Positions 1 to 64,000 of a DNA stretch of 64,000 nt are shown piece by piece. The translations under genes and the position numbers were made by a program. Source of the DNA: Thysanoteuthis rhombus (Eukaryota; Mollusca; Cephalopoda; Oegopsida; Thysanoteuthidae). The notes beneath the pieces are model-generated. The model saw only the letters and a list, made by a program, of their open reading frames with translations. It made no database searches and was not told the DNA's origin. Every line of letters begins with the position of its first letter. Position 1 is the stretch's first letter. The DNA is taken from assembly GCA_963457665.1 (NCBI GenBank), contig OY735207.1, positions 62,083,888-62,147,887 of the forward strand, given 5' to 3'.

Positions 1-221
1 TTTAGGGATCCTGCCTATAAGATGAGCCCATGTTTTTTGTGGGGGGGAGGTCTTCTTTTTTTTTTTTTTTAAAAGATGTTTCACAGGTCATATTATCAAT
101 CAAAATATACGGGAATCACTTTAATTTTACCCAAACAGAAACATTGACATGTATATCAGTTTTACAAAAATTTTAATGAAATTCTTCACCATATTCATGT
201 TCAAAAAGAAAAAAAACTTAC

Positions 222-308
222 CTTGAACAGGAATTGGTGATTCCTCAGGTGCAGCATCTCTCTGAACATCTTTCTCTTCATCCTTGCGAGGTCGACCTCG
301 ACCGCGAA
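222..308 (-). CDS. AT-hook exon copy 3 (87 nt)
   Basis: The borders are ATTGTAG|TTCGCGG and GTTCAAG|GTAAGT. It encodes VRGRGRPRKDEEKDVQ and ends ESPIPVQ, phase 1/1. It is the closest relative of copy 2, sharing the RGRGRPRK hook, the Asp/Ala/Pro spacer and the PIPVQG end. The next exon lies outside the window. Confidence 0.7.
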
Positions 309-1383
309 CTACAATTATCAAAACCCAAACTTTAAACATTTTCAAACTGATCATTTTAGAACTTGGACATGTGTATATTAGTTGAAACAGGATTTAAGTA
401 TGGTGTGGAAATATCTCCTAAGAAATGGTTGGTGGCAAGAATCTAAAAACTCATCCAAGAATCATTTCAGTTATCTGTTGTCCAAGTGACAATATCTTAT
501 TCATGCTGATAATAAATATAATTAAGATTTATCATTTAATTGATTTCTCACAAGCAAAAGAGAAATGTTATCTTATCTGGTTTAGGATTTGTTTCTGGGT
601 TTTTTGGGGGGGGTGGTGGTATTCATTTGAGAGAAAAAAAACATCAAGGGGGATAGGGAGAAGGTTAAATAATTGAACAAATCAAACTCAGATATCATTA
701 TTATTAACAATTTAATCCTTGCAAAAAAATTCAGATGTTTGAACTTATGAGATGATTTTTTTGAGGAAAAAAAAATACTGATTCCATTTAGCCAGCAAGA
801 TTAGCTTGTTGATCATTAATTGTCTTTTGACATTATTTGATAATGCATTTCGAGGTTAGACCATCAAAAGTGGGACATCTGACAAGGATCGAACCCATTA
901 TAACAGCCTGCAAGATTAGCTAGCTTATCATTGATATACAACGTGCATCCTCATTGATTTTTTCTCTCCATATGAACAACTAGTTACCCCTGAGTGAAAA
1001 AATCCACGGATATATTTGTAAAAGTACTGAATTCATTTCACTGCAAGAGGCCATAGTTTCAAAGGTTGGGAAGGAAGGATTTTCATCAGTAGAATTGTTA
1101 CCTTTAATTTGGAAAGTCAATTGTTATGGACAGAAAACCAAGAAAATCACTGTTCATTACATAAGTGAATTTCTGACTACATCTCAATTTCACTCCCTAC
1201 TGAAAAAAATTTGTCATTTGCAGGGATATTGACAAATAAACCAATTATACAAAAAATTCAAATAAATGCTTCATTATATTTACATTCATTCATATATTTT
1301 GGTTAATAAGGTGAACTTTAGATAAGAAGTCTGAATTTCACAGTTTTAGCTCACTGTTTTTTTTTTTTTTAAAGATGATCTCA

Positions 1384-1422
<39 letters not shown>

Positions 1423-4400
1423 TATTTGCAGAAATATTCACATTAATCTAATTTCACCCAAGTAGGGACATTAACATATAAACCAATTCTAAAACAATTC
1501 CAATGAAATTAGTCACCATATTTGAGTTGAAAAAAAAAAAAAAAAAAATTACCTTGTATACCTTGAACAGGAATTGGTAATTTCTCAGGTTCCTTAGGTA
1601 CAGCATCCCCAGGAACAATTTTCTTTTCTCCTTTGCGTGGTCGACCACGACCACGAGCTACAAATATAACAATCAAACTTTATATATTTTTAAAATGTCC
1701 TTTAAGAAAGAAAAAAGAAACGGTCCCTAGCAAAATTTAAACAAACCCATGACTAAGATACACTTACAAGAGAAAAGCATCCAAGTCAACAGATATATAT
1801 ACGAGAGGAAAGCATTCAAATAAAATCAAAGAGATAAACTGAATAGTACAGGCATATACTAAGTCAACTTTAATTGGAGAGGAATGAACAAAGCAGTAGG
1901 AAGGTAGAAACAGAAAAACAGAAAAAAATTCTTTTGTACATTAACATCTAAGTAAAAATAAGCAAAATAAAAATTCTTTTTTTCAAATTAGGTAGTTGTT
2001 GATTAATTATAACAGAATTTAAGTTTAGGGTGAAAATGTGAAATGTCCCCTTCAAAATATTTGGTGGAAAAAAGCGTTTTAGCACTAAGATCTTTTTCTC
2101 TGAGCAGAGACATTGCCTTCAAACCAATTATGCAATTTCATAAGAATTCTAAAAAAATGCTCCACTATATTCATGTCCAAAATTGAAACAGAGAAAACCT
2201 TACCTTGAACAAAAATTAGTGATTTGCGGGGTCGACCAGGGCCGCGAGCTGCAAATAAAAATATAACAACCAAACTTCAGGTATTTTTAAAATGTTTTTC
2301 CTCAAGGAAAAAACAGTTCCTAGCAAAAATCAAATGAACTTATGGAAAGCAAGATTCATTTATAACTCAAAAAAGATATGAATTTTAACAGATCATTGGT
2401 TGAAACCCTGTAAAATTTGACCTGCCTATTAATGTCAAAATTATCAGCATACATACATTCATTTTCACATGGCAAAGATTCAGAGGTAACTCAATAAATG
2501 ATTAATATTTGACTAATAATAGTTGCCCACATATTCAAGCTGATAAGCCATTCAATAAAAAAACAGAAATTATGAAGAATCACAAAATTCTAATTGAGAT
2601 CAAATGGATGATCAGACTATTCCTTCCACTCATCATTAATTCTCTTCGTATCATTAGAGCTTTGGGAATAAAAAGATTTTCAAACATAGCCCAATATTTA
2701 CTGGTCCATAAGATGCATAGGTATTTTACAAGGGTGTTTTCATTTTCATTAAAGCTCTCTAAAAGTCATCATTAACCATCTAGTTCTGTGTAATTATTTA
2801 TTTATTCTCATTGTACCTCTTCATATTTCATTTGATTCTATTTACTTTCTCATTATGTACTCCCATATACAGGCAGCAAATAGATTATGTAAATAAACAT
2901 AGAAATATCAACAAAACCAATCACAATACTGGCTTGTTAAATCAATCCTCAAGCATTGACTTCCTATCTATAATACATTGGATACAACATAATATTGGGA
3001 TAATTCTTTTCTCTTTTAAAGTGCATCTTATTAGGCAGCCGAGTATAGAATCTATACTCATATTTAAGCCTTTGGTTTGTGCCTCTTCTCCATAAAAATT
3101 ACGAGGCTTATCAACCTAATATACTACATGTAGACCGTACAGGAGGTCAACTTGAAAGATAAGCTATGTGAGGTAGCCCTTGGAGGTCATTCATGGTCAC
3201 CAGAGGTTAATTTTCAGAGCAGTAGGCCATAATTTTGCACAAGAATGCTGAAATCTAGCACATGAATACATATTCAATGAAGATTACAATTTCTAAGGTG
3301 TTGACTTCAGAGGTCATTCAAGGTCATCAATTTTTTCTGGTCATTTTAAAACAAGTTTTTGGCCACAATTTAGGACCTCTGAAACTGGAATTTGGCATAG
3401 AGGTACATTTTTCCATGGCAAAGGTCATACACAATACAGAGTTGACCACTGAGGCCTTCAGGTCATTTCTAGCCAAGTTGTTGACCATGATTTTGCACTA
3501 AGGATGCTAAAATTGAACATATGGGTACATCTCTTCACATTGAAGGTCACAAGCTAAGCAAGATTGTCCTTGGAAGTAATTCAAAGTCACTAGAGGTCAA
3601 TTTCGGTCATTTCAAAATAATTTTCAAATACACCTATGTAACTAAAATTCAGCCTGTGGGTGAATCTTTTTTGGGGAAGGTCAAAGGCAATGCGATATTC
3701 ACCTAAGAACTCATCTGAGATCACTTGAGGTCATTTCTAGCCAATTTTCCAGGTTGTTAGCCACAATTTTGCACCTACAAAACTGAAATTTGGCATAGAG
3801 ATAGATTCTTTCATGGTCAAAATTTCAAGGAACATTATTTTACATCAAGGTCATTCCTAGTGAATACTGCACCTAAGATACAGAAATTTTGCATTGGGGT
3901 ACATCTTTACCCAGCAAAAGTTATAAGCTATGATGCTGGAGATTTCTAAAGGTCAATTTTGGAAAGGTCTATATAAGTTTTTCTTGGGGTTGGATCCTGG
4001 AACTCAATGGGAGGAACATTTACGTAGTGTTTCAAGAAACCCTGTGAAACTAAGCAACGACATTTGTTATTTTTTGTGCACCAGGATATTTCTTCCAATT
4101 CAGCTACTTTTTCATGCAGGCATCGTGGGAATAATCATTTTTTTCATTTGCTGTGTTGTGTAAGAAGAAAAATATCAAAAAAACATATTCTTCCTCTTTG
4201 ATTATATTTCAAGTTAACCCTCCCCACCCGGTAACGCTGGGTATCCTTACAAGTGTACTAATAACTTTCCTAGAGAATGAAAAATTTAAAAAAAAAAATG
4301 AAGATAATAATGAGTGTAAATCATAGCATAATTTTTAATAAGCAAATTCATTCCCCTGCACGCTCCCTCATCCAATATGACACAAACTTCAAGAAACGAA

Positions 4401-4674
4401 AACAGATCTTCCCGAAATTTGACTCTTGAACAAAAAGCTCAGGTAAGCAGCTGACCAAATTTACCTGCAGTGTTTTCTGAAGCATCAGCAAACTGGACAG
4501 CTGTTTCTTCTGTGACAGGAGGGGATGTTGCTGGGGGTGCTTCAGCCACCATCGTATCTGTTGAAGGGGTAGTGAGAATGCATTTTTTTTTGTGTTTAAT
4601 GAAAAGTTCAAGTTCACTGAAGTTTACTTTGCACAGCCCACAAATAAACGTGTCCAGTGACATTCTTCACCAAC
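222..4674 (-). CDS. C2H2 zinc finger plus AT-hook protein gene, 5' part (partial, runs off the window)
   Basis: Four exons on the minus strand join in frame: 4674-4465, 2248-2204, 1657-1562 and 308-222. Every junction is phase 1 with GT/AG borders. The predicted N-terminus has one C2H2 finger (ICGLCK, then H..KKKC, residues about 8-27), a Ser/Thr/Ala/Pro-rich linker, and three AT-hooks with GRPRK cores. The finger resembles the first, slightly unusual finger of ZFP64, ZNF341 and E4F1. AT-hooks bind the minor groove of AT-rich DNA, so a nuclear DNA-binding or chromatin role is likely. Further zinc fingers would be expected beyond base 1, but none are visible. The exons look like tandem duplicates (see findings). 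All three may be constitutive, or they may be optional cassettes, since each has a length divisible by three. Family assignment is uncertain; the exon structure is well supported. Confidence 0.7.
985..1170 (+). repeat. Dispersed repeat, pair with 33200-33420
   Basis: Shared landmarks are a GAAA..ATCCACGG / ATTCACGGGTATATTTG start, a CATAGTTTC / CATTGTTTC box, TTTTCATCAG, ATTGTTACCTTTAA, and CACTGTTCAT near the end. It has no coding potential and was not recognised as a known family. Confidence 0.5.
1203..1300 (-). repeat. Exon-less relic of the AT-hook duplication unit
   Basis: Plus-strand sequence here (GGGATATTGACAAATAAACC and following) resembles the intronic flank just past the donor of the three AT-hook exons at about 105-200, 1455-1530 and 2100-2180. 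No GRPRK coding segment follows, so this looks like a fourth copy whose exon was deleted. Confidence 0.4.
1386..1418. repeat. (TG)n microsatellite
   Basis: This is an uninterrupted run of about 16 TG units inside an intron of the AT-hook gene. Confidence 0.95.
1562..1657 (-). CDS. AT-hook exon copy 2 (96 nt, optional 105 nt)
   Basis: The borders are TTTGTAG|CTCGTGG and GTTCAAG|GTATAC. It encodes RGRGRPRK, then a charged spacer and PIPVQ at the end, in phase 1/1. A second GT nine bases downstream (TATACAAG|GTAATT, exon end 1553) is also in frame, so a three-residue-longer isoform is possible. Confidence 0.7.
2204..2248 (-). CDS. AT-hook exon copy 1 (short, 45 nt)
   Basis: The borders are TTTGCAG|CTCGCGG and GTTCAAG|GTAAGG. 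It is phase 1 at both ends and encodes ARGPGRPRKSLIFVQ. The AT-hook core GRPRK is intact, but the leading RGRG has become RGPG, and the acidic spacer found in the two other copies is missing. It is either a deleted copy or the ancestral short form. Confidence 0.65.
3140..3900. repeat. Degenerate tandem repeat rich in AGGTCA
   Basis: A loosely periodic array in which AGGTCA, TGGTCA and their variants recur every few tens of bases, along with phrases such as TTTTGCAC, GAAATTTGGCATAGAG and GGTCATTTCTAGCC. The period is roughly 150 bases. Similar degenerate AGGTCA-rich arrays are widespread in marine invertebrate genomes (general knowledge). It lies in the intron between the first coding exon and AT-hook copy 1. 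The ORFs across it are chance. Confidence 0.75.
4465..4674 (-). CDS. First coding exon: start codon and C2H2 finger
   Basis: The acceptor is a long T tract ending CCCTCAAG at 4675-4680, and the donor is CTGCAG|GTAAAT at 4465/4464. The ATG is at 4663-4661, giving 199 coding bases and ending in phase 1. The 11 bases between acceptor and ATG are 5' UTR, so at least one upstream non-coding exon is implied. The encoded segment starts MSLDTFICGLCK, with the paired His and Cys of a C2H(C) finger (HKKKC), then an Ala/Pro/Thr-rich stretch. An overlapping plus-strand ORF here is a shadow. Confidence 0.75.
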
Positions 4675-4928
4675 CTTGAGGGAAAAAAAAAAAAAAAAAG
4701 GACAATCTTTATTAGCATAATTAATTTATAAAACCAGTTCCATCAAAAAATTTGAATCATTTTTTAAATCTACAATTTTCTTTGAACTCATTTATCACAA
4801 ACTGCATTACCAATAACAAAAACTAAATATTACAATCAGTTCCTTCTTTCCAGATTTTTCACAAGAGGTCAGTCAAAAACAGCAAAGTCATAAAGAAAAA
4901 GGTCACTCAAGAACAGCAATTATGTTAC

Positions 4929-5110
4929 AAACTTATAATCCAAGTGAAATAGGGTTGAACCAGGAATTATCTAGAGACTAAACATATTTGATATTGTTGG
5001 AAAGCTCATTCTATACAGATTAACAAGTGTAAACCCTACCTTACAGGCTTTTGGACCAAAAGGTTATGAGTATTAGAACATGGCAGGGTTCAAGAATAAA
5101 ATTAACTGTT
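4929..5110 (+). repeat. Left long inverted terminal repeat
   Basis: Pairs with 8981-9158 in inverted orientation, with small indels. The similarity stops on the inner side near AATTAACTGTTT and fades on the outer side near 4930. Confidence 0.55.
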
Positions 5111-5119
5111 TTTGATACA

Positions 5120-8110
5120 AACCATATCAAGTTTTCTCTGGATGGCTTTTCCAAAAATTTTTGCATAGTCACAATTTATACAGTCTTCATCAGCTGTATT
5201 TAGACCAATTACCACAGACTTCAATGATGGCTATGAGGTGTCAAAGGACTCAATGATTTTATACAAATCACTATCGTGTTGTTTTATTCTACTTTGGCTA
5301 ATTCAACATGTTGCAAACTTCTTTTACGCATGCATAGATTAACATACTATTCATCCAAAAGACTGGTTGATTCAGTTGTTCCTCTCCTTCTTGTTAATCA
5401 TCCTATTCAAAATTCTAAAGAGAACTTGCTCGATAATTCGAACTGTCCACAGGCCTGCCCCAAATCTATCACTACAACGCACACTACGGTAGCCGAGTTC
5501 TCTAGTACTTTCTGTGTACTGTAAATGGCCTGATACTGTAAAGATATTAACATTTTTCCAACAGCTACCAGGTGATGGCTCCAGTTACCAGAGTGTTAGC
5601 TCGAATGAACAGCTTCAAATTCTCTACATATTTGATTGGCTGCAGCCAGAGTGTTGATGTTCTAGAAGCTGCAGCCAGCTTATCTTTTAGGACTCTTCCT
5701 GCACTATCTGTAATGCTGACTATTGTATCCATCACAGATAACAGGCAGCAAACTGAACTAGATCTCTCAATTTGTCTACAATGTCTTCTGTGAAAAAAGA
5801 AGCCTGGTCAAAAAAGCTTCCATCAATAATCATTTTTTAAATACTCTGAGTGAGTACTTGATATCACTAGCATTGTTATGATCCAAGTATTCCTCCTCTT
5901 GGCAGTCTCATGTAGATCTCCATTTTTCTATGAATTTTTGCAATCAGAGTCTTATTCCATGGCAATCTGGATTAAATTTTTTAGCAACTTTGTGGTAAGA
6001 GTTAACTCATGCCAAAAATGGCCCACACTGTTCTCAATATGAATTTCCCAAGACAGGATATGCTCAACGACACTCACTCCTCAAATAACATGAAAAACTT
6101 CTTTCAGTCCTGCTCCTTTTGTGATTCAACCAAGACTCGCCCAAGATGGAAGCCTCCAAGTATAAGGATAATGTTTAGTGTAAACCCAATTTAAGTTACT
6201 TTATAGTCCAGGCAATCTAGGGTCGAAATTGGAAAAAATTAAAACAAAATTTTTTTTTCCCCTTCACAGTACATTTCTACTAAGTGCCCAGAATGACATA
6301 CTAAAAGTCCTAAAAAATCTTAGTTGAAAATCCAAGCCATTTTTCAAGATGGCTGCCAATTTGACTCCCCTGAGTAGTTAGGAGACACAGAAGACCCAAT
6401 GTTGACGCAGCTGACATTGGAAAGAGAATTTCAGCAGCTTTCCACCAGAGTATCTTGTCAATTTGTATCAGTTGTGCAAAAGAAGTAAGACAAAAACATG
6501 ATGATCGTTATTAAAACACATGCCAAAGAAATTCTCTTTCCAATGCATATAGACCATTTCGGCCCCTAATTGGGCTAGATTACCTGGACTATTAAACTAC
6601 AGTGGTTGGTAGAATGTTAATACGGAAATTTCAAAGCGCAGTTCCCGACAATTGATCAAGGACACATTGTAATGTACAATAAATGCAGGACATGTCTGTT
6701 GAGTTAAATAAATCATCAGAAGGAAATTGATTATAGTTTTGCCAGGATATGTCTCAAGAGATATATCAGTCATGAACCCAGACCGACTTGGTAGGCTGCC
6801 CTTGCTGAAAAATAACAATACATGCCACAACATATCTAAACTTATGTCTGGTGAAAATGCAATTCAAGTATGCTTCTGAAATAAACTTCAGATAATTCTG
6901 AAACCTGTTAAGGAATATATTGATATATATATATGTTTTGGGTTGAATCCCAATCTGTTCAGTGCAGTAATCAACCACATTGAGCCAAACACATGGTCTA
7001 ATTCAATACCAAACCCAAAAAGAAAGGAAGACAATGACGATCCTGGATGAGTAACATCGATACTTGTCCAATACTGGCTTGTTTCATTGGTTGATGGATT
7101 AGGAATTCAATGAATATTCCAAGATAACCAGTCCAATCCTTGATCTTTTCATTACTGGGGTAGATGTCCCAATTAAATGTAGCTGTTCTAATTCCTGCAA
7201 TTATAAATTTAGCAACCATGGTAATACTTCTTTCCACCTCATCTTCTTATTTACATAGTAGGTGTCATTTATCAAATATTCTGAAGTTTTCAAACAAACC
7301 ATATCTGATCTGCTACCAATTTCTACAAAATAAATTAAATCCCCATATCTTTGCCATAAAATTGTTTTCAAGCAATTTGGTCAATAGACATCTTCGCCAT
7401 CTTCAATTTCTGTTATCTTTTTGTGAACCTCAACAAGAGAATATTGTTTTAGATTTTAGCCATTCACAGATACTGCTGGAAACATTTAAACTCTTATACA
7501 CTATTGGTCTACTTGGAGTAGCCATCGATAACCACTTTCCAGTAGTAAAGTCCATTGGCAACAAGATACAATTGTTAGAAAATCATGGCAATCTAGCACT
7601 CTCATCCTGAGTTCTTCAGCCAACTTATCATTCTGTTGAGAATACACATTAAGGAACTTTTCATCAATAGGAAGAATTACAGCTAGTACAAACTCACGTC
7701 TACTTGGACACTTTTTGTCTTTAAAGCATAGTTGACCACAAACAGAGCAGATTTTTTTCCAATCAGATTTTCCCCACTACAAATCTTATTGCAACATTTT
7801 CCACTTTATTGCAACCAACTCCTTGGCTGATGGTTGTGCTCCTTCTTTTCATCACGTTATATGTACTCCTCTCATAGGTATAGTGAATCCTTACACGAGT
7901 GTCACTGGCTTGGGCTTACAACAGGTACTTTTCCAAGCTATGATTGCTTACTTTCCTAGTAGAGTTCACTAATGTCTGAATACCTTTACCAACTCCCTAT
8001 GAACTTTCTAATTTAGAGTCTGGATCCTGATATTTCATACAGCATCTCTTGTCCATCAAATATGGGTCTGTACTTGGATCTTCATCCAGCTCCCCAAAAG
8101 TGCCTATATC
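5120..8110 (-). pseudogene. Broken ORF of the TIR element, unclassified
   Basis: Minus-strand frames give coding-like pieces in order along the strand. Near 7100-7260 there is a segment with YPSNEKIKDW followed by KQASIGQ. Near 6600-6980 there are weaker pieces, and near 5560-6000 a stretch with the segment AAANQICREFEAVHSS. They are separated by frameshifts and stops. The first pieces match my memory of an uncharacterised repeated protein in cnidarian and mollusc genomes; this was not checked. The longest plus-strand ORF across it (7164-7610) is antisense to these pieces and is treated as a shadow. Confidence 0.35.
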
Positions 8111-8980
8111 TGCCATTTCTGTTCAATATTTTTTACTTATTTTTTTAATTATATAACTAGCTGAAGTACTGCCAGGTTGAACATTCAAGGGGATGTCATA
8201 GGGTCCTCATCCTCATTTAAGAGGTCTTAGTTGCATCCATCAATTGTGGAGAGGAAAACTGAGGTAATAAGGCATAGAACTAAACAACACAGAAGGAAAA
8301 TCCAATATGATGGAATGTGTGTGAAACAGACAGCAGAAAAGAGAAAATGAGCATCCCAAACATACAACAAAGAAAAGTGAATTCTTTGTATAATTGATAT
8401 ACAATTTCATATAGTGAGAATGTTTATAAACTCGATAAAATGAATCCCTAGAGTGGATTCATCAAGCGTTTCTTTTGTTTAACCTTTAACCTTGTTCACT
8501 TACCAAGACTATAGATTTATTTGTGGCAGACTCAAAAACATGACTTACTTCTCCAAATTGCAAGAGCAACTATTAGATTCAGACTTGATGTGTGGGACCC
8601 TCCAGATGTCTGTTATCTGAGGTCTTGATCTTGGCGAAACAAATGTTGATATTGTAAAATAGTCATTGCTTCTATTTTACAGTGAAACCATCCCTGACTT
8701 TATAAAAACATTTTTCCTTTTTTTTGTCATTCACGCAATACATGAGATATTTGTTCACTATCAGGTTAAAATGCTTCTAGATTCTACATAATGTCTGGAT
8801 TTTTGGTCAATATTGTCAAATAGGGTTAAATCAAGAAATTTGCTCATCACATTTTTATAATCAAGAGGCATGTTTATATAAACCCTTGAGGAAAATTGGT
8901 GTCAAATTTGAGCATTTTAGTATGGTATGGTTCCTATAAGTTAAGATGAAGTAGCAGGCCTTGGTTGCTGTGGCTACCTA

Positions 8981-9158
8981 TAAACAGTGAATTTTATTCT
9001 TGACCCCTGTTCAATTCTAATGCTCATAGCTTTTTTTGCCCATAAACCTAGCAAGGAGGATATACATATCTTAATCTTCATAGAATAAGCTTTCCAACGA
9101 ATATGTTTAGTATCTAATTAATGCCCGGTTGATCATGATTTCAACTTATTAACTAAGC
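8981..9158 (-). repeat. Right long inverted terminal repeat
   Basis: Inverted partner of 4929-5110. A related fragment (AAGCTTTCCAACAGATATG) recurs at 9920-9945, so the terminal repeat also exists outside this element. Confidence 0.55.
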
Positions 9159-9159
9159 C

Positions 9160-12100
9160 TCAGCTCAAAAACTCAGAAAAAAAAAAAAGAAGAAAGGCAT
9201 AATTTTTTTTTTATGGTTACATATATTTCAGACCATATGTACTCATAAACATTAGTAACCTTAATAAGGTCTGAGATATCTACAAGGATCCTTATTGATA
9301 GAAGCTCAATCATATTCTATTTTCATTAAAGGCTTGTTTTTTTTTCACTTCATATATCAAAGTGAATACCATACTATTTGTAATTCTCATAGATAATACG
9401 AGTACTACATTTATGTGAAAAATAGAGGTAACCTTTTATATAAACAAAGGTACTCCAGTTGGCAGTCCTACATGATTTTCTGTTTTATTGTTCCAAATTA
9501 GTGAACTGCAATACCTCAATTTTGATTTCATTGAATAAAGTAACACAAGAAAAACAAAAAAAAACAAAAAAAAATGAATACTAACTTTAATATACTGTGA
9601 GCACTCAATTTGAAGTAATGCTTTATAAATATAGTTATTTTCCAATACAATTATTTCAATATACTATAGTGATTTCTTGGCTATTTGTCTTGCAAATGTT
9701 TCACTGGAAGAAAATAAATATTGTGATCCTCAGAAATTATGGTCAATCCCTCCAACCCTTAGCCGTGCACCAGAGCTCTAGAGAAGAAAAACTCAAATTG
9801 AAAAAAATGAAAATTTCATTCATTTCATTTTTACAGTTGGTTAGCTGCGTAAATTAAATATATTTCTTAGTGGAATAGAATGGAGAGTAGTATTACCTCT
9901 GACATCAAATGGCCTATAAAGCTTTCCAACAGATATGTTTAGTGGGAGTGAATGGGGAATTGCATCACCTTCATCATCAAATGGTCTATAAAGCTTAGTA
10001 ACGAACAAAATCTTTTTTTACAAATATTTGAGTATAGCATTTTTGCTCAGATTTAGGTAGAAAATTTTTTGTGCCATACGCAAAGAAATATGGTAAGTAG
10101 CTCATTTCTCTATCTTCCACTTGCCATAACAAAAAACTTTGGGAAGGATAGATATCTTGAGGTCAAAATTGGATTTTCTGAGCACAGTGAACAACCATGG
10201 CCACCAAAAGGTGACAAAGCATTCTGTTCCTTTTTATATGTGCATATGTTTACATAATCCAGCATACCTGGCCATACCGTCTTGTCTACAGACCTGAAAA
10301 TTGGTATCCACCCACCCCCATTATTTTTTTCACAAAATGATTTTGACCTTTTGAGGGCCTTATTTTGACTGATTTAATAACATCTAGATTCTCAAGGAAA
10401 AACAAGTAGAAACACTTAGATTCTCCAGAATCTACATGTTTCTGCACATTTTTTTTTACTCTCTCTTTTTAGATGTTTTCCAAGAAGATACACCAGTGAT
10501 GTTATCAATAGAATTTGTTCTGACCACATTTAGATAGGAAAATGAGCTACTTACCAAATTTCTTAACTTCAAATTTAACGCTACAGTTGTTTAATTATTG
10601 ACAGCAATGGCAAGTTCTTTTTTTTTATGGGGAGTGCATTCACACTGAGCAGACAATCAGATTAGATTGTTTATTTTAATGAAGAAAACATACATTAAAT
10701 TTCTTTTTTTTAATCAAAGTGACCACTGCTTCATTCAAGGTTAAGGTGCAAAGGCAGATGCATTTGCTTTGAATAACAAAAAAGATAACATTTTTAGAGT
10801 GAAGATGTCAACTTTCAAAATTGAGAGAATTCATATTTATTTCCACATTTCTCACCTGGAGGAAAGAAGAAAATGAACTGACTGAAATTTTGAGGTGAAA
10901 AAAAAAAAAAAAAAAGATAGCAGATCTTTATATACAAAACCCAGCAAATATCCATTTGTTATTGTCTTCTCATGTGCAATATCATGTTTTTTGAAAAGAA
11001 AATAATAACCAGTTCCCAAAGATTTTCAGAGACTTTGAAATCATTTTTCTAATGTCATACATGTTTCAAAGTAAAAATAATTCGATTAACTTCTTCCAAA
11101 CCATACAGATCCATTATGTACTAAACGCAATCAAGTGAACGATTTTAGCTAATTATTAACATTGTTGAAATGAAGCTTATCTTAAAACAACTTCATTTGT
11201 TTGGACTTACATTTAAATAGAGATGAAAAATTACCATCTAAGATGAAGTCATTAAAACTGTATAAACAAAGATTCATGTTTTGGGTTTTTTTTCAAATCA
11301 TGTCTATAAATAGTTGATTCTTTGACATTCTAGAGGCCAAATTACCAACCTGTATATTTTAGAGTATGTGCACAAAATATACATCAGAAATAAACACACA
11401 TTTATGCACACAAATTCATGAACTTATATAATTTGCCAAATAACTCAATATTTTCTGTATCATTTGTCAAGGGAGACAACTATTGAATTTTGATTAGAGA
11501 GTAAATTTCCTAATTCATTTACTCCGAAAGTATATAAAATATCCAGGTTCACTCTAGTCGCACATCAACAAGAAAATGTAGAACAACAATAACAATGTTG
11601 ATATCTTCAAGTAAAATGCAATTGCAAAATTATCTAAATATTGCTGCCATTTCCAGATGGCATAGATTGTCATAAATGAAGGAATTTAAACACAAATTAT
11701 ATGAAATTTCATTTTTTATTCATTTCCATTTTTACAGAATCTGAATAACGCAAATACCATTTTGTGCCGACTGTCAGTTGTTTAAATGTTTTAAAAGAAA
11801 AAGTTAAAAATTTATCACGGCAGTATTTTAATGAAAATACGTCATACAAATTCTTATTATACATTGAATTAATAGAACTGGTTTCCTCATCCTGGTTGTT
11901 ACAATGACAATGTTTCTGCCATTGTATTCTCTGACCTTCTTCGGGTGCTTGTCATATTCGGTAATGTTCTTGGAATTTCAATCCAAACCCTTTATTCAAT
12001 CCACAGGGGTAGAGTATCCTCATTCTGCTTCCCAGGCTAGAGAATATTTCGTACTTGTTAATTAGTCAAGATTTGTCAATTGTCTCAAAACTTTTGATTC

Positions 12101-12300
12101 TTTCAATATGTACTGGGTTTTCTTAGCTATGCATGACTGAAGTGGAATTACTAATATTCAATCAGTGGATGAAATAGCATTTCTTTCTGTTTTGATCAAA
12201 TTTTTCTTGAAGGTTTTGAGTAATTTAAGAATAATTTTCAGCCTCTCCTCCTCAGAGAATGCCATCTTAGAAAACACAACTAGAACAAGTCTGATAGCTC
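9160..12300. other. No gene seen; AT-rich intronic or intergenic sequence
   Basis: Apart from the local duplication at 9875-10006 and a poly-A tract near 10898-10915, no exon-like or repeat structure was recognised. The short ORFs have no family likeness. Confidence 0.5.
9875..10006 (+). repeat. Local tandem duplication, two units of about 70 bp
   Basis: Both units have the order GAATGGRGA, ATYACCTYY, ATCAAATGG, TATAAAGCTT. The first unit also carries the TTTCCAACAGATATGTTTAG block of the TIR at 8981-9158. Confidence 0.55.
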
Positions 12301-12304
12301 TAGA

Positions 12305-12375
12305 CTGATCAGTTTAGCTCAGTCGATAAGACACCAGCCTACCAATCAGTTGGTCATGATTTCAAATCACTGTAC
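12305..12375 (+). repeat. tRNA-derived SINE head, copy a
   Basis: TTTAGCTCAGTCGATAAGA matches a tRNA A box of the Lys type, and GGTCATGATTTCAAATC stands in the B-box position. No cloverleaf with paired acceptor ends is visible, so it is a SINE or tRNA relic, not a tRNA gene. Confidence 0.55.
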
Positions 12376-12461
12376 AAAAATGTTAATTTCATAGATGCAT
12401 TTATTTATCAAAATGAAATCTTGCATGTTTAAAACATCCATTTTAGTAAATATGCAAGACT

Positions 12462-12545
12462 TGTCAATTTAGCTCAGTCGGTAAGAGACACTTCTAGTAT
12501 TACTAATTAGTTGGTCACGATTTCAAATCACAGTAGGAGAGTGTT
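12462..12545 (+). repeat. tRNA-derived SINE head, copy b
   Basis: This is a second copy 155 bases after copy a: TTTAGCTCAGTCGGTAAGAG, then GGTCACGATTTCAAATC. Both are followed by a similar GTTAATTTC segment, so the two are either nested or tandem insertions. Confidence 0.55.
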
Positions 12546-13254
12546 AATTTCTACTCCCCTGAATTTGGTGAGGGTTGTTCTTGTTACTGTGGAAAAACAA
12601 AGTCAACTCCAAGTTTGGACAGGAGTTTGACAACATTCATGGCTTAAGCAATAGTAATCAGCTCAAAAAATAGAAAATAAAATAAAACCTATTTCAAGAT
12701 CATTGCTTTGAGCAACAACTACTTTCTCAAGAGATTCAATCAAGATAAGATAAATAGAGATTGAAATTTTTTTTTTCTTGCACATATTTATGCTTGTATC
12801 TCGCTTTCTGTTTGAGAGTTATGTCACTTTTTTCAAAAGTTTTAATCCTGTCGTTTTTCTTATGTTCGTTGTGTAACTGTCAAATCCACTTTTAAAAGTA
12901 TTCAGTTCTAACTTCTATTATTTCTGGATCTAGATCCATCAACTTTTTCCAATTGTTGACAAATCTTCGTGAGATGAATCCCTTTTTTTGCGGGGGGGGG
13001 GTTCCTTCTTTAGCCTATTATTCATTATAAAGAATTTTTTTCTACTGAGATGTTGTCGAAGCCAATCAGGTTACCAAGTTTGACCATTTCCCAATCAATG
13101 AAAACTTAAACACAAAACCAACTCTCTCACAATTATTACTAGTGCAATTCCAAGAATCTCGATTTTTAAAAAATTTTGGTAAACATTGACAGAGCGTAAT
13201 GTCTATAGTTTTGAGAAGAGGCATTAACATTCAAAGAGTTTCTCAGACGATTGA

Positions 13255-13320
13255 ACTCCTCCTTGGATATAACACCTGAAGAGGGCCGTAGAATAAAATC
13301 GGTCGAAGCGTCGTGTTTAT
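13255..13320 (+). repeat. Retroelement fragment with hammerhead-like core
   Basis: CCTGAAGAGGGCCG, an AT-rich loop, then CGGTCGAAGCGTC. This is the CTGANGA / stem / GAA layout seen in Penelope-type and SINE elements in this window, here with GAAG instead of GAAA. A short minus-strand ORF covers it but has no family likeness. Confidence 0.35.
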
Positions 13321-13689
13321 TACAGAAACAGCAAGAAGGGATTTCAATCGCCCGAAAAACTCCTCGAATATTGACGGAGCACAATCAATTTTGTGAGATA
13401 TTTAAACAATCCTGCATCATTCCCTGATAAATCACTTCACTCTGTAGACCGGATATCAAGTTCAACATTTTTAGAGCCTATATCTGATTTCTGTTTATTT
13501 TCTAAGAATCGTGCGGTTTATACCATTTTTAGCAAGAATGTGGCCTGCACACATCTAAAATATTCACACACCAGTGCAGATCCGTCATGTTGAACAAAAC
13601 GAAAACCACATGTGATGTTCCAAAAATAATAACAAGAGAGTTCATAAAAGAAATAAAATCGGAATATAAAAAGGGAAGATAATTCACGT

Positions 13690-14250
13690 AAACAGTACTT
13701 CCGTAAAAATGGCGGATAGTAAGTGCCCAGTTTTAGCATTATAGTTACGTTGTAAATGTAACCCCCTGAAACGTTTTTTTTTCTTTCAAAACTGACACCT
13801 TTCCGGAGGTAACAGAGGTCTTATTGGTTGAAAGTACAAACATTTTTAAAAATAGTTTTCGGCGTTTTCCGTTCATTCAAATCTTGACCTTAGGTTAATA
13901 AGTCGATATTAGACAAAATTTTTTTTTCTAATTTGCAAGTAATATTTTCTGCTTCTTCAATTCATAGGATAGGACCTTACTTACCTTGGCAAGCGTGCAG
14001 GTTTTGAGAAAAATCAATTCAAGCTTTTATAATTGGGGGTTCCATTTACAATGTAACTATAATGCTAAACTGGGCCGTTACTTTCCGTTCGTTGTACGGA
14101 AGCTTGAAAACCTATTTTTTTCTAAAAAATGACCAATGATTTGCTGAGGTAACTCAGGTTTTATTGTGGATCGAAAGCACAAAATTACATACGGAATTTT
14201 TTTAATCGAATATCCGACTTAATCAAATCTTGACGGATTATTTTTCTCAA
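13690..14250. repeat. Compound repeat: inverted plus direct copies of the dispersed family
   Basis: 13715-13760 (minus) and 14035-14090 (plus) are inverted copies of the block TTTACAATGTAACTATAATG followed by CTAAACTGGG. Between and after them, 13782-13885 and 14118-14235 are direct copies sharing GAGGTAAC, a TTATTG box, GAAAGYACAAA and TCAAATCTTGAC. This is a nested or foldback arrangement of one dispersed repeat. Confidence 0.55.
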
Positions 14251-14471
14251 TTTCTCCAAGTCTCTTCCTCGGGAGAGAAAAACAAGAATAAATCCGAAAC
14301 CACCCGTTTCTCACAAAAGGAAAAACCAACCAGCTCAGTTTTAAAATGGCGAGAGCTAGGCTCCACCAAACAAGACAAGAAAAACTTTCAACTGTAGAGG
14401 GAGACCGAATCTAAGAATAACAAACAGTGTCTGACTAGAAAAAAAAATGCAAATATATTCTCTTGTCTTAC

Positions 14472-14640
14472 CTTCAGTGCACTGCAGCGAAGAAAATGAA
14501 TTTTTAAAAGGTGATGAAGGTTCTGTGATTTGAAAATGGCTTCCACTTTGTACTCGACATGAAACGTCACAGTTTGTACGTATCACGTGACCCATTGCCG
14601 CGCGCGAGGCGGTGCTACGCCAAAAAAATCGAGCCTTATG
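14472..14640 (-). promoter_or_regulatory. CpG-rich promoter and candidate first non-coding exon
   Basis: Local CpG density is far above the surroundings (GCCGCGCGCGAGGCGG), with TCACGTGA-type E-box sequence at about 14583-14590. On the minus strand the segment ends in a strong donor, CACTGAAG|GTAAGAC at 14472/14471. Spliced to the acceptor at 4675, an ATG near 14595 would be read to a stop just inside that exon, so it would be an upstream ORF and not the protein start. The link to the AT-hook gene is inferred from strand and phase logic only. Confidence 0.4.
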
Positions 14641-15243
14641 AACGGCATACTGCGCGCGTTATCCCTGTAATTTCTGTGTTTACCTTTACTCTGAAAATAA
14701 TAAAGGCGATGATTATTGTTATAGAATTTTAATGGAAGATGAAGAAAGTCTTGGGCAGATCTAGGATTTTGATCAGTTTGGGATCCAAACAGAAATTTTT
14801 ATTTTAGAGAAAGAAAAGACATTTTAAACTTTTTTTAGTTTGAAATTTCTCAGCTGTTGATGTTTTGCCCTCGTACTCCAAAAACTTCCAAAGAAACAAA
14901 AACTCAGTGTTGTAGATATTCATTAAGAATGCTATATACAGCTTATTAAAATTGCTTGAATGAAAACTGCACTTTACAAAAGTTTGTATCAATTGTCTCA
15001 AAAAGATGCTGACAATTTTCACCTGGTCTGGGAAGGTTGATCCAATCAGAATTGTTGCATCCAACCAATTCAGAATGGTTTTATGTTAAGATTCGGTTTC
15101 AAACCAGAATAATTTCTATAAAGATGTATTCTCCGTCTGTAGTTCGATCAGCTTTTACTAAATATGACCTTCATTTCTTCAAAAAAATTTCAGTTTTTAG
15201 AAAAGATAAATTCTTCTGTGGAAGTGAATGAATTGGCTCTAAT

Positions 15244-15300
15244 TGGGGTTTGGTCTACAATGTATGTCTAATGCAAAACTGGACCCATACTTTTTGTTAA
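15244..15300 (+). repeat. Dispersed repeat core copy
   Basis: TTGGGGTTTGGTCTACAATG, then TAATGCAAAACTGGACCC. A diverged copy of the block found at 14035, 23333 and 41690. Confidence 0.5.
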
Positions 15301-15479
15301 ATATAGGGAAAACTGGGACTGACTGAGACAATAGAATTTGTTACTCTTCTGAATCGGTAGTGGATAGAATATTCTATCCCCTAACGGTGTTATAAAAAAT
15401 GAGTTTCCACTTGTCATATGTTAATTTATGATTGATTATGAAATACAAAACTTGATAGGACTGGGAGCAATTTTCAATG

Positions 15480-16220
15480 GTATGGTAGGTTGTCTCGATG
15501 TGCCCCTTGTATCGGGGTAGCTTGAGACAGTGTCCATGCCACATGGAAAGACTGCAAACTAAGCACAGCTTCTATTTTGGGGGCAGTTGACATTACAAAC
15601 TTCCCTTTCATCTTTTGGCCAGGCTGGAGAAAGCTGATTTCAGAATCCCTTGATGCACCTTTGTTCTTCAACACATTTTGAATGTAAGAGATATTCATAT
15701 CTTTTTACTCAGTCTTAAACTCAATAAAATCATAAACACCCTTAGAAGCATTCACAAGAGATTGATGTGTTTGTTTGAATACCCACCCTTAGGATGGTTA
15801 TCCCAGCTATATGGAGCCTACAGAATTTCTCTTCAGTACTTCTCATAACTATCATTGAGCACAAGCTCCTCCTCACAGTCAGGATCTAATGATGCATCAT
15901 CAAGGATTTTTTTTACATTGGGGTCAAACTCCTTTTTTCCCCTGGATTTTGTTGAGTCTTCAGCCTTTTGCAGGTGTGTCACTAGCAATGATGCTTTTCC
16001 CCTTGGTATAATGCTGTTTGCTTTTTATATCATTGGAGATTAGAGAAATCCCCCAAATTGTTGTATAGTACAAAATGTAGCTGATGCACATGGCTCTGAG
16101 GATTGATGTTCATTTGATGATGAGAGTGGTGTCTTTGTTGGTTGATGGGGCTGATCGATCTTTGATGGCATGGCTAAGATAATCTGCCTCAGAAAACACA
16201 TTTTCATCTGAAGGATAAAT
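15480..16220 (-). pseudogene. Coding-like minus-strand relic, unidentified
   Basis: Around 15855-15960 the minus strand reads an acidic segment with KKILDDASLDPDCEEEL. Farther along (15474-15698) lies a frame beginning MNISYIQNVLKNKG. Stops and frame changes separate them, and no family was recognised. A transposon or processed-pseudogene origin is a guess. Confidence 0.25.
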
Positions 16221-16229
16221 CCTGGTTTT

Positions 16230-17425
16230 TCATTTTTAAGAAAAGATATCTTCTAGAGTGGAAAAAAAAAGAAATATTTGAACAAACCTTCCTTCCTAAT
16301 CAGAGGGTAAATTAGAAAAGAGCCAACAATTGAGACCTGATCATGTGACTTCAATATAAGCTAAATGAGAAGCTGGGATTAATGTATCAATTTACATAAT
16401 TACTGTTTGTGAATTTTTTTCATTCAAGGTATTTTGTTCAGGTTCAACTGCAGCATTTTTCCCAGAAAAATACTTTTTAAAATTATATGTATTAATTCTA
16501 TTGACCAGGTAGTTCCACAAACTTTTAAAAGCTCTTGCAATAATTTTAATATCTTTTTTGATATTTTGATTTGGATTTTATCTGCAAGAGAAAAAGCATA
16601 ACGTTAGTAAAAAAAAAATCACTTTTGCATTTTCAAAATAGATTTTAAACTATTTTTAATTCAATTTTTTTTCATCTAAAATTTGTTTTATTACACCATG
16701 ATTGATTTTTGCTGACAGAAAAATTTAAACTCAGTAATTTAAAATATTCCACAAGTACAATAACCATCATAGAAATATATTGGATGAAAATTAGTTTCTT
16801 TAGTGATTATTTCACTGGGTTCTTAGAAAGTTATTACTTCTTACTTAAAATATTCTAAAAACAAATTTTTCATTCCAAATGTCTGTTCTGTCAATAGAAT
16901 TCAAATATGAAGTATGTGTTTTTCATTCTATTTCAGTGTATTGATCCTCATTGCTTATGAAAGAGGTCTTTTGAGAGTGACATTTTCACCTTTTCAGACA
17001 CAGCATCTCAGGTAAAGAGAAGTTACCATTCTTTGTAAATAGAGAACAGGCTAGTCGTTATTTCTTTCTTAAAAAATTTGGTAAAATTAGTAACAAAAAA
17101 ACATTTTGATCCACTCACATTCATATATGTATGTGTTTAGGTTCAAAGAAATGATTCGAAAAAACTTCTCCAAATAATGTTAATTCTAAATATCAATGGT
17201 TTTACAAGTTTAACTCTTACAGTTTTTGAGGAAATCCTGAATGAATAGACAACTCAGAAATATATTGGAATTAATCATTCGAAGGTATTTTTTAGATTAT
17301 ATTTACTAGTAGTTGCTATCAAAGAATGATGGCAAAAATTGAGTAATTTTGCAGTAGCATTGTACTTATAGAATAACAAAAACACTATGCTGCACAGCAT
17401 TTTCTGGTTTATGTTGGATATTTCC
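16230..17425. other. No feature seen
   Basis: AT-rich sequence with A and T homopolymer runs; no exon, RNA gene or recognised repeat. Confidence 0.5.
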
Positions 17426-17429
17426 CAAA

Positions 17430-17705
17430 TATTGAACTCTGATGGTGTGATGGTTATCTCATCTGCCTTATTTGCAGAAGGATCCAGGTTTGATTCCCAG
17501 TATGAGCAAAGGATGCGCGAAACTAGGACAAATTTCCCTGTGCACTCAGCTGCAAACTGTCTACACCTTAAGCTATGTGAGTAGGGTGGAAAAAATGGGT
17601 AATGAAGTAGTGACCACCCCTATTTAAAAGGATAGTAGTGAACAAAAGAAGAGCCTTCAGGTCACCCCTGACTGTCAGCACAGCACAAGTTTCAACTTGG
17701 ACCAA
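17430..17705 (+). repeat. tRNA-derived SINE, near full length
   Basis: The head TGGTGTGATGGTTATCTCAT (A box) is followed by AGGATCCAGGTTTGATTCCC (B box). The body contains GGACAAATTTCCCTGTGCAC and a tail region with CTTCAGGTCACCCCTGACTG. The head and body match copies at 23515 (plus) and 36740 (minus). Confidence 0.7.
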
Positions 17706-18387
17706 CCTGTTGACTTGCATATTATAAACTAATCTAAAGATAAAATTAAGTGAAAATATAATTGATCAAATTTAATGTAACACAAATTCTATTTCTACTA
17801 AGTTACGTCACTCATGAAATGAGAGTGACAGACGACAAATGCACATTGCTAATTATTCTGTGTGGATGTGGATACTGAACTTAGTAGAAAGATGATACAA
17901 CTGAAAACACTACGAAGTTGCCTCTCTTGAATTATCTTCTCCAGAGTTATTTCCCCTTAGACTTTTGTTGAATGATGTCAATACCCATTATGTATTGATT
18001 AGAGAGATGTTCTTGCAACAGAATTGCTAACACATTCGATCATTATATTTTGCCTCGAGGCACATTTAATATCAAATATATCAATAAAAAATAACGTTTT
18101 AGAGGAATGTTGTGAGATTTATACCACAATAGGGTTTCCTACTACAAACAACAAAATTTTTTAATCTCTTTACGTACAGTTTGGGGTGTAAATATTTAAA
18201 AACCATTTCAAACAGATCTGGTTAGTCACTCGATAGAAACCGTCAACTCCTTATAGTAGTATGCTGTGTTAGGGATGAATTAAAAAAATCGGAAAAATCA
18301 ATAAATAAGTCACTAATCTCGCCTTTTGTATAATCATTAAAAAAATTCTGAATTTTCGAAAAACAAACATGAACACAGCCTGGCAAA

Positions 18388-18440
18388 ACTAAGGGACCAA
18401 TTTAGCATAAACCTACATTGCAAATTGACTCTGTCCAACA
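18388..18440 (-). repeat. Dispersed repeat core copy, inverted
   Basis: The minus strand reads the AATTTGCAATGTAGGTTTATG / CTAAATTGGTCCCTTAG block of the dispersed family. Confidence 0.55.
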
Positions 18441-18444
18441 GCTT

Positions 18445-20430
18445 TGTCTTTCTAACATGAAATATACTAGCTGAAACCTACCCGATAGGACAGGTTTCCA
18501 GTTAATTACAAATTATATTTGTTGAAAAAATAATCAAAGTAGTGAATATTCAGAATTATCAATTTTTATTGTTGTGAAGGCACTCATTGGTCTGCTACAG
18601 CAAAATGTAAATATGAAATCCGATAAAAGCAAAGTCCAAAAAATCCCCAAACGGAATAAAACGAAACAGTCTGTCAGCTGTTTTAATTATAGGTGTATTT
18701 ATTCCACCATGTCATTGGGAGTACACTAATTTTCTTAGTTTTCATAGCTGGCATGTTTCCTTTCAAATAAAAATACAAATAGCAGTAAAAAAAAAAATGT
18801 TGATGCCATCTAGAGAAATAACTCTGAAAAGTTGTCTATAATACTATTATTATTATGGCTGTCCAAGGATGCAGTGACTTATAACTAAATCTCTCTTAAT
18901 GCCCAAATATCTAAAAGTGGAGTAATGGAATTGATGCTGGACAAAAAGTTGTTTTTTTTTTTACTTTTTTATGCTTCCATATTTTTAAATCACAGATGTT
19001 AATTTTTTGCAGGGCCAAATGAAATCCATTTTTTGCTTTCAAATTTATGGAACTCTTTGGAAATGTAGTTTGAAACCTGCCCCATTGAAATATCTAAAGC
19101 ATAGAACTATTCTCTTGGAATAGAATACAGTTTTTAGGGAGAAAAATAGCTCTAATCACTTATGGCAACTTTCTACAACTTCAAGATGTTGGATGTGTCT
19201 TCTTATTTTCTTACAAGAGTTTGTTATTAAAATAAGGTCATTTGAGTGATTGTGTGACACTGTGGAAGTGAGAGGTTAATTAGAGAAAATCTGAAAATGA
19301 AACTAAAATAACTAAATCAGAGATTAGGGCCTGGCCACCTTCTTTCTAGAGTTGAGGGTACTTAACAAAACCAGGTTAAGGACTTTGTAAAATTGGGATG
19401 GTTGCCCAGGGGGTTTTGAGATAACTCTGACTTGGACAGAGAACAGATAAAATCTAAACAGCAAAGCAGACAATATTGAATCCAGGAGGAAAGTACTAAA
19501 AGGGTCGGGCTGGCAAGGCCTGGCCAGAATACAGATGTATGATTAATCATATTTCTAAGAGAGATTTATGAATCTCCAAGTTTGGAGAAATTCTTCTGTG
19601 GGGTATTGACCATTTCAGCTTCCGGGCAAGTAAAATTGATTGCCAGAGGGAATTGGCCCCACCAATTGCCTATATATATTTCTAAGGGAAATTTGTGGAT
19701 TCCCAAATTTGGTGAAGGCGGAAGGAAAAATTATTTCAGTTAGCACGATTTCAAATTTACCAGCTGATAGGGGAAAATCAATCATAAACCCTTCAGTCAT
19801 CAGCCTCGCACACAGATGGAGCAAATCATCATATCAGTCAGCCACTTTTGAGTAGCAGAGGAGAAACCACTGGGACACTGCAGAGAGATCCATGTTCCTT
19901 GTTACCACAAAGAGTCCTGACCCTGAAAGACTTATAGTATTAACTGGTAAAGCTATACAAATAGATATACCAAGAGACATCAAGTAGATAAACCGGAACA
20001 CAAACTGAGAGCCATTCCATAATGTCCTCGCTGGCAACAGCATACACTTTGACCAATCACCCTGTATAGATACCAACATAAACTTGTTACATATTATACA
20101 CCCAGTGTCAATTCTTCATTTTCAACTCTGGTGGTTTTTGTTCCAATGCTGTGGAGTCTTTTAGCTGACAGCTACACTCCCTTGGATCTGAACACAGCAT
20201 GGACAAGGTGGGGGCAACTGAATGCAGAGACCACAGTGATCAGTCAACTACAGCTTGACCAGTGTTGCACTTCACCAACCAGCAAAGGGTATCAGAGACT
20301 AGTTGGGGGTGACATCACAATTGAATCATAAGACAATGAAATGAAGTACTTGATATTGACCTTAGAACACGTTCTAATACCCATTTCACATTGCCTCAAG
20401 ATATGCCTGTAAATGGTCAAATTTTAGAAT
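18445..20430. other. No gene seen; small local duplication only
   Basis: A short duplicated phrase occurs at about 19550-19600 and 19675-19720 (ATTTCTAAGRGARATTTRTG followed by a CCAARTTTGG box). The short ORFs at 19362-20331 overlap on both strands and show no family likeness. Confidence 0.4.
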
Positions 20431-20439
20431 TAATCCCCA

Positions 20440-20890
20440 CTACCAACAACACTGGTTTAAATACTGTTGTTAGGGTTTAGGTTATCCATGTTTCTGACAT
20501 TTATATCTATATGTCTATTTTTCAAGATTTCACCCAGCCCTCACCGTTTATAGTAGAAACTTAAAATTTTGTACACACACATTCAATGAGTAGGGGAAAT
20601 ACTTTTGATTTTTTTTCCCTCTACCCTCTGCTTTGTGGGGGGGGGGTTCAATTTTCAATGAGTGTTTTTGCTAAATCGGTCCCTCAGTTTGTGTCCATGC
20701 TTCTTGGAAATTAGGGCATTTTAGTGACCAACAAAAGGCAAGAGAAGTAACTTATTCATTGTACCCCTTCTTTCTAATTTTTATAATTGATCACCCTGAC
20801 ATGACATGCTGCCAAAAGATATTGGTCACCTGGGGGTTGAGAAAAAACAACTTTTCACATACATCTTATCTGTTATGCACGTAACTGTTA
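20440..20890 (+). repeat. Unclassified dispersed repeat, long copy
   Basis: In order it has an ACTGTTGTTAGGGTTTAG block, TAGTAGAAACTT, CAATGAGTAGGGG, a G run, TGCTAAATCGGTCCCTCAG, TTTTAGTGACCAACAAA, GACATGACATGCTGCCAAAA, and GGTCACC..GGTTGAGAAAAAA. The same order recurs at 59170-59650. No ORF or recognised promoter is present. Confidence 0.7.
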
Positions 20891-21029
20891 TTGTCATTGC
20901 ATAATAACTCTGAGCCTTTCTAGCTCGAAATAAGAGTGAAACAAGATAAAACCCATGTACATGGGACCTTGCCTCAAATGATATTTGGAAATTTAGACTG
21001 AACAAATAAAGTAATTGAAATTGAATTTG

Positions 21030-21730
21030 AATACCTAAATAACATCAGATTTGCTGACAACAGCGTCCTCTTTGCCGAGAAACTTGATGAATTCCAGATA
21101 ATGTTCTGAACTGAATGAAGAAAGCAAGAAAGTAGGTCTCTACATTCAGTAAATCCAATTGCGACAAATATGTTGAAGACAAAGACTCAACTATCAAAAT
21201 TGGAAACACAAAGTTGAAGAAAGTAGACCACTATGTTAACCTGGGAAAGAGACTCCATGAAATTCTCAAAACAAGAAGAAATCAAGCGAGCAATCAACCT
21301 AGATTGACAAGCTTTTGGCAGAGCAAACTCAACTTGTAGAACAAAAAAAATCCCATTAGTGTTGAAAAGAATCATCTACAACCAATGCATCTTCCCAATA
21401 ATAACTTATGGAGTAGAACCATGGAACCTAATCAAAAGGCTAGCTCTCAAACTGAGAACCATCTAGGGTGCACAAAAAAGGATCATGTTAAACATCACAT
21501 GGAGAGACCACAAGAGAGCACAGTATATTGGAGAAAAAAACATGAACCCCAGATATCAAATCCATTAGGAAACTCAAATGGCAATAGGCAAGCCATGTTG
21601 CGAGAATGTTAGACAACTGCTGGACACAATGTGAATCCAAGAGATCATATGCAAGATGATGGCAGGCAAAATATATCTTGCGATAGATTTATGTCCAACA
21701 ATGGACGTTAAAATGCTACTGCTGTTGATG
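21030..21730 (+). pseudogene. RTE-type non-LTR reverse transcriptase, 3' fragment
   Basis: Broken frames read NIRFADNSVLFAEKLDE, where the catalytic FADD box has become FADN, then LKRIIYNQCIFPIITYG, and a C-terminal piece with RIMLNITWRDHKR. These are hallmarks of the C-terminal reverse transcriptase region and following domain of RTE-like retrotransposons. It has several stops and frameshifts and is 5' truncated, as is usual for LINE insertions. Confidence 0.75.
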
Positions 21731-21735
21731 ATGAT

Positions 21736-21850
21736 ATAACACCATTCAGTTATCCTCATGCAGTAATTCCTCATCATTTTCAGTTCAATGTTATAACAAT
21801 TTATTCTCATCCAGTAAGACCTCATCATTTTTAGTCTAATGTTATAACCA
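21736..21850 (+). repeat. Two-unit tandem repeat of about 60 bp
   Basis: Two units share CCTCATCATTTTYAGTYYAA and TGTTATAACMATT. It directly follows the RTE fragment and may be part of its 3' end. Confidence 0.5.
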
Positions 21851-21879
21851 TTAGGATATTCTGATGAAGACTTACCTAA

Positions 21880-22230
21880 TCATTTGATTTTGACCCCAAA
21901 GTGAAAAATGATTGTTCACTCTCAATTTTCACCCCTAAAAATGAAAAAAAGTTCCTCCTTTATTTTACTCCTTAAAAGGGAAAAATAAAAATTCCCCCTC
22001 AATTTTGACCCCTATAAGTGAAGAATAGAAGTTAAACTTTCCTCTCAGTTTTGACTGCCAAAAGTGAAAAATAGATGTCCATTCTCAATTTTGATCACAA
22101 AGAGCAAAAAAAAAAATAATTTTCTACAGTTTTGACCCCTGAAATTTTGATACTTAAAAATAGAAATACAAGTTCCCCTGCCCCAATTTTCACCTCAACA
22201 GAAACTTCCAACCCCAAATTTTATGTTTTG
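21880..22230 (+). repeat. Degenerate minisatellite, about 60-65 bp period
   Basis: The phrase TCAATTTTGACCCCTAAAAG and then TGAAAAATAGAAGTTCCCC recurs about five times with drift. A similar phrase (CAAAAGTGAAAGGGTACC) appears at 28330-28400, also next to an RTE fragment. Confidence 0.65.
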
Positions 22231-22239
22231 GAAAAAATG

Positions 22240-23210
22240 ATTTACCAACAAAGTAAAGGGAAGTAACTGAAATACTTGAAAACCATAGTTTCATAGGATC
22301 AATGGAGTAAGGGTCCTGGTTAAGCAGTATAGTTTCATCAAAATGGAACTCTCTACCTCCTGAAATATTTTGTGTTCTAAAAAATAATAAACATTAAAAA
22401 AGCTAAAAAGTGTCATGAGAATATAAAGTGATATAAAGAATAAGTATTGACAGAATAAATGTTTTATTATGACATAGTTATGACTATAAAGTGTTTTGAT
22501 TCACTGCATACAAATTGAGGGTCTAGTTCAGTATCATAGTCAAAAAGTAAATAGAACACCACCTCTAAAACACTTAAAAAATGTTATAAATTACTTAGAT
22601 TTTTTTTCACTTTAGGGGTACCTTGAATCATTCCTTTTGGCTGTAATGCGCAGTTCAGGAGGAGAAGAACGTAGTCACAAACTTTCACAAATTACATTAC
22701 AAGATTTCAAGTTTCTTTTTTTCCCCTCTGTCTTTCTAAATAAAACAAGTGATATTTTGAGTAAAATGAATGCTATTTTAATCTATTCATTGTGAAATTT
22801 AAATTCAAAATTCACAGCTGTAAAAAATTGTACAGGAAGATCAGCCGTCTGCCTCAGTAATTATAAAACAAAGTTCTTTCTTTCTCTCTCTCACTCTACC
22901 CTCTACCTTTCTTCCTTCATTTCTCACTTTCTTTCTCTCTGTCTATTTTCCTTTCTTTTTTTTTGCTTTCTTTCTCCTTCTATTCCACGGAGCCAAACAA
23001 TCAACAATCTCTGACATATATTTCACCATGACACTGTAATGATTAATTTTTACTATGTTCACCTTCTTTTCTTCTTTTTGTTCTCTCTCTCTAACGCTCT
23101 CTTTTCCTACTCTCTTATTGAACTACTGCAAATGTTTCACACAAGCAATATGGTAATGATATACAGGAGGTTGTGATTACATGCAATAATATAGAGATAT
23201 ATATATATGT
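22240..23210. other. No gene; pyrimidine-rich microsatellite tract
   Basis: 22870-23110 is dominated by TTTC, CTCT and TTTCT runs. No exon-like structure was seen. Confidence 0.5.
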
Positions 23211-23214
23211 ATGT

Positions 23215-23510
23215 ATTTGGTGAAACGTTCATAGTAGAAACTTGAAAATTTTCACACACACTCTCCTCTAATAAGTAGAGAAAACATTTTTGCTTTTTTT
23301 GTTTTTTGAATTACCCCAAAATATATTTTCTTAGGGGATTCAATTTACAATGTAAGTTTATGCTAAATTGGTCCCTTAGTTTGTGTCCAGCAGCATTCGC
23401 ACTTGATTTTTTTTTTTCAATTCTGACTTTTTTGTGATCATCTGCCCAACAAAAGTATCCAAAAGTATTCCTTTATCCAATTTTTTAATTGATAAGCCCC
23501 AACATGACAG
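23215..23510 (+). repeat. Dispersed repeat copy, interrupted by SINE
   Basis: CATAGTAGAAACTTGAAAAT, then TTCAATTTACAATGTAAGTT and TGCTAAATTGGTCCCTTAGT. The copy breaks off at the SINE head near 23515, where other copies continue with the GACATGCTG..GGTCACC segment. Confidence 0.65.
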
Positions 23511-23514
23511 CCCT

Positions 23515-23690
23515 CTTGGTTAATGTATTTGTTATTACATCTGCCTCACACACAGAAGGTCCTGGGTTCGATTCCTGATATGAGCGAAGTGTGTTCATCA
23601 TGAGGACAAATTTCCCTATGCACTCAGCAGCTAATTGAGTACACTCCAAGTTGTGTAATTAGGGTAGAGGTATCTCTTTGGTGGACTTGT
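23515..23690 (+). repeat. tRNA-derived SINE
   Basis: The B box GGTCCTGGGTTCGATTCCTG is intact. The body contains ATGAGGACAAATTTCCCTAT and CAGCAGCTAATTGAGTACAC, as in the copy at 36740 (minus). Confidence 0.7.
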
Positions 23691-23699
23691 ATTCTGTTA

Positions 23700-23845
23700 A
23701 GCTCTAACCGTTCAGGGTAGAAACTTAAAATTCTGCACGCACACACCCTCCTCAATGAGTAGTGAAATAGCTTTTTTGTCTTTCTATTTATCCCCACCCC
23801 GAGTCTTCAGTGGAGGGTTCAATTAACAATTCATATGATAAAAAG
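23700..23845 (+). repeat. Dispersed repeat copy, truncated
   Basis: CTCTAACCGTTCAGGGTAGA, CACACACCCTCCTCAATGAG, then AGGGTTCAATTAACAAT. It ends early. The closest relative is at 59918-60080. Confidence 0.6.
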
Positions 23846-23956
23846 CAGCATATAAGTATTGTGGTGATTCATAATTTCTCTTGGAATGCTAGTTTTCCTT
23901 GGGGCTTAAAATGCTCTGAACCCCCAGCTGAATCGGCTCACTGCAATTGCCATAGT

Positions 23957-24185
23957 TATACCCTACATCAGTGGTTCCCAACGTTCACATTATCAAGAAC
24001 CCCTTTTATTTAAATGAATTCTCCCGCAGACCGTAGGCTTTTGAAATCTTACAGAGCCTCAGCTTTTAAAAAGTTTACCTACTCCATAACCTCACAAGTC
24101 AGCAGTAATACCTTTGTGGACACCCCCCACCATTAGGAGCCCATGGACCCTTGGCTCAAACACAATAGCCAACATTGAAGGAGCT
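23957..24185 (+). repeat. Possible hAT-type non-autonomous fragment
   Basis: CAGTGGTTCCCAACGTTCAC followed by AGAACCCCTTTTAT resembles the terminal repeats of hAT elements of the CAGTGGTTCTCAACC type. No matching right end was found. Confidence 0.3.
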
Positions 24186-24189
24186 GATT

Positions 24190-25455
24190 TCAGGTATTTG
24201 CCTGGGCTATCTTGCTATTCCTATCCACACCGGGCTTATGCCTTTGGAAGTTGTATCTGAATCAGTAATTCAGTAAAGTATATGCATTATTTTGCTATTT
24301 TTAACCCCATTCTTCACTGGTATGGAAAATTTGCTACTCTGGCACCTGTCTGGTCCCCAGCTGTCTGGATTGATGAGGTTTAATCTGTATTTATTCACTA
24401 CTGCACAATATAACTCAAAATGGCTGATTTAATGTAAAGATTCATACACCTACATGATTGGCTATCTCTTTAATGCAGACTTATTACATTGTTTCACCAG
24501 TCTTTGCCAGAAACTTTGGAGTGTTACCATGGCCCTATCATTCTTGGTGCAATGGAGAGGTGCTCTCTAGTAGGACAGATCTCAGATCTACAAGATGGCT
24601 AGAAGGAACATTTTTTGTGTTTAGTGAGAAAGACTCATGTCTCTCCAGTTGGAATCCTTTTATAACCATAAGTAGGATCCCAGAGCAAACTTATCTCAGC
24701 TAAATCTGATTGGTTAAAAAAATATGTTTTTTGACTTCTGATAAATCATAGTTATGAGGCAGGAGGATCTAGTTTGATGGATCTCTTTTTAGGGGCCAAT
24801 GCACAGTCTCAGCCCCAAGTTGTGGAGAGTTTGACCTCAGGGTTTTAGTGTGATAGATACACTCTCAAACCCAAGAGAGAAAAAAGAAAATTTTGTTCTC
24901 TTTCTGAGTGATGCAATTGAAACTTAGCTAAGAGAGGAAACCTTGCAAGTTAATTAGAATATACCAGCCAATGAGGATATTGATTATTTTTTCCCAGTAG
25001 GAAGGCCTACTCATAAGTCATAAATTTATTTTGATAGCCCATTAAGAATTCCATGTACCTGTAAAGTGAATCGTAGAAATCAATCAGTCTTATCAGCTGT
25101 GGTTTTCATTGTTGCTTATTCTTCAAGCTGCTCATCTCTGGCCAGCCAGACTAGTACACTCTTGGTCAAAAAGACCGGCTTACTAAATTCATTAAAAGTA
25201 ATTGGTATTGGGGGTTCAGGTACAGTGAGTGGGGAATAGTTGGGAAGGGGACTGGGTTACAGGAAACTAGACAACAGGTTCTGTTTTCAGTCAGATATTT
25301 GCAGCTTTTGTTGATCGAATAGGTAAGTTGAGTATTTTATGAATGGTAACAGCTGTTCAAATGTGTGTTTTATTTTGAGATGGGAAAGGTAAATTTGTGC
25401 TAAGTTTCTCATTGTATGAGTGTATGAATCATTTATGTCCATCATTATTATAATG
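24190..25455. other. No feature seen
   Basis: Unstructured intergenic sequence. The ORF at 24458-24703 has no family likeness. Confidence 0.45.
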
Positions 25456-25459
25456 CAGA

Positions 25460-25579
25460 TGTTATGGCCAAATTGCGTTGGATACACTGGTTTTCATATA
25501 ATCACTGAAGCTGAGCAATGTAGAGCTTGGTCAGAACTCGGATGAGGGACCAACTTAGTATACCAGGTGTTGTAAGCAG
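25460..25579 (+). pseudogene. 5S rRNA pseudogene or 5S-derived SINE head
   Basis: The segment aligns by eye over the full 5S length. It begins TATGGCCA, then GCGTTGGATACACTGGTTTT (where 5S has GTTGAAAACACCGGTTCTC), ATCACTGAAGCTGAGCAATG (A box region), CTTGGTCAGAACTCGGATGA (C box region), and TACCAGGTGTTGTAAGC at the end. Most differences are C to T or G to A transitions, as expected for a decaying copy. The unrelated tail at 25580-25740 could be the body of a 5S-headed SINE; with one copy here this cannot be decided. Confidence 0.75.
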
Positions 25580-25744
25580 CTGGCATCATACTGAGAGTCT
25601 CCTGGGGTGATCATGTGAATCCTCCCCAGAGAAGACTGATCTCTGCACTATGCTCAATGACATAAGCCTACCATCCCAAACTGCCACCCTCTGCACTTCA
25701 TTACCCTCTAACTGGGCTAGCTATGAGCAATGAGAAATGATTAA

Positions 25745-26540
25745 ATTCATAGATTTTTTTGTGATTCAAGAAGCTAATGACCTCAGGTTATTTTTGCCAG
25801 GGAATTTTTCAACTGTGACACAAGTCAACAGTTCTAAGAACAGGGAAAATTTCATGTTAAGACCATGTTTGAATTGGTTAACAGCATTTATAAAGAATTA
25901 GATGACCCGAAGAGAGAGTTGTTTAAGAGAGATAGACAGTGTACATAACAAAGAAAAGAAGTTGTTATCTAAATAAGAGATGGAGATAAGAAGAGAGAGA
26001 ATGAAAATGAAATTATTTCTGTTTTACATCACACTATGTCATATTATTCTCATATCAAAAATCAATTCTTGGGATAAAAAAAATAGAATACAAGATATAG
26101 AGAAAGATAGTAAGAAAGAAAGAAAGGAAAAAAAGAAAGCATGCAAAACAGTGTTTATAACTAATGTATACACTTCATATACATATACTTAATATTTCGG
26201 ACAATATTTCTCTTTTTATTTTTGATACAATGATTATTTTTGCTTTGTCATTATAATGGCAATTAACTTGAAAAAACAGTGGGAAACAAACATTTCTTAA
26301 TATTATCAATATTTCTATTTCAGAAATAAATGTTGCCAAATGTTGCCAAATGCTGTCAATAGTTGTAAATACTATGTTGCAGGTTTGTTCTTTTCCTTTT
26401 TTCTGAGTGGCCTCTTCAACTTAGTTACAAATCGTAACAGATTTTTGGAAATGGTCCATCAAAACCATCAACATAAGTTTCTTTTGTTTTTAAGCTGATC
26501 TGGCTGGTGGTATGTATACATATATATATATGTCACACAT
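25745..26540. other. No feature seen; purine-rich stretch
   Basis: 25900-26150 is rich in GAGA/GAAAG. No gene or recognised repeat. Confidence 0.45.
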
Positions 26541-26544
26541 TCAG

Positions 26545-26705
26545 GCCACATTAATGGAGATAGAGGGTTGGAAATTTAAACATCTACTCCTTCTTATGTT
26601 TGTTTTTTTGCTGAAAATTTCCCCTCTAAATAGGTTTTTATTGGGTGGGTCAATTTGCAATGTAAATTAATGCTACATTGGTTCCTTAGTTTCTATTGAG
26701 CGATC
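26545..26705 (+). repeat. Dispersed repeat copy
   Basis: GGTCAATTTGCAATGTAAAT, then TGCTACATTGGTTCCTTAG. It ends just upstream of the Gypsy remnant. Confidence 0.55.
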
Positions 26706-26744
26706 AATTGTATCTAAGAATTGATATTATGATGGCCATTTTGA

Positions 26745-28115
26745 AATGAAGATGGTGGTCGCAGTTTTGGTCAGATCATGTGTCATTTGGTCAGAGTACG
26801 TTTCAAGATCCCACATAATGTAAGAGTCAAGTGACTCCAGAGTGGCACAAGTCATCATGTAATTTCTTGAGAGATGATGAAAAGCTAGCATTGCAGTTGG
26901 CACGACTCAGGGTATCTGCAACAACATAGGATGATTACGGGTGTCATAACAGAAACTATTCAACACCGACCGCCCAACCCTGGATATCATTATTTTTAAT
27001 CTTTGACCTTTTATAATTATCCATCATAATAGCCACAGATTTTTGATCCGTCTCAATGGTGAAACACTGAACAGACAGAAAATTAAGCCATTTTCTCACA
27101 TTTTCTCAATCAGTGGTAGCCCCCCCCCCTTCTTGAATAACTGGATAATGAACTGCAGGGTGATTTAAAGTTTGTGACATGAAGGCAACAAGTCACCCAG
27201 ACTGGTTCAATGTAGCTGTGGCAACAACATCAGGGGCATCGCATTCCACTATGTATGGCTTAGAGTTATCAGGACAGTTTAATGGTGCACTCAGAAGTAA
27301 CTATTTTAAAGTATTGAAAGCCTTACAAGCTCTGGTATTAAGTGGGAAAAAAATTACTTTGATTAGGAGCTGGGCACGATCTGAGAGATGAAGAATCCAT
27401 TTTGTATAATGTGCAAACCATATTTGTAGGTATCTCAAGATCAAGAATTTGTTGCAACCTAGATTTTTCTGTCTGAATCAGTTCCTCACAAATCTCATAA
27501 CCAAGCACCCATATTTTGTCGAGTGAATGTACTGATTTTGACTCATTCCTAGAGTAGTGCTGATGTTGGCAGCATCAAGGAATGTTTTTACACATTTGTC
27601 ATGTTCCGCTTTGTCTCTTCATGTGATAGAAATGTTGTCTTGGTGAGAGAATGTGGTAGAAGGGGAACTTCTCTGTTGGTAAGGCAGTAACTACCTTGGA
27701 GTCCATGCAAACATATTGTTGGTCAATAGCCCTAGCAGTGTTAGAGGTTTGGTCAAACATTATTTCTTGGCTTTCAGGCAATCACTGTCTTATAATATTC
27801 AATTGGAGTCCATTTATGAATGCATCCCGGACTAAATTTTGGCAGTACTGTTCTAGAGTCACATTCACAAGCTGACAGTTCTTACTCAGCTTATGTAATT
27901 CCTGAAGGAATTCATTGATTGTTTCTGATGTCAGTTGTCATTTTAATGCTAACAGGTGGTGTGAAAAAATTGTTTTTTTCCCAGATAAATAATCCGTCCA
28001 AAACGTTCGGTACATTTTCTCCACATTCATTGATAAAATTTTTGAAAGTTACCTTCCAATATTTGAATGTTTTGGGACAATGTTTAATTTTTTCAAGACA
28101 TGAAATATGCTCCAT
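26745..28115 (-). mobile_element. Ty3/Gypsy retrotransposon remnant (gag-pol, decayed)
   Basis: Read on the minus strand from high to low coordinates. A gag-like segment (about 28115-27690) contains ESQEIMFDQTSNTARAID. Then come reverse transcriptase end pieces (KTFLDAANIS, IWVLGYEICEELI, about 27640-27420), the RNase H region (IVECDAPDVVATATLNQ, VAFMSQTLNHPAVHYP, about 27260-27130; IETDQKSVAIM, about 27060-27020), then ADTLSR (about 26920) and the integrase N-terminal zinc region (LHDDLCHSGVT, about 26870-26830). The order matches the Ty3/Gypsy family. Most of protease and reverse transcriptase is missing between gag and the RT end, and there are many stops and frameshifts. No LTRs were recognised. 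Confidence 0.75.
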
Positions 28116-28324
28116 TTTGATAAATAAAGTGAAACAAAGCCAATTTATTTAACTTTAATTAGACACAGATTACAATGGATTGAAGCATAGATTATAACAA
28201 GAAAGCAAATCCACTTACTACTGCCATTTCGGGAAGTAAGAGGAAGATTGCTCTAAATGTCTTCTAGACTGTTCAGTGGTAAAAATACATAACAGTGTGT
28301 GTCTTATTTTAGATAAACTTTTCC

Positions 28325-28410
28325 TACTTTTTAAGTGTCAAAAGTGAAAGGGTACCTTTTCTCCCATGAAGGATCAAAAGTGAAGGTAAGCTTTTTCCAC
28401 TTTCAAGTGG
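28325..28410 (+). repeat. Minisatellite-like phrase related to 21880-22230
   Basis: GTGTCAAAAGTGAAAGGGTA and GATCAAAAGTGAAGGTAAG. It lies next to an RTE fragment, as does the larger array. Confidence 0.4.
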
Positions 28411-28464
28411 TTCTTACAAGTCTGAAAGCATTAATCTATTTTATAATTCCTAAAATATTTGATC

Positions 28465-28700
28465 CAGCATGTACATGAACTTCAGCAAGATGAAGATCAT
28501 GTGCAACAACCATATAAGAAATAAAATCACTAAGATCAAAATTGAGGACACGGAACTGGAGGAAATAGATCACTACATCTATCAGAAATATCACCTCACA
28601 TGAAATCCACCACGAAGACCATGGGTACAATGGCAAAAACATTGTGTCCAGAATAAGAATGAATTTCACTTTGTAAAAAGTGTTCAGAAGAATTACTTTT
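28465..28700 (+). pseudogene. RTE-type fragment (reverse transcriptase, C-terminal part)
   Basis: The frame reads MKIMCNNHIRNKITKIKIED and then EEIDHYIYQ, which aligns with the same region of the copies at 49050-49160 and 21180-21240. It is short, 5' truncated and interrupted. Confidence 0.65.
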
Positions 28701-28966
28701 TGCTCAGTAAAAGGTGATTATCTTCATTGCAACGCACAGTATGATAGAAATTCTTGCTTTATCTAAGGTGTGTGTACTCAGATTACATTACAGGTGACTG
28801 CTTTTTTTAATGGTGATTTGAGGGTTTTTACACTTTTCTGTGTATATGTAGTTTTATTCATTTATTTGATTAAAATATATTATTAGCACGTTTATTAATT
28901 GAAAATTTCTTTTTAATTTTTGGTTCTGTATTGAGCACTGTTGGAATAAAGATAATTTGGATGACT

Positions 28967-29306
28967 ATAACTCATTGTATATCTCTGAATTTTTGAGATG
29001 AGGTATCATTATTATTTCTATTATTATTCGGACCATCCTCATTAACACATAGTGTAGTGGTTACAGAATCAGACAAAATTACTGCAAGTAATCTGATGGT
29101 TCTAGGTTCAATCCCAGTGTGAGACAATAATAATACTACTAATGCTAAGAAGGGAGTGTGGTCAATATACCCCCGTTGGTTAAAAAAAGGGTATGGTTCG
29201 TTACTTCCCACACCTACCTGATGAAGGCTGTAGAGTACAACGGCTGAAATGTATGAAAAACAACCAAGATGAGGATGGTCCAAATAAAAATAATAACTCA
29301 TTGTAT
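28967..29306 (+). mobile_element. Fold-back SINE, copy 1, with 14-bp target duplication
   Basis: Direct repeats ATAACTCATTGTAT at 28967-28980 and 29293-29306 flank a 312-bp element. In order it has an AT-rich 5' segment; ATTTCTATTATTATTCGGAC (29014 onward), which is the reverse complement of its own 3' tail; a tRNA-like head with TAGTGTAGTGGTTA (A box) and GGTTCAATCCC (B box); a unique middle with TACCCCCGTTGG and GGTTCGTTACTTCCCA; the hammerhead-like core CTGATGAAGGC...GGCTGAAATG; and the 3' tail GATGAGGATGGTCC. The target duplication indicates retroposition. Confidence 0.75.
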
Positions 29307-29316
29307 TTATTTAATT

Positions 29317-29320
<4 letters not shown>

Positions 29321-29368
<48 letters not shown>
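29321..29368. repeat. (TA)n microsatellite
   Basis: Uninterrupted TA run shortly after the fold-back SINE. Confidence 0.95.
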
Positions 29369-29373
<5 letters not shown>

Positions 29374-29813
29374 GGATTGATACACATTATGTTTTATAAA
29401 TGGGAATAATTTGTATTGCATTTGTAAAATGTGGACACTCACCATGGAATTTCCAAAGGTCCACCAATTCTTTTCTTTTCATTGCTTTATTTTCATTTTC
29501 TCAGAAATAATCTCTAAACTCATTTTTTATCAGAGATTGTAAAAGTATATCACTGGTGTGGAAGGTATTTTCTCTAACCTGAGCCACAATACTAACAGAA
29601 CAGGTAAGGCCATCATTGCACAGAGCACTCAGTGAGTAATGATCTCACCTGAACAATAACTTATCAATCAATCAAGCTTATCCTCCCTTGCGTGATTAAA
29701 TATGGCCAAAGAGGCACCTCTCTATTTAAGTAATATTTAGCTACTCTAGCTGACTGGTAATGCGTTCAGCTATCCCCAGACACGTGGCCTTATGCCAGAC
29801 TAAGCTAAGCTTA

Positions 29814-30229
29814 GCAAACAATGGTAATCCTTATATGTAGTATGCTTATTTGGTACTAAAATCGCCCAGGACATTTCCCAGAGTTATCCCCCTTGATGGC
29901 CAAAATGTGGCTAGATTTTTACTTTTCCGTCTAACTTAACAGCTAAAAATGTTTTGTACGTTCGAAAATGATCAGAAAATACTAGTGCAGGTGTTGTAGT
30001 CCACTATTAGAGTTTCGTTGTATACTTTTTGGAGCTTTTGTGTGAATTTTCAAACACTATTGGGGCCTTCGAAAGGAATTTTGAGCGTACTCAACATTTT
30101 TAGTTATAAAATCAGTTGGAAATGATAATTTGAAAACATATAGCCATTTTTAGCCACATGGGGGATAACTTTGGGAAATCTTTATGCTGAGTGATTTTAG
30201 TTCTGATTAAGCAAGGATTGCTGCAAACC
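29814..30229. mobile_element. MITE-like inverted repeat
   Basis: 29814-29932 and 30141-30229 are reverse complements with scattered mismatches. The shared blocks, read on the right arm, are TAGCCACAT, GGGGGATAACTTTGGGAAAT, GATTTTAG and AAGGATTGCTGCAAAC. The roughly 210-bp interior has no ORF. Confidence 0.6.
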
Positions 30230-30544
30230 TATATCGAACCGGACCAATATTGTGAAGGCCACGTTGATGGAGCATCCGGTGAGTAACGAGGGTTAAACCG
30301 ACTCGTCTTACTACTCTACTGTTCTGTTAACCCTCACTCTACGACATTCAATTCCTTGTGAAACAAGTTGTGATGAACTAATTTCATGAGTGCACCTTTT
30401 TTCTTTACACGATTGATAATTTTTTTTCCCAAATTTGTTTATTTCTATGTCGTGCTAGTGAAGAATACAATTCTCAAACTTTTGATTATTTTATTTTTTC
30501 ATTTGTTTTATTTAAATAAATAAATACTAATAGTCCGAAGTCGG

Positions 30545-30751
30545 CTGCGAACAATGAAAGAGCAGCTTTATAACAGCAGTCAAGAGAAATTTGGATTCTT
30601 TCAAAACAAACAACCCTAGTCGGTGTGGGTCATGTGTGGATAGCAGATGTTGTGTGAGGAGATTCACTTGTGGACGTGCTAAATGGCATTCAAAAGCAAT
30701 TTTTGATCGTTATTGCTTCTTCTTTGAAGCTCTTCTTACCCAGACTGTTGG
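30545..30751 (+). promoter_or_regulatory. Candidate 5' UTR exon with strong donor
   Basis: A 61-codon frame starting at 30591 ends at CAGACTGTTG|GTAAGTATT, a near-consensus donor after base 30751. The surroundings have more CpG than average. It lies upstream on the same strand as SLC35C2 and could be its first non-coding exon, or belong to an unseen gene. There is no protein likeness. Confidence 0.25.
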
Positions 30752-30789
30752 TAAGTATTCACTTCTAGATTCATAAGTTGGATATAAAG

Positions 30790-33190
30790 ACAGGAGAGAT
30801 CATTACACTTGCGTGACGTATTGTTTATTTACCTATTTTATTTTCACTTCACCCAACTAACAAGGTGAGGCGGTGTTTTCTTTCAATCAACAGAATCATA
30901 AACAACATGTGCCTTGTTACGAAGTCTGGCCATTAAATATTGGCATTTGTTCATTTAAATATTAATCTGTTTTTTCTTTATAGCATTCAGTATTCTACGA
31001 ATTAATCAACATGAAAACATACTTTTTCTGTGATTCGGTTCGACAGCTCAACTGTTACTACCCGTTATATGCAATTTTTTTTTTTATTAACAATGAGCAT
31101 TTTTTTTTGTGTTTGTATGTGTATTTAACACAAACTACTTATTTTAATGTGCATTGTTTTAAACGGATTGGGTATTTGATTTGAAAATAACTGTACTAAT
31201 TTGTGAAGCAAGCTAGTAATTGTTCACGACGCTTTACACTTCTGAATTAAATCTGCTTCACTTCGAATTAATTTGTTTTGTACATTTAACTTAAGATTCA
31301 AAGTACTTGTCAGAATTAGATTTATTTGTTTTTCAAGTAAAATATGAATTCTTTAGTTAAAGAGAACTAGTGTAAAAATATACATTTTTTTTCTTGAAGT
31401 TAGGCAAGAGAGAACTATACAATATTTTCATGTAATAATACAGTATTTTACTTGCTTTATAAACGGTTCCTTACTTTAAGATTTTCAAAATTAAGCGCAT
31501 TTTGTAATAAATATAACTACTTTGTGATAAAGCCTTTTTTCCGAACTTTTTACAACAAAATTACTAATCGAACTCGTACAAAACTTACACTTCCACTTTA
31601 AGTTCTCCTATGTCACCGTCATCAAAATGAATTTTGGGCCAAAAATCTTCATTTCAATAAAGAGAAAATTGTCCTAAAAACCTGTTTATCATATACGTTC
31701 ACTCCAGTCATGATAGGAAAAGCTTTAATCGTAATTTTTGACCGTACTTTTATTTTTCTTCAATTTTGGGGGCCTAAATCAATCAAAGCTACCGCAGAAA
31801 AACAGAAGTATTTTCTCTGGTGGTCACTAACGGAACCATTTATGGAAAATGATCTCGCGCCTATAAAATTACTTAGTTTTGCAATAATTGTTTGTTTTTT
31901 TTTTTCGACAAATACTTCTTACTCGAGTCAAAAGATTTTTTAGTTTATACTCCTGTAATATTCGTCTTTTATTAAGTTTCTAATTTGCTTCCTTCTTTCA
32001 CCGATATATTAGCAAAATTCCTAGGATTTTAGGATTTTTTAAAAATATCTTCTTTTTTTTTCACCAAGTAAAATTAACCGAATCTTGACCATCCAAAGCA
32101 GAATTTATAAACAAATTGCTCCTCTGCAGACTTAATTTTAAATATCGTAAAATCATAAAAATAAATTAGGAAATATATTCCTTCAGGAGGAGAAGGGATC
32201 CTTGGAAAATCCTGAACATCGCCGATAAATCTTGTTTTATTCACAGTTGTACAAGTCTTATTTCAACAACTATGTGGTCACTTTAAAGTAGACCAGGCCT
32301 TGCTTATTGTGAACTGTTAAACGTTTGTTTGTGTTTGTAATTTAATAATTTTGGCATTCTATCCTCAAAATTTAAAAAATTACATTTCATTTCTGGTGTT
32401 GAAGTAGGCTTCACAGTTCCGGCTTGTAGATCTGTCTAAATCAATTATTGTTTTTTTTTTTTTCAAATGTAAAACCGTCAGCTGTCCTTAATTATTTGCT
32501 GAAACGATACTCGCTCCTTTGAAGAAAGAGTTAAGTTTTTTTTGTGTTGTGTTAATTAATGGTAAAATGAATCGCTAAAAATGATTTCCAAGCTAATTAG
32601 TGAAATTATATCCTGTGCGAGGCAAATGACACGCGTATTACTATATCGAATCCCTATAGCCCCACAAATGGCTTACTCGACCGACCGGCCAGCCAAGTGG
32701 GCTACAGATTCTTCTATCTTTTGCTCGTCTCAATGTGTGCGTGCGTGCGTGCGTGCGTGTATGTGTTACCGGTCACATTTTGGGGGCTACAACCTTGAAA
32801 ATTTGCATGAGTACGCCGCTAGACACTTATGTACAACCCCCCCTTTTTTTCTCCCATAAAAAGTACCCTTTGGGTTCTGTATGGTTGGTCACTATGGACA
32901 GCAAGAATAATGTTCAATCTTGTTCTGGCACTTCTAAAAAAAAAAAATTTTTATTTTAAATTACTTATGATATCGGCGCGGACTACGTTGATTTTATTTC
33001 TGCGCGGTACGACTATTTATCTCTCTTTATTCTATGTGTGACTGATTTCATTTCCTGTTGACTTTCAAGTAAAGTGTCAGAAGAGTTTTCATAGGGCGGG
33101 GGTGATGTTCCAACTTAATTATTGGGTTGAATCGACTTAATTGTATTTCAACGTATTGCTAATGCTGCTGCTGCTATTATTATTATTATT
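30790..33190. other. No gene seen
   Basis: AT-rich with T runs. Holds a (GCGT)n tract at 32737-32760 and an ATT trinucleotide run at 33174-33192. ORFs across 32581-33041 are carried by the GCGT tract. Confidence 0.5.
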
Positions 33191-33199
33191 ATTCTACTA

Positions 33200-33420
33200 A
33201 ACCACCATTGAAAGAAATTCACGGGTATATTTGAATTACTTTGGTATTTTAATTCAATTTTTTTTTTCAATATAAGAAACTACTGATATCGTTTCTGTGG
33301 AAGAGTCCATTGTTTCAGATGGTGGGTAGGAGGTATTTTCATCAGCAAAATTGTTACCTTTAAGTGGATGAGCTCATTGTTACGTAATGGGGAAAGAGTT
33401 ACACTGTTCATAGTAAATAG
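33200..33420 (+). repeat. Dispersed repeat, pair with 985-1170
   Basis: See the copy at 985. Shared order: ATTCACGGGTATATTTG, GAAGAGTCCATTGTTTCA, TTTTCATCAGCAAAATTGTT, TACACTGTTCAT. Confidence 0.5.
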
Positions 33421-33429
33421 ATTATAATT

Positions 33430-36400
33430 ATCAAATCGAGTGAGGTTGTCAATTGATCAAGGCTGAAACTTATGTATATGATTATGATGTCTGTTAAAAG
33501 TCTCTGTCCACCTAAACTGCAGAACTGAAATTTAAAAAATATTCATGCAAATATGACACAACCCAACAAATGTTATAGGCTACATGAAAAACAGGATCCC
33601 CCCATTTAATAAAAAAAGGAAAAAAAAATTGCTTAAAATCCTAAACACTGTATCAATTTGATGACTCCCCTCTAGTTGCTATAGTCAAAACATTATTTTA
33701 GAATGCATTTAATATTTTGAAAAAGAAAATCGAATGATTCAATATCAAAATTCAACGTGTGTTGAAAGAAACAACTGAAACTTGAAACTTATCAGTTCTA
33801 TTGTAATAATCTTTGTGTTATTAATAAGAAGATTGTTGGTAATTATCAACTAAATATCATGTGTAGACAACATAAAACCAGAGAAAATTAAGGTTGTTTA
33901 TACTCATTAACCAGGAGAATTATCCTTAGGAAAATTTAGCCCAGTTCTTGCACAAATTTTGATATCTCACCTAAATTATAAAGATAAAGATATATAGATC
34001 AGTTAAAATTTCAATTGATATAGTTGACCAATTTTTCAAAAAACTGGTTTGGGATTTGAAAAAGAAATGCAATGTAACTGAAAAAATTTTGTTGCTTTTT
34101 TAATAAAATTGAAATCCAGTGTACACTTTAGATTTACGGAAAAAGATATCTGGAATTTTTTTAATGACTTTAAAAATTTTGCCATCAAATTATCAATGCT
34201 TGTGTCACGAGCATGTTTCTGAAATATTTGTATTTGGAAAGAACCTGCTTATTGATAAATATAAAGTTTTACCGATTTTGATGAGGCTATTTTTTTAAAA
34301 GAATTTTACTTAGTTTCTGTTTAATTACATACCTTTCATCCAGTATGATTTATAATTGATATTTTATTGAAATCCTATCAATTAATTTTCTTTGTATCAA
34401 ATTTTTATGCAGTCAGTTCTATGTTGGGAAAAATTTTAAAACTCTGCTTCATAACCTTCGTTTTGTGTACACATAACTTTTAAGCATTATCAACATGTTA
34501 TGTTGCCCATGAAGGACTGATCCATTAGCTGCTATAACCACAACTGCATTCAAATATATATCACAAATTATAATTGAAAAATATGGAAGAAACTCAATAA
34601 AACAAAGCTATACTTGCTTGGAATAATATCTCAAAAGGATTTTGAAGATTTAAATAGATGTAGCTTTCAAAGAATCCTAAAAATACACTTTTACATTTGT
34701 TATTGTATATTTTGGTGAAATACAAATATATTCTATCCTATTCAATTGAGCCACATAACAACAACATACTAAAAAGCCTTATTACAGTTTTTCTTAGTTC
34801 TGTTTTGCCATCTAGTTGCCTCCATTTTGAATCCCCATGCATTGGCTGTCATGTGACTGAGTAAACATTTTAGTCGTAATATTTCTATGGTCATCAACTG
34901 AAGAAATGCAGATAGCTTTATGCAGATGATCATTTATTTTGCAATAAGGCTGTTCACTGTTCATGAATTGGCATTTACGTATAATCCAAACGATCCAATG
35001 AATTGTTTTATTATAATTATTGTAATTATCTATCTGTAAAGAAAAAAAATTCCTAATTTTTTACAGTTGCTAAACAATTGTTGCTACTAAATTTATACAA
35101 ATGTAGCTATATATAAACAAATCTTTTTCTTTTTAAAGAACTCATATCCGTGGTAACCTACTCTAGGAAAAAAAAAAAAGCTTATTAGGAACCTATTCAG
35201 AATATGTGAAGAAAACATTCTTTTATTTTTATTTATTCATTTATTTCCCACTTTAATCCAAGTTGTAAAACCAGCAAAACTTGTTGTTGACGTTAATAAA
35301 TATAGTGTTGGCAAAGGGAAGGTTTTTTGTTTTCGCTACTTCTGTGATCTCAAAAAAAGTATTTGTTATTCAAGTTTGGACTTAGCACATTAAGCCGCTC
35401 CTAGCCACAGTTGTTTTGAATTTCAAAGTCATGGCTAGTATAATATTACCAAATAATATTCTTGTGGCCTGCTTGTTGTTTATATAACCCTTGTCAGTAA
35501 TGGACTTTGTTACTCACAAAATAGTGCTGATGAAACACGTACAAAATGCTCAAGTAGTTATTAATTCGATCCCTATGAGGGTGGAATGTGATTCTAGGTC
35601 GAGTTTGAAGTGGAGACCTTCGAATGTACGTGTACTGGAGATAATTCCCTTTTTAGGACACATCAGGCAATGCACTTGACCTTATCCCTATAAATGCATC
35701 AAGGAGCTGCAGCCGAGGCCTATGAGAAGGAGTTGCAACCAGATCATCGCACTAAAGCCTGCAGGGCCTGGAGGAGCTAAAAAGTTTCTTGGCTAAAACT
35801 AGTGCATAAAAACAGGATGCTTAAGAGATAAAGATGTTGTGTGTGTGTGTGTGTGTGCATTTAATAAATTTCCTTTTGGAACTGGACATTACATACTTTT
35901 AATTTGACAGGAAAATCTTGTACCAGAAAACATTTGTAGTAATTTGAGCTGGAAAGCTGTCCGTTTTCAAATTTAATGTATATTCAAGCAGTAATGTGAC
36001 ACTTTCAGGAACAGAAAACTTTTGCTTTCAATAGCTCTGTAAATCCCTCGGCTCCATTCACTATAGTCAGATGAATAAGATGATGGAGTATCAAAATACA
36101 GATTCTCTTTTTCCTGCTAGAATCTCTGATTCCCCTCCAACATTTTTTCATGAATTTGTTTGGGCTTATATTTTATTGAACTCCTCCTATTTGAAACTTG
36201 AATTGTTATTAGGCTGTTCAGAAAATGACCTTTTTTTTTTTTCTTTTTTTCCCTCTTTTCTTGTCAATGGTTTTCATTGACTTTATGTGGAACCCACTTA
36301 TCTAGCTTTTTTACTTTATCAATTTACCTTAGATGATCTGATATTATCACAATGCCAACACCCAGTATCTGTGACATTTCTTTGATGAATTGGCATATGT

Positions 36401-36730
36401 TTTGTTTGGCCAACCTTTTCAATTACTGATGGATGTCCTCTGCCCTATTGAATCAAATCTTGACTACCAAACTTTTGAAACTGATGCCCCACTGTAGAAT
36501 CAGGGTTAATTCTGTCATGCCATGCTAGGTTAACATTGAAAACAAACTCTAAATATTAGTGAAAAGTGTGCATTTTAATCATTAATTGGTACAATATACT
36601 AAAATACTGTTGTAGGGTAAAGAAATCTCCCTCCGGATTATTGCTAGTTTCAAGGTCTATTGAAGACTTATGACTACACCCTTGGCAGGATACAAATCCA
36701 CAAAAGAGATGCATCCAACCTACTTAATTA
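33430..36730. other. No gene seen; (GT)n at 35836-35857
   Basis: Mostly AT-rich unique-looking sequence. 35490-35800 has less A+T and may be a repeat fragment, but it was not identified. Confidence 0.45.
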
Positions 36731-36739
36731 GCTGCTGAA

Positions 36740-36865
36740 TGTACAGGGAAATTTGTCCTAACGAAGAATTTTCCACACACTTTGCTCGTATCAGGAATCG
36801 AACCCTGGACCTTCTGCACATAAGGCATACACACTAACCATTACACTATCATAGTGGATAGCAAT
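36740..36865 (-). repeat. tRNA-derived SINE, minus strand
   Basis: The minus strand reads ATAGTGTAATGGTTAGTGTG (A box), then AAGGTCCAGGGTTCGATTCC (B box), and GGACAAATTTCCCTGTACAT. Same family as 17430 and 23515, with the best-preserved promoter of the three. Confidence 0.75.
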
Positions 36866-36869
36866 GTTG

Positions 36870-37523
36870 TAGGACAAGACTAAAAGGTTTTTTTTACCTA
36901 GATTTGTCCATTATTTTCTGACTAATTTAATATTCAAATTGTTTTTTTTTTTCTTTTAATCCAAAACCAGTTTTGCTCTTGAACTTCTATCAGTTCCACG
37001 AATGAGAGGAAGATGCGTTACACCAATTTTCCAAGTGGAAGGGCCTCTTGTTCTGAAAATCAATATTTAAAATACTAGCTTTTACCTGGGCTTGAACACC
37101 ATCCTTTTGCACCAATAGTACAGCAATTCCAGCCATGATGTAGGCCATAAACCAATTTTGCTTTTGATAGACTTCTTGAGTGGTTTAACAATATGTTGTG
37201 ATTACAAGACATCTAGTCTTGAAGGTTGCTTGAAAGAATTCTCTTCAAACCATGTATTACATATGGGCAACCATTAACCAGCTGCAACATTTTTTGTGAC
37301 CTACTGCCAATCAAGGCATTTATTTAGAATCTTATACAATTTTTCTCAGTAAGTCAATTTGATAATTTATATTATAAAATTACTATTGTTTTGGCTTTAC
37401 AAATCAATGATAATGATCATAATTTGCTTTCTGTAATACAGAATAAATCTATATATTTTTAGATTTGAATGTGTGGCCTGAAAAATGTCTCCTGTTACCT
37501 AAATTAAAAGGGTTGCCCATGCC

Positions 37524-37573
<50 letters not shown>

Positions 37574-38120
37574 TGTTTATAAAAGAAATAGACAGTTTTA
37601 AAAATTTATCAAAGCAAAACTATGTAAGATATTGCCACTCATGATGCACAGTTTAGTAGAGAAACACTTGAAATTTATTTCTGCATCGTACAGTAGCTTG
37701 ATATGCACATTTTCTGATTGTATAATGGAATTTTTTATTTATCTATTTATTTATTTATTTTTAAAGCTCTTTTAATCTTGTGCCGGCATTACTTGACCCA
37801 CCTTTTCAAGTAGAACATTGCAGTTATAAACTTCAAGTGTTCCTCTAAAAAAACTGTGCATTGTGAGCGTCAATATCTCAAATAGTATTGCTTCGATACA
37901 CTTTCAGAACCCTCTATTTTTTTTTTTCAGTAAACACTCTGTATGTAACATGAGGCTCATATAAAATTAACATTAGTTCTGCAAGTGGGAATATGAATCA
38001 CTAGTGGATCTCAGCTGTCTGATTAACAAAAAGTGGATGATTTGTTAACTGTATGTTTACTGATTATTTGGGTTGATTAGCAGTAAAGTTAGTGGGCAAT
38101 AAAAGCTAAAACCTCTCTCT
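36870..38120. other. No gene; (TA)n at 37531-37571
   Basis: Contains the TA tract, an ATTT run near 37735-37762 and a CT run at 38113-38128. Confidence 0.5.
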
Positions 38121-38177
38121 CTCTCTCTATGTATATATATCATATTATATTTATATATTATATTATATGCATGTTAT

Positions 38178-38180
<3 letters not shown>

Positions 38181-38241
<61 letters not shown>
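38181..38241. repeat. (TA)n microsatellite at the 3' border of the Penelope-like element
   Basis: A TA run of about 30 units directly abutting the element. A minus-strand ORF ending in repeated Ile-Tyr is an artefact of it. Confidence 0.95.
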
Positions 38242-38243
<2 letters not shown>

Positions 38244-38326
38244 GTGTACTGTAGAGAGTGAGACAGACTCGGGAGTGAGGTGTTTGGAGGTAAGGTTTAT
38301 TAATCTTTATAAGTAAATTGTCCATA

Positions 38327-38360
38327 CATGTTTCAGGATTCTTCCCATCATCAGTGGTGT
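38327..38360 (-). ncRNA. Hammerhead-like core in the Penelope 3' region
   Basis: The minus strand reads CCACTGATGATGGGAAGAAT then CCTGAAACATG. CTGATGA, a short GGGA/TCC stem II and GAAAC fit the conserved hammerhead core. The expected cleavage triplet after a CAT/ATG stem III is not clean (ATGGAC), so activity is doubtful. Confidence 0.45.
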
Positions 38361-38774
38361 GTGCTGTGTGATTGTGTATTAAAATGTACCATGTGGAACC
38401 AGAGTCCACTATCAGGAGCTATGCATTGTGGGTAAATTGTGTTGTTAGGGCTGCTGGAGGCCTCCTGCTGAGTGGGAGAATGTCCAGTAAGGTATCAGGT
38501 CTTTGGTTAAGCAGTAGCAGTTGGTCTTGGGGAGTGATGTCGAGTTAGATTTTTTGGTATGTTAAGGGTAGTGTAAATGGAGGGGTGGTGAGGTCAAGGA
38601 GCTACATAGGTATCAATCTTATAAGTTATTGAAAATGTGTTGGCTATGATTTGGACAGGGGTTACAACTGGCTAAGGTGAAATTTTCCTATGGGTCTGGG
38701 TGACTTTGAAGCTTCCATTATTGAATGTGTCTTAGATGTGGGTGTGAGGATATTAATGGTAGGAGTTTTGTGTA

Positions 38775-39809
38775 TTAGGGTTCTTTGTGATGAGGGTTGT
38801 TCAGTTTAGTGTTTAATCCATTAGGATATAGGGTTTTAAGTTTATTGATCCACATATCTTCGTGTTTCTCTAGAACTTTAGTTATGTCAATTGTAGTAGT
38901 TTTTTCTATTTTTTCTATGATGGTAAAGCTAGCGTCAGTGGCAAAATTGTGGTCAGGTGCGCGAAAGTGTAGTTCAACGGGAAGTGGGCTACGATTGTTT
39001 TTTGACTTAATCCTATGTCTATAATTGTTGAGTCTAATATTAAATTGCCACTCGGACTTGCCTATGTGCTGTAACTTACATCTATTGCACTCTAGAAGGT
39101 ATATAATGTTCTTACTGCGGCAGTTGGTATTGTGATATATGTGGTAACTCTCTTTTATGGTAGTGCTTGTGAATTTGTTGGTGTACTTGAGGTGGTTGCA
39201 ACATAGACTGTTTCTTATGTTGCAAGGTGTGTAGAATTTAATGGTTCTAGGTGTATTTTTGTGTACGACTTTATTGTCAACAATATTATTGCTACGAATG
39301 ATGTCTCTGTTTCTGGGTCTGCGGTAGGTGATGACACATGGGTCTGTTAATGTTTCTCTTAAGTCTGTTTTAATCGTGAGAATGTTCCATCTCTTATTGA
39401 TGATGTGTGCTAAGGGTGGGAGTGTGTTGAAGGTTGTTATAAGGGGTATGCAGTTAGGTTTGTTATTGTGGGACAGTATAAGGGTTTCATCTCTGGGTAT
39501 TCCAGTTGCTTTTTTTATTTGGTTTTTGGTGTCATCTAGCAGATAACCTCATTGGATGAAGTATTGTATTAGGTTATGTTTGTGTCTGTTAAGTTCACTA
39601 TTAGTAGAGCAGATTCTTCTAATTCTAAGGGCTGGTGAAAATGGTAGGCTTCTTTTTAAGTGTTTGGGATGGGCTGATTTAGAGTGGAGGTAATTGTGGG
39701 TGTCCGTGGGTTTAGTGTAGAGGGTAGTTTGGAGGTTTCTGCTGTCATCTATGTATATGCGGGTGTCTAAGAAGGCTATGGAGTCAGTGGATGTCGTGAA
39801 GTCAAACTT
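38775..39809 (-). pseudogene. Penelope-like RT (C-terminal) plus GIY-YIG endonuclease ORF, one stop
   Basis: One frame of 345 codons ends in TAA at 38777-38775 and has a single internal TGA at 39551-39549. From its start it reads SIAFLDTRIYIDD, typical of the thumb-side end of Penelope RT, then YTKPTDTHNYLH. The endonuclease has IIYLLECNRCKLQHIGKSEW (about 39113-39045), where IIY and HIG stand for the GIY and YIG signatures. The C-terminus has WINKLKTLYPNGLN, a conserved Penelope end. No frameshift was found, which suggests a fairly recent insertion. The RT catalytic YADD-type part is missing because of 5' truncation. Confidence 0.85.
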
Positions 39810-39810
39810 A

Positions 39811-39816
<6 letters not shown>

Positions 39817-39849
<33 letters not shown>
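39817..39849. repeat. (TA)n microsatellite at the 5' border of the Penelope-like element
   Basis: Marks the truncated end of the element. Confidence 0.9.
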
Positions 39850-39851
<2 letters not shown>

Positions 39852-40144
39852 GTATATGTATATAGAAACACTTGGTGCTAAAATAAAACCATAATTATTT
39901 TAATTTTTTCTACTTCTAAATTTGCTGTATCTCTATGCATATACAATGCAAAAATTCAAATTTCATTATTATCTTGAATAAATTCATTACCATTTATGAT
40001 TGTATTACTAACAATGTCCATTACTGATGAGTTGATAAGTTGTCATGAGTTGAGTATTTTTATTAAGTATTGAAAATTTTCATAACAACTAAACTTTAAA
40101 CATTGACAATTGACGTAATATAAAGGGTTCAAATTTCAATACCC

Positions 40145-40560
40145 CAGTATCTGTTGTTAGTGTCAAGTCTATATAGAAGAAAAAAGAGACCAGGGCTGAC
40201 CGAATGTAGTAGGATTGATGAACTTCAGAATCGGGGTCTATCACAATGTGCAATAGCTGTGCAAATTAATCAAAGTCAGACTGTTATGAAATGTTTTTTC
40301 ATGATCCAGATTGTTATAGAGCCAGGGACAGACATGGCACACCAAAGATGTAGGCTCATGGTAAGTTATCGGAGCGATTCTGCAAAACCACAATCAATCC
40401 ATCTTGAAGACGGAACCATTTCTGCTTAAAGTTCACAGAGAGACTATCAGACAAAAAATTAGGAAGTCAGGATTCAGACCCCTAAAAAGATTGTAGTGAT
40501 CGACTCTGAAATTGATCCACAAAAAAAAGCAGGTTGATATCTCTGATCAAAACGTACGTT
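40145..40560 (+). pseudogene. Tc1-family transposase, N-terminal fragment
   Basis: The frame reads PGLTECSRIDELQNRGLSQC then AIAVQINQSQTVMKCF, a helix-turn-helix of Tc1/Tc3 transposases (LT..ER.RI..L...G.S...IA..I..S..VV..FL). A second frame gives EDGTISA and a piece like RETIRQKIRKSGF. The catalytic DDE part is absent. Confidence 0.7.
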
Positions 40561-40569
40561 TGGCCTAAT

Positions 40570-41630
40570 TATAAGTTATACACATAGTTACATGACAATT
40601 CTTTTTTAAAAAAAAGACTGAAATTAACTATTAGATTAGAGATGTCAATCTGTATTGTCCAGCATTCAGGACTGGAGATAAGATATTTGAAATTCTTATT
40701 CAATAGCTATAAATAGACAATATGTATTAAAAGGTATGTTCATCTTTTGGGGGATAGATTACGAAGTGTTCGATAACCTATTGGCTTCCTATGATTTGTG
40801 ACATTTTTTTTCAACAGGGTTAACATTGATAGGTATAGCTGATGATCAATACTTATAAAAGCTTTTGATTTTGAAATACCTAAAAAAAAAAAACTACACA
40901 CACACTCGCAGGTGGACAGACACATACACACTTGAAATCTTGTTATTGAAGAAAAAGAGAAATAATGTTGCCTATTGATTAGATATCTCTTCATAATTTT
41001 CTTTCATGACCATATGGTTCCCAGCCACCTGCCTTTCCCTGTGACAGATTGACTGGGCATAAAGGCATTAAGACGATCAATATCAAAGAAGATTTTATTT
41101 CCTTTTCTATCTCTTTCCTCAACAATTACCCTGAAGCTACGAGAATCATTATGAATTCTGTATAGGTAATGATCTCTCTCTCTCTCTCTCTTTCTCTCTC
41201 TCATATATATTATAAAGTACTAAAATTCATTTGTATTCTAGGATGTTGAAAACTATATATTGCAGAGAAAAATGAGCATATTCAAAATAACAGGTCTCAA
41301 ATTACCTACAGCACACATCTTTAGATCGAATTTTGATAAAAAATGTCCTATGGAGCCATGAGTTTGCACTCTCAAATGAGTCTGTTGAAAAAATTTTTTA
41401 ATTCATCTTGGATTATCTCAAAAACTATTGGTTAGATCCATAAAATAAGGCTTATATATATTTTTATATTTTGAATCCGTATCCTCCTGGGAGGATTTTT
41501 ATATCATTTATTTGAGTGTATGTACTTGTAAAAAAGTCAATATTTTTTTTTTTTTAATTTCTTTTTGGGCACTAATTTGTAGGCTTCAAAGTCATGGCCA
41601 TTCAATATTCCAGTGGTTAGGGCCTCACAA
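40570..41630. other. No gene; simple repeats
   Basis: A (CT)n tract at 41170-41202 gives an Arg/Glu-rich minus-strand ORF that is an artefact. Confidence 0.5.
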
Positions 41631-41639
41631 AATAGAACT

Positions 41640-41760
41640 GACACACAGTTTTGATAGACCCCACCCCCAAAACCTAAAAATCTTTTTTCTATTTACAATG
41701 TAGTTATAATGTTAAACTGGACTCACTTTCCATTCGACACCGGAAAACTGCAAATGTGGA
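41640..41760 (+). repeat. Dispersed repeat core copy
   Basis: ATTTACAATGTAGTTATAAT, then GTTAAACTGGACTCAC. Closest to the copy at 14035. Confidence 0.55.
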
Positions 41761-41764
41761 TTTC

Positions 41765-42120
41765 TTTTTCTCTCAGTGCTAATGTAATTTTGGCTGTACT
41801 TATATTATATAAAGTAGATTCTGAAGTATGTACCTGTGCTCTTGAAATTAAGAACTACACATCCTAGAGGAAAAACAAAGTCATATCCGAAATCAGCAGA
41901 TCACAATTTAAGGTTGAATTTCACAAAAGAAAGTTTGATTTCAATGGGGTCTGCGTTCATACTTGCATTGGGAAAAAAAACAAAACTTATCTTAATCACT
42001 AAAGAAATCAGTTAGAACGATACAACAGTGTTTGGAAACAAGGTAAATACAGCCAACAGGCCAAGTTCAAATTCTGATGGGAAAAGTTTACTTCTTAAAA
42101 TTTCTATTTTCCTTTTGAGT

Positions 42121-42153
<33 letters not shown>

Positions 42154-42975
42154 CAAATGTTCAAACTTCCTGTAAATTTGTCAATTTTGAGAAAAGAAAT
42201 ATTTAAAGGTTTTATAAGAGGGAGCCTTTTGCAACCTTATATTTTTCATTATTTTTCATTATAGGTGAATATGGATGTGAATTTCTCTTTCTCTCAAGTC
42301 AGTTTGGCATGAAATGCATTCTCAGTTTTGAAAAAAAAAATTAATTTTTAAAATTTCAGGAGGGTTTATGTAGGCCCGCCAAGGTTACAACCTGGCCTGC
42401 ATGGATCTGCTTGACCAAAAAAATCTTTTGGAATTCTGTAAAAGTTATTGTCATTGGAAAGATCACCAAATTCTTTTTGTGTGTGTGATGCTTAAAGCTA
42501 ACTTGGAGTAGCTGTTAAAAATCAGTAGATATGAAATATTAGCTCTAAATTAATGTCAGATTCTTAACCCCAAACTTTAATCAGGGCTGATAGACCAAAC
42601 ACAATAATTATCTGTTGATTAATGACCTTTATACTTGAAAGAGATAAAAAATCAAAGCTATTGTTTGTGACATATTTTTGTTGTATTTTTTATTGAATAA
42701 GTTACATTACATCTCTGTCAAATGAAAGGCATACAAGTCCCCCCCCCCTCCTCAATTAATGTGGTTAATGCATCCTCAAAAAGTGCCTTGCTAATTGAAA
42801 TGAAATTAATTGAGCTTGGAAATCTGAGAAATAATGCCATTAATTCTGAACTAAAAATTTAACAAAATGAAAAATGATTGAGACTTTTTTTTCTTTTTCA
42901 ATGCAACCAAGTTGTATCAAAATATCAATTCTGTATATATCATCATTTTTGACGGCACAGGCACACTAATGTATG

Positions 42976-43021
<46 letters not shown>

Positions 43022-45400
43022 TAATAATTACTGATTTTAGTTTAGTCTGGCACAAGGTCAGTATATTATCATTAGCATAGTACCTTTTAAAGAATGACTG
43101 GATTATTTGTGTGTGGATCAGCACTTCTTTCTTGGATCAGAGTATCAGTGTGCTCTGCTGAGCATCATTGTAATTTCTTGATGTTCATCAAAAAGTGTTA
43201 CACACACAAGAAATATATACATGCGTAGAGGAAAAATTACTTAGAATATAATCTTTAAAGATCTTACAGACCTTATTAGGCGGGTGGTCATGATGTTTTG
43301 GCCTGACAGTGTATACCAACATAATTCCAATGTTTTGATGGAATATTTTTTCAGTCACTTATCAACTGACCTGCAAAAATGTTTTCGTATTTTTTCAAAT
43401 GTCTTATGTTCAGTGTTTTCATGACTGTATAATATTGATACAATACTTGCTATTCAATGCATTTTAATTAGATCTACTTGTGCATAATTTTATTTTTACT
43501 TATAATTAAATGAAGTTATCAAATGGCTCAAAACACAAGGACGTGAGAATTTATGTCCAGCATCTCTGCATAATTCCAATGCACAAGGAAGATTCTAGAG
43601 AGAATAATTGGTATAATCCATTAAGAGATTAGTTTCTGTGAAATTATGTAAAATTTATCAAAACATTGCAATGATAGATCACAATAAAAAGACAATGATT
43701 AGTAACTCTAACAAAAAAATATGAATGGAGTTGTAATGCCAGACAAATATTGCCAGGTAAATGAAAGTATACAAGTCTCTGGCAGTGATGGTATGTATTC
43801 ATTTCTGTAATCAAGTGTGTCAGCTGTAGATAAGAACTGTAAAAAAAAAACCCAAAAACAAAACAGGTGTAGTATATATCAGAGTGGTTCTTGACCTTTT
43901 TTGCTCCATGTCCCCCTTACTATAATGAAACAAATTTGGTGTTGAAGTTATATCAAATTCAGAAATTTACCAAAATTTAGAGTTTTAAATCAAGGAAAAT
44001 ATCTCTTAAAGGAAAAAATTCTCTGAAAAGAAAAGAATACCATTGTATGAACAATAGGGCATTTACTAAAATTTCTGTAATTTCTCTATAGTGTTAAATT
44101 CAGTAACAACAATCACTTTATCACTTAAATTTCAGAGAATTAATTTTATTTTCACCATCATTATTATTGTTAATGAAGGAAAATGACTTTTAAAAACAAC
44201 CTTCTTGCTCTTGCTTGTATATGGTCAAAAGCAATCAAGTATTTTTTTGAGGATAACATTTCAGAGTTGAACAAATTCATTCAGACATTTTCTTGTGTCA
44301 TTTCTTAAATTCTTTCAAAATTGCAGTAATAATCTCCAGTAGGAGTGGAGTTTGACCCTGGGGCAGCCAGGTTTGTTTTATCTTTCTTCCTCGCTGATCA
44401 ATTATATCATGCATATGATTAGGATTTAATCAGTTGAGTCTTAACACAACTCAATTTTGAGCCACAGAACACTTTTCATTCTTCACATCCAAATTCCAAA
44501 GTCCCCTATGTCCAAGTTGCTCCCTTATGGGGCGTGCACCTTACATTCAAAATCACTGTATTAGAGCGAGGTAGACTAATATTCTCCAACTTGGTCGATG
44601 CTTTTGTGGGTAGAATATGTATACATGTCTACAATGATAATTTAAATTGGTTTTGTTCAAAGTTCAATGAAATGAATGAAAAGTCAAATATGTAATATTT
44701 ATTCAATGAACGTTTATCAATGAATGATTGGAAGGCAGTGCTTTCTTGTATTGTGAAATCTTTGAGTTTGATTTAGTAGGAATAAAGTTCGTAGAATGCA
44801 AAATGTCTTTTGATTAAGAAAGTTCTTTATAACACTTAGGTGTGGTGTGAATATATCTATGTTAATCACTTACTCACCTCATAAATAAATGTCTGTGAAT
44901 GCTTTGCGCACACTGGTGAATGTGTGCCTGTATGCATATTGCACATCTTGCACCTTTAGGCAACAAGGTCGTGTCTGGCGAATTTTGTGTCATTTCTTTT
45001 TTTTTATATACAAAGTAGGCTCCAAATGACATGCATTTTTTTTTTTGATCCTCACATCGTGATTGGCTAATAATTTGTAACTGTTGCCTACTTATTTTCA
45101 TATTTGAATTATTGCTGTTATGTTGGTGATTTTTATTTTGAAGGGAAATCCTGTGAGCCTTTTTTTTCTCTTCTTTTTTAAAAAAAACTTTATTACTGAA
45201 TTTTTTAGTTTGTTCCCACATTGAACTTTACTTGGTTGGTCACACACTATAATTATTTTGAATCGTGTCTATTTTATCCGACTCAGTTGTTGATCCTCTA
45301 AGTTTACCTTTGCAAAAGTTGAATCTTATATAAGTGTGCATGATGTATTTGAATGTTGATTTGATTCCAAATTTTCTTTTTTTTCTTCTTTCCCTCATGA
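41765..45400. other. No gene seen upstream of SLC35C2
   Basis: Contains a T run at 42125-42153, a (TA)n tract at 42971-43018 and a possible hAT-end-like phrase at 43880-43930 (GTGGTTCTTGACCTTTTTTG). The first non-coding exon and promoter of SLC35C2 could lie here, but no clear signal was seen. Confidence 0.45.
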
Positions 45401-45403
45401 CAG

Positions 45404-45606
45404 ATGGTTGATCAACCATGACAAAGAAGAGAAAAAAAGATCCTGTGATGTCGCGTCATCGCAGACCAAGTGGGGCAAAATCCTTTGCTAGTAGGACGTG
45501 TTGTTCCTGTGGGTTCATCTTAGATGCCTTAAAGATCATCAGCCTCATCCTTTTCTACTATGTCTGCTCCATCAGCTTGACATTTTATAACAAAAAATAT
45601 ATAAAG
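45404..45606 (+). CDS. SLC35C2: SLC35C2 coding exon 1 (with short 5' UTR)
   Basis: The acceptor after a pyrimidine tract is CATGACAG|ATGG, and the donor is ATAAAG|GTATTG, phase 0. The main ATG (45418) begins MTKKRKKDP. The first ATG of the exon (45404) opens a five-codon upstream ORF whose TGA overlaps the main start as ATGA. It encodes a basic N-terminus and the first membrane helix (about residues 34-56), ending FYNKKYIK. Confidence 0.9.
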
Positions 45607-48600
45607 GTATTGTATATCCTTTAATGATATTGATTTGAATTTGCTGTACGTGATGTAGTGGTTGGATCACAGAAACTTATTAGTGATCTCTATTCTATTT
45701 CTTTTTAGGCTTGCTATTTCACTTAATACTATGGCCTATCAAACTGAAGAAAACAAACTATAGTGACACATATTTAAATATTGCTGGTATCTATGTCAAT
45801 CTATTTATACTACCTATAATATGCATTTAGAATAGGGTGATTATACTGACATTGCTTGCATCAATTCCCCACCACTGACAATCCTTTCTTCCTGATTTAC
45901 AATGAATTTCTGTAGCAAAATTATTAGCAATGCTTTTACGTTATACATACTTGCTTGCATTTATTTCTGATCCCTGAAAATCTCGTCTTTCTGATCTTTT
46001 AATGTATACAGCGTATATTAAGTAATGAAAATTGCTTTAACGATTTTCAGGTAAAAAAAAAAAATTGTATGCTCTTTGCAACTTTAAACTCTAAATATAT
46101 AAACTTTTTTCCCCCAAATTTGTTATTATTTTACACAGAATCTATAATGGTGCTAGGTGTGAAATTTTCTTGTTGGGATCATCAGTTTTTTACCATGTTG
46201 CTGCTTCAGGTTTTTAAAAACAAAATGGTCATATCGATATGACTCCCCAGTAGTGTTGATCAAATGCCACCTCCTTTTCAGCTATAATTTTAATATATAG
46301 CTCATGTCATACTACACATAGTTTATTTTATATAGGGTATTACCATAATATATTGTGAATGATATTTTACACTACATCTCATTGAAATTTTTGGAAACCC
46401 AGGCTTATATATCTAATCTCACCATCACAAACTAATGAGTGAGTTAGCGAAATTAGTTATTATTATTCATAGAAAACAATGCATTAAATAGGGTTACATT
46501 CTGGAGTTGAAAAAGTTATGGATAAAATCTTACAATTGTTTTAAAATTGAGGAAAAGTTTCAACCTCTCTTTTCTTATCAGTGTTTTCTGAATTTTTTTC
46601 TTGACATTGTGTGGGGGCTTTAAAATAAGTAACTCTTAAAAAAAAGCTAGCAAGATGACACCAAAGCAGACAATCACAACTTCACGAGCAGAAAACTCAA
46701 TATAGATGGCAATTAACACTCTGTCAGGATGCTGCAAAACTTACCTGTCATCTAACAGGTTCCAGGCTTTTTTCCAAACAGTTATGCAATTTTGACCAAT
46801 CACACTTGAAACAAGAGTAAAAAAAATTCCCATCTCTGGACTCTATCACTCATCAAGTGTGGAGATGGTTGTCTCTCTCTCTCTCTCACACATTCACCTT
46901 TTGGCTGCATTATATGCACACTACTACACATCATCACTAAGGCAAGTAAGAACTTACAAACTCATCCTCCATTAACAGACGCCTACATACAAACCTATAA
47001 CAGTAACTTCGAGTTTCAACTTTTATTTAAATGTTTCTCAAGACTGGAGCTCGTAAAAGGAGGTGTGTGATACATAACATAATGAAATATATATATAAAT
47101 AATATGAATTGAAGGATTTGCTACACAAACATGTTTGATTCTGCCCTATTTGGGTTCCTCAGGCAAATGATTTGATTTATTTTAGATCTCTATTTTGGAC
47201 GTTTTTGGGGTGTCTATTTTTCTAGGGTGGAGAACCTTCTTCTATTTATATGTCTTTTTTTTCTTTTGTTTAGTTGTTGGTCACTGCTTGTTATATTTTT
47301 CTGTTTTACATAGTGGAAATACTTTACTGTCTGGTAGTTATAAATTAGCAGGAAATAGTGTCGGCACTTTCTTCATCAGTATGTCGTTAAAACATCAGCT
47401 CTGATATGTTTCCTCTCTGATAGTATTTTATTCTAACTCAATGTTGAATGTATTGAACACTTCATAAAATAAACCCATCACACGTCAGATATTGCATTAT
47501 ATCATATTGTATTCTTGACTTGTATTGTGTGTATATGTATATACATTTATATATTTGGGAGAGAGAGAAACTCTCGGGTTTGCCTTGTGGCACTGAGCTG
47601 AGGAAATGTTTTTGTTGCATTATCTAAGATAGCAGTGGATGTAGTAAAAGTTTGATTTGAAGGTCTTATATACTTTTTTGATCTGGTTTTGAATGCAATT
47701 TGAATTAGTTTCAGCTGGTAATAGCTAATCTAAAGATTTTTGTTGGTTTTAAATTCTGGATTGTTTTTAATTCTAAGACGTCTTAGATTCTTCATTTTTC
47801 AGTGTGCTAAGCCATGATTATTTCATGCTGCATACGAATTGGTTAAAATTTAAAAAAGTGTTGAGTTTTAATGATTGAAATGATGTTATCTAGATCAAAT
47901 GGATACTTGATTAATCTTGAAACTGTTTTCTCTTGTCTTTGAATTTTGCAGCAATTTCATTTGCCATTGTCAATTACAATGGTACATCTGGTCACAAAGT
48001 TCTTGCTAGCCTGGTTTGTACGTTCCATCTGGCAGATTAAGTCTAAACAAGCTCGCATCGAGCTCACCTGGATACCTTACTTAAAACGTGTAGCGCCACC
48101 TGGTAAGTGTTAAACTTTGATGCATTATGAGACACTAGCTGAAAATCTGTCCAATGGGTAGTTTTTTCCACTTTGAACATTTTATTTTAATCATACCTTA
48201 TATATCATGAACTGTCAGATCACATTTAATCAGGTATTTAACAAAAGGTAGATGAATTATACTTTGTTTTTTTTGGGGGGGGAATTTTTCAAGAAATAAT
48301 CTGCTATGCTAAAAACACGCGTTGAAAAATAGGGATATATTGTGTTGTTCCTGAGTTGCACTGTCACATACAGACATAGATATTTTGCGAATTATAGTAG
48401 GATTCAGTTTTCTTATGAATATTGTTGAGAATAGTCTAGTATTTTAAACTTTTAGTAAAATGAAAGAGTTTTGAGTTTAAGTCCAAATTTTTATTTAAAA
48501 TTGTGTTGCTGAATCTAATCTGTTGAGAAAACCTTCCTCCAGTTAATATTAACTTTTAGGTGTGAAAACCGGAAATTTCTGTCATTGCAGTTCTATGCCA

Positions 48601-51600
48601 AACTCAATAAAAAGAAAGAGAATGCAGTAGAATACAAAATGCCACTCACTGTAGCATTTTTAGACTTCAAGAAGGCATTCAACTCTGTAGAAATTCCCAT
48701 GGTCATGAAAGCCATCACTCTACAAGGTGTAGATCCTGTATATATCAAAGTGCTGCAACATATATACAATCACAACAACTCTTCTATCAGGCTACATAAA
48801 GACTCTGAACTCTTCCAGCTCCCAAAAGGAGTAAGACAAGGTGATACCAGCTCACCCAAACACTTCACAGCCTGCCTTGAGATGATCTTCTGAAACCTGG
48901 ACTGGGAGAATAGAGGAATCAAAATGGACGGCAAATATCTGAGCAACCACAGATTTGCAGACGACATCATCCTTTTCGCAGAGAACTTCAACTAATGCTA
49001 GATGAATGAAACAAAGAAAGCAAAAGAGTTGGCCTACACATGAACTTCCATAAAATGAAAGTCATGTGCAACAACCACATTGAGAATAAAAAATAAGAAC
49101 ATAACTGTCAAAATCAAAGATGCTAAATTCGGGAAAGTAGACCACTACATTTACCTAGGACAACAAATCTCTATGAAACCCACAAAAGAAGAAATCAAGC
49201 AGAGAATAATCATGGCAAGTCTTCGGCAGAGCAAGCTCAACGTTTAAAAACAAGATGATCCCAATAATCCTAAAAAGAAGAGTATACAACCAATGCATCC
49301 TCCCAATAGTCACTTATGGAGCTGAAACATGATGATGACTTCATCTTTAAAATGACAGGATAGTGAGACAAAAAACAAAATGTAATGATTGGAGTAGATA
49401 TGTTGAAAGGATGCATTGCTTAGCTGCAGGTTGCTGTGGCTGAATTGGTCAAGACATCATCCTTGAAAGACTCGCTTCTATAATATGGAATATAGGCTGA
49501 GAGTTCAAGTCTTGTCAAAAGTTACTTCTATTCCATGCCACTTATTTTAGCAATTACATTGTTTTGATAGAAAGAAACAATAAGATAAGATTCCAAAGAC
49601 TTGTCAAGAGTTTAGTCTTATATTGTCTGAATTTCTTAGATGGAGTATTTATCAGTATTAAATTTTAATTAGCCCCCCCCCCCTATCATTTTATTACAAT
49701 GCTTGGATTGTTTTTACATTTATTTGATGGGAATGAAATAAGCTTCCAATGAAGCCTATTGTCCTGGAACAGTACTTTGCAGATTAGGCTATGAAAGCTA
49801 ACCAGCAGGAGCCATTCAAAGTTAGCCATATAACAATATTGTTAAAATATATACTGTTATATGCAGTCTTTTATTATTGAGCTAAGAGTACAATCATTAA
49901 AAAAAAAGCGTGAAAAATATTACTCTCTGAAATCACTTCAGCTTTGCAAGTGGAAGGAAGTATTGTTTTTAAATCCAAATAATCTCTCTCCATCTCAGTT
50001 CAGCTTCTTATATGCTTGAAACTCGTGTACCATTGTGCAATAAACCAAGATAGTATTTCACTCAATGCTAGTTTGAGTTATGCCCACTGTTATTTGTACA
50101 ATTCACTTTAATTACCAGAGTACTTTCCATCCAAGTGATTCTCTGAGTAAAGTGAAATATGATATTATCTTTTTATCTTTGTGTTTGGCAGTTTCTGACT
50201 ACATTGTGACACTTCAGATTTATTTCCAACGTTAATGTCCGTAATCTTTTGACTTCTAATTTCAATCCTTCCTGTGTTTTCTCATGACAGGTATCATCAG
50301 TGCTCTGGACATTGGCTTATCAAACTGGAGCTTTGAATTTATCACAGTTTCTTTGTAAGTTTTGAGAATCTTTGTGTGCACGCATATCCCCTTTCATATA
50401 TGTCACTTCCAGTTTTTGCATTTCTGTTTTCTTGGAAATATCTCTTGTAGACCGATGAGCCAATTCCGTAAATTCCTGCTAAGCTTTGCATGCATCTCAT
50501 CTCTTGGCCTATACTGATGGAATCCAAAAGTCATCACTGGTTCCTTCCTAATTAATGGTCCCACAAGCTATTAATGCTGATACTTGATCTGCTGATTGAG
50601 TTATCTGAGCATAATATGTGGGCATATTCCTTCAACTTACTTATTCATCAATGTCCTCCCCCTGTCTCCTGGCATCCCCTGTTATTATAGGTTGTTGTTG
50701 TTCAAGAAAGATAATGGTGTTATAACAGTTGTGATAACTACAAAGTTGTTATGGCCAATATTTGAGGGTGGGTGATAGATGAAAGACAGCAAATACCGTT
50801 TATCAGAGGGGTCAGCAACAGGTGGGCCATTGACGTGTTTCTTGTGGGCCATGGGTTTTGAGCCTTTTCTAAAAAATATTCCAGTTTTATGTATTTGGGG
50901 GCCATTAAGTAGTTGATGAAAAAAAAAAATGTTCATTGACTACAAATGTTTTTGCTTAATTCATTTCATTTTTGCAGTTGCTTTGCCAGTATGTCAGACA
51001 TATTTCTTACTGGGAGTAAGGTCGGGGTTGTTATCTCTGTCATCAAATGGACTTACAGTATAGTAAATTAGTGCTCAGCCCAAAATATTGGGCTTATAGG
51101 TTCAAAGTGTGATTCTGTTCTTTCATTTACGGTTTTCTATATGAGTAGTCAATCATGTAGGTGGAAGTTTTTTGGTCCACCAACTATTCGCCTTATATTG
51201 TGAACTACACTTTGATGAGCTCCTTTATATCGAGGGGTTCCTGTATCAGACTTCATTCCCTGAAGGTCAGTGTGCCTCCCTCTCCTCAACGCATGATCAG
51301 CTGTTCCAGTTTTCAAAGTGTCTCCGCATGTTCAACTTTCTGTGTTCCTCAAGTCTTATCTTTTGTGTGTAGCTGGTCTTGCATCTAACAAAATCCTGAC
51401 AAAAACTACAGTAGTATATCTCGGAATTTTTGAGATGAGGTATTATTATTATTTCCATTATTATTCGGACTATCCTCATCATTGTTATACTGCCTCACAC
51501 TAGGATCGAACCTAGTTCGATCCTAGTGTGAGGCAGTATAACAATACTACTAACGCTGAAAGAGGGAAGTACGGTCGATATACCCCCGTCGGATAAATAA

Positions 51601-54600
51601 AGGGTTCGGTTCGTTACTTCCCAAAAATCTCCCAGATGTTACCTGACGAAGGCCGTAGAGTGCAACGGCCGAAACGTTGTATGAAAAACAACAAAGATGA
51701 GGATAGTCCGAATAATAATGGAAATAAAAACTACAGTAATCCCTCCATTTTCATGGACTTTAAATTCAAGTGCAAATTTTTACTTCAAATGTTTTGTTTA
51801 CATATGTCATAAGATTCAAGTTCTCTGTATACAAAATTAAAAAATATCTCCAATTGTATAAGGTGTACACAAATAATTTTCATCCCATATTTTTGCCAAT
51901 CTTTCCTCTATTAAGTTTTATACAACTTTGACTTCTGAATCTTCTGAAATCAAATTCTTTCGAAGTGGTGGGGAAAAAAGCATTTTTAGAACTTGAATTA
52001 ATCAAATCATTCAAATGAAATGGAAAAATATGCAATTTGGAAGATGATATTTGCAATATATTAATTCTTTGACAAAAGGAAAGACTTTATATTTACTATA
52101 TGGCTTTGGAGATCTGCACTGCATATGATGAAAGAATGAATTATCGGAGAAGGAATTGTTATTTGGCGACATCATTGTAAGCCTTCCTAAAAAGCAGTTT
52201 TCAATTATTTATTGTTCTTTGCAAAATGTTTTTTTTTTATCTACTGCACCCCCAATACATGATATGATTCTGAAAATTGTTTCTTTCTTTTATTTTCTAT
52301 ACAGGTATACCATGTGTAAATCAACAGCTGTTATTTTTATACTGGGATTTTCTCTATTATTTAAATTAGAAAAATTTGTAAGTAATCTCCATTTAAAAAA
52401 ATTCATTTCACATTTGCTTCTAAATATATACTTGCATAGGCAGTTATGTATGAATTCTTGGTGTGTAGCTGGTCTCGCATCAAAGAAAATCCGGACAAAA
52501 ACTACAGTGGTCCCTCCAATTTCATGGAATTCAAATACAAATGCAAATTTCTACTTCAAATGTTTTGTTTACATTTGTCACAACATTTAAATTCTTCATA
52601 TTCATTTGTGCATGGGAATAGCATGCAGTCATTTTACAATCCATTGAGAACAAAATGTACTCATTTTAACTTTATTTTCCAAGAGACCTCAACTAAAAAT
52701 GTTTTTTGAATAATTAAAATTGTTGTGAGAATTTTTCTTCTCACATTATTTTTCTGGCAGGAATTTTTTTTAAATATAAATTAATGCTAATCACTTCGCT
52801 TCATGTCATTACAGAAGGTTTCATCAGAAGGTACTTCTTTCAGATAGTGGGTCCATCTGTATAGATATTATATAAAATATATATAAAAACAAATATTTAA
52901 TTTATTCATTTCCTTTTCTTTTTCTTTTTTTTTCAGCGACCATCTTTAGTTTTGGTTGTGTTTTTTATATCTGGAGGGTTGTTTCTCTTCACTTTCCATT
53001 CTACACAGTTCCACCTCATTGGCTTCATCTTGGTAATGTCTGCAACATTTTTATCTGGTCTTCGATGGACGCTTACACAAATCATGGCCAACCGCAGTGA
53101 AATGGGTTTGTATATATAATCTTTTATTTTTTTCTTTTCTGAAATTTCGTTTGTGTATGAGAGATGGAGGTGTATTTGAAGTACAGGAGTTTTTCTCAGT
53201 AACTTTAGATCTTTTGGTTCACTTTTATGGTGATTCACTTGCAACTGACGTGGAACCAACTTAGAATCACAATGAATTAGCGATAGAAAGAGCAATATGA
53301 AGGATAACCATAAGAGATGGAAAAGATTGGCATAGATCTGTGGGCAGACCAGGTTGAGAGATATTATACAATCAAGTAAGAGAAATGGTGTTGGACTGGA
53401 CAATCGAATATGTTTTATTGTTAGGTCAGGGTCAAATTAAGGGTACAGTTTAGCATTATTGCTACATTATTTAAACCCCTTCTTATAAAACCTTTTGATA
53501 TTTCCTTTCTCAAAATTGAAAACTTTCGTCAAGGTTTGAAGGTCTAATAGACTGGAAGCATAAGATTAGAAGAAAATCTTAAATTGAAATTTTCCCTGTC
53601 TGGGTTTTGAATTCAGTCTGCTGATCATACTTATCTCATTTCTATACTCTGGTGTATTGTTGCTTTCATTGATTTCTTTAGCAATAAAAGTAATTTTCTT
53701 GTGAGCATGAATGCAACCTAAATGTGTGTGATATAGGTAAATTGAGACATGCTGATTTTAAATATGCCTTTGTTTTTTTCTGTGATGCATAGTTCTCAAC
53801 TTTTAAGAGTACAAACATACACACACTAACATATACATGCACACACACACACATTACTTACTGCTTCATAATAGAGAAGATAAGTAAATCTTCATTTTAA
53901 TGTTGCATAAGGATAATAATTTCCTTTTCCTCTAATCCAGTCAAGAATTAGAATTTGCCATGTCTCTTTTTTAAAATTTTATTTCCTCTTATTTTGCTTC
54001 ATTTTTTTCTCCCCTCTTCCAGGCCTTCGAAATCCTATTGACATGATGTACCATATTCAACCATGGATGATCTTGGGACTTCTGCCACTGTCAGCCACCT
54101 TTGAAGGTCAGGTTTATAAAACTCTCTCATTTTTATAAATTCTCTATCTCTGTGCTGTGTAATAAAAAGCTGAAATTATTTTGTGTGATGCTCCAAATAA
54201 CAAATACAATCTATTCTAAAATTTTTGAATACAGTCTTCAAAATCTTAAAGTTATTAAAATTAGGTTGCCAATGTTCTTGAAAATTGATAGGGAAGCCAT
54301 ATTCTCAAAAGCATCTCTGAATAATTGTACTAGCTCAATATACGCGACCCCCAGGTGGTTATCCCCAGCTATATGGAGTCATAGGCATAAAATATGGAGC
54401 CTACGGACATCAAGTTATGTAATTTAATTTTTTTTTTTTTTTTGGTAAAATGCAATTTCTAGGGAGAATGAATAAATATTTACAACTGAAATGAATTCTC
54501 GAAAACCATTTCATTGTAACTTGCCTCTGCAAAAATGTGATATAAGCCTTGATTTAATTGAGTGTAATGCAATCTCTGACCCTGTACTTTATGCAGGTCC

Positions 54601-57600
54601 TTGCATGTCAGCAACTATTGTTATATGGTGGTATTTTATAATGTTACTAAAAGTGATATTTGATTTCCTTTTTGCGAGACTGTTGATGCCTATGAGTTTC
54701 AAAGAATGTTTGCAGTATGGAACCAAGTACGAGAGTGGATCAATAAGTCCACAGCCTGACCCTTGGTTATTAGCTGAATTTTGAACTGAAATTTTCACTG
54801 TATAATGTTTGATCTATATGATTAAAATTTGACACTGAATTATGTACGATAACTAAGAAATTATGCTGAAAAGTAAATATTTGTTGTGTAGAAATACTTT
54901 TTTTTTCATTAGGCTACAGCTTTATCAATGTATAACTGAATTATAAAATGAATTCATCTTTATTTGATTTATTCTTTAATTTCCAATCAAAACAATATTT
55001 CACTACAGATACACAATGTCATTTCCTATACATTCGTTCTTCACTCCTAAATTTAGTGAAGTGTCTAATTTTCCATGTAATATCTAAATCAAACCGACTC
55101 CAAAAGTTGAACTGGGAAACTCTGAAAAACTGACGAACCCACGAACCCATGCTCATATTCTAGAGATTCCGTATCATCACATTCTGAACCAATTCACACA
55201 TTGCACAGCGTACCCACAGAACATGCTACCCCCCAAACTAAGCAAACAAATGTGGAGACGGCTGCAAACTGTAAGAGCAGAAAGTGAAAGTACCAAAGGG
55301 GTACTTTATGGATGCATGAGTGACCACTCCATGGAACAAACTCAAACGGACAACCGTTAAATCAAAGAACATAACTTTTTTCAAATGTAACCTCGAAAAG
55401 GATATTGGCCAAAAAAACTTAACTAATTTTTTTTTTTTTTTTTTTTTGAACTAGAAGAAAAAAATTATTCCATCTCGAACAAAATCTGCGTGTGGTCATA
55501 AATACCCCTCCTACTGGAGTACCTTTTGTCAAAACTCGAGTCGAGTACATTTTGTCTGTATATATATTCAGGTATGTTTGTTTTGTGGATGTTGAAAGAA
55601 ATCCGACGAGATGGTAATAATGTTTGATAATATGAAAATGAATAGATTGAGAAAAGATTGTTTAGTGCATCTCAAAAATTTTATTATGAAGAACCTATGC
55701 ATTTCATCTATGGAAAATGACTTCTCATGAAATTCTCCTCACAAACACAGAAGTTGACATATTAAGGCCTCCTCTTCTGTGAGGCTAGACACTGGTCTTT
55801 TCAACTTTTCTGCCCGGATGTCACTAGCTTTCAGTCTGACGTAGTATCATTTTCTTTTCCACTTCTAACCCTCAAGAAGTGTATTCTCCATAGACAAAAT
55901 GCATAGGTTACTTTTGATAAAAAGATTTTCAAGATGCACTCAACTGGTTTTCCTCAATCGTTCAATTTTTATATTGTCAATTATATTCGAATGTATACAC
56001 ACATAGTATTCTGAGGTCTTCAATTAATATGGAAATATTGACAAAATAGTATGTTTTTTTTTAGGTTGCCTTAGTATGATATACCTGTATGAAAAAAAAT
56101 ACTGCCTTTAATTTGTGGATATTTGGTATTTATCGATTAGGTGATAAATGAAATGAAAGTTTGCTAAATACTGAAATATTAATGTATATAATTTGCAGTT
56201 TTTTTTTTAAATTTGTAGCTGAAAGATCCAGGTGCATATTATCTATGAAAACATGATTGCCAAACTTTTTTCCAGCACTGTTTGTTGAGTGTAGAAGGTC
56301 GTTTGACTACTACTTTTGTTATGATGATTGATTATATAGAAAACTGAAAACATACTTGTCAGATGGCAGACATAGCAGTAATTTATGATGAAAATCCTCT
56401 TTCAATCATTTTTTCTTTTCTTTTTTCTTTTCTGTTTCTTTTTTTCTTTTCTATTTCTCTTTTCTTTTCCTTTTTTCTCTTTTCCTTATCTTTTTAAATC
56501 TATTTATTTATTTATCTTTGAAAATACATAGTTGATCCAATAATAACGAGACCTGATGATTTTTTTTTCTCTCAAATGTGCACACATACACCTACAATCA
56601 CCACACAACAAGGGAAATTCATGACTTCTTATGTTGAAGCAAATTTCCAGTCATCCATTCAACTAACTCAGTGGTTTTGAAACTGGGGTCTGACAGATGA
56701 TCTTCTGCTGCAGTGTTCCCTCTAAACCTGACATTGTGAATCTTGTGACAGGAAAATGATATCGATCGCACAACTATTGAAAAACAATTATAGTACCCAG
56801 ACCTGTTTTAGAATTCAAATATAATTGATGTAGAATAAATGTTTTCCTTTCTTTCTTTTTTTTTCATTTTATTGAAGCTTAATCAGAATGCAGAATATCT
56901 ATGGTAGCAGGTTACTCTGATGTGCCTTTAGATGCCTTAAACATTCAAGTCCATCAGTATTAGGTTGAAAAGAAAATACTGTCACATTTTAGGTGTGAGA
57001 ACTTTGAGGTCATTTTTCAATTATATAAGGCAAAACTAAATATAAAACCTTGTCCTTTTGTCTTTCAGAAATATTTGATGTTCTGTTGGAAAAAATTTCA
57101 ATGGTTTTGACTCCCAAAGATGATACACATTTAAAACCCTGCATGATTTAAGAGTTTATTGAAATAAAGTCTTGAGTGTTACAACATGCCAATGATGCTA
57201 TGTTCAATTTTAGTTACGAAAATTTTTCTTCATTTGATGACCAACTTCAATTGACAGTTAAGCTCTCTTAATTATAATTGAAGAAAATCCTAAACTGACT
57301 GCATGAAAAATAGCACACCTGTTCAATACAATATAAACCACCCCCATGGTCTTGGTAGAGTGTCAAAACTTGGTCAATATGTGCCACATATTCTGACTAA
57401 TTCTCTACTCTCCATCTGTTTATCATCAAGGACAAGACATGCTATCAAAGCATTTCTGGAAAGGATGGTTTGATATGAAGGGAATGGTCCATCGTAAAGT
57501 GCTAAATTGAAACGAAGCAGTCAATTCTGAGAGATATTGTCAATGGGGTGCATTGCATTGTTAAAAAGCGACCTCTACAGGTCAATCAGAAAAGTGATTA

Positions 57601-59839
57601 ATCTTGCAAGAAGACATGGGACTACATGCAAGATGCACCCATGAAAATATTCTGGTTCTACTCGCCATATCTTGCTCCATTGTATGATAATCTTTTCTGA
57701 TCTTTACATTTCATGGACAAGGAAACATTTCATCAATTATGAAGAGGTTAGAAATGACAGTTTTTCATAGTTTTTTTTTTTCATTCCAAACCTCCAAACT
57801 GTTATGCTTTAGGCATTGATAACTAACTTATTAAATAGGATTATGGCATTCAAAATGAAGGAAAATATTACCTTGATTGGATGTGACAATCATCATGAAA
57901 TGAAAATTAGTATTATTTTTTTTTTTTTTTTTTTTTTTTTGGAAAAGAAGCGACAGGACTTTCTTCCCAACCTAATATTAGCAAGGTAGTTTTGCAGGCT
58001 GTTGCGAGTGAGTTCGATCCTCACTCAGAGCCCTATAATGATGACATCACTTCAAACTGAGCTAAATATCTATTAATACTGTTTTAATTTCTTTCTTCTT
58101 CTCTTTCTTTCTTTTTTCTTGTTCAGGTATCCATTTGGTCAGCACAAATCAGGTATTCCGATTTGATGATCCAATTCTTCTCTTGACAAACATTGGTTTA
58201 ATGTCTTTAGGAGCATTCTTGGCATTTTTTATGGAAACTGCTGAATTTCTTCTCTTGGCCAATACTTCAAGTTTGACCCTTTCAATTGCTGGGATCTTCA
58301 AGGTTTGTTTTTTTTTTCTTACTTAACGTAGAATTTCACTTAAATTTTATATTCATATAGTTATTTCAGCGATATAAGCATTGGTAGAAAGAAACCATCA
58401 AAATGTGATTATAAAAATGTGTGAGCTTTCAAGATGAATTATTATTGTTTCATGAAGTAATCAGGCGAGTATCCGTATTGTTTTTTTTTTCTGGTTGTCT
58501 CTTAGAAATTACCATCTGCGATACACAAGTTCTGTCTGGAAGGAATCCAACCATTCAACATTAACAAAAAATTAGCGAACCTAGGGCAGTTGCATCTTAG
58601 TCCTCTTCAAAGTACTCCCATTTGGACCTCATATATTTAGTTTGGCATCCCTTTAAAACCATCTTTTCAAAACCATCTGCAAAATCCTCTTTCAGGATTG
58701 CCATCAGGTTCGTTGCATCCTCCTTATTCTTGTCTAGTTTGAAATCCCTTTGGGCGCCGCTAAGTATGGATTTTTAGGGGAAAGTGAGGGTTGTTGACTC
58801 ACCTGGATGATGTGACGTTTTGCTACAATATCCAGCGTAAAATGTGAAGAATGACTCACTTGATCATGATGAATGTGACAGTCACTCAGTTGTAGACAAG
58901 CTCACTCATTGCTGTTTCACTGCTGAGTGAGTAACCCCATATGATTGTCTGTTCATGCATGTGTAGTAAGGTCCACTCTTATTTACCAAGTTACATCAAG
59001 GCTTAAGAAAGCTACATCAAAGCTTTTCCGGACATACTTTGTATCCCTGAAAAAGACTGGGTATGGTATCAACCAAAAGGGTGTATTGAAAATGGAAATG
59101 AGTATACTTCTCTAAATAATTCATGGAAGAAGCGGAATATATATATATATGTGTGTGTGTGTGTGTAGGCTAAATATGTTAATCACTGCTACCCACAAAA
59201 CTTGTTTAGATACTGTTGTTGGGTTTAGTTTTTTCATGTGATCTGACTTTTATTTGTATCTTTGTATTAATGAATCTGGACTTGGCCCAACCCTAATCAT
59301 TCATAGTAGAAACTTGCACACACACTCTCCTCAATGAGTAAGGAAAATATTTTTTTTGTGGGGGGAGGGATTAAAATTCCTTTGCAAAATCAAGTTTTAG
59401 TGGGGTACTACTTTCAATATAAGTTTATGCTAAATTGATCCCTTTTTTTTGTGTCCATGCTTTGGACATTTAAGTGACCAACAAATGACATAAGAAGTAA
59501 CTTGTCTATCGATCCCCTCTTTTTTCAATTGATCACCCCCACATGACATGCTGTCAAAAGACATTGGTCACCAGGTGGTTGAGAAAAAAACACCTTTTCA
59601 CTTATATCTCCTCTGTTATGTATGTAACTGTTGTGGCTGTCATTACTCACCGCTACCCACAACATACTTGTTTAAACACTTTTGCTGAGTTTAGATATTC
59701 ATGTGTTCTGATAATTATTTATATGTTGATGACAATTGGAAGGTGTAGAGAGAAAACTTGAAATATGTTTTTCTTTTCACCTGCTTTTTTCATCAGCACT
59801 CTGTCAGATCACTTCACATCCACAATACAAACACAATTT

Positions 59840-59910
<71 letters not shown>

Positions 59911-61480
59911 TTAATCTAGCTCTAACTGTTCAGGATAGAAACTTAAATTCTGCATGCACATCCTCAATAAGTAATGAAATTGTTTTTTGTTTGTTTGTTG
60001 GTTTTTTTTTTCTCTTTACCCCCCCTTTATCGGTGAAGGGTTCAGTTTACAATATAAGTTTATACTAAATTCATGTGACGAACATTCATGGGTGGTGGTG
60101 ATTCATAATTTCCCTTGGAATGCTAGTTAATCATGTATCATTTCCTAATAATGTTTTTTTTTATGCTGGTTTTTTCTTTTGTACATGTGAAATATAGCTG
60201 GTTGCTGCTATACCTAAGCTGTAATTACACATAGCTATCTTGAATCAAAATCAATCCCGCTTTTCTCAAGCTTTAACAATTGGCAGCAGTGAGAATTTGA
60301 AGTTTCTTGTTTTAGGCATTTCAGACTTTTAAAAAAAAAGATTTTAGAATGTTGTTTGTTATAGACTGATAACAATTATAAACATTGTAAACTTTTTTTT
60401 CGTTTTAGGAGGTTTTTGTCTTGTTTTTAGCTGCTGAAATCAATGGGGATCACATCTCTTTCATTAATGGCCTTGGATTTGGAATCTGTTTGATTGGAAT
60501 GAGTCTTCATATTATCTTGAAAACCATTAACAGTAAGCAAGCTTTTTATAATTACTTATTTAGTTCCTATCATTTGCAGTGTAACCTTGGGCTTTTTCTT
60601 ATATAATGCCAAAAGTTTTCAACAATATAAGTAATATCATAATTATTCTTTATTATTATTTATTGTATATTTTTAATATTGTTATTACATTATAACTTAC
60701 TGGTCTGAGCATTGTGAAATTGGATTTTATTTTAATTCTATTGCTTATTTATCAAATAATTTCAATCGTCTACTGCTGCTGCTGATCTCAAGCTAAAAAA
60801 AGTGTATAGTTTTCATGTCATGACATTGTAGATGGAAGATGTGTTGATTTTTTTTTTTTAGCTCTTCTGTTGTAAAGTTAATTTTGAACCTGAGCTATTG
60901 CTTGGAACATTTATATCAGGCAAACAAAAATGTTTGCACAGCTTGGAAAAAAAACAAAAACAAAAAAAACACCCTTCAAATAGTAACAGTTCATAAGCAT
61001 TTTCCCCTCATGAAATCTACACATATCAATTACTGTCATATATCAATTTGTATTTCCACTTCTATCTCTATCTTGTCATGCAGTTTGAGAGAATGGGGAA
61101 AAGAACAATGAAAACAAAACTGTCACTGCTGTGCCCCGCCTTCTACCACGGACTCTCCAAATCCATATGAAAAAAAAAAAAAAAAAAAAGCAGGCAAAAG
61201 ATTATTTTGTTGGAAAAACAATTCCAACCCACTGTTAAAAATAAGCAGTTGACAGGCTAGACATAATTTTGTTAAAGAGTATAATAATGAATTTAAAGTT
61301 TGAGTTTATTTTCCAATTTGTTTTACAGCTTTAATTTTATTCATATTTATTTTAGATAAGCAGAGAGAAGCAGAACCTGTTCCAGATGAGTTGCTAGAAT
61401 TGATGAACCATGACGGGAAAGCCAATGACTTTGATGAGGAGGAAGAGGAAAGCATTTTCAGACAATCTCCCAACAGCTGA
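45404..61480 (+). CDS. SLC35C2: SLC35C2, nucleotide-sugar-transporter-family protein, complete CDS in nine exons
   Basis: Joined coding exons: 45418-45606, 47952-48102, 50291-50354, 52305-52377, 52937-53105, 54023-54106, 58127-58302, 60409-60532, 61356-61480. The total is 1155 nt (384 residues plus TGA), and all phases agree. Residues match vertebrate SLC35C2 throughout: FYN after the first membrane helix, [82 protein letters not shown], and an acidic C-terminal tail with EEEEESIF. The human protein is about 365 residues; the extra length is mainly a basic N-terminal extension. It belongs to the DMT/TPT membrane transporter superfamily, predicted about ten helices. In mammals it acts in the early Golgi/ERGIC and promotes Notch fucosylation; its own substrate is not settled. 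Confidence 0.95.
47090..47110. other. Intron 1 of SLC35C2 (45607-47951): no recognised element
   Basis: The intron holds a (CT)n tract at 46873-46888 and AT-rich sequence. Nothing else was identified; the short ORFs there are chance. Confidence 0.4.
47952..48102 (+). CDS. SLC35C2: SLC35C2 coding exon 2
   Basis: TTTTGCAG|CAATTTC to CACCTG|GTAAGT, phase 0 to 1. Encodes [12 protein letters not shown] (second helix region) and YLKRVAPPG, corresponding to YLRRVAPT in human. Confidence 0.95.
48590..49335 (+). pseudogene. RTE-type reverse transcriptase fragment in SLC35C2 intron 2
   Basis: A 100-codon open stretch reads [17 protein letters not shown] (motif A), [19 protein letters not shown] (motif B), then after a TGA at 48891 [12 protein letters not shown] (motif C, FADD intact). 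Farther on is [18 protein letters not shown]. It is in the sense orientation relative to the host gene and 5' truncated. It is less decayed than the copies at 21030 and 28465. Confidence 0.85.
49432..49530 (+). repeat. tRNA-like SINE head in intron 2
   Basis: GCTGTGGCTGAATTGGTCAA (class II type A box) and GAGAGTTCAAGTCTTGTC (B box) occur 60 bases apart. It follows the RTE relic closely, as expected if the SINE uses the RTE 3' end, but no shared tail was verified. Confidence 0.45.
50291..50354 (+). CDS. SLC35C2: SLC35C2 coding exon 3
   Basis: CATGACAG|GTATCATC to GTTTCTTT|GTAAGT, phase 1 to 2. Encodes the highly conserved [17 protein letters not shown]. Confidence 0.95.
50800..50900 (+). repeat. 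Possible hAT-type fragment in intron 3
   Basis: GAGGGGTCAGCAACAGGTGG followed by GGGCCATGGGTTTTGAGCC resembles hAT terminal sequence of the GGGTCGGCAACC..GGGCC type. No ORF. Confidence 0.3.
51401..51738 (+). mobile_element. Fold-back SINE, copy 2, with 13-bp target duplication
   Basis: Direct repeats AAAAACTACAGTA at 51401-51413 and 51726-51738 flank the element. A 30-bp perfect inverted repeat joins 51451-51480 with 51696-51725. A second perfect 31-bp hairpin, 51481-51511 with 51515-51545, replaces the A-box half of the tRNA head; the B box (GGTTCGATCC-like) survives in each arm. The middle (GTACGGTCGATATACCCCCG) and hammerhead-like core CCTGACGAAGGCCGTAGAGT ... ACGGCCGAAACG are better preserved than in copy 1. 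Confidence 0.85.
51651..51685 (+). ncRNA. Hammerhead-like core in the fold-back SINE
   Basis: CTGACGA, a seven-base-pair stem II (AGGCCGT with ACGGCC plus closing bases), then GAAACG, followed by TTGTA, which could supply a GTA cleavage triplet with a two-pair stem III. Stem I pairing is poor, so activity is uncertain. Confidence 0.45.
52305..52377 (+). CDS. SLC35C2: SLC35C2 coding exon 4
   Basis: TATACAG|GTATACC to AAATTT|GTAAGT, phase 2 to 0. Encodes [19 protein letters not shown] followed by KLEKF, a conserved pore-lining region. Confidence 0.95.
52463..52590 (+). repeat. Dispersed repeat in intron 4, empty-site version
   Basis: Uninterrupted copy of the repeat at 51371-51830. It reads through ACAAAAACTACAGTGGTCCC without the SINE. 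Confidence 0.75.
52937..53105 (+). CDS. SLC35C2: SLC35C2 coding exon 5
   Basis: TTTTTCAG|CGACC to GAAATGG|GTTTGT, phase 0 to 1. Encodes two helices and [16 protein letters not shown] long minus-strand ORF over this exon is a shadow. Confidence 0.95.
53820..53854. repeat. (CA)n-rich tract in intron 5
   Basis: ACACACACTAACATATACAT then GCACACACACACACA. Confidence 0.8.
54023..54106 (+). CDS. SLC35C2: SLC35C2 coding exon 6
   Basis: CTTCCAG|GCCTTCG to TTTGAAG|GTCAGG, phase 1 to 1. Encodes [20 protein letters not shown]. The donor is weaker than average (GTCAGG). Confidence 0.95.
54430..55130. other. SLC35C2 intron 6, first part: no feature
   Basis: Open frames at 54491-54784 and 54948-55133 are intronic, lack splice context and have no family likeness. 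54345-54410 shares the phrase GGTTATCCCAGCTATATGGA (with one base more here) with 15795-15820. Confidence 0.45.
55127..55370 (+). pseudogene. Coding-like relic in intron 6, unidentified
   Basis: One frame reads [19 protein letters not shown] and then [19 protein letters not shown]. Base composition is less AT-rich than the intron around it. It may be a transposon fragment; the family is unknown. Confidence 0.25.
56400..56520. repeat. Polypyrimidine tract (TTTTC)n in intron 6
   Basis: Over 100 bases composed almost only of T and C. Confidence 0.85.
56664..56745 (+). repeat. Possible hAT-end-like fragment in intron 6
   Basis: CTCAGTGGTTTTGAAACTGG followed by GGTCTGACAG resembles a CAGTGGTTCTCAAACTGGGG-type end. 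Only a short piece. Confidence 0.3.
57335..57860 (+). pseudogene. Mariner-family transposase relic in intron 6
   Basis: Scattered frames give [20 protein letters not shown] near the start and [20 protein letters not shown] near the end. The latter corresponds to the mariner PYSPDLAPSDYHLF motif, with the catalytic Asp of SPDLAP replaced by Tyr. It is heavily interrupted. Confidence 0.65.
57908..57941. repeat. Poly-T tract
   Basis: Run of about 33 T. Confidence 0.9.
57980..58050 (+). repeat. B-box-bearing tRNA-like fragment
   Basis: GCGAGTGAGTTCGATCCTCA fits a tRNA B box. The A-box side is not convincing. Confidence 0.35.
58127..58302 (+). CDS. SLC35C2: SLC35C2 coding exon 7
   Basis: TGTTCAG|GTATCC to TTCAAG|GTTTGT, phase 1 to 0. 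Ends in [12 protein letters not shown], the most conserved stretch of the family. Confidence 0.95.
58490..59060 (-). pseudogene. Mariner-family transposase relic in intron 7, antisense
   Basis: The minus strand reads [20 protein letters not shown], then [14 protein letters not shown] and [12 protein letters not shown]. This is the C-terminal layout of mariner transposases (EDF...F..W..R..KC...G.YFE). The upstream part is badly decayed. Confidence 0.5.
59170..59650 (+). repeat. Unclassified dispersed repeat, long copy in intron 7
   Basis: Same block order as 20440-20890: ACTGTTGTTGGGTTTAG, CATAGTAGAAACTTG, CTCCTCAATGAGTAAGG, TTTATGCTAAATTGATCCC, TAAGTGACCAACAAATGACA, ACATGACATGCTGTCAAAAG, GGTCACCAGGTGGTTGAG. 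Confidence 0.7.
59849..59907. repeat. (TA)n microsatellite in intron 7
   Basis: TA run of about 29 units. The ORF crossing it is an artefact. Confidence 0.95.
59918..60080 (+). repeat. Dispersed repeat copy in intron 7
   Basis: CTCTAACTGTTCAGGATAGA, CATCCTCAATAAGTAATGAA, then TTCAGTTTACAATATAAGTT. Closest to 23700-23845. Confidence 0.6.
60409..60532 (+). CDS. SLC35C2: SLC35C2 coding exon 8
   Basis: CGTTTTAG|GAGG to ATTAACA|GTAAGC, phase 0 to 1. Encodes [20 protein letters not shown] and the last helix ([16 protein letters not shown]). Confidence 0.95.
61356..61480 (+). CDS. SLC35C2: SLC35C2 coding exon 9 and stop
   Basis: ATTTTAG|ATAAGC, phase 1, to TGA at 61478-61480. Encodes the cytosolic tail [18 protein letters not shown] and then the acidic run [13 protein letters not shown]. 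Confidence 0.92.
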
Positions 61481-62360
61481 CCCTCCCCACCAAGAAGGTC
61501 AACAAGAAATTCTTTTCATTCTGCAGATACAAAACCATAGACTTCCAATTACTAGCTCAAAGAGATTCTTTGAATTTGAAGCAGTGGTGTAGCAAGGGTT
61601 TTTGGTACCTGGGAGCAGTTGCACTTTATATCTTCTCGGAGGGGATGACTATTGATTAATGGGAATCATAGATGAAATTTTGTCCCCTTACACGCATATT
61701 CCCGTGGGCAACATCCTCCTCTGCTTGCTATGCCTCTGATCTGAAGTTCAGAGGACAATCATTTTCATTATTTCCCACATTTTTTCATACCAATGATGCC
61801 GTTCTATTGTTTCAGCTGATCTGTTCTTCAGCTTTGCCCTAGTGTATGTCACATCTGGTGATATCTTAAAATTGCTCAGTATTTTTATTCTTCGTCTCAG
61901 CAAGAACACAACGAGTTTTCTTGTTGGAGGGGATAGAAAGAGTACTGAGAAACTTCAAAAGATTATCAAATGCAGCATAAACCTGAAGGCAGAAGAATTT
62001 ACAAGTTGAAATGTGATAAAATAATAAAAACGATGAGATTAGTCTCCAAAGTGTAGAATGAAAAATCTGATCTCTTTTTCTCCCCCTTCCCCCCCCTTTC
62101 CCCCCTAGCCTGATATTAGAAATTTCAAATGTCTGCCAATTTTGAACATGCGTACGCTAGTGGAGTATGGTGCTTTGTATCCCAGGTGTGCTCCGGGCTA
62201 CAGAAGCACAAAAACGCAAAAATATTTCAGCATATGTAAAAAGCAATGAACAGTAAAGTTTTTTTTGGTACAATGTAAGGAAAGTGGTCTTGTTAGTAAA
62301 TTGTGAAAGTTTTACACCCTCTTTCATTCAATGTCATAATCGAGGAACAAATAAAAAGAA
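61481..62360 (+). other. SLC35C2: Probable SLC35C2 3' UTR
   Basis: AATAAA signals occur at 62023-62028 and 62350-62355. Neither has an obvious GT-rich downstream element, so the true end is unknown. Confidence 0.4.
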
Positions 62361-62508
62361 ATCAGAATGGATGAAGTCTTGTGGAATGAAATTTTTAAAT
62401 GCATAGATGCATATTAAAACATAAAGCGGTTGTTAAATTTTTTGCGTTTTTTTGCATCCATAGCTGAGAGCACATCCATAATACAAAGCACCATATGCCA
62501 CACTGGTG
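62155..62508. repeat. Inverted repeat (MITE-like) in or just after the 3' UTR
   Basis: The left arm 62155-62228 (GTATGGTGCTTTGTATCCCA, GTGTGCTCCGGGCTA, ACAAAAACGCAAAAA) is an imperfect reverse complement of the right arm 62433-62508 (TTTTTTGCGTTTTTTTGCAT, TAGCTGAGAGCACATCC, ATACAAAGCACCATATG). The arms are about 75 bp and the loop about 200 bp. Confidence 0.65.
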
Positions 62509-62519
62509 CACACTCCTTC

Positions 62520-64000
62520 AAGCTATTACTGAAGAACACTGGAATCATTTTTTAACTATGATACAGGTAAAAATGAGTCTGTAGTAACTGAAAGAATCAC
62601 GCAGGGCCAAAGAAAGAAAAATTTTAAAGATAATTCTTTCTTTTACTTTGCTCACTGCCCAGTATATTTTTTCAACCTAAATTCTGTGCCAGGTTTTTCT
62701 CAAAAAAATTGAAAATAGATCTTCACTGCATGTTTAAAACGGTTTTATTTTCATTCAAATCAACTGATATGTACAACAGAATATCTAATAAATGTAACTT
62801 TTTGCTATGATTCATCAAATGATGTTCAAGGAAAATTAATGGTTTTTCATTCGAATTTTAAATGCCATATTTTTTGCAGAAATTAATAATTCATCCTAAT
62901 GGCTTGAAAGGCTAGCTTGTTAATCATTGCTCTTTCGTAGATTCCCAACTAAAACTTAGATATTTACTTAACTTAGCCTAGCCTTGCATATGACCACAAC
63001 ATTGGAATTCCTTCAGAGTGAATTCATTATCAATGCATTGTTTTGTTGGATACCAATATATTTAATCTCTTTTATAAGATATATCCTCTTTTAATCCATT
63101 TAACTCAACAAAAGCTTGTAGGTTCAACAATTTGTTACATTTCTCTGAGAATAATTCAATTACTGTTGATGCTTTTGTAATAGAAGGGAGATAAATTCGA
63201 TTGGTTCTTTTTTTATCTTGGAGAAAACTAATTTGCTTTAAATGAATATTTGAATCTAACTATACTATTTTGCTTTAGAACTTTTAAATATACCGCTTAG
63301 AAAAGCGTTTTTATAGACAAAATCAAGAGGAATCGTTTATATTTTAAGCCCTCTAGCTCCATTGGTGTGGCCTGTATGCATGATATACTTGGTATGAACA
63401 ATATAAATGCAATTTTCACCAGAAAATTAATTTCTGAGAAATTTTAAAATCCGTCAAAAATCAGCATATTGTTTTTAATAAAATTTTTCAATATTTATTT
63501 ATTAAAGGACGAATTTGGAAAAAAAATAATTAATTCCAATTATTGGAAAACCATTTTTTTATTCCCTTCTTGATATGATTCTTATCCACTCTTTTATTAT
63601 TGTGATTATTTATTTCATTCATTCATTGATCATAGAAACTGTTTGAACTGAGTGTAATCAAAATGATGGAAAATCTGTTTTGAAAAAATATTGGGTGATA
63701 GATTTTTTTTTATTCCTTATCAAAAACCTGAATTACAATTAATCAGATAGAACTAAAAAGTTTGCTGAGAAAAAAAATATTATACTTAATTTTCCATTTT
63801 TTCATTTCTCAAAGTAAGACTCCTGGAGCAGTCATGGAGGCTTTTTTTAAAAAAAGGTCAACCTAATTGATATTTCAAGGGATTTATCTGTAAAATGTGT
63901 AGAAATCAATGAAAACAGCGATATGTGGATAAAATAAATTGTCAAAATGGTAAAGAATCATAGGAAAAAACTTTTTCTAAGATTTGTCTTGTTACAAGTA
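62520..64000. other. No feature seen downstream of SLC35C2
   Basis: AT-rich sequence with A and T runs. No exon, RNA gene or recognised repeat. Confidence 0.5.

Follow-up and report, generated by a model that had tools for sequence, protein, structure and literature searches.

Two short repeats in a squid genome carry the reverse complement of their own 3' tail at their 5' end, and the question that they raise is what kind of mobile element is built in this way and how such an end arises. They lie in a stretch of 64,000 nt of Thysanoteuthis rhombus (GCA_963457665.1, OY735207.1 62,083,888-62,147,887, forward strand), which we call the window. A sequence-only reading had described them as two copies with the same build and clean target duplications, and this we could confirm: copy A (28967-29306) is flanked by an exact duplication of 14 bp and copy B (51401-51738) by an exact one of 13 bp. 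The tail pattern was found four times in the window at up to three mismatches, compared with a chance expectation of 0.01. The inverted repetition of the tail was confirmed too. The top inverted-arm scores were 16 in copy A and 32 in copy B, above the maximum of 10 reached in 100 shuffles of each copy, and the arm agrees with the 3' tail of its own copy at 31 of 31 positions in B and at 22 of 26 in A. The same reading had put the inverted termini at about 30 bp; the arm is real, but it is about twice as long, its ~66 nt comprising the 3' tail and a further ~36 nt with no counterpart at the 3' end. The first 4 nt of this segment overlap the target duplication in copy A. In copy B, a perfect palindrome of 31 bp with a centre of 3 nt adjoins the inverted tail and replaces the 5' half of the tRNA-like head (table 1).

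Table 1. Position of the parts of copies A and B in the window (PLE, Penelope-like element; L118, a PLE copy described in the text).
Feature	Position	Strand	Remarks
Tail pattern, match 1	29024-29043	minus	
Tail pattern, match 2	29268-29287	plus	
Tail pattern, match 3	51461-51480	minus	
Tail pattern, match 4	51696-51715	plus	
Copy A, left target duplication	28967-28980		ATAACTCATTGTAT, 14 bp
Copy A, inverted 5' segment	28977-29042	minus	reverse complement of PLE frame start, begun at outer site
Copy A, tRNA-like head	29043-29125	plus	A box 29050, B box 29105
Copy A, remaining PLE 3' module upstream of hammerhead-like core	29126-29217	plus	from alignment to L118
Copy A, hammerhead-like core	29218-29253	plus	3 nt deleted after GAAA
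Copy A, 3' tail	29253-29292	plus	PLE frame start (ATGAAAAACAACCAAGATGAGG...), ends at inner site
Copy A, right target duplication	29293-29306		
Copy B, left target duplication	51401-51413		AAAAACTACAGTA, 13 bp
Copy B, inverted 5' segment	51414-51480	minus	begun at outer site
Copy B, palindrome of 3' half of tRNA-like head	51481-51545		arms 51481-51511 and 51515-51545
Copy B, remaining PLE 3' module upstream of core	51546-51642	plus	from alignment to L118
Copy B, hammerhead-like core	51643-51681	plus	CTGACGA ... GAAAC GTT GTA
Copy B, 3' tail	51681-51725	plus	PLE frame start, ends at inner site
Copy B, right target duplication	51726-51738		

We searched the genome (2.73 Gb) with two queries. Among 4484 first-look candidates for the full-length query, we scored 40 (L003-L042); this first sample favours full-length copies, since the query was itself full length. 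The other query was restricted to the body (29110-29266), without both ends, and gave 3194 candidates. The 40 scored among these, the end-independent sample, comprise 33 new copies and seven in common with the first sample (L003, L004, L011, L022, L025, L041, L042). Movement by retroposition, as originally proposed, was borne out, with retroposition, tRNA-type boxes, inverted tail and hammerhead-like core recurring together genome-wide. The copies are short and dispersed, and have a common 5' start, target duplications and the 3' end of a partner, as expected of a SINE.

This partner is a Penelope-like element (PLE). Two loci (L098 and L099) run on into a frame that resembles the end of a PLE protein, and the wider stretch around L098 (L103) holds a reverse transcriptase (RT) frame, whose match to RVT_1 (8.5e-6) falls below the Pfam cut-off and whose match among PDB sequences is weak (E 0.0045). 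A genome search with this frame gave 2724 candidates, of which 150 were scored. Locus L118 has an open frame of 865 codons with an RVT_1 match that passes the cut-off (E 2.4e-9), as does that of L117 (E 5.8e-8). The 3' end of L118, after the frame, is the module seen in the short copies, and the element has a 13-bp target duplication. The L118 stretch VYSIPCSCGHEYTGETCRPLKVRVEEHR looks by eye like a GIY-YIG endonuclease, with no Pfam match up to E 1; a search of PDB sequences with the endonuclease-like frame of L103 gave nothing convincing. Copy B (51512-51724) is identical to the L118 module at 208 of 213 aligned positions (97.7%), and the head, body and tail of copy A at 219 of 246. The SINE tails read as the N-terminus of the PLE frame, that of copy B once it is extended with its own inverted segment. 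In L118 and L104, we found a pseudo-LTR that includes the frame start and has an inverted 5' copy. An assignment of the SINE body to the C-terminus of the PLE frame proved only partly right: in L118 the tRNA-like head lies beyond the end of the frame, and it is the start of the frame that makes up the tail. These alignments identify the short unit as the 3' terminal module, or pseudo-LTR, of a PLE. Hence, the idea of a free-standing family was not borne out, given the match to L118 and the seven of 40 end-independent copies that continue into the PLE.

Other PLE copies were found as well. The window contains a second PLE fragment at ~38331-39899 (minus), part of which matches L118 (34.7% over 49 residues, E 9.7e-7). 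It has its own hammerhead-like core, then an open stretch from an ATG, and by its position it causes the strong GC skew at 38-40 kb. It gave no Pfam match up to E 10 and nothing convincing among PDB sequences, and no relatives were found by protein in viral contigs or in phages. Eight of the 150 scored PLE hits lie within 3 Mb of one contig (G000 contig C29, 47.59-50.59 Mb), and five of them have in-frame TGA stops and the same identity (88%), which would fit the local multiplication of a dead copy. One RT match (G000:C28:53875664-53876266, minus) lies within an open frame of 2213 codons, which could consist of tandem units read through the module, because the module is open in the PLE frame.

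What distinguishes this module is its tRNA-like head. The proposed tRNA promoter stands for copy A, which has A and B boxes free of mismatches and 55 nt apart, but only in part for copy B, where the A box is missing and the B box alone is present. Pairs of A and B boxes with at most one mismatch per box occur three times in the window, compared with none or one in each of eight shuffled windows. The other two pairs (17443 plus and 36848 minus) have similar sequences and are probably the heads of another SINE family without this tail. ARAGORN found no tRNA gene and no cloverleaf was recognised; the tRNA families of Rfam gave no match to copies A and B up to E 10. Among the end-independent copies, 26 of 40 start within 12 nt of the tRNA-like 5' end of the module, seven run on upstream into the PLE and seven are cut further inside. 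Since most copies start there, the RNA would begin at the tRNA-like 5' end, its predicted start being GTCCACATGGACACATAG. Polymerase III is the likely cause of this start, with RNase P trimming or stalling as alternatives, and we infer that it transcribes the module.

The rival explanation that best withstands these data does without SINE transcription: all copies would be 5'-truncated PLE insertions, many of them stopped at the tRNA-like fold by RNase P trimming of the PLE RNA or by stalling of the RT. It would account for the seven copies that extend into the PLE and the seven cut further inside, and it agrees with the absence of a tRNA gene according to ARAGORN and with the truncation of copy B itself within the head. 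The concentration of 26 of 40 starts within 12 nt of one point and the mismatch-free boxes of copy A argue for transcription from the head, although both are compatible with RNase P or stalling too. We regard truncation as unlikely and favour a module that is transcribed from its own tRNA-like promoter.

We then turn to the inverted 5' segment. It is present in all 40 copies of the first sample and begins at one of two fixed sites in the tail, an inner and an outer one, ~36 nt apart. In the first sample, the offset of its start is 0-3 in 33 of 40 copies, its inner end ranges from 37 to 96 nt and the head is trimmed by 0-22 nt. The segment precedes the tRNA-like 5' end, the usual starting point of the copies. 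Together, the fixed start, the inner end that differs between copies and this position suggest that it lies outside the RNA of the element, as it appears to do. This leaves unsupported the proposal of an RNA that pairs its own ends, given the variable inner end and the location upstream of the usual copy start. The joins between segment and head lack filler in 29 of the 40 first-sample copies, and 23 of these 29 overlap by at least three bases, compared with 3.2% for random joins; the other 11 have filler. In L042 the filler is PLE 3' UTR, and we rejected its interpretation as unrelated DNA. L014 (G000:C45:9027874-9028800) has two tandem inverted segments at its 5' end, the second of which starts from the outer site again, as a template jump would produce. 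In 20 of the 40 copies of this sample, a variable base was readable at each of the two ends, and in 18 of these the readings agree (Fisher p 0.0009). Hence, the segment is most simply explained as made at insertion, from the same RNA or from RNAs of one source.

How general the segment is depends on the query. With the full-length query it was universal, whereas in the end-independent sample 24 of 40 copies have an inverted segment from either fixed site and 14 have none by the rule used, one of which (L093) shows 12 nt from the outer site. The objection that most copies might lack it, leaving A and B as unrelated inversions, thus finds no support in these 24 copies. Some segments are long: in L115 the inverted part reaches a nearly full head-to-head copy, and parts of ~100 nt or more occur in L091, L092, L095, L108, L110, L115 and L116. 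Palindromic joins are present in copy B, L115 and L118. We rejected a DNA transposon, whose terminal inverted repeats should be constant at both ends: here each end has its own starting site, and the inner end is not constant.

The two ends of a copy begin at opposite sites. In the end-independent sample, 19 of 40 copies have the outer site at the 5' end and the inner site at the 3' end (eight and four new copies, and the seven in common with the first sample), and five have the reverse arrangement (L080, L087, L089, L096, L112). None of these 24 informative copies has both ends at the same site, which with fixed margins has p 2.4e-5, or 1.6e-4 without the seven shared copies. The remaining 16 are uninformative: the 14 without an inverted segment and two that start elsewhere (L094, L097). 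L075 is outer/inner by the rule, although by eye its end lies inward of the inner site. Two copies of the first sample were classed otherwise by the script, L006 as outer/outer and L012 as outer/other; by eye, the alignment overran the inner site into AT-rich flank. The 3' ends of 24 new end-independent copies cluster at ~24-45 and at 61-66 nt of the tail, as expected from the optional 30-40 bp tail of PLEs lying between two start sites of reverse transcription. The longer elements fit the same pattern: in L118 the inverted 5' module starts from the outer site and the 3' end lies at the inner one, and L104 and L117 show, by eye, the mirror arrangement. The alignments thus reveal fixed starts, variable joins and two ends at opposite sites. 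These opposite starts would link the two ends of single events, which adds to the published features of PLEs.

These observations bear on two further explanations. One holds that the inverted segment is encoded and inherited, or that it results from self-priming of the cDNA instead of priming on the second strand. Its presence in 40 of 40 first-sample copies would fit this, and the palindromic joins of copy B, L115 and L118 recall the PLE palindromes that have been interpreted as self-priming (PMC3846280). Yet the inner end differs between copies, 14 of 40 end-independent copies are without the segment and the two ends start at opposite sites. Furthermore, a snap-back of the cDNA 3' end would invert the 5' part of the RNA, while the observed segment starts in the 3' tail. 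We thus consider an inherited or self-primed segment very improbable. Even less credit can be given to a classical SINE moved by a LINE, in which the inversion would be LINE-style twin priming. The tRNA-type boxes, the target duplications, the (AAT)-rich 3' end and a LINE-like RT fragment in the window (RVT_1, 48519-48893) are what one would expect of it, but the 3' module is common to the PLE. In the commoner class, moreover, the inverted segment starts downstream of the point at which the direct part stops; judging from the known mechanism, twin priming on an RNA primed at its 3' end would not give this. The reading that we retain is priming on both target strands by a PLE.

The sequence-only reading had also pointed to a hammerhead-like core (CTGANGA..GAAAC), and this core is present, conserved and recurring genome-wide. 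A strict pattern (core, stem II of at least four pairs, GAAAC and GTH) was found in the window at 51643 plus (copy B) and at 38354 minus (the other PLE), and in none of 40 shuffled windows. Copy A fails it, having lost 3 nt beside GAAA. In an alignment of 41 rows (the 40 first-sample copies and copy B), the invariant core letters are kept in 37-41 rows and stem II is paired in 36-39. At the predicted cut, the G, T and A are kept in 40, 40 and 41 of the 41 rows. All 41 rows have an extra A between core and stem II, and stem I looks weak by eye. The hammerhead models of Rfam gave no match up to E 10 in copy A, copy B or the 3' end of the other PLE of the window. It is important to highlight that the conservation of the core may reflect coding or youth, because the core lies within the PLE frame. 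Self-cleavage of the module RNA is possible. Hammerhead mutants were reported to be without effect on PLE insertion in vitro (PMC11167929). We rejected the hammerhead cut as a general stop for the inverted segment, as longer segments exist: in four of 40 first-sample copies the inner end, even by its minimal estimate, lies beyond the predicted cut (81 nt). A retrozyme-like cycle, in which the hammerhead would turn tandem transcripts into circular templates for copying, draws on this conservation of core and stem II and on animal retrozymes with type I hammerheads, for which PLEs are proposed helpers (PMC7229834), but is very unlikely given the extra A in all rows, the lack of an Rfam hammerhead match up to E 10 and the start of most copies at the tRNA-like end and not at the predicted cut (though copies of a cut RNA could be missed, as the copies and both queries span this cut).

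Our preferred explanation, which we hold with good confidence, is that the 3' module of a PLE, equipped with a tRNA-like promoter of the Pol III type, forms a short non-autonomous retroposon, which is inserted by two-ended target-primed reverse transcription. An RNA would begin at the tRNA-like 5' end, pass the hammerhead-like core and extend into the first part of the PLE frame. The RT and endonuclease of the PLE would make staggered cuts in both target strands, and both target 3' ends would prime DNA synthesis on the module RNA, one at the inner and one at the outer site, ~36 nt apart. One cDNA would yield the direct copy and the other, usually shorter, the reverse-complemented 5' piece, before the two are joined, mostly at a few bases of microhomology. 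Two-ended priming with one site per strand is the simplest model; the supply of the PLE protein in trans, its action as a dimer with one start site per subunit and the order of the steps are what we infer around it.

Several steps have precedents in the biochemistry of PLEs. Both strands are cut and extended in vitro by the purified protein of a lizard PLE, which initiates synthesis within the RNA, near the frame start, at two neighbouring positions that delimit the genomic 'tail'; in bulk, no difference in start sites was reported between strands, and the later steps of integration were called yet to be validated (PMC11167929). In PLEs, inverted pseudo-LTRs (one with a 31-bp tail), pseudo-LTRs that include the first 12 codons and palindromic joins have been described, and pseudo-LTRs can move an unrelated gene in trans (PMC3846280). 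The PLE template is reported to need the first 172 nt of the frame (PMC11167929), whereas no more than ~80 nt of the frame start is retained in the SINE copies. Most of these are therefore expected to serve poorly as templates, and the RNAs that are copied should derive from loci with a longer piece of the frame start. We put forward a broader proposal tentatively, at slightly less than an even chance: PLE insertion would be two-ended, with a protein dimer that uses a different RNA start site on each strand and consumes one site per strand each time, and a PLE module that gained a Pol III promoter would have given rise to SINE copies in their thousands. These would preserve a record of the rule, serve as a natural assay of PLE integration and constitute the first PLE-mobilised SINE family.

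Other repeats in the window deserve mention. An older related family (11884-12063 minus, and loci L043-L072) has the body, core and tail in common, and a tRNA-like head was seen in none of the copies that we read. Its majority letters resemble the C-terminus of a PLE (RMRTIYPCGLNKGFG), and in some copies the outer tail is retained in direct orientation. The family may be an older PLE 3' end: a sensitive local search gave E 0.002, but none of its 30 loci matched the PLE protein of the window at 1e-2. A 5S rRNA-like stretch at 25460-25578 (plus; 55.2 bits, above the Rfam threshold) is possibly a 5S pseudogene or a 5S-derived SINE. The RT fragment with a LINE-like look is on the plus strand (RVT_1 E 2.6e-7). 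The tail pattern also occurs once in one viral and once in one bacterial contig, which we treated as chance, since the blastn matches of copies A and B and the related family to these contigs are confined to 21-36 nt at the pattern.

LINEs are usually named as the elements that mobilise SINEs (for example PMC8010984). Ours is probably a SINE family built from a PLE and mobilised by a PLE and, if so, it would widen this picture of SINE mobility. The inverted end would be a scar made anew at insertion, which records how PLEs, a little-understood class of mobile elements, write into DNA. With thousands of candidate short insertions whose ends can be read, PLE integration becomes testable by counting: which strand was primed where, how the two cDNAs join and whether the hammerhead cut matters. 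As to novelty, the sequence-only reading knew of no described family with this combination. Hammerhead motifs, 'tails' and inverted pseudo-LTRs have been published for PLEs (PMC11167929, PMC3846280). In a limited literature search, which left out Repbase and key papers on PLE hammerheads and PLE diversity, we found neither a SINE moved by a PLE nor a PLE with a tRNA-like promoter. Within that literature, the features of PLEs are already known singly; we found no description of a SINE family formed by a tRNA-headed PLE module, or of the opposite-site rule.

Among known systems, SMalpha of Schistosoma is a SINE-like element with a type I hammerhead, and differs in that the available description mentions no PLE module or inverted tail (PMC8490949). 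Metazoan retrozymes are also small and non-autonomous, with a hammerhead motif and a PLE as proposed helper; theirs are tandem repeats expressed as circles (PMC7229834), whereas here single modules are dispersed and have a tRNA-like start. The tRNA-derived SINEs are similarly short and dispersed, with A and B boxes, target duplications and a 3' end shared with an autonomous partner (PMC10886601, PMC5753468), but in the squid a PLE takes the place of this partner, and its 3' end contains the complete unit together with the head. Penelope/Poseidon-type PLEs share with the squid elements an RT frame, a pseudo-LTR with the frame start and a hammerhead-like motif therein, an optional tail of 30-40 bp, an inverted 5' pseudo-LTR, palindromic joins and target duplications (PMC11167929, PMC3846280). 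The opposite-site rule is absent from the descriptions available in these two sources, and it is the squid module that has a tRNA-like head and thousands of candidate short copies.
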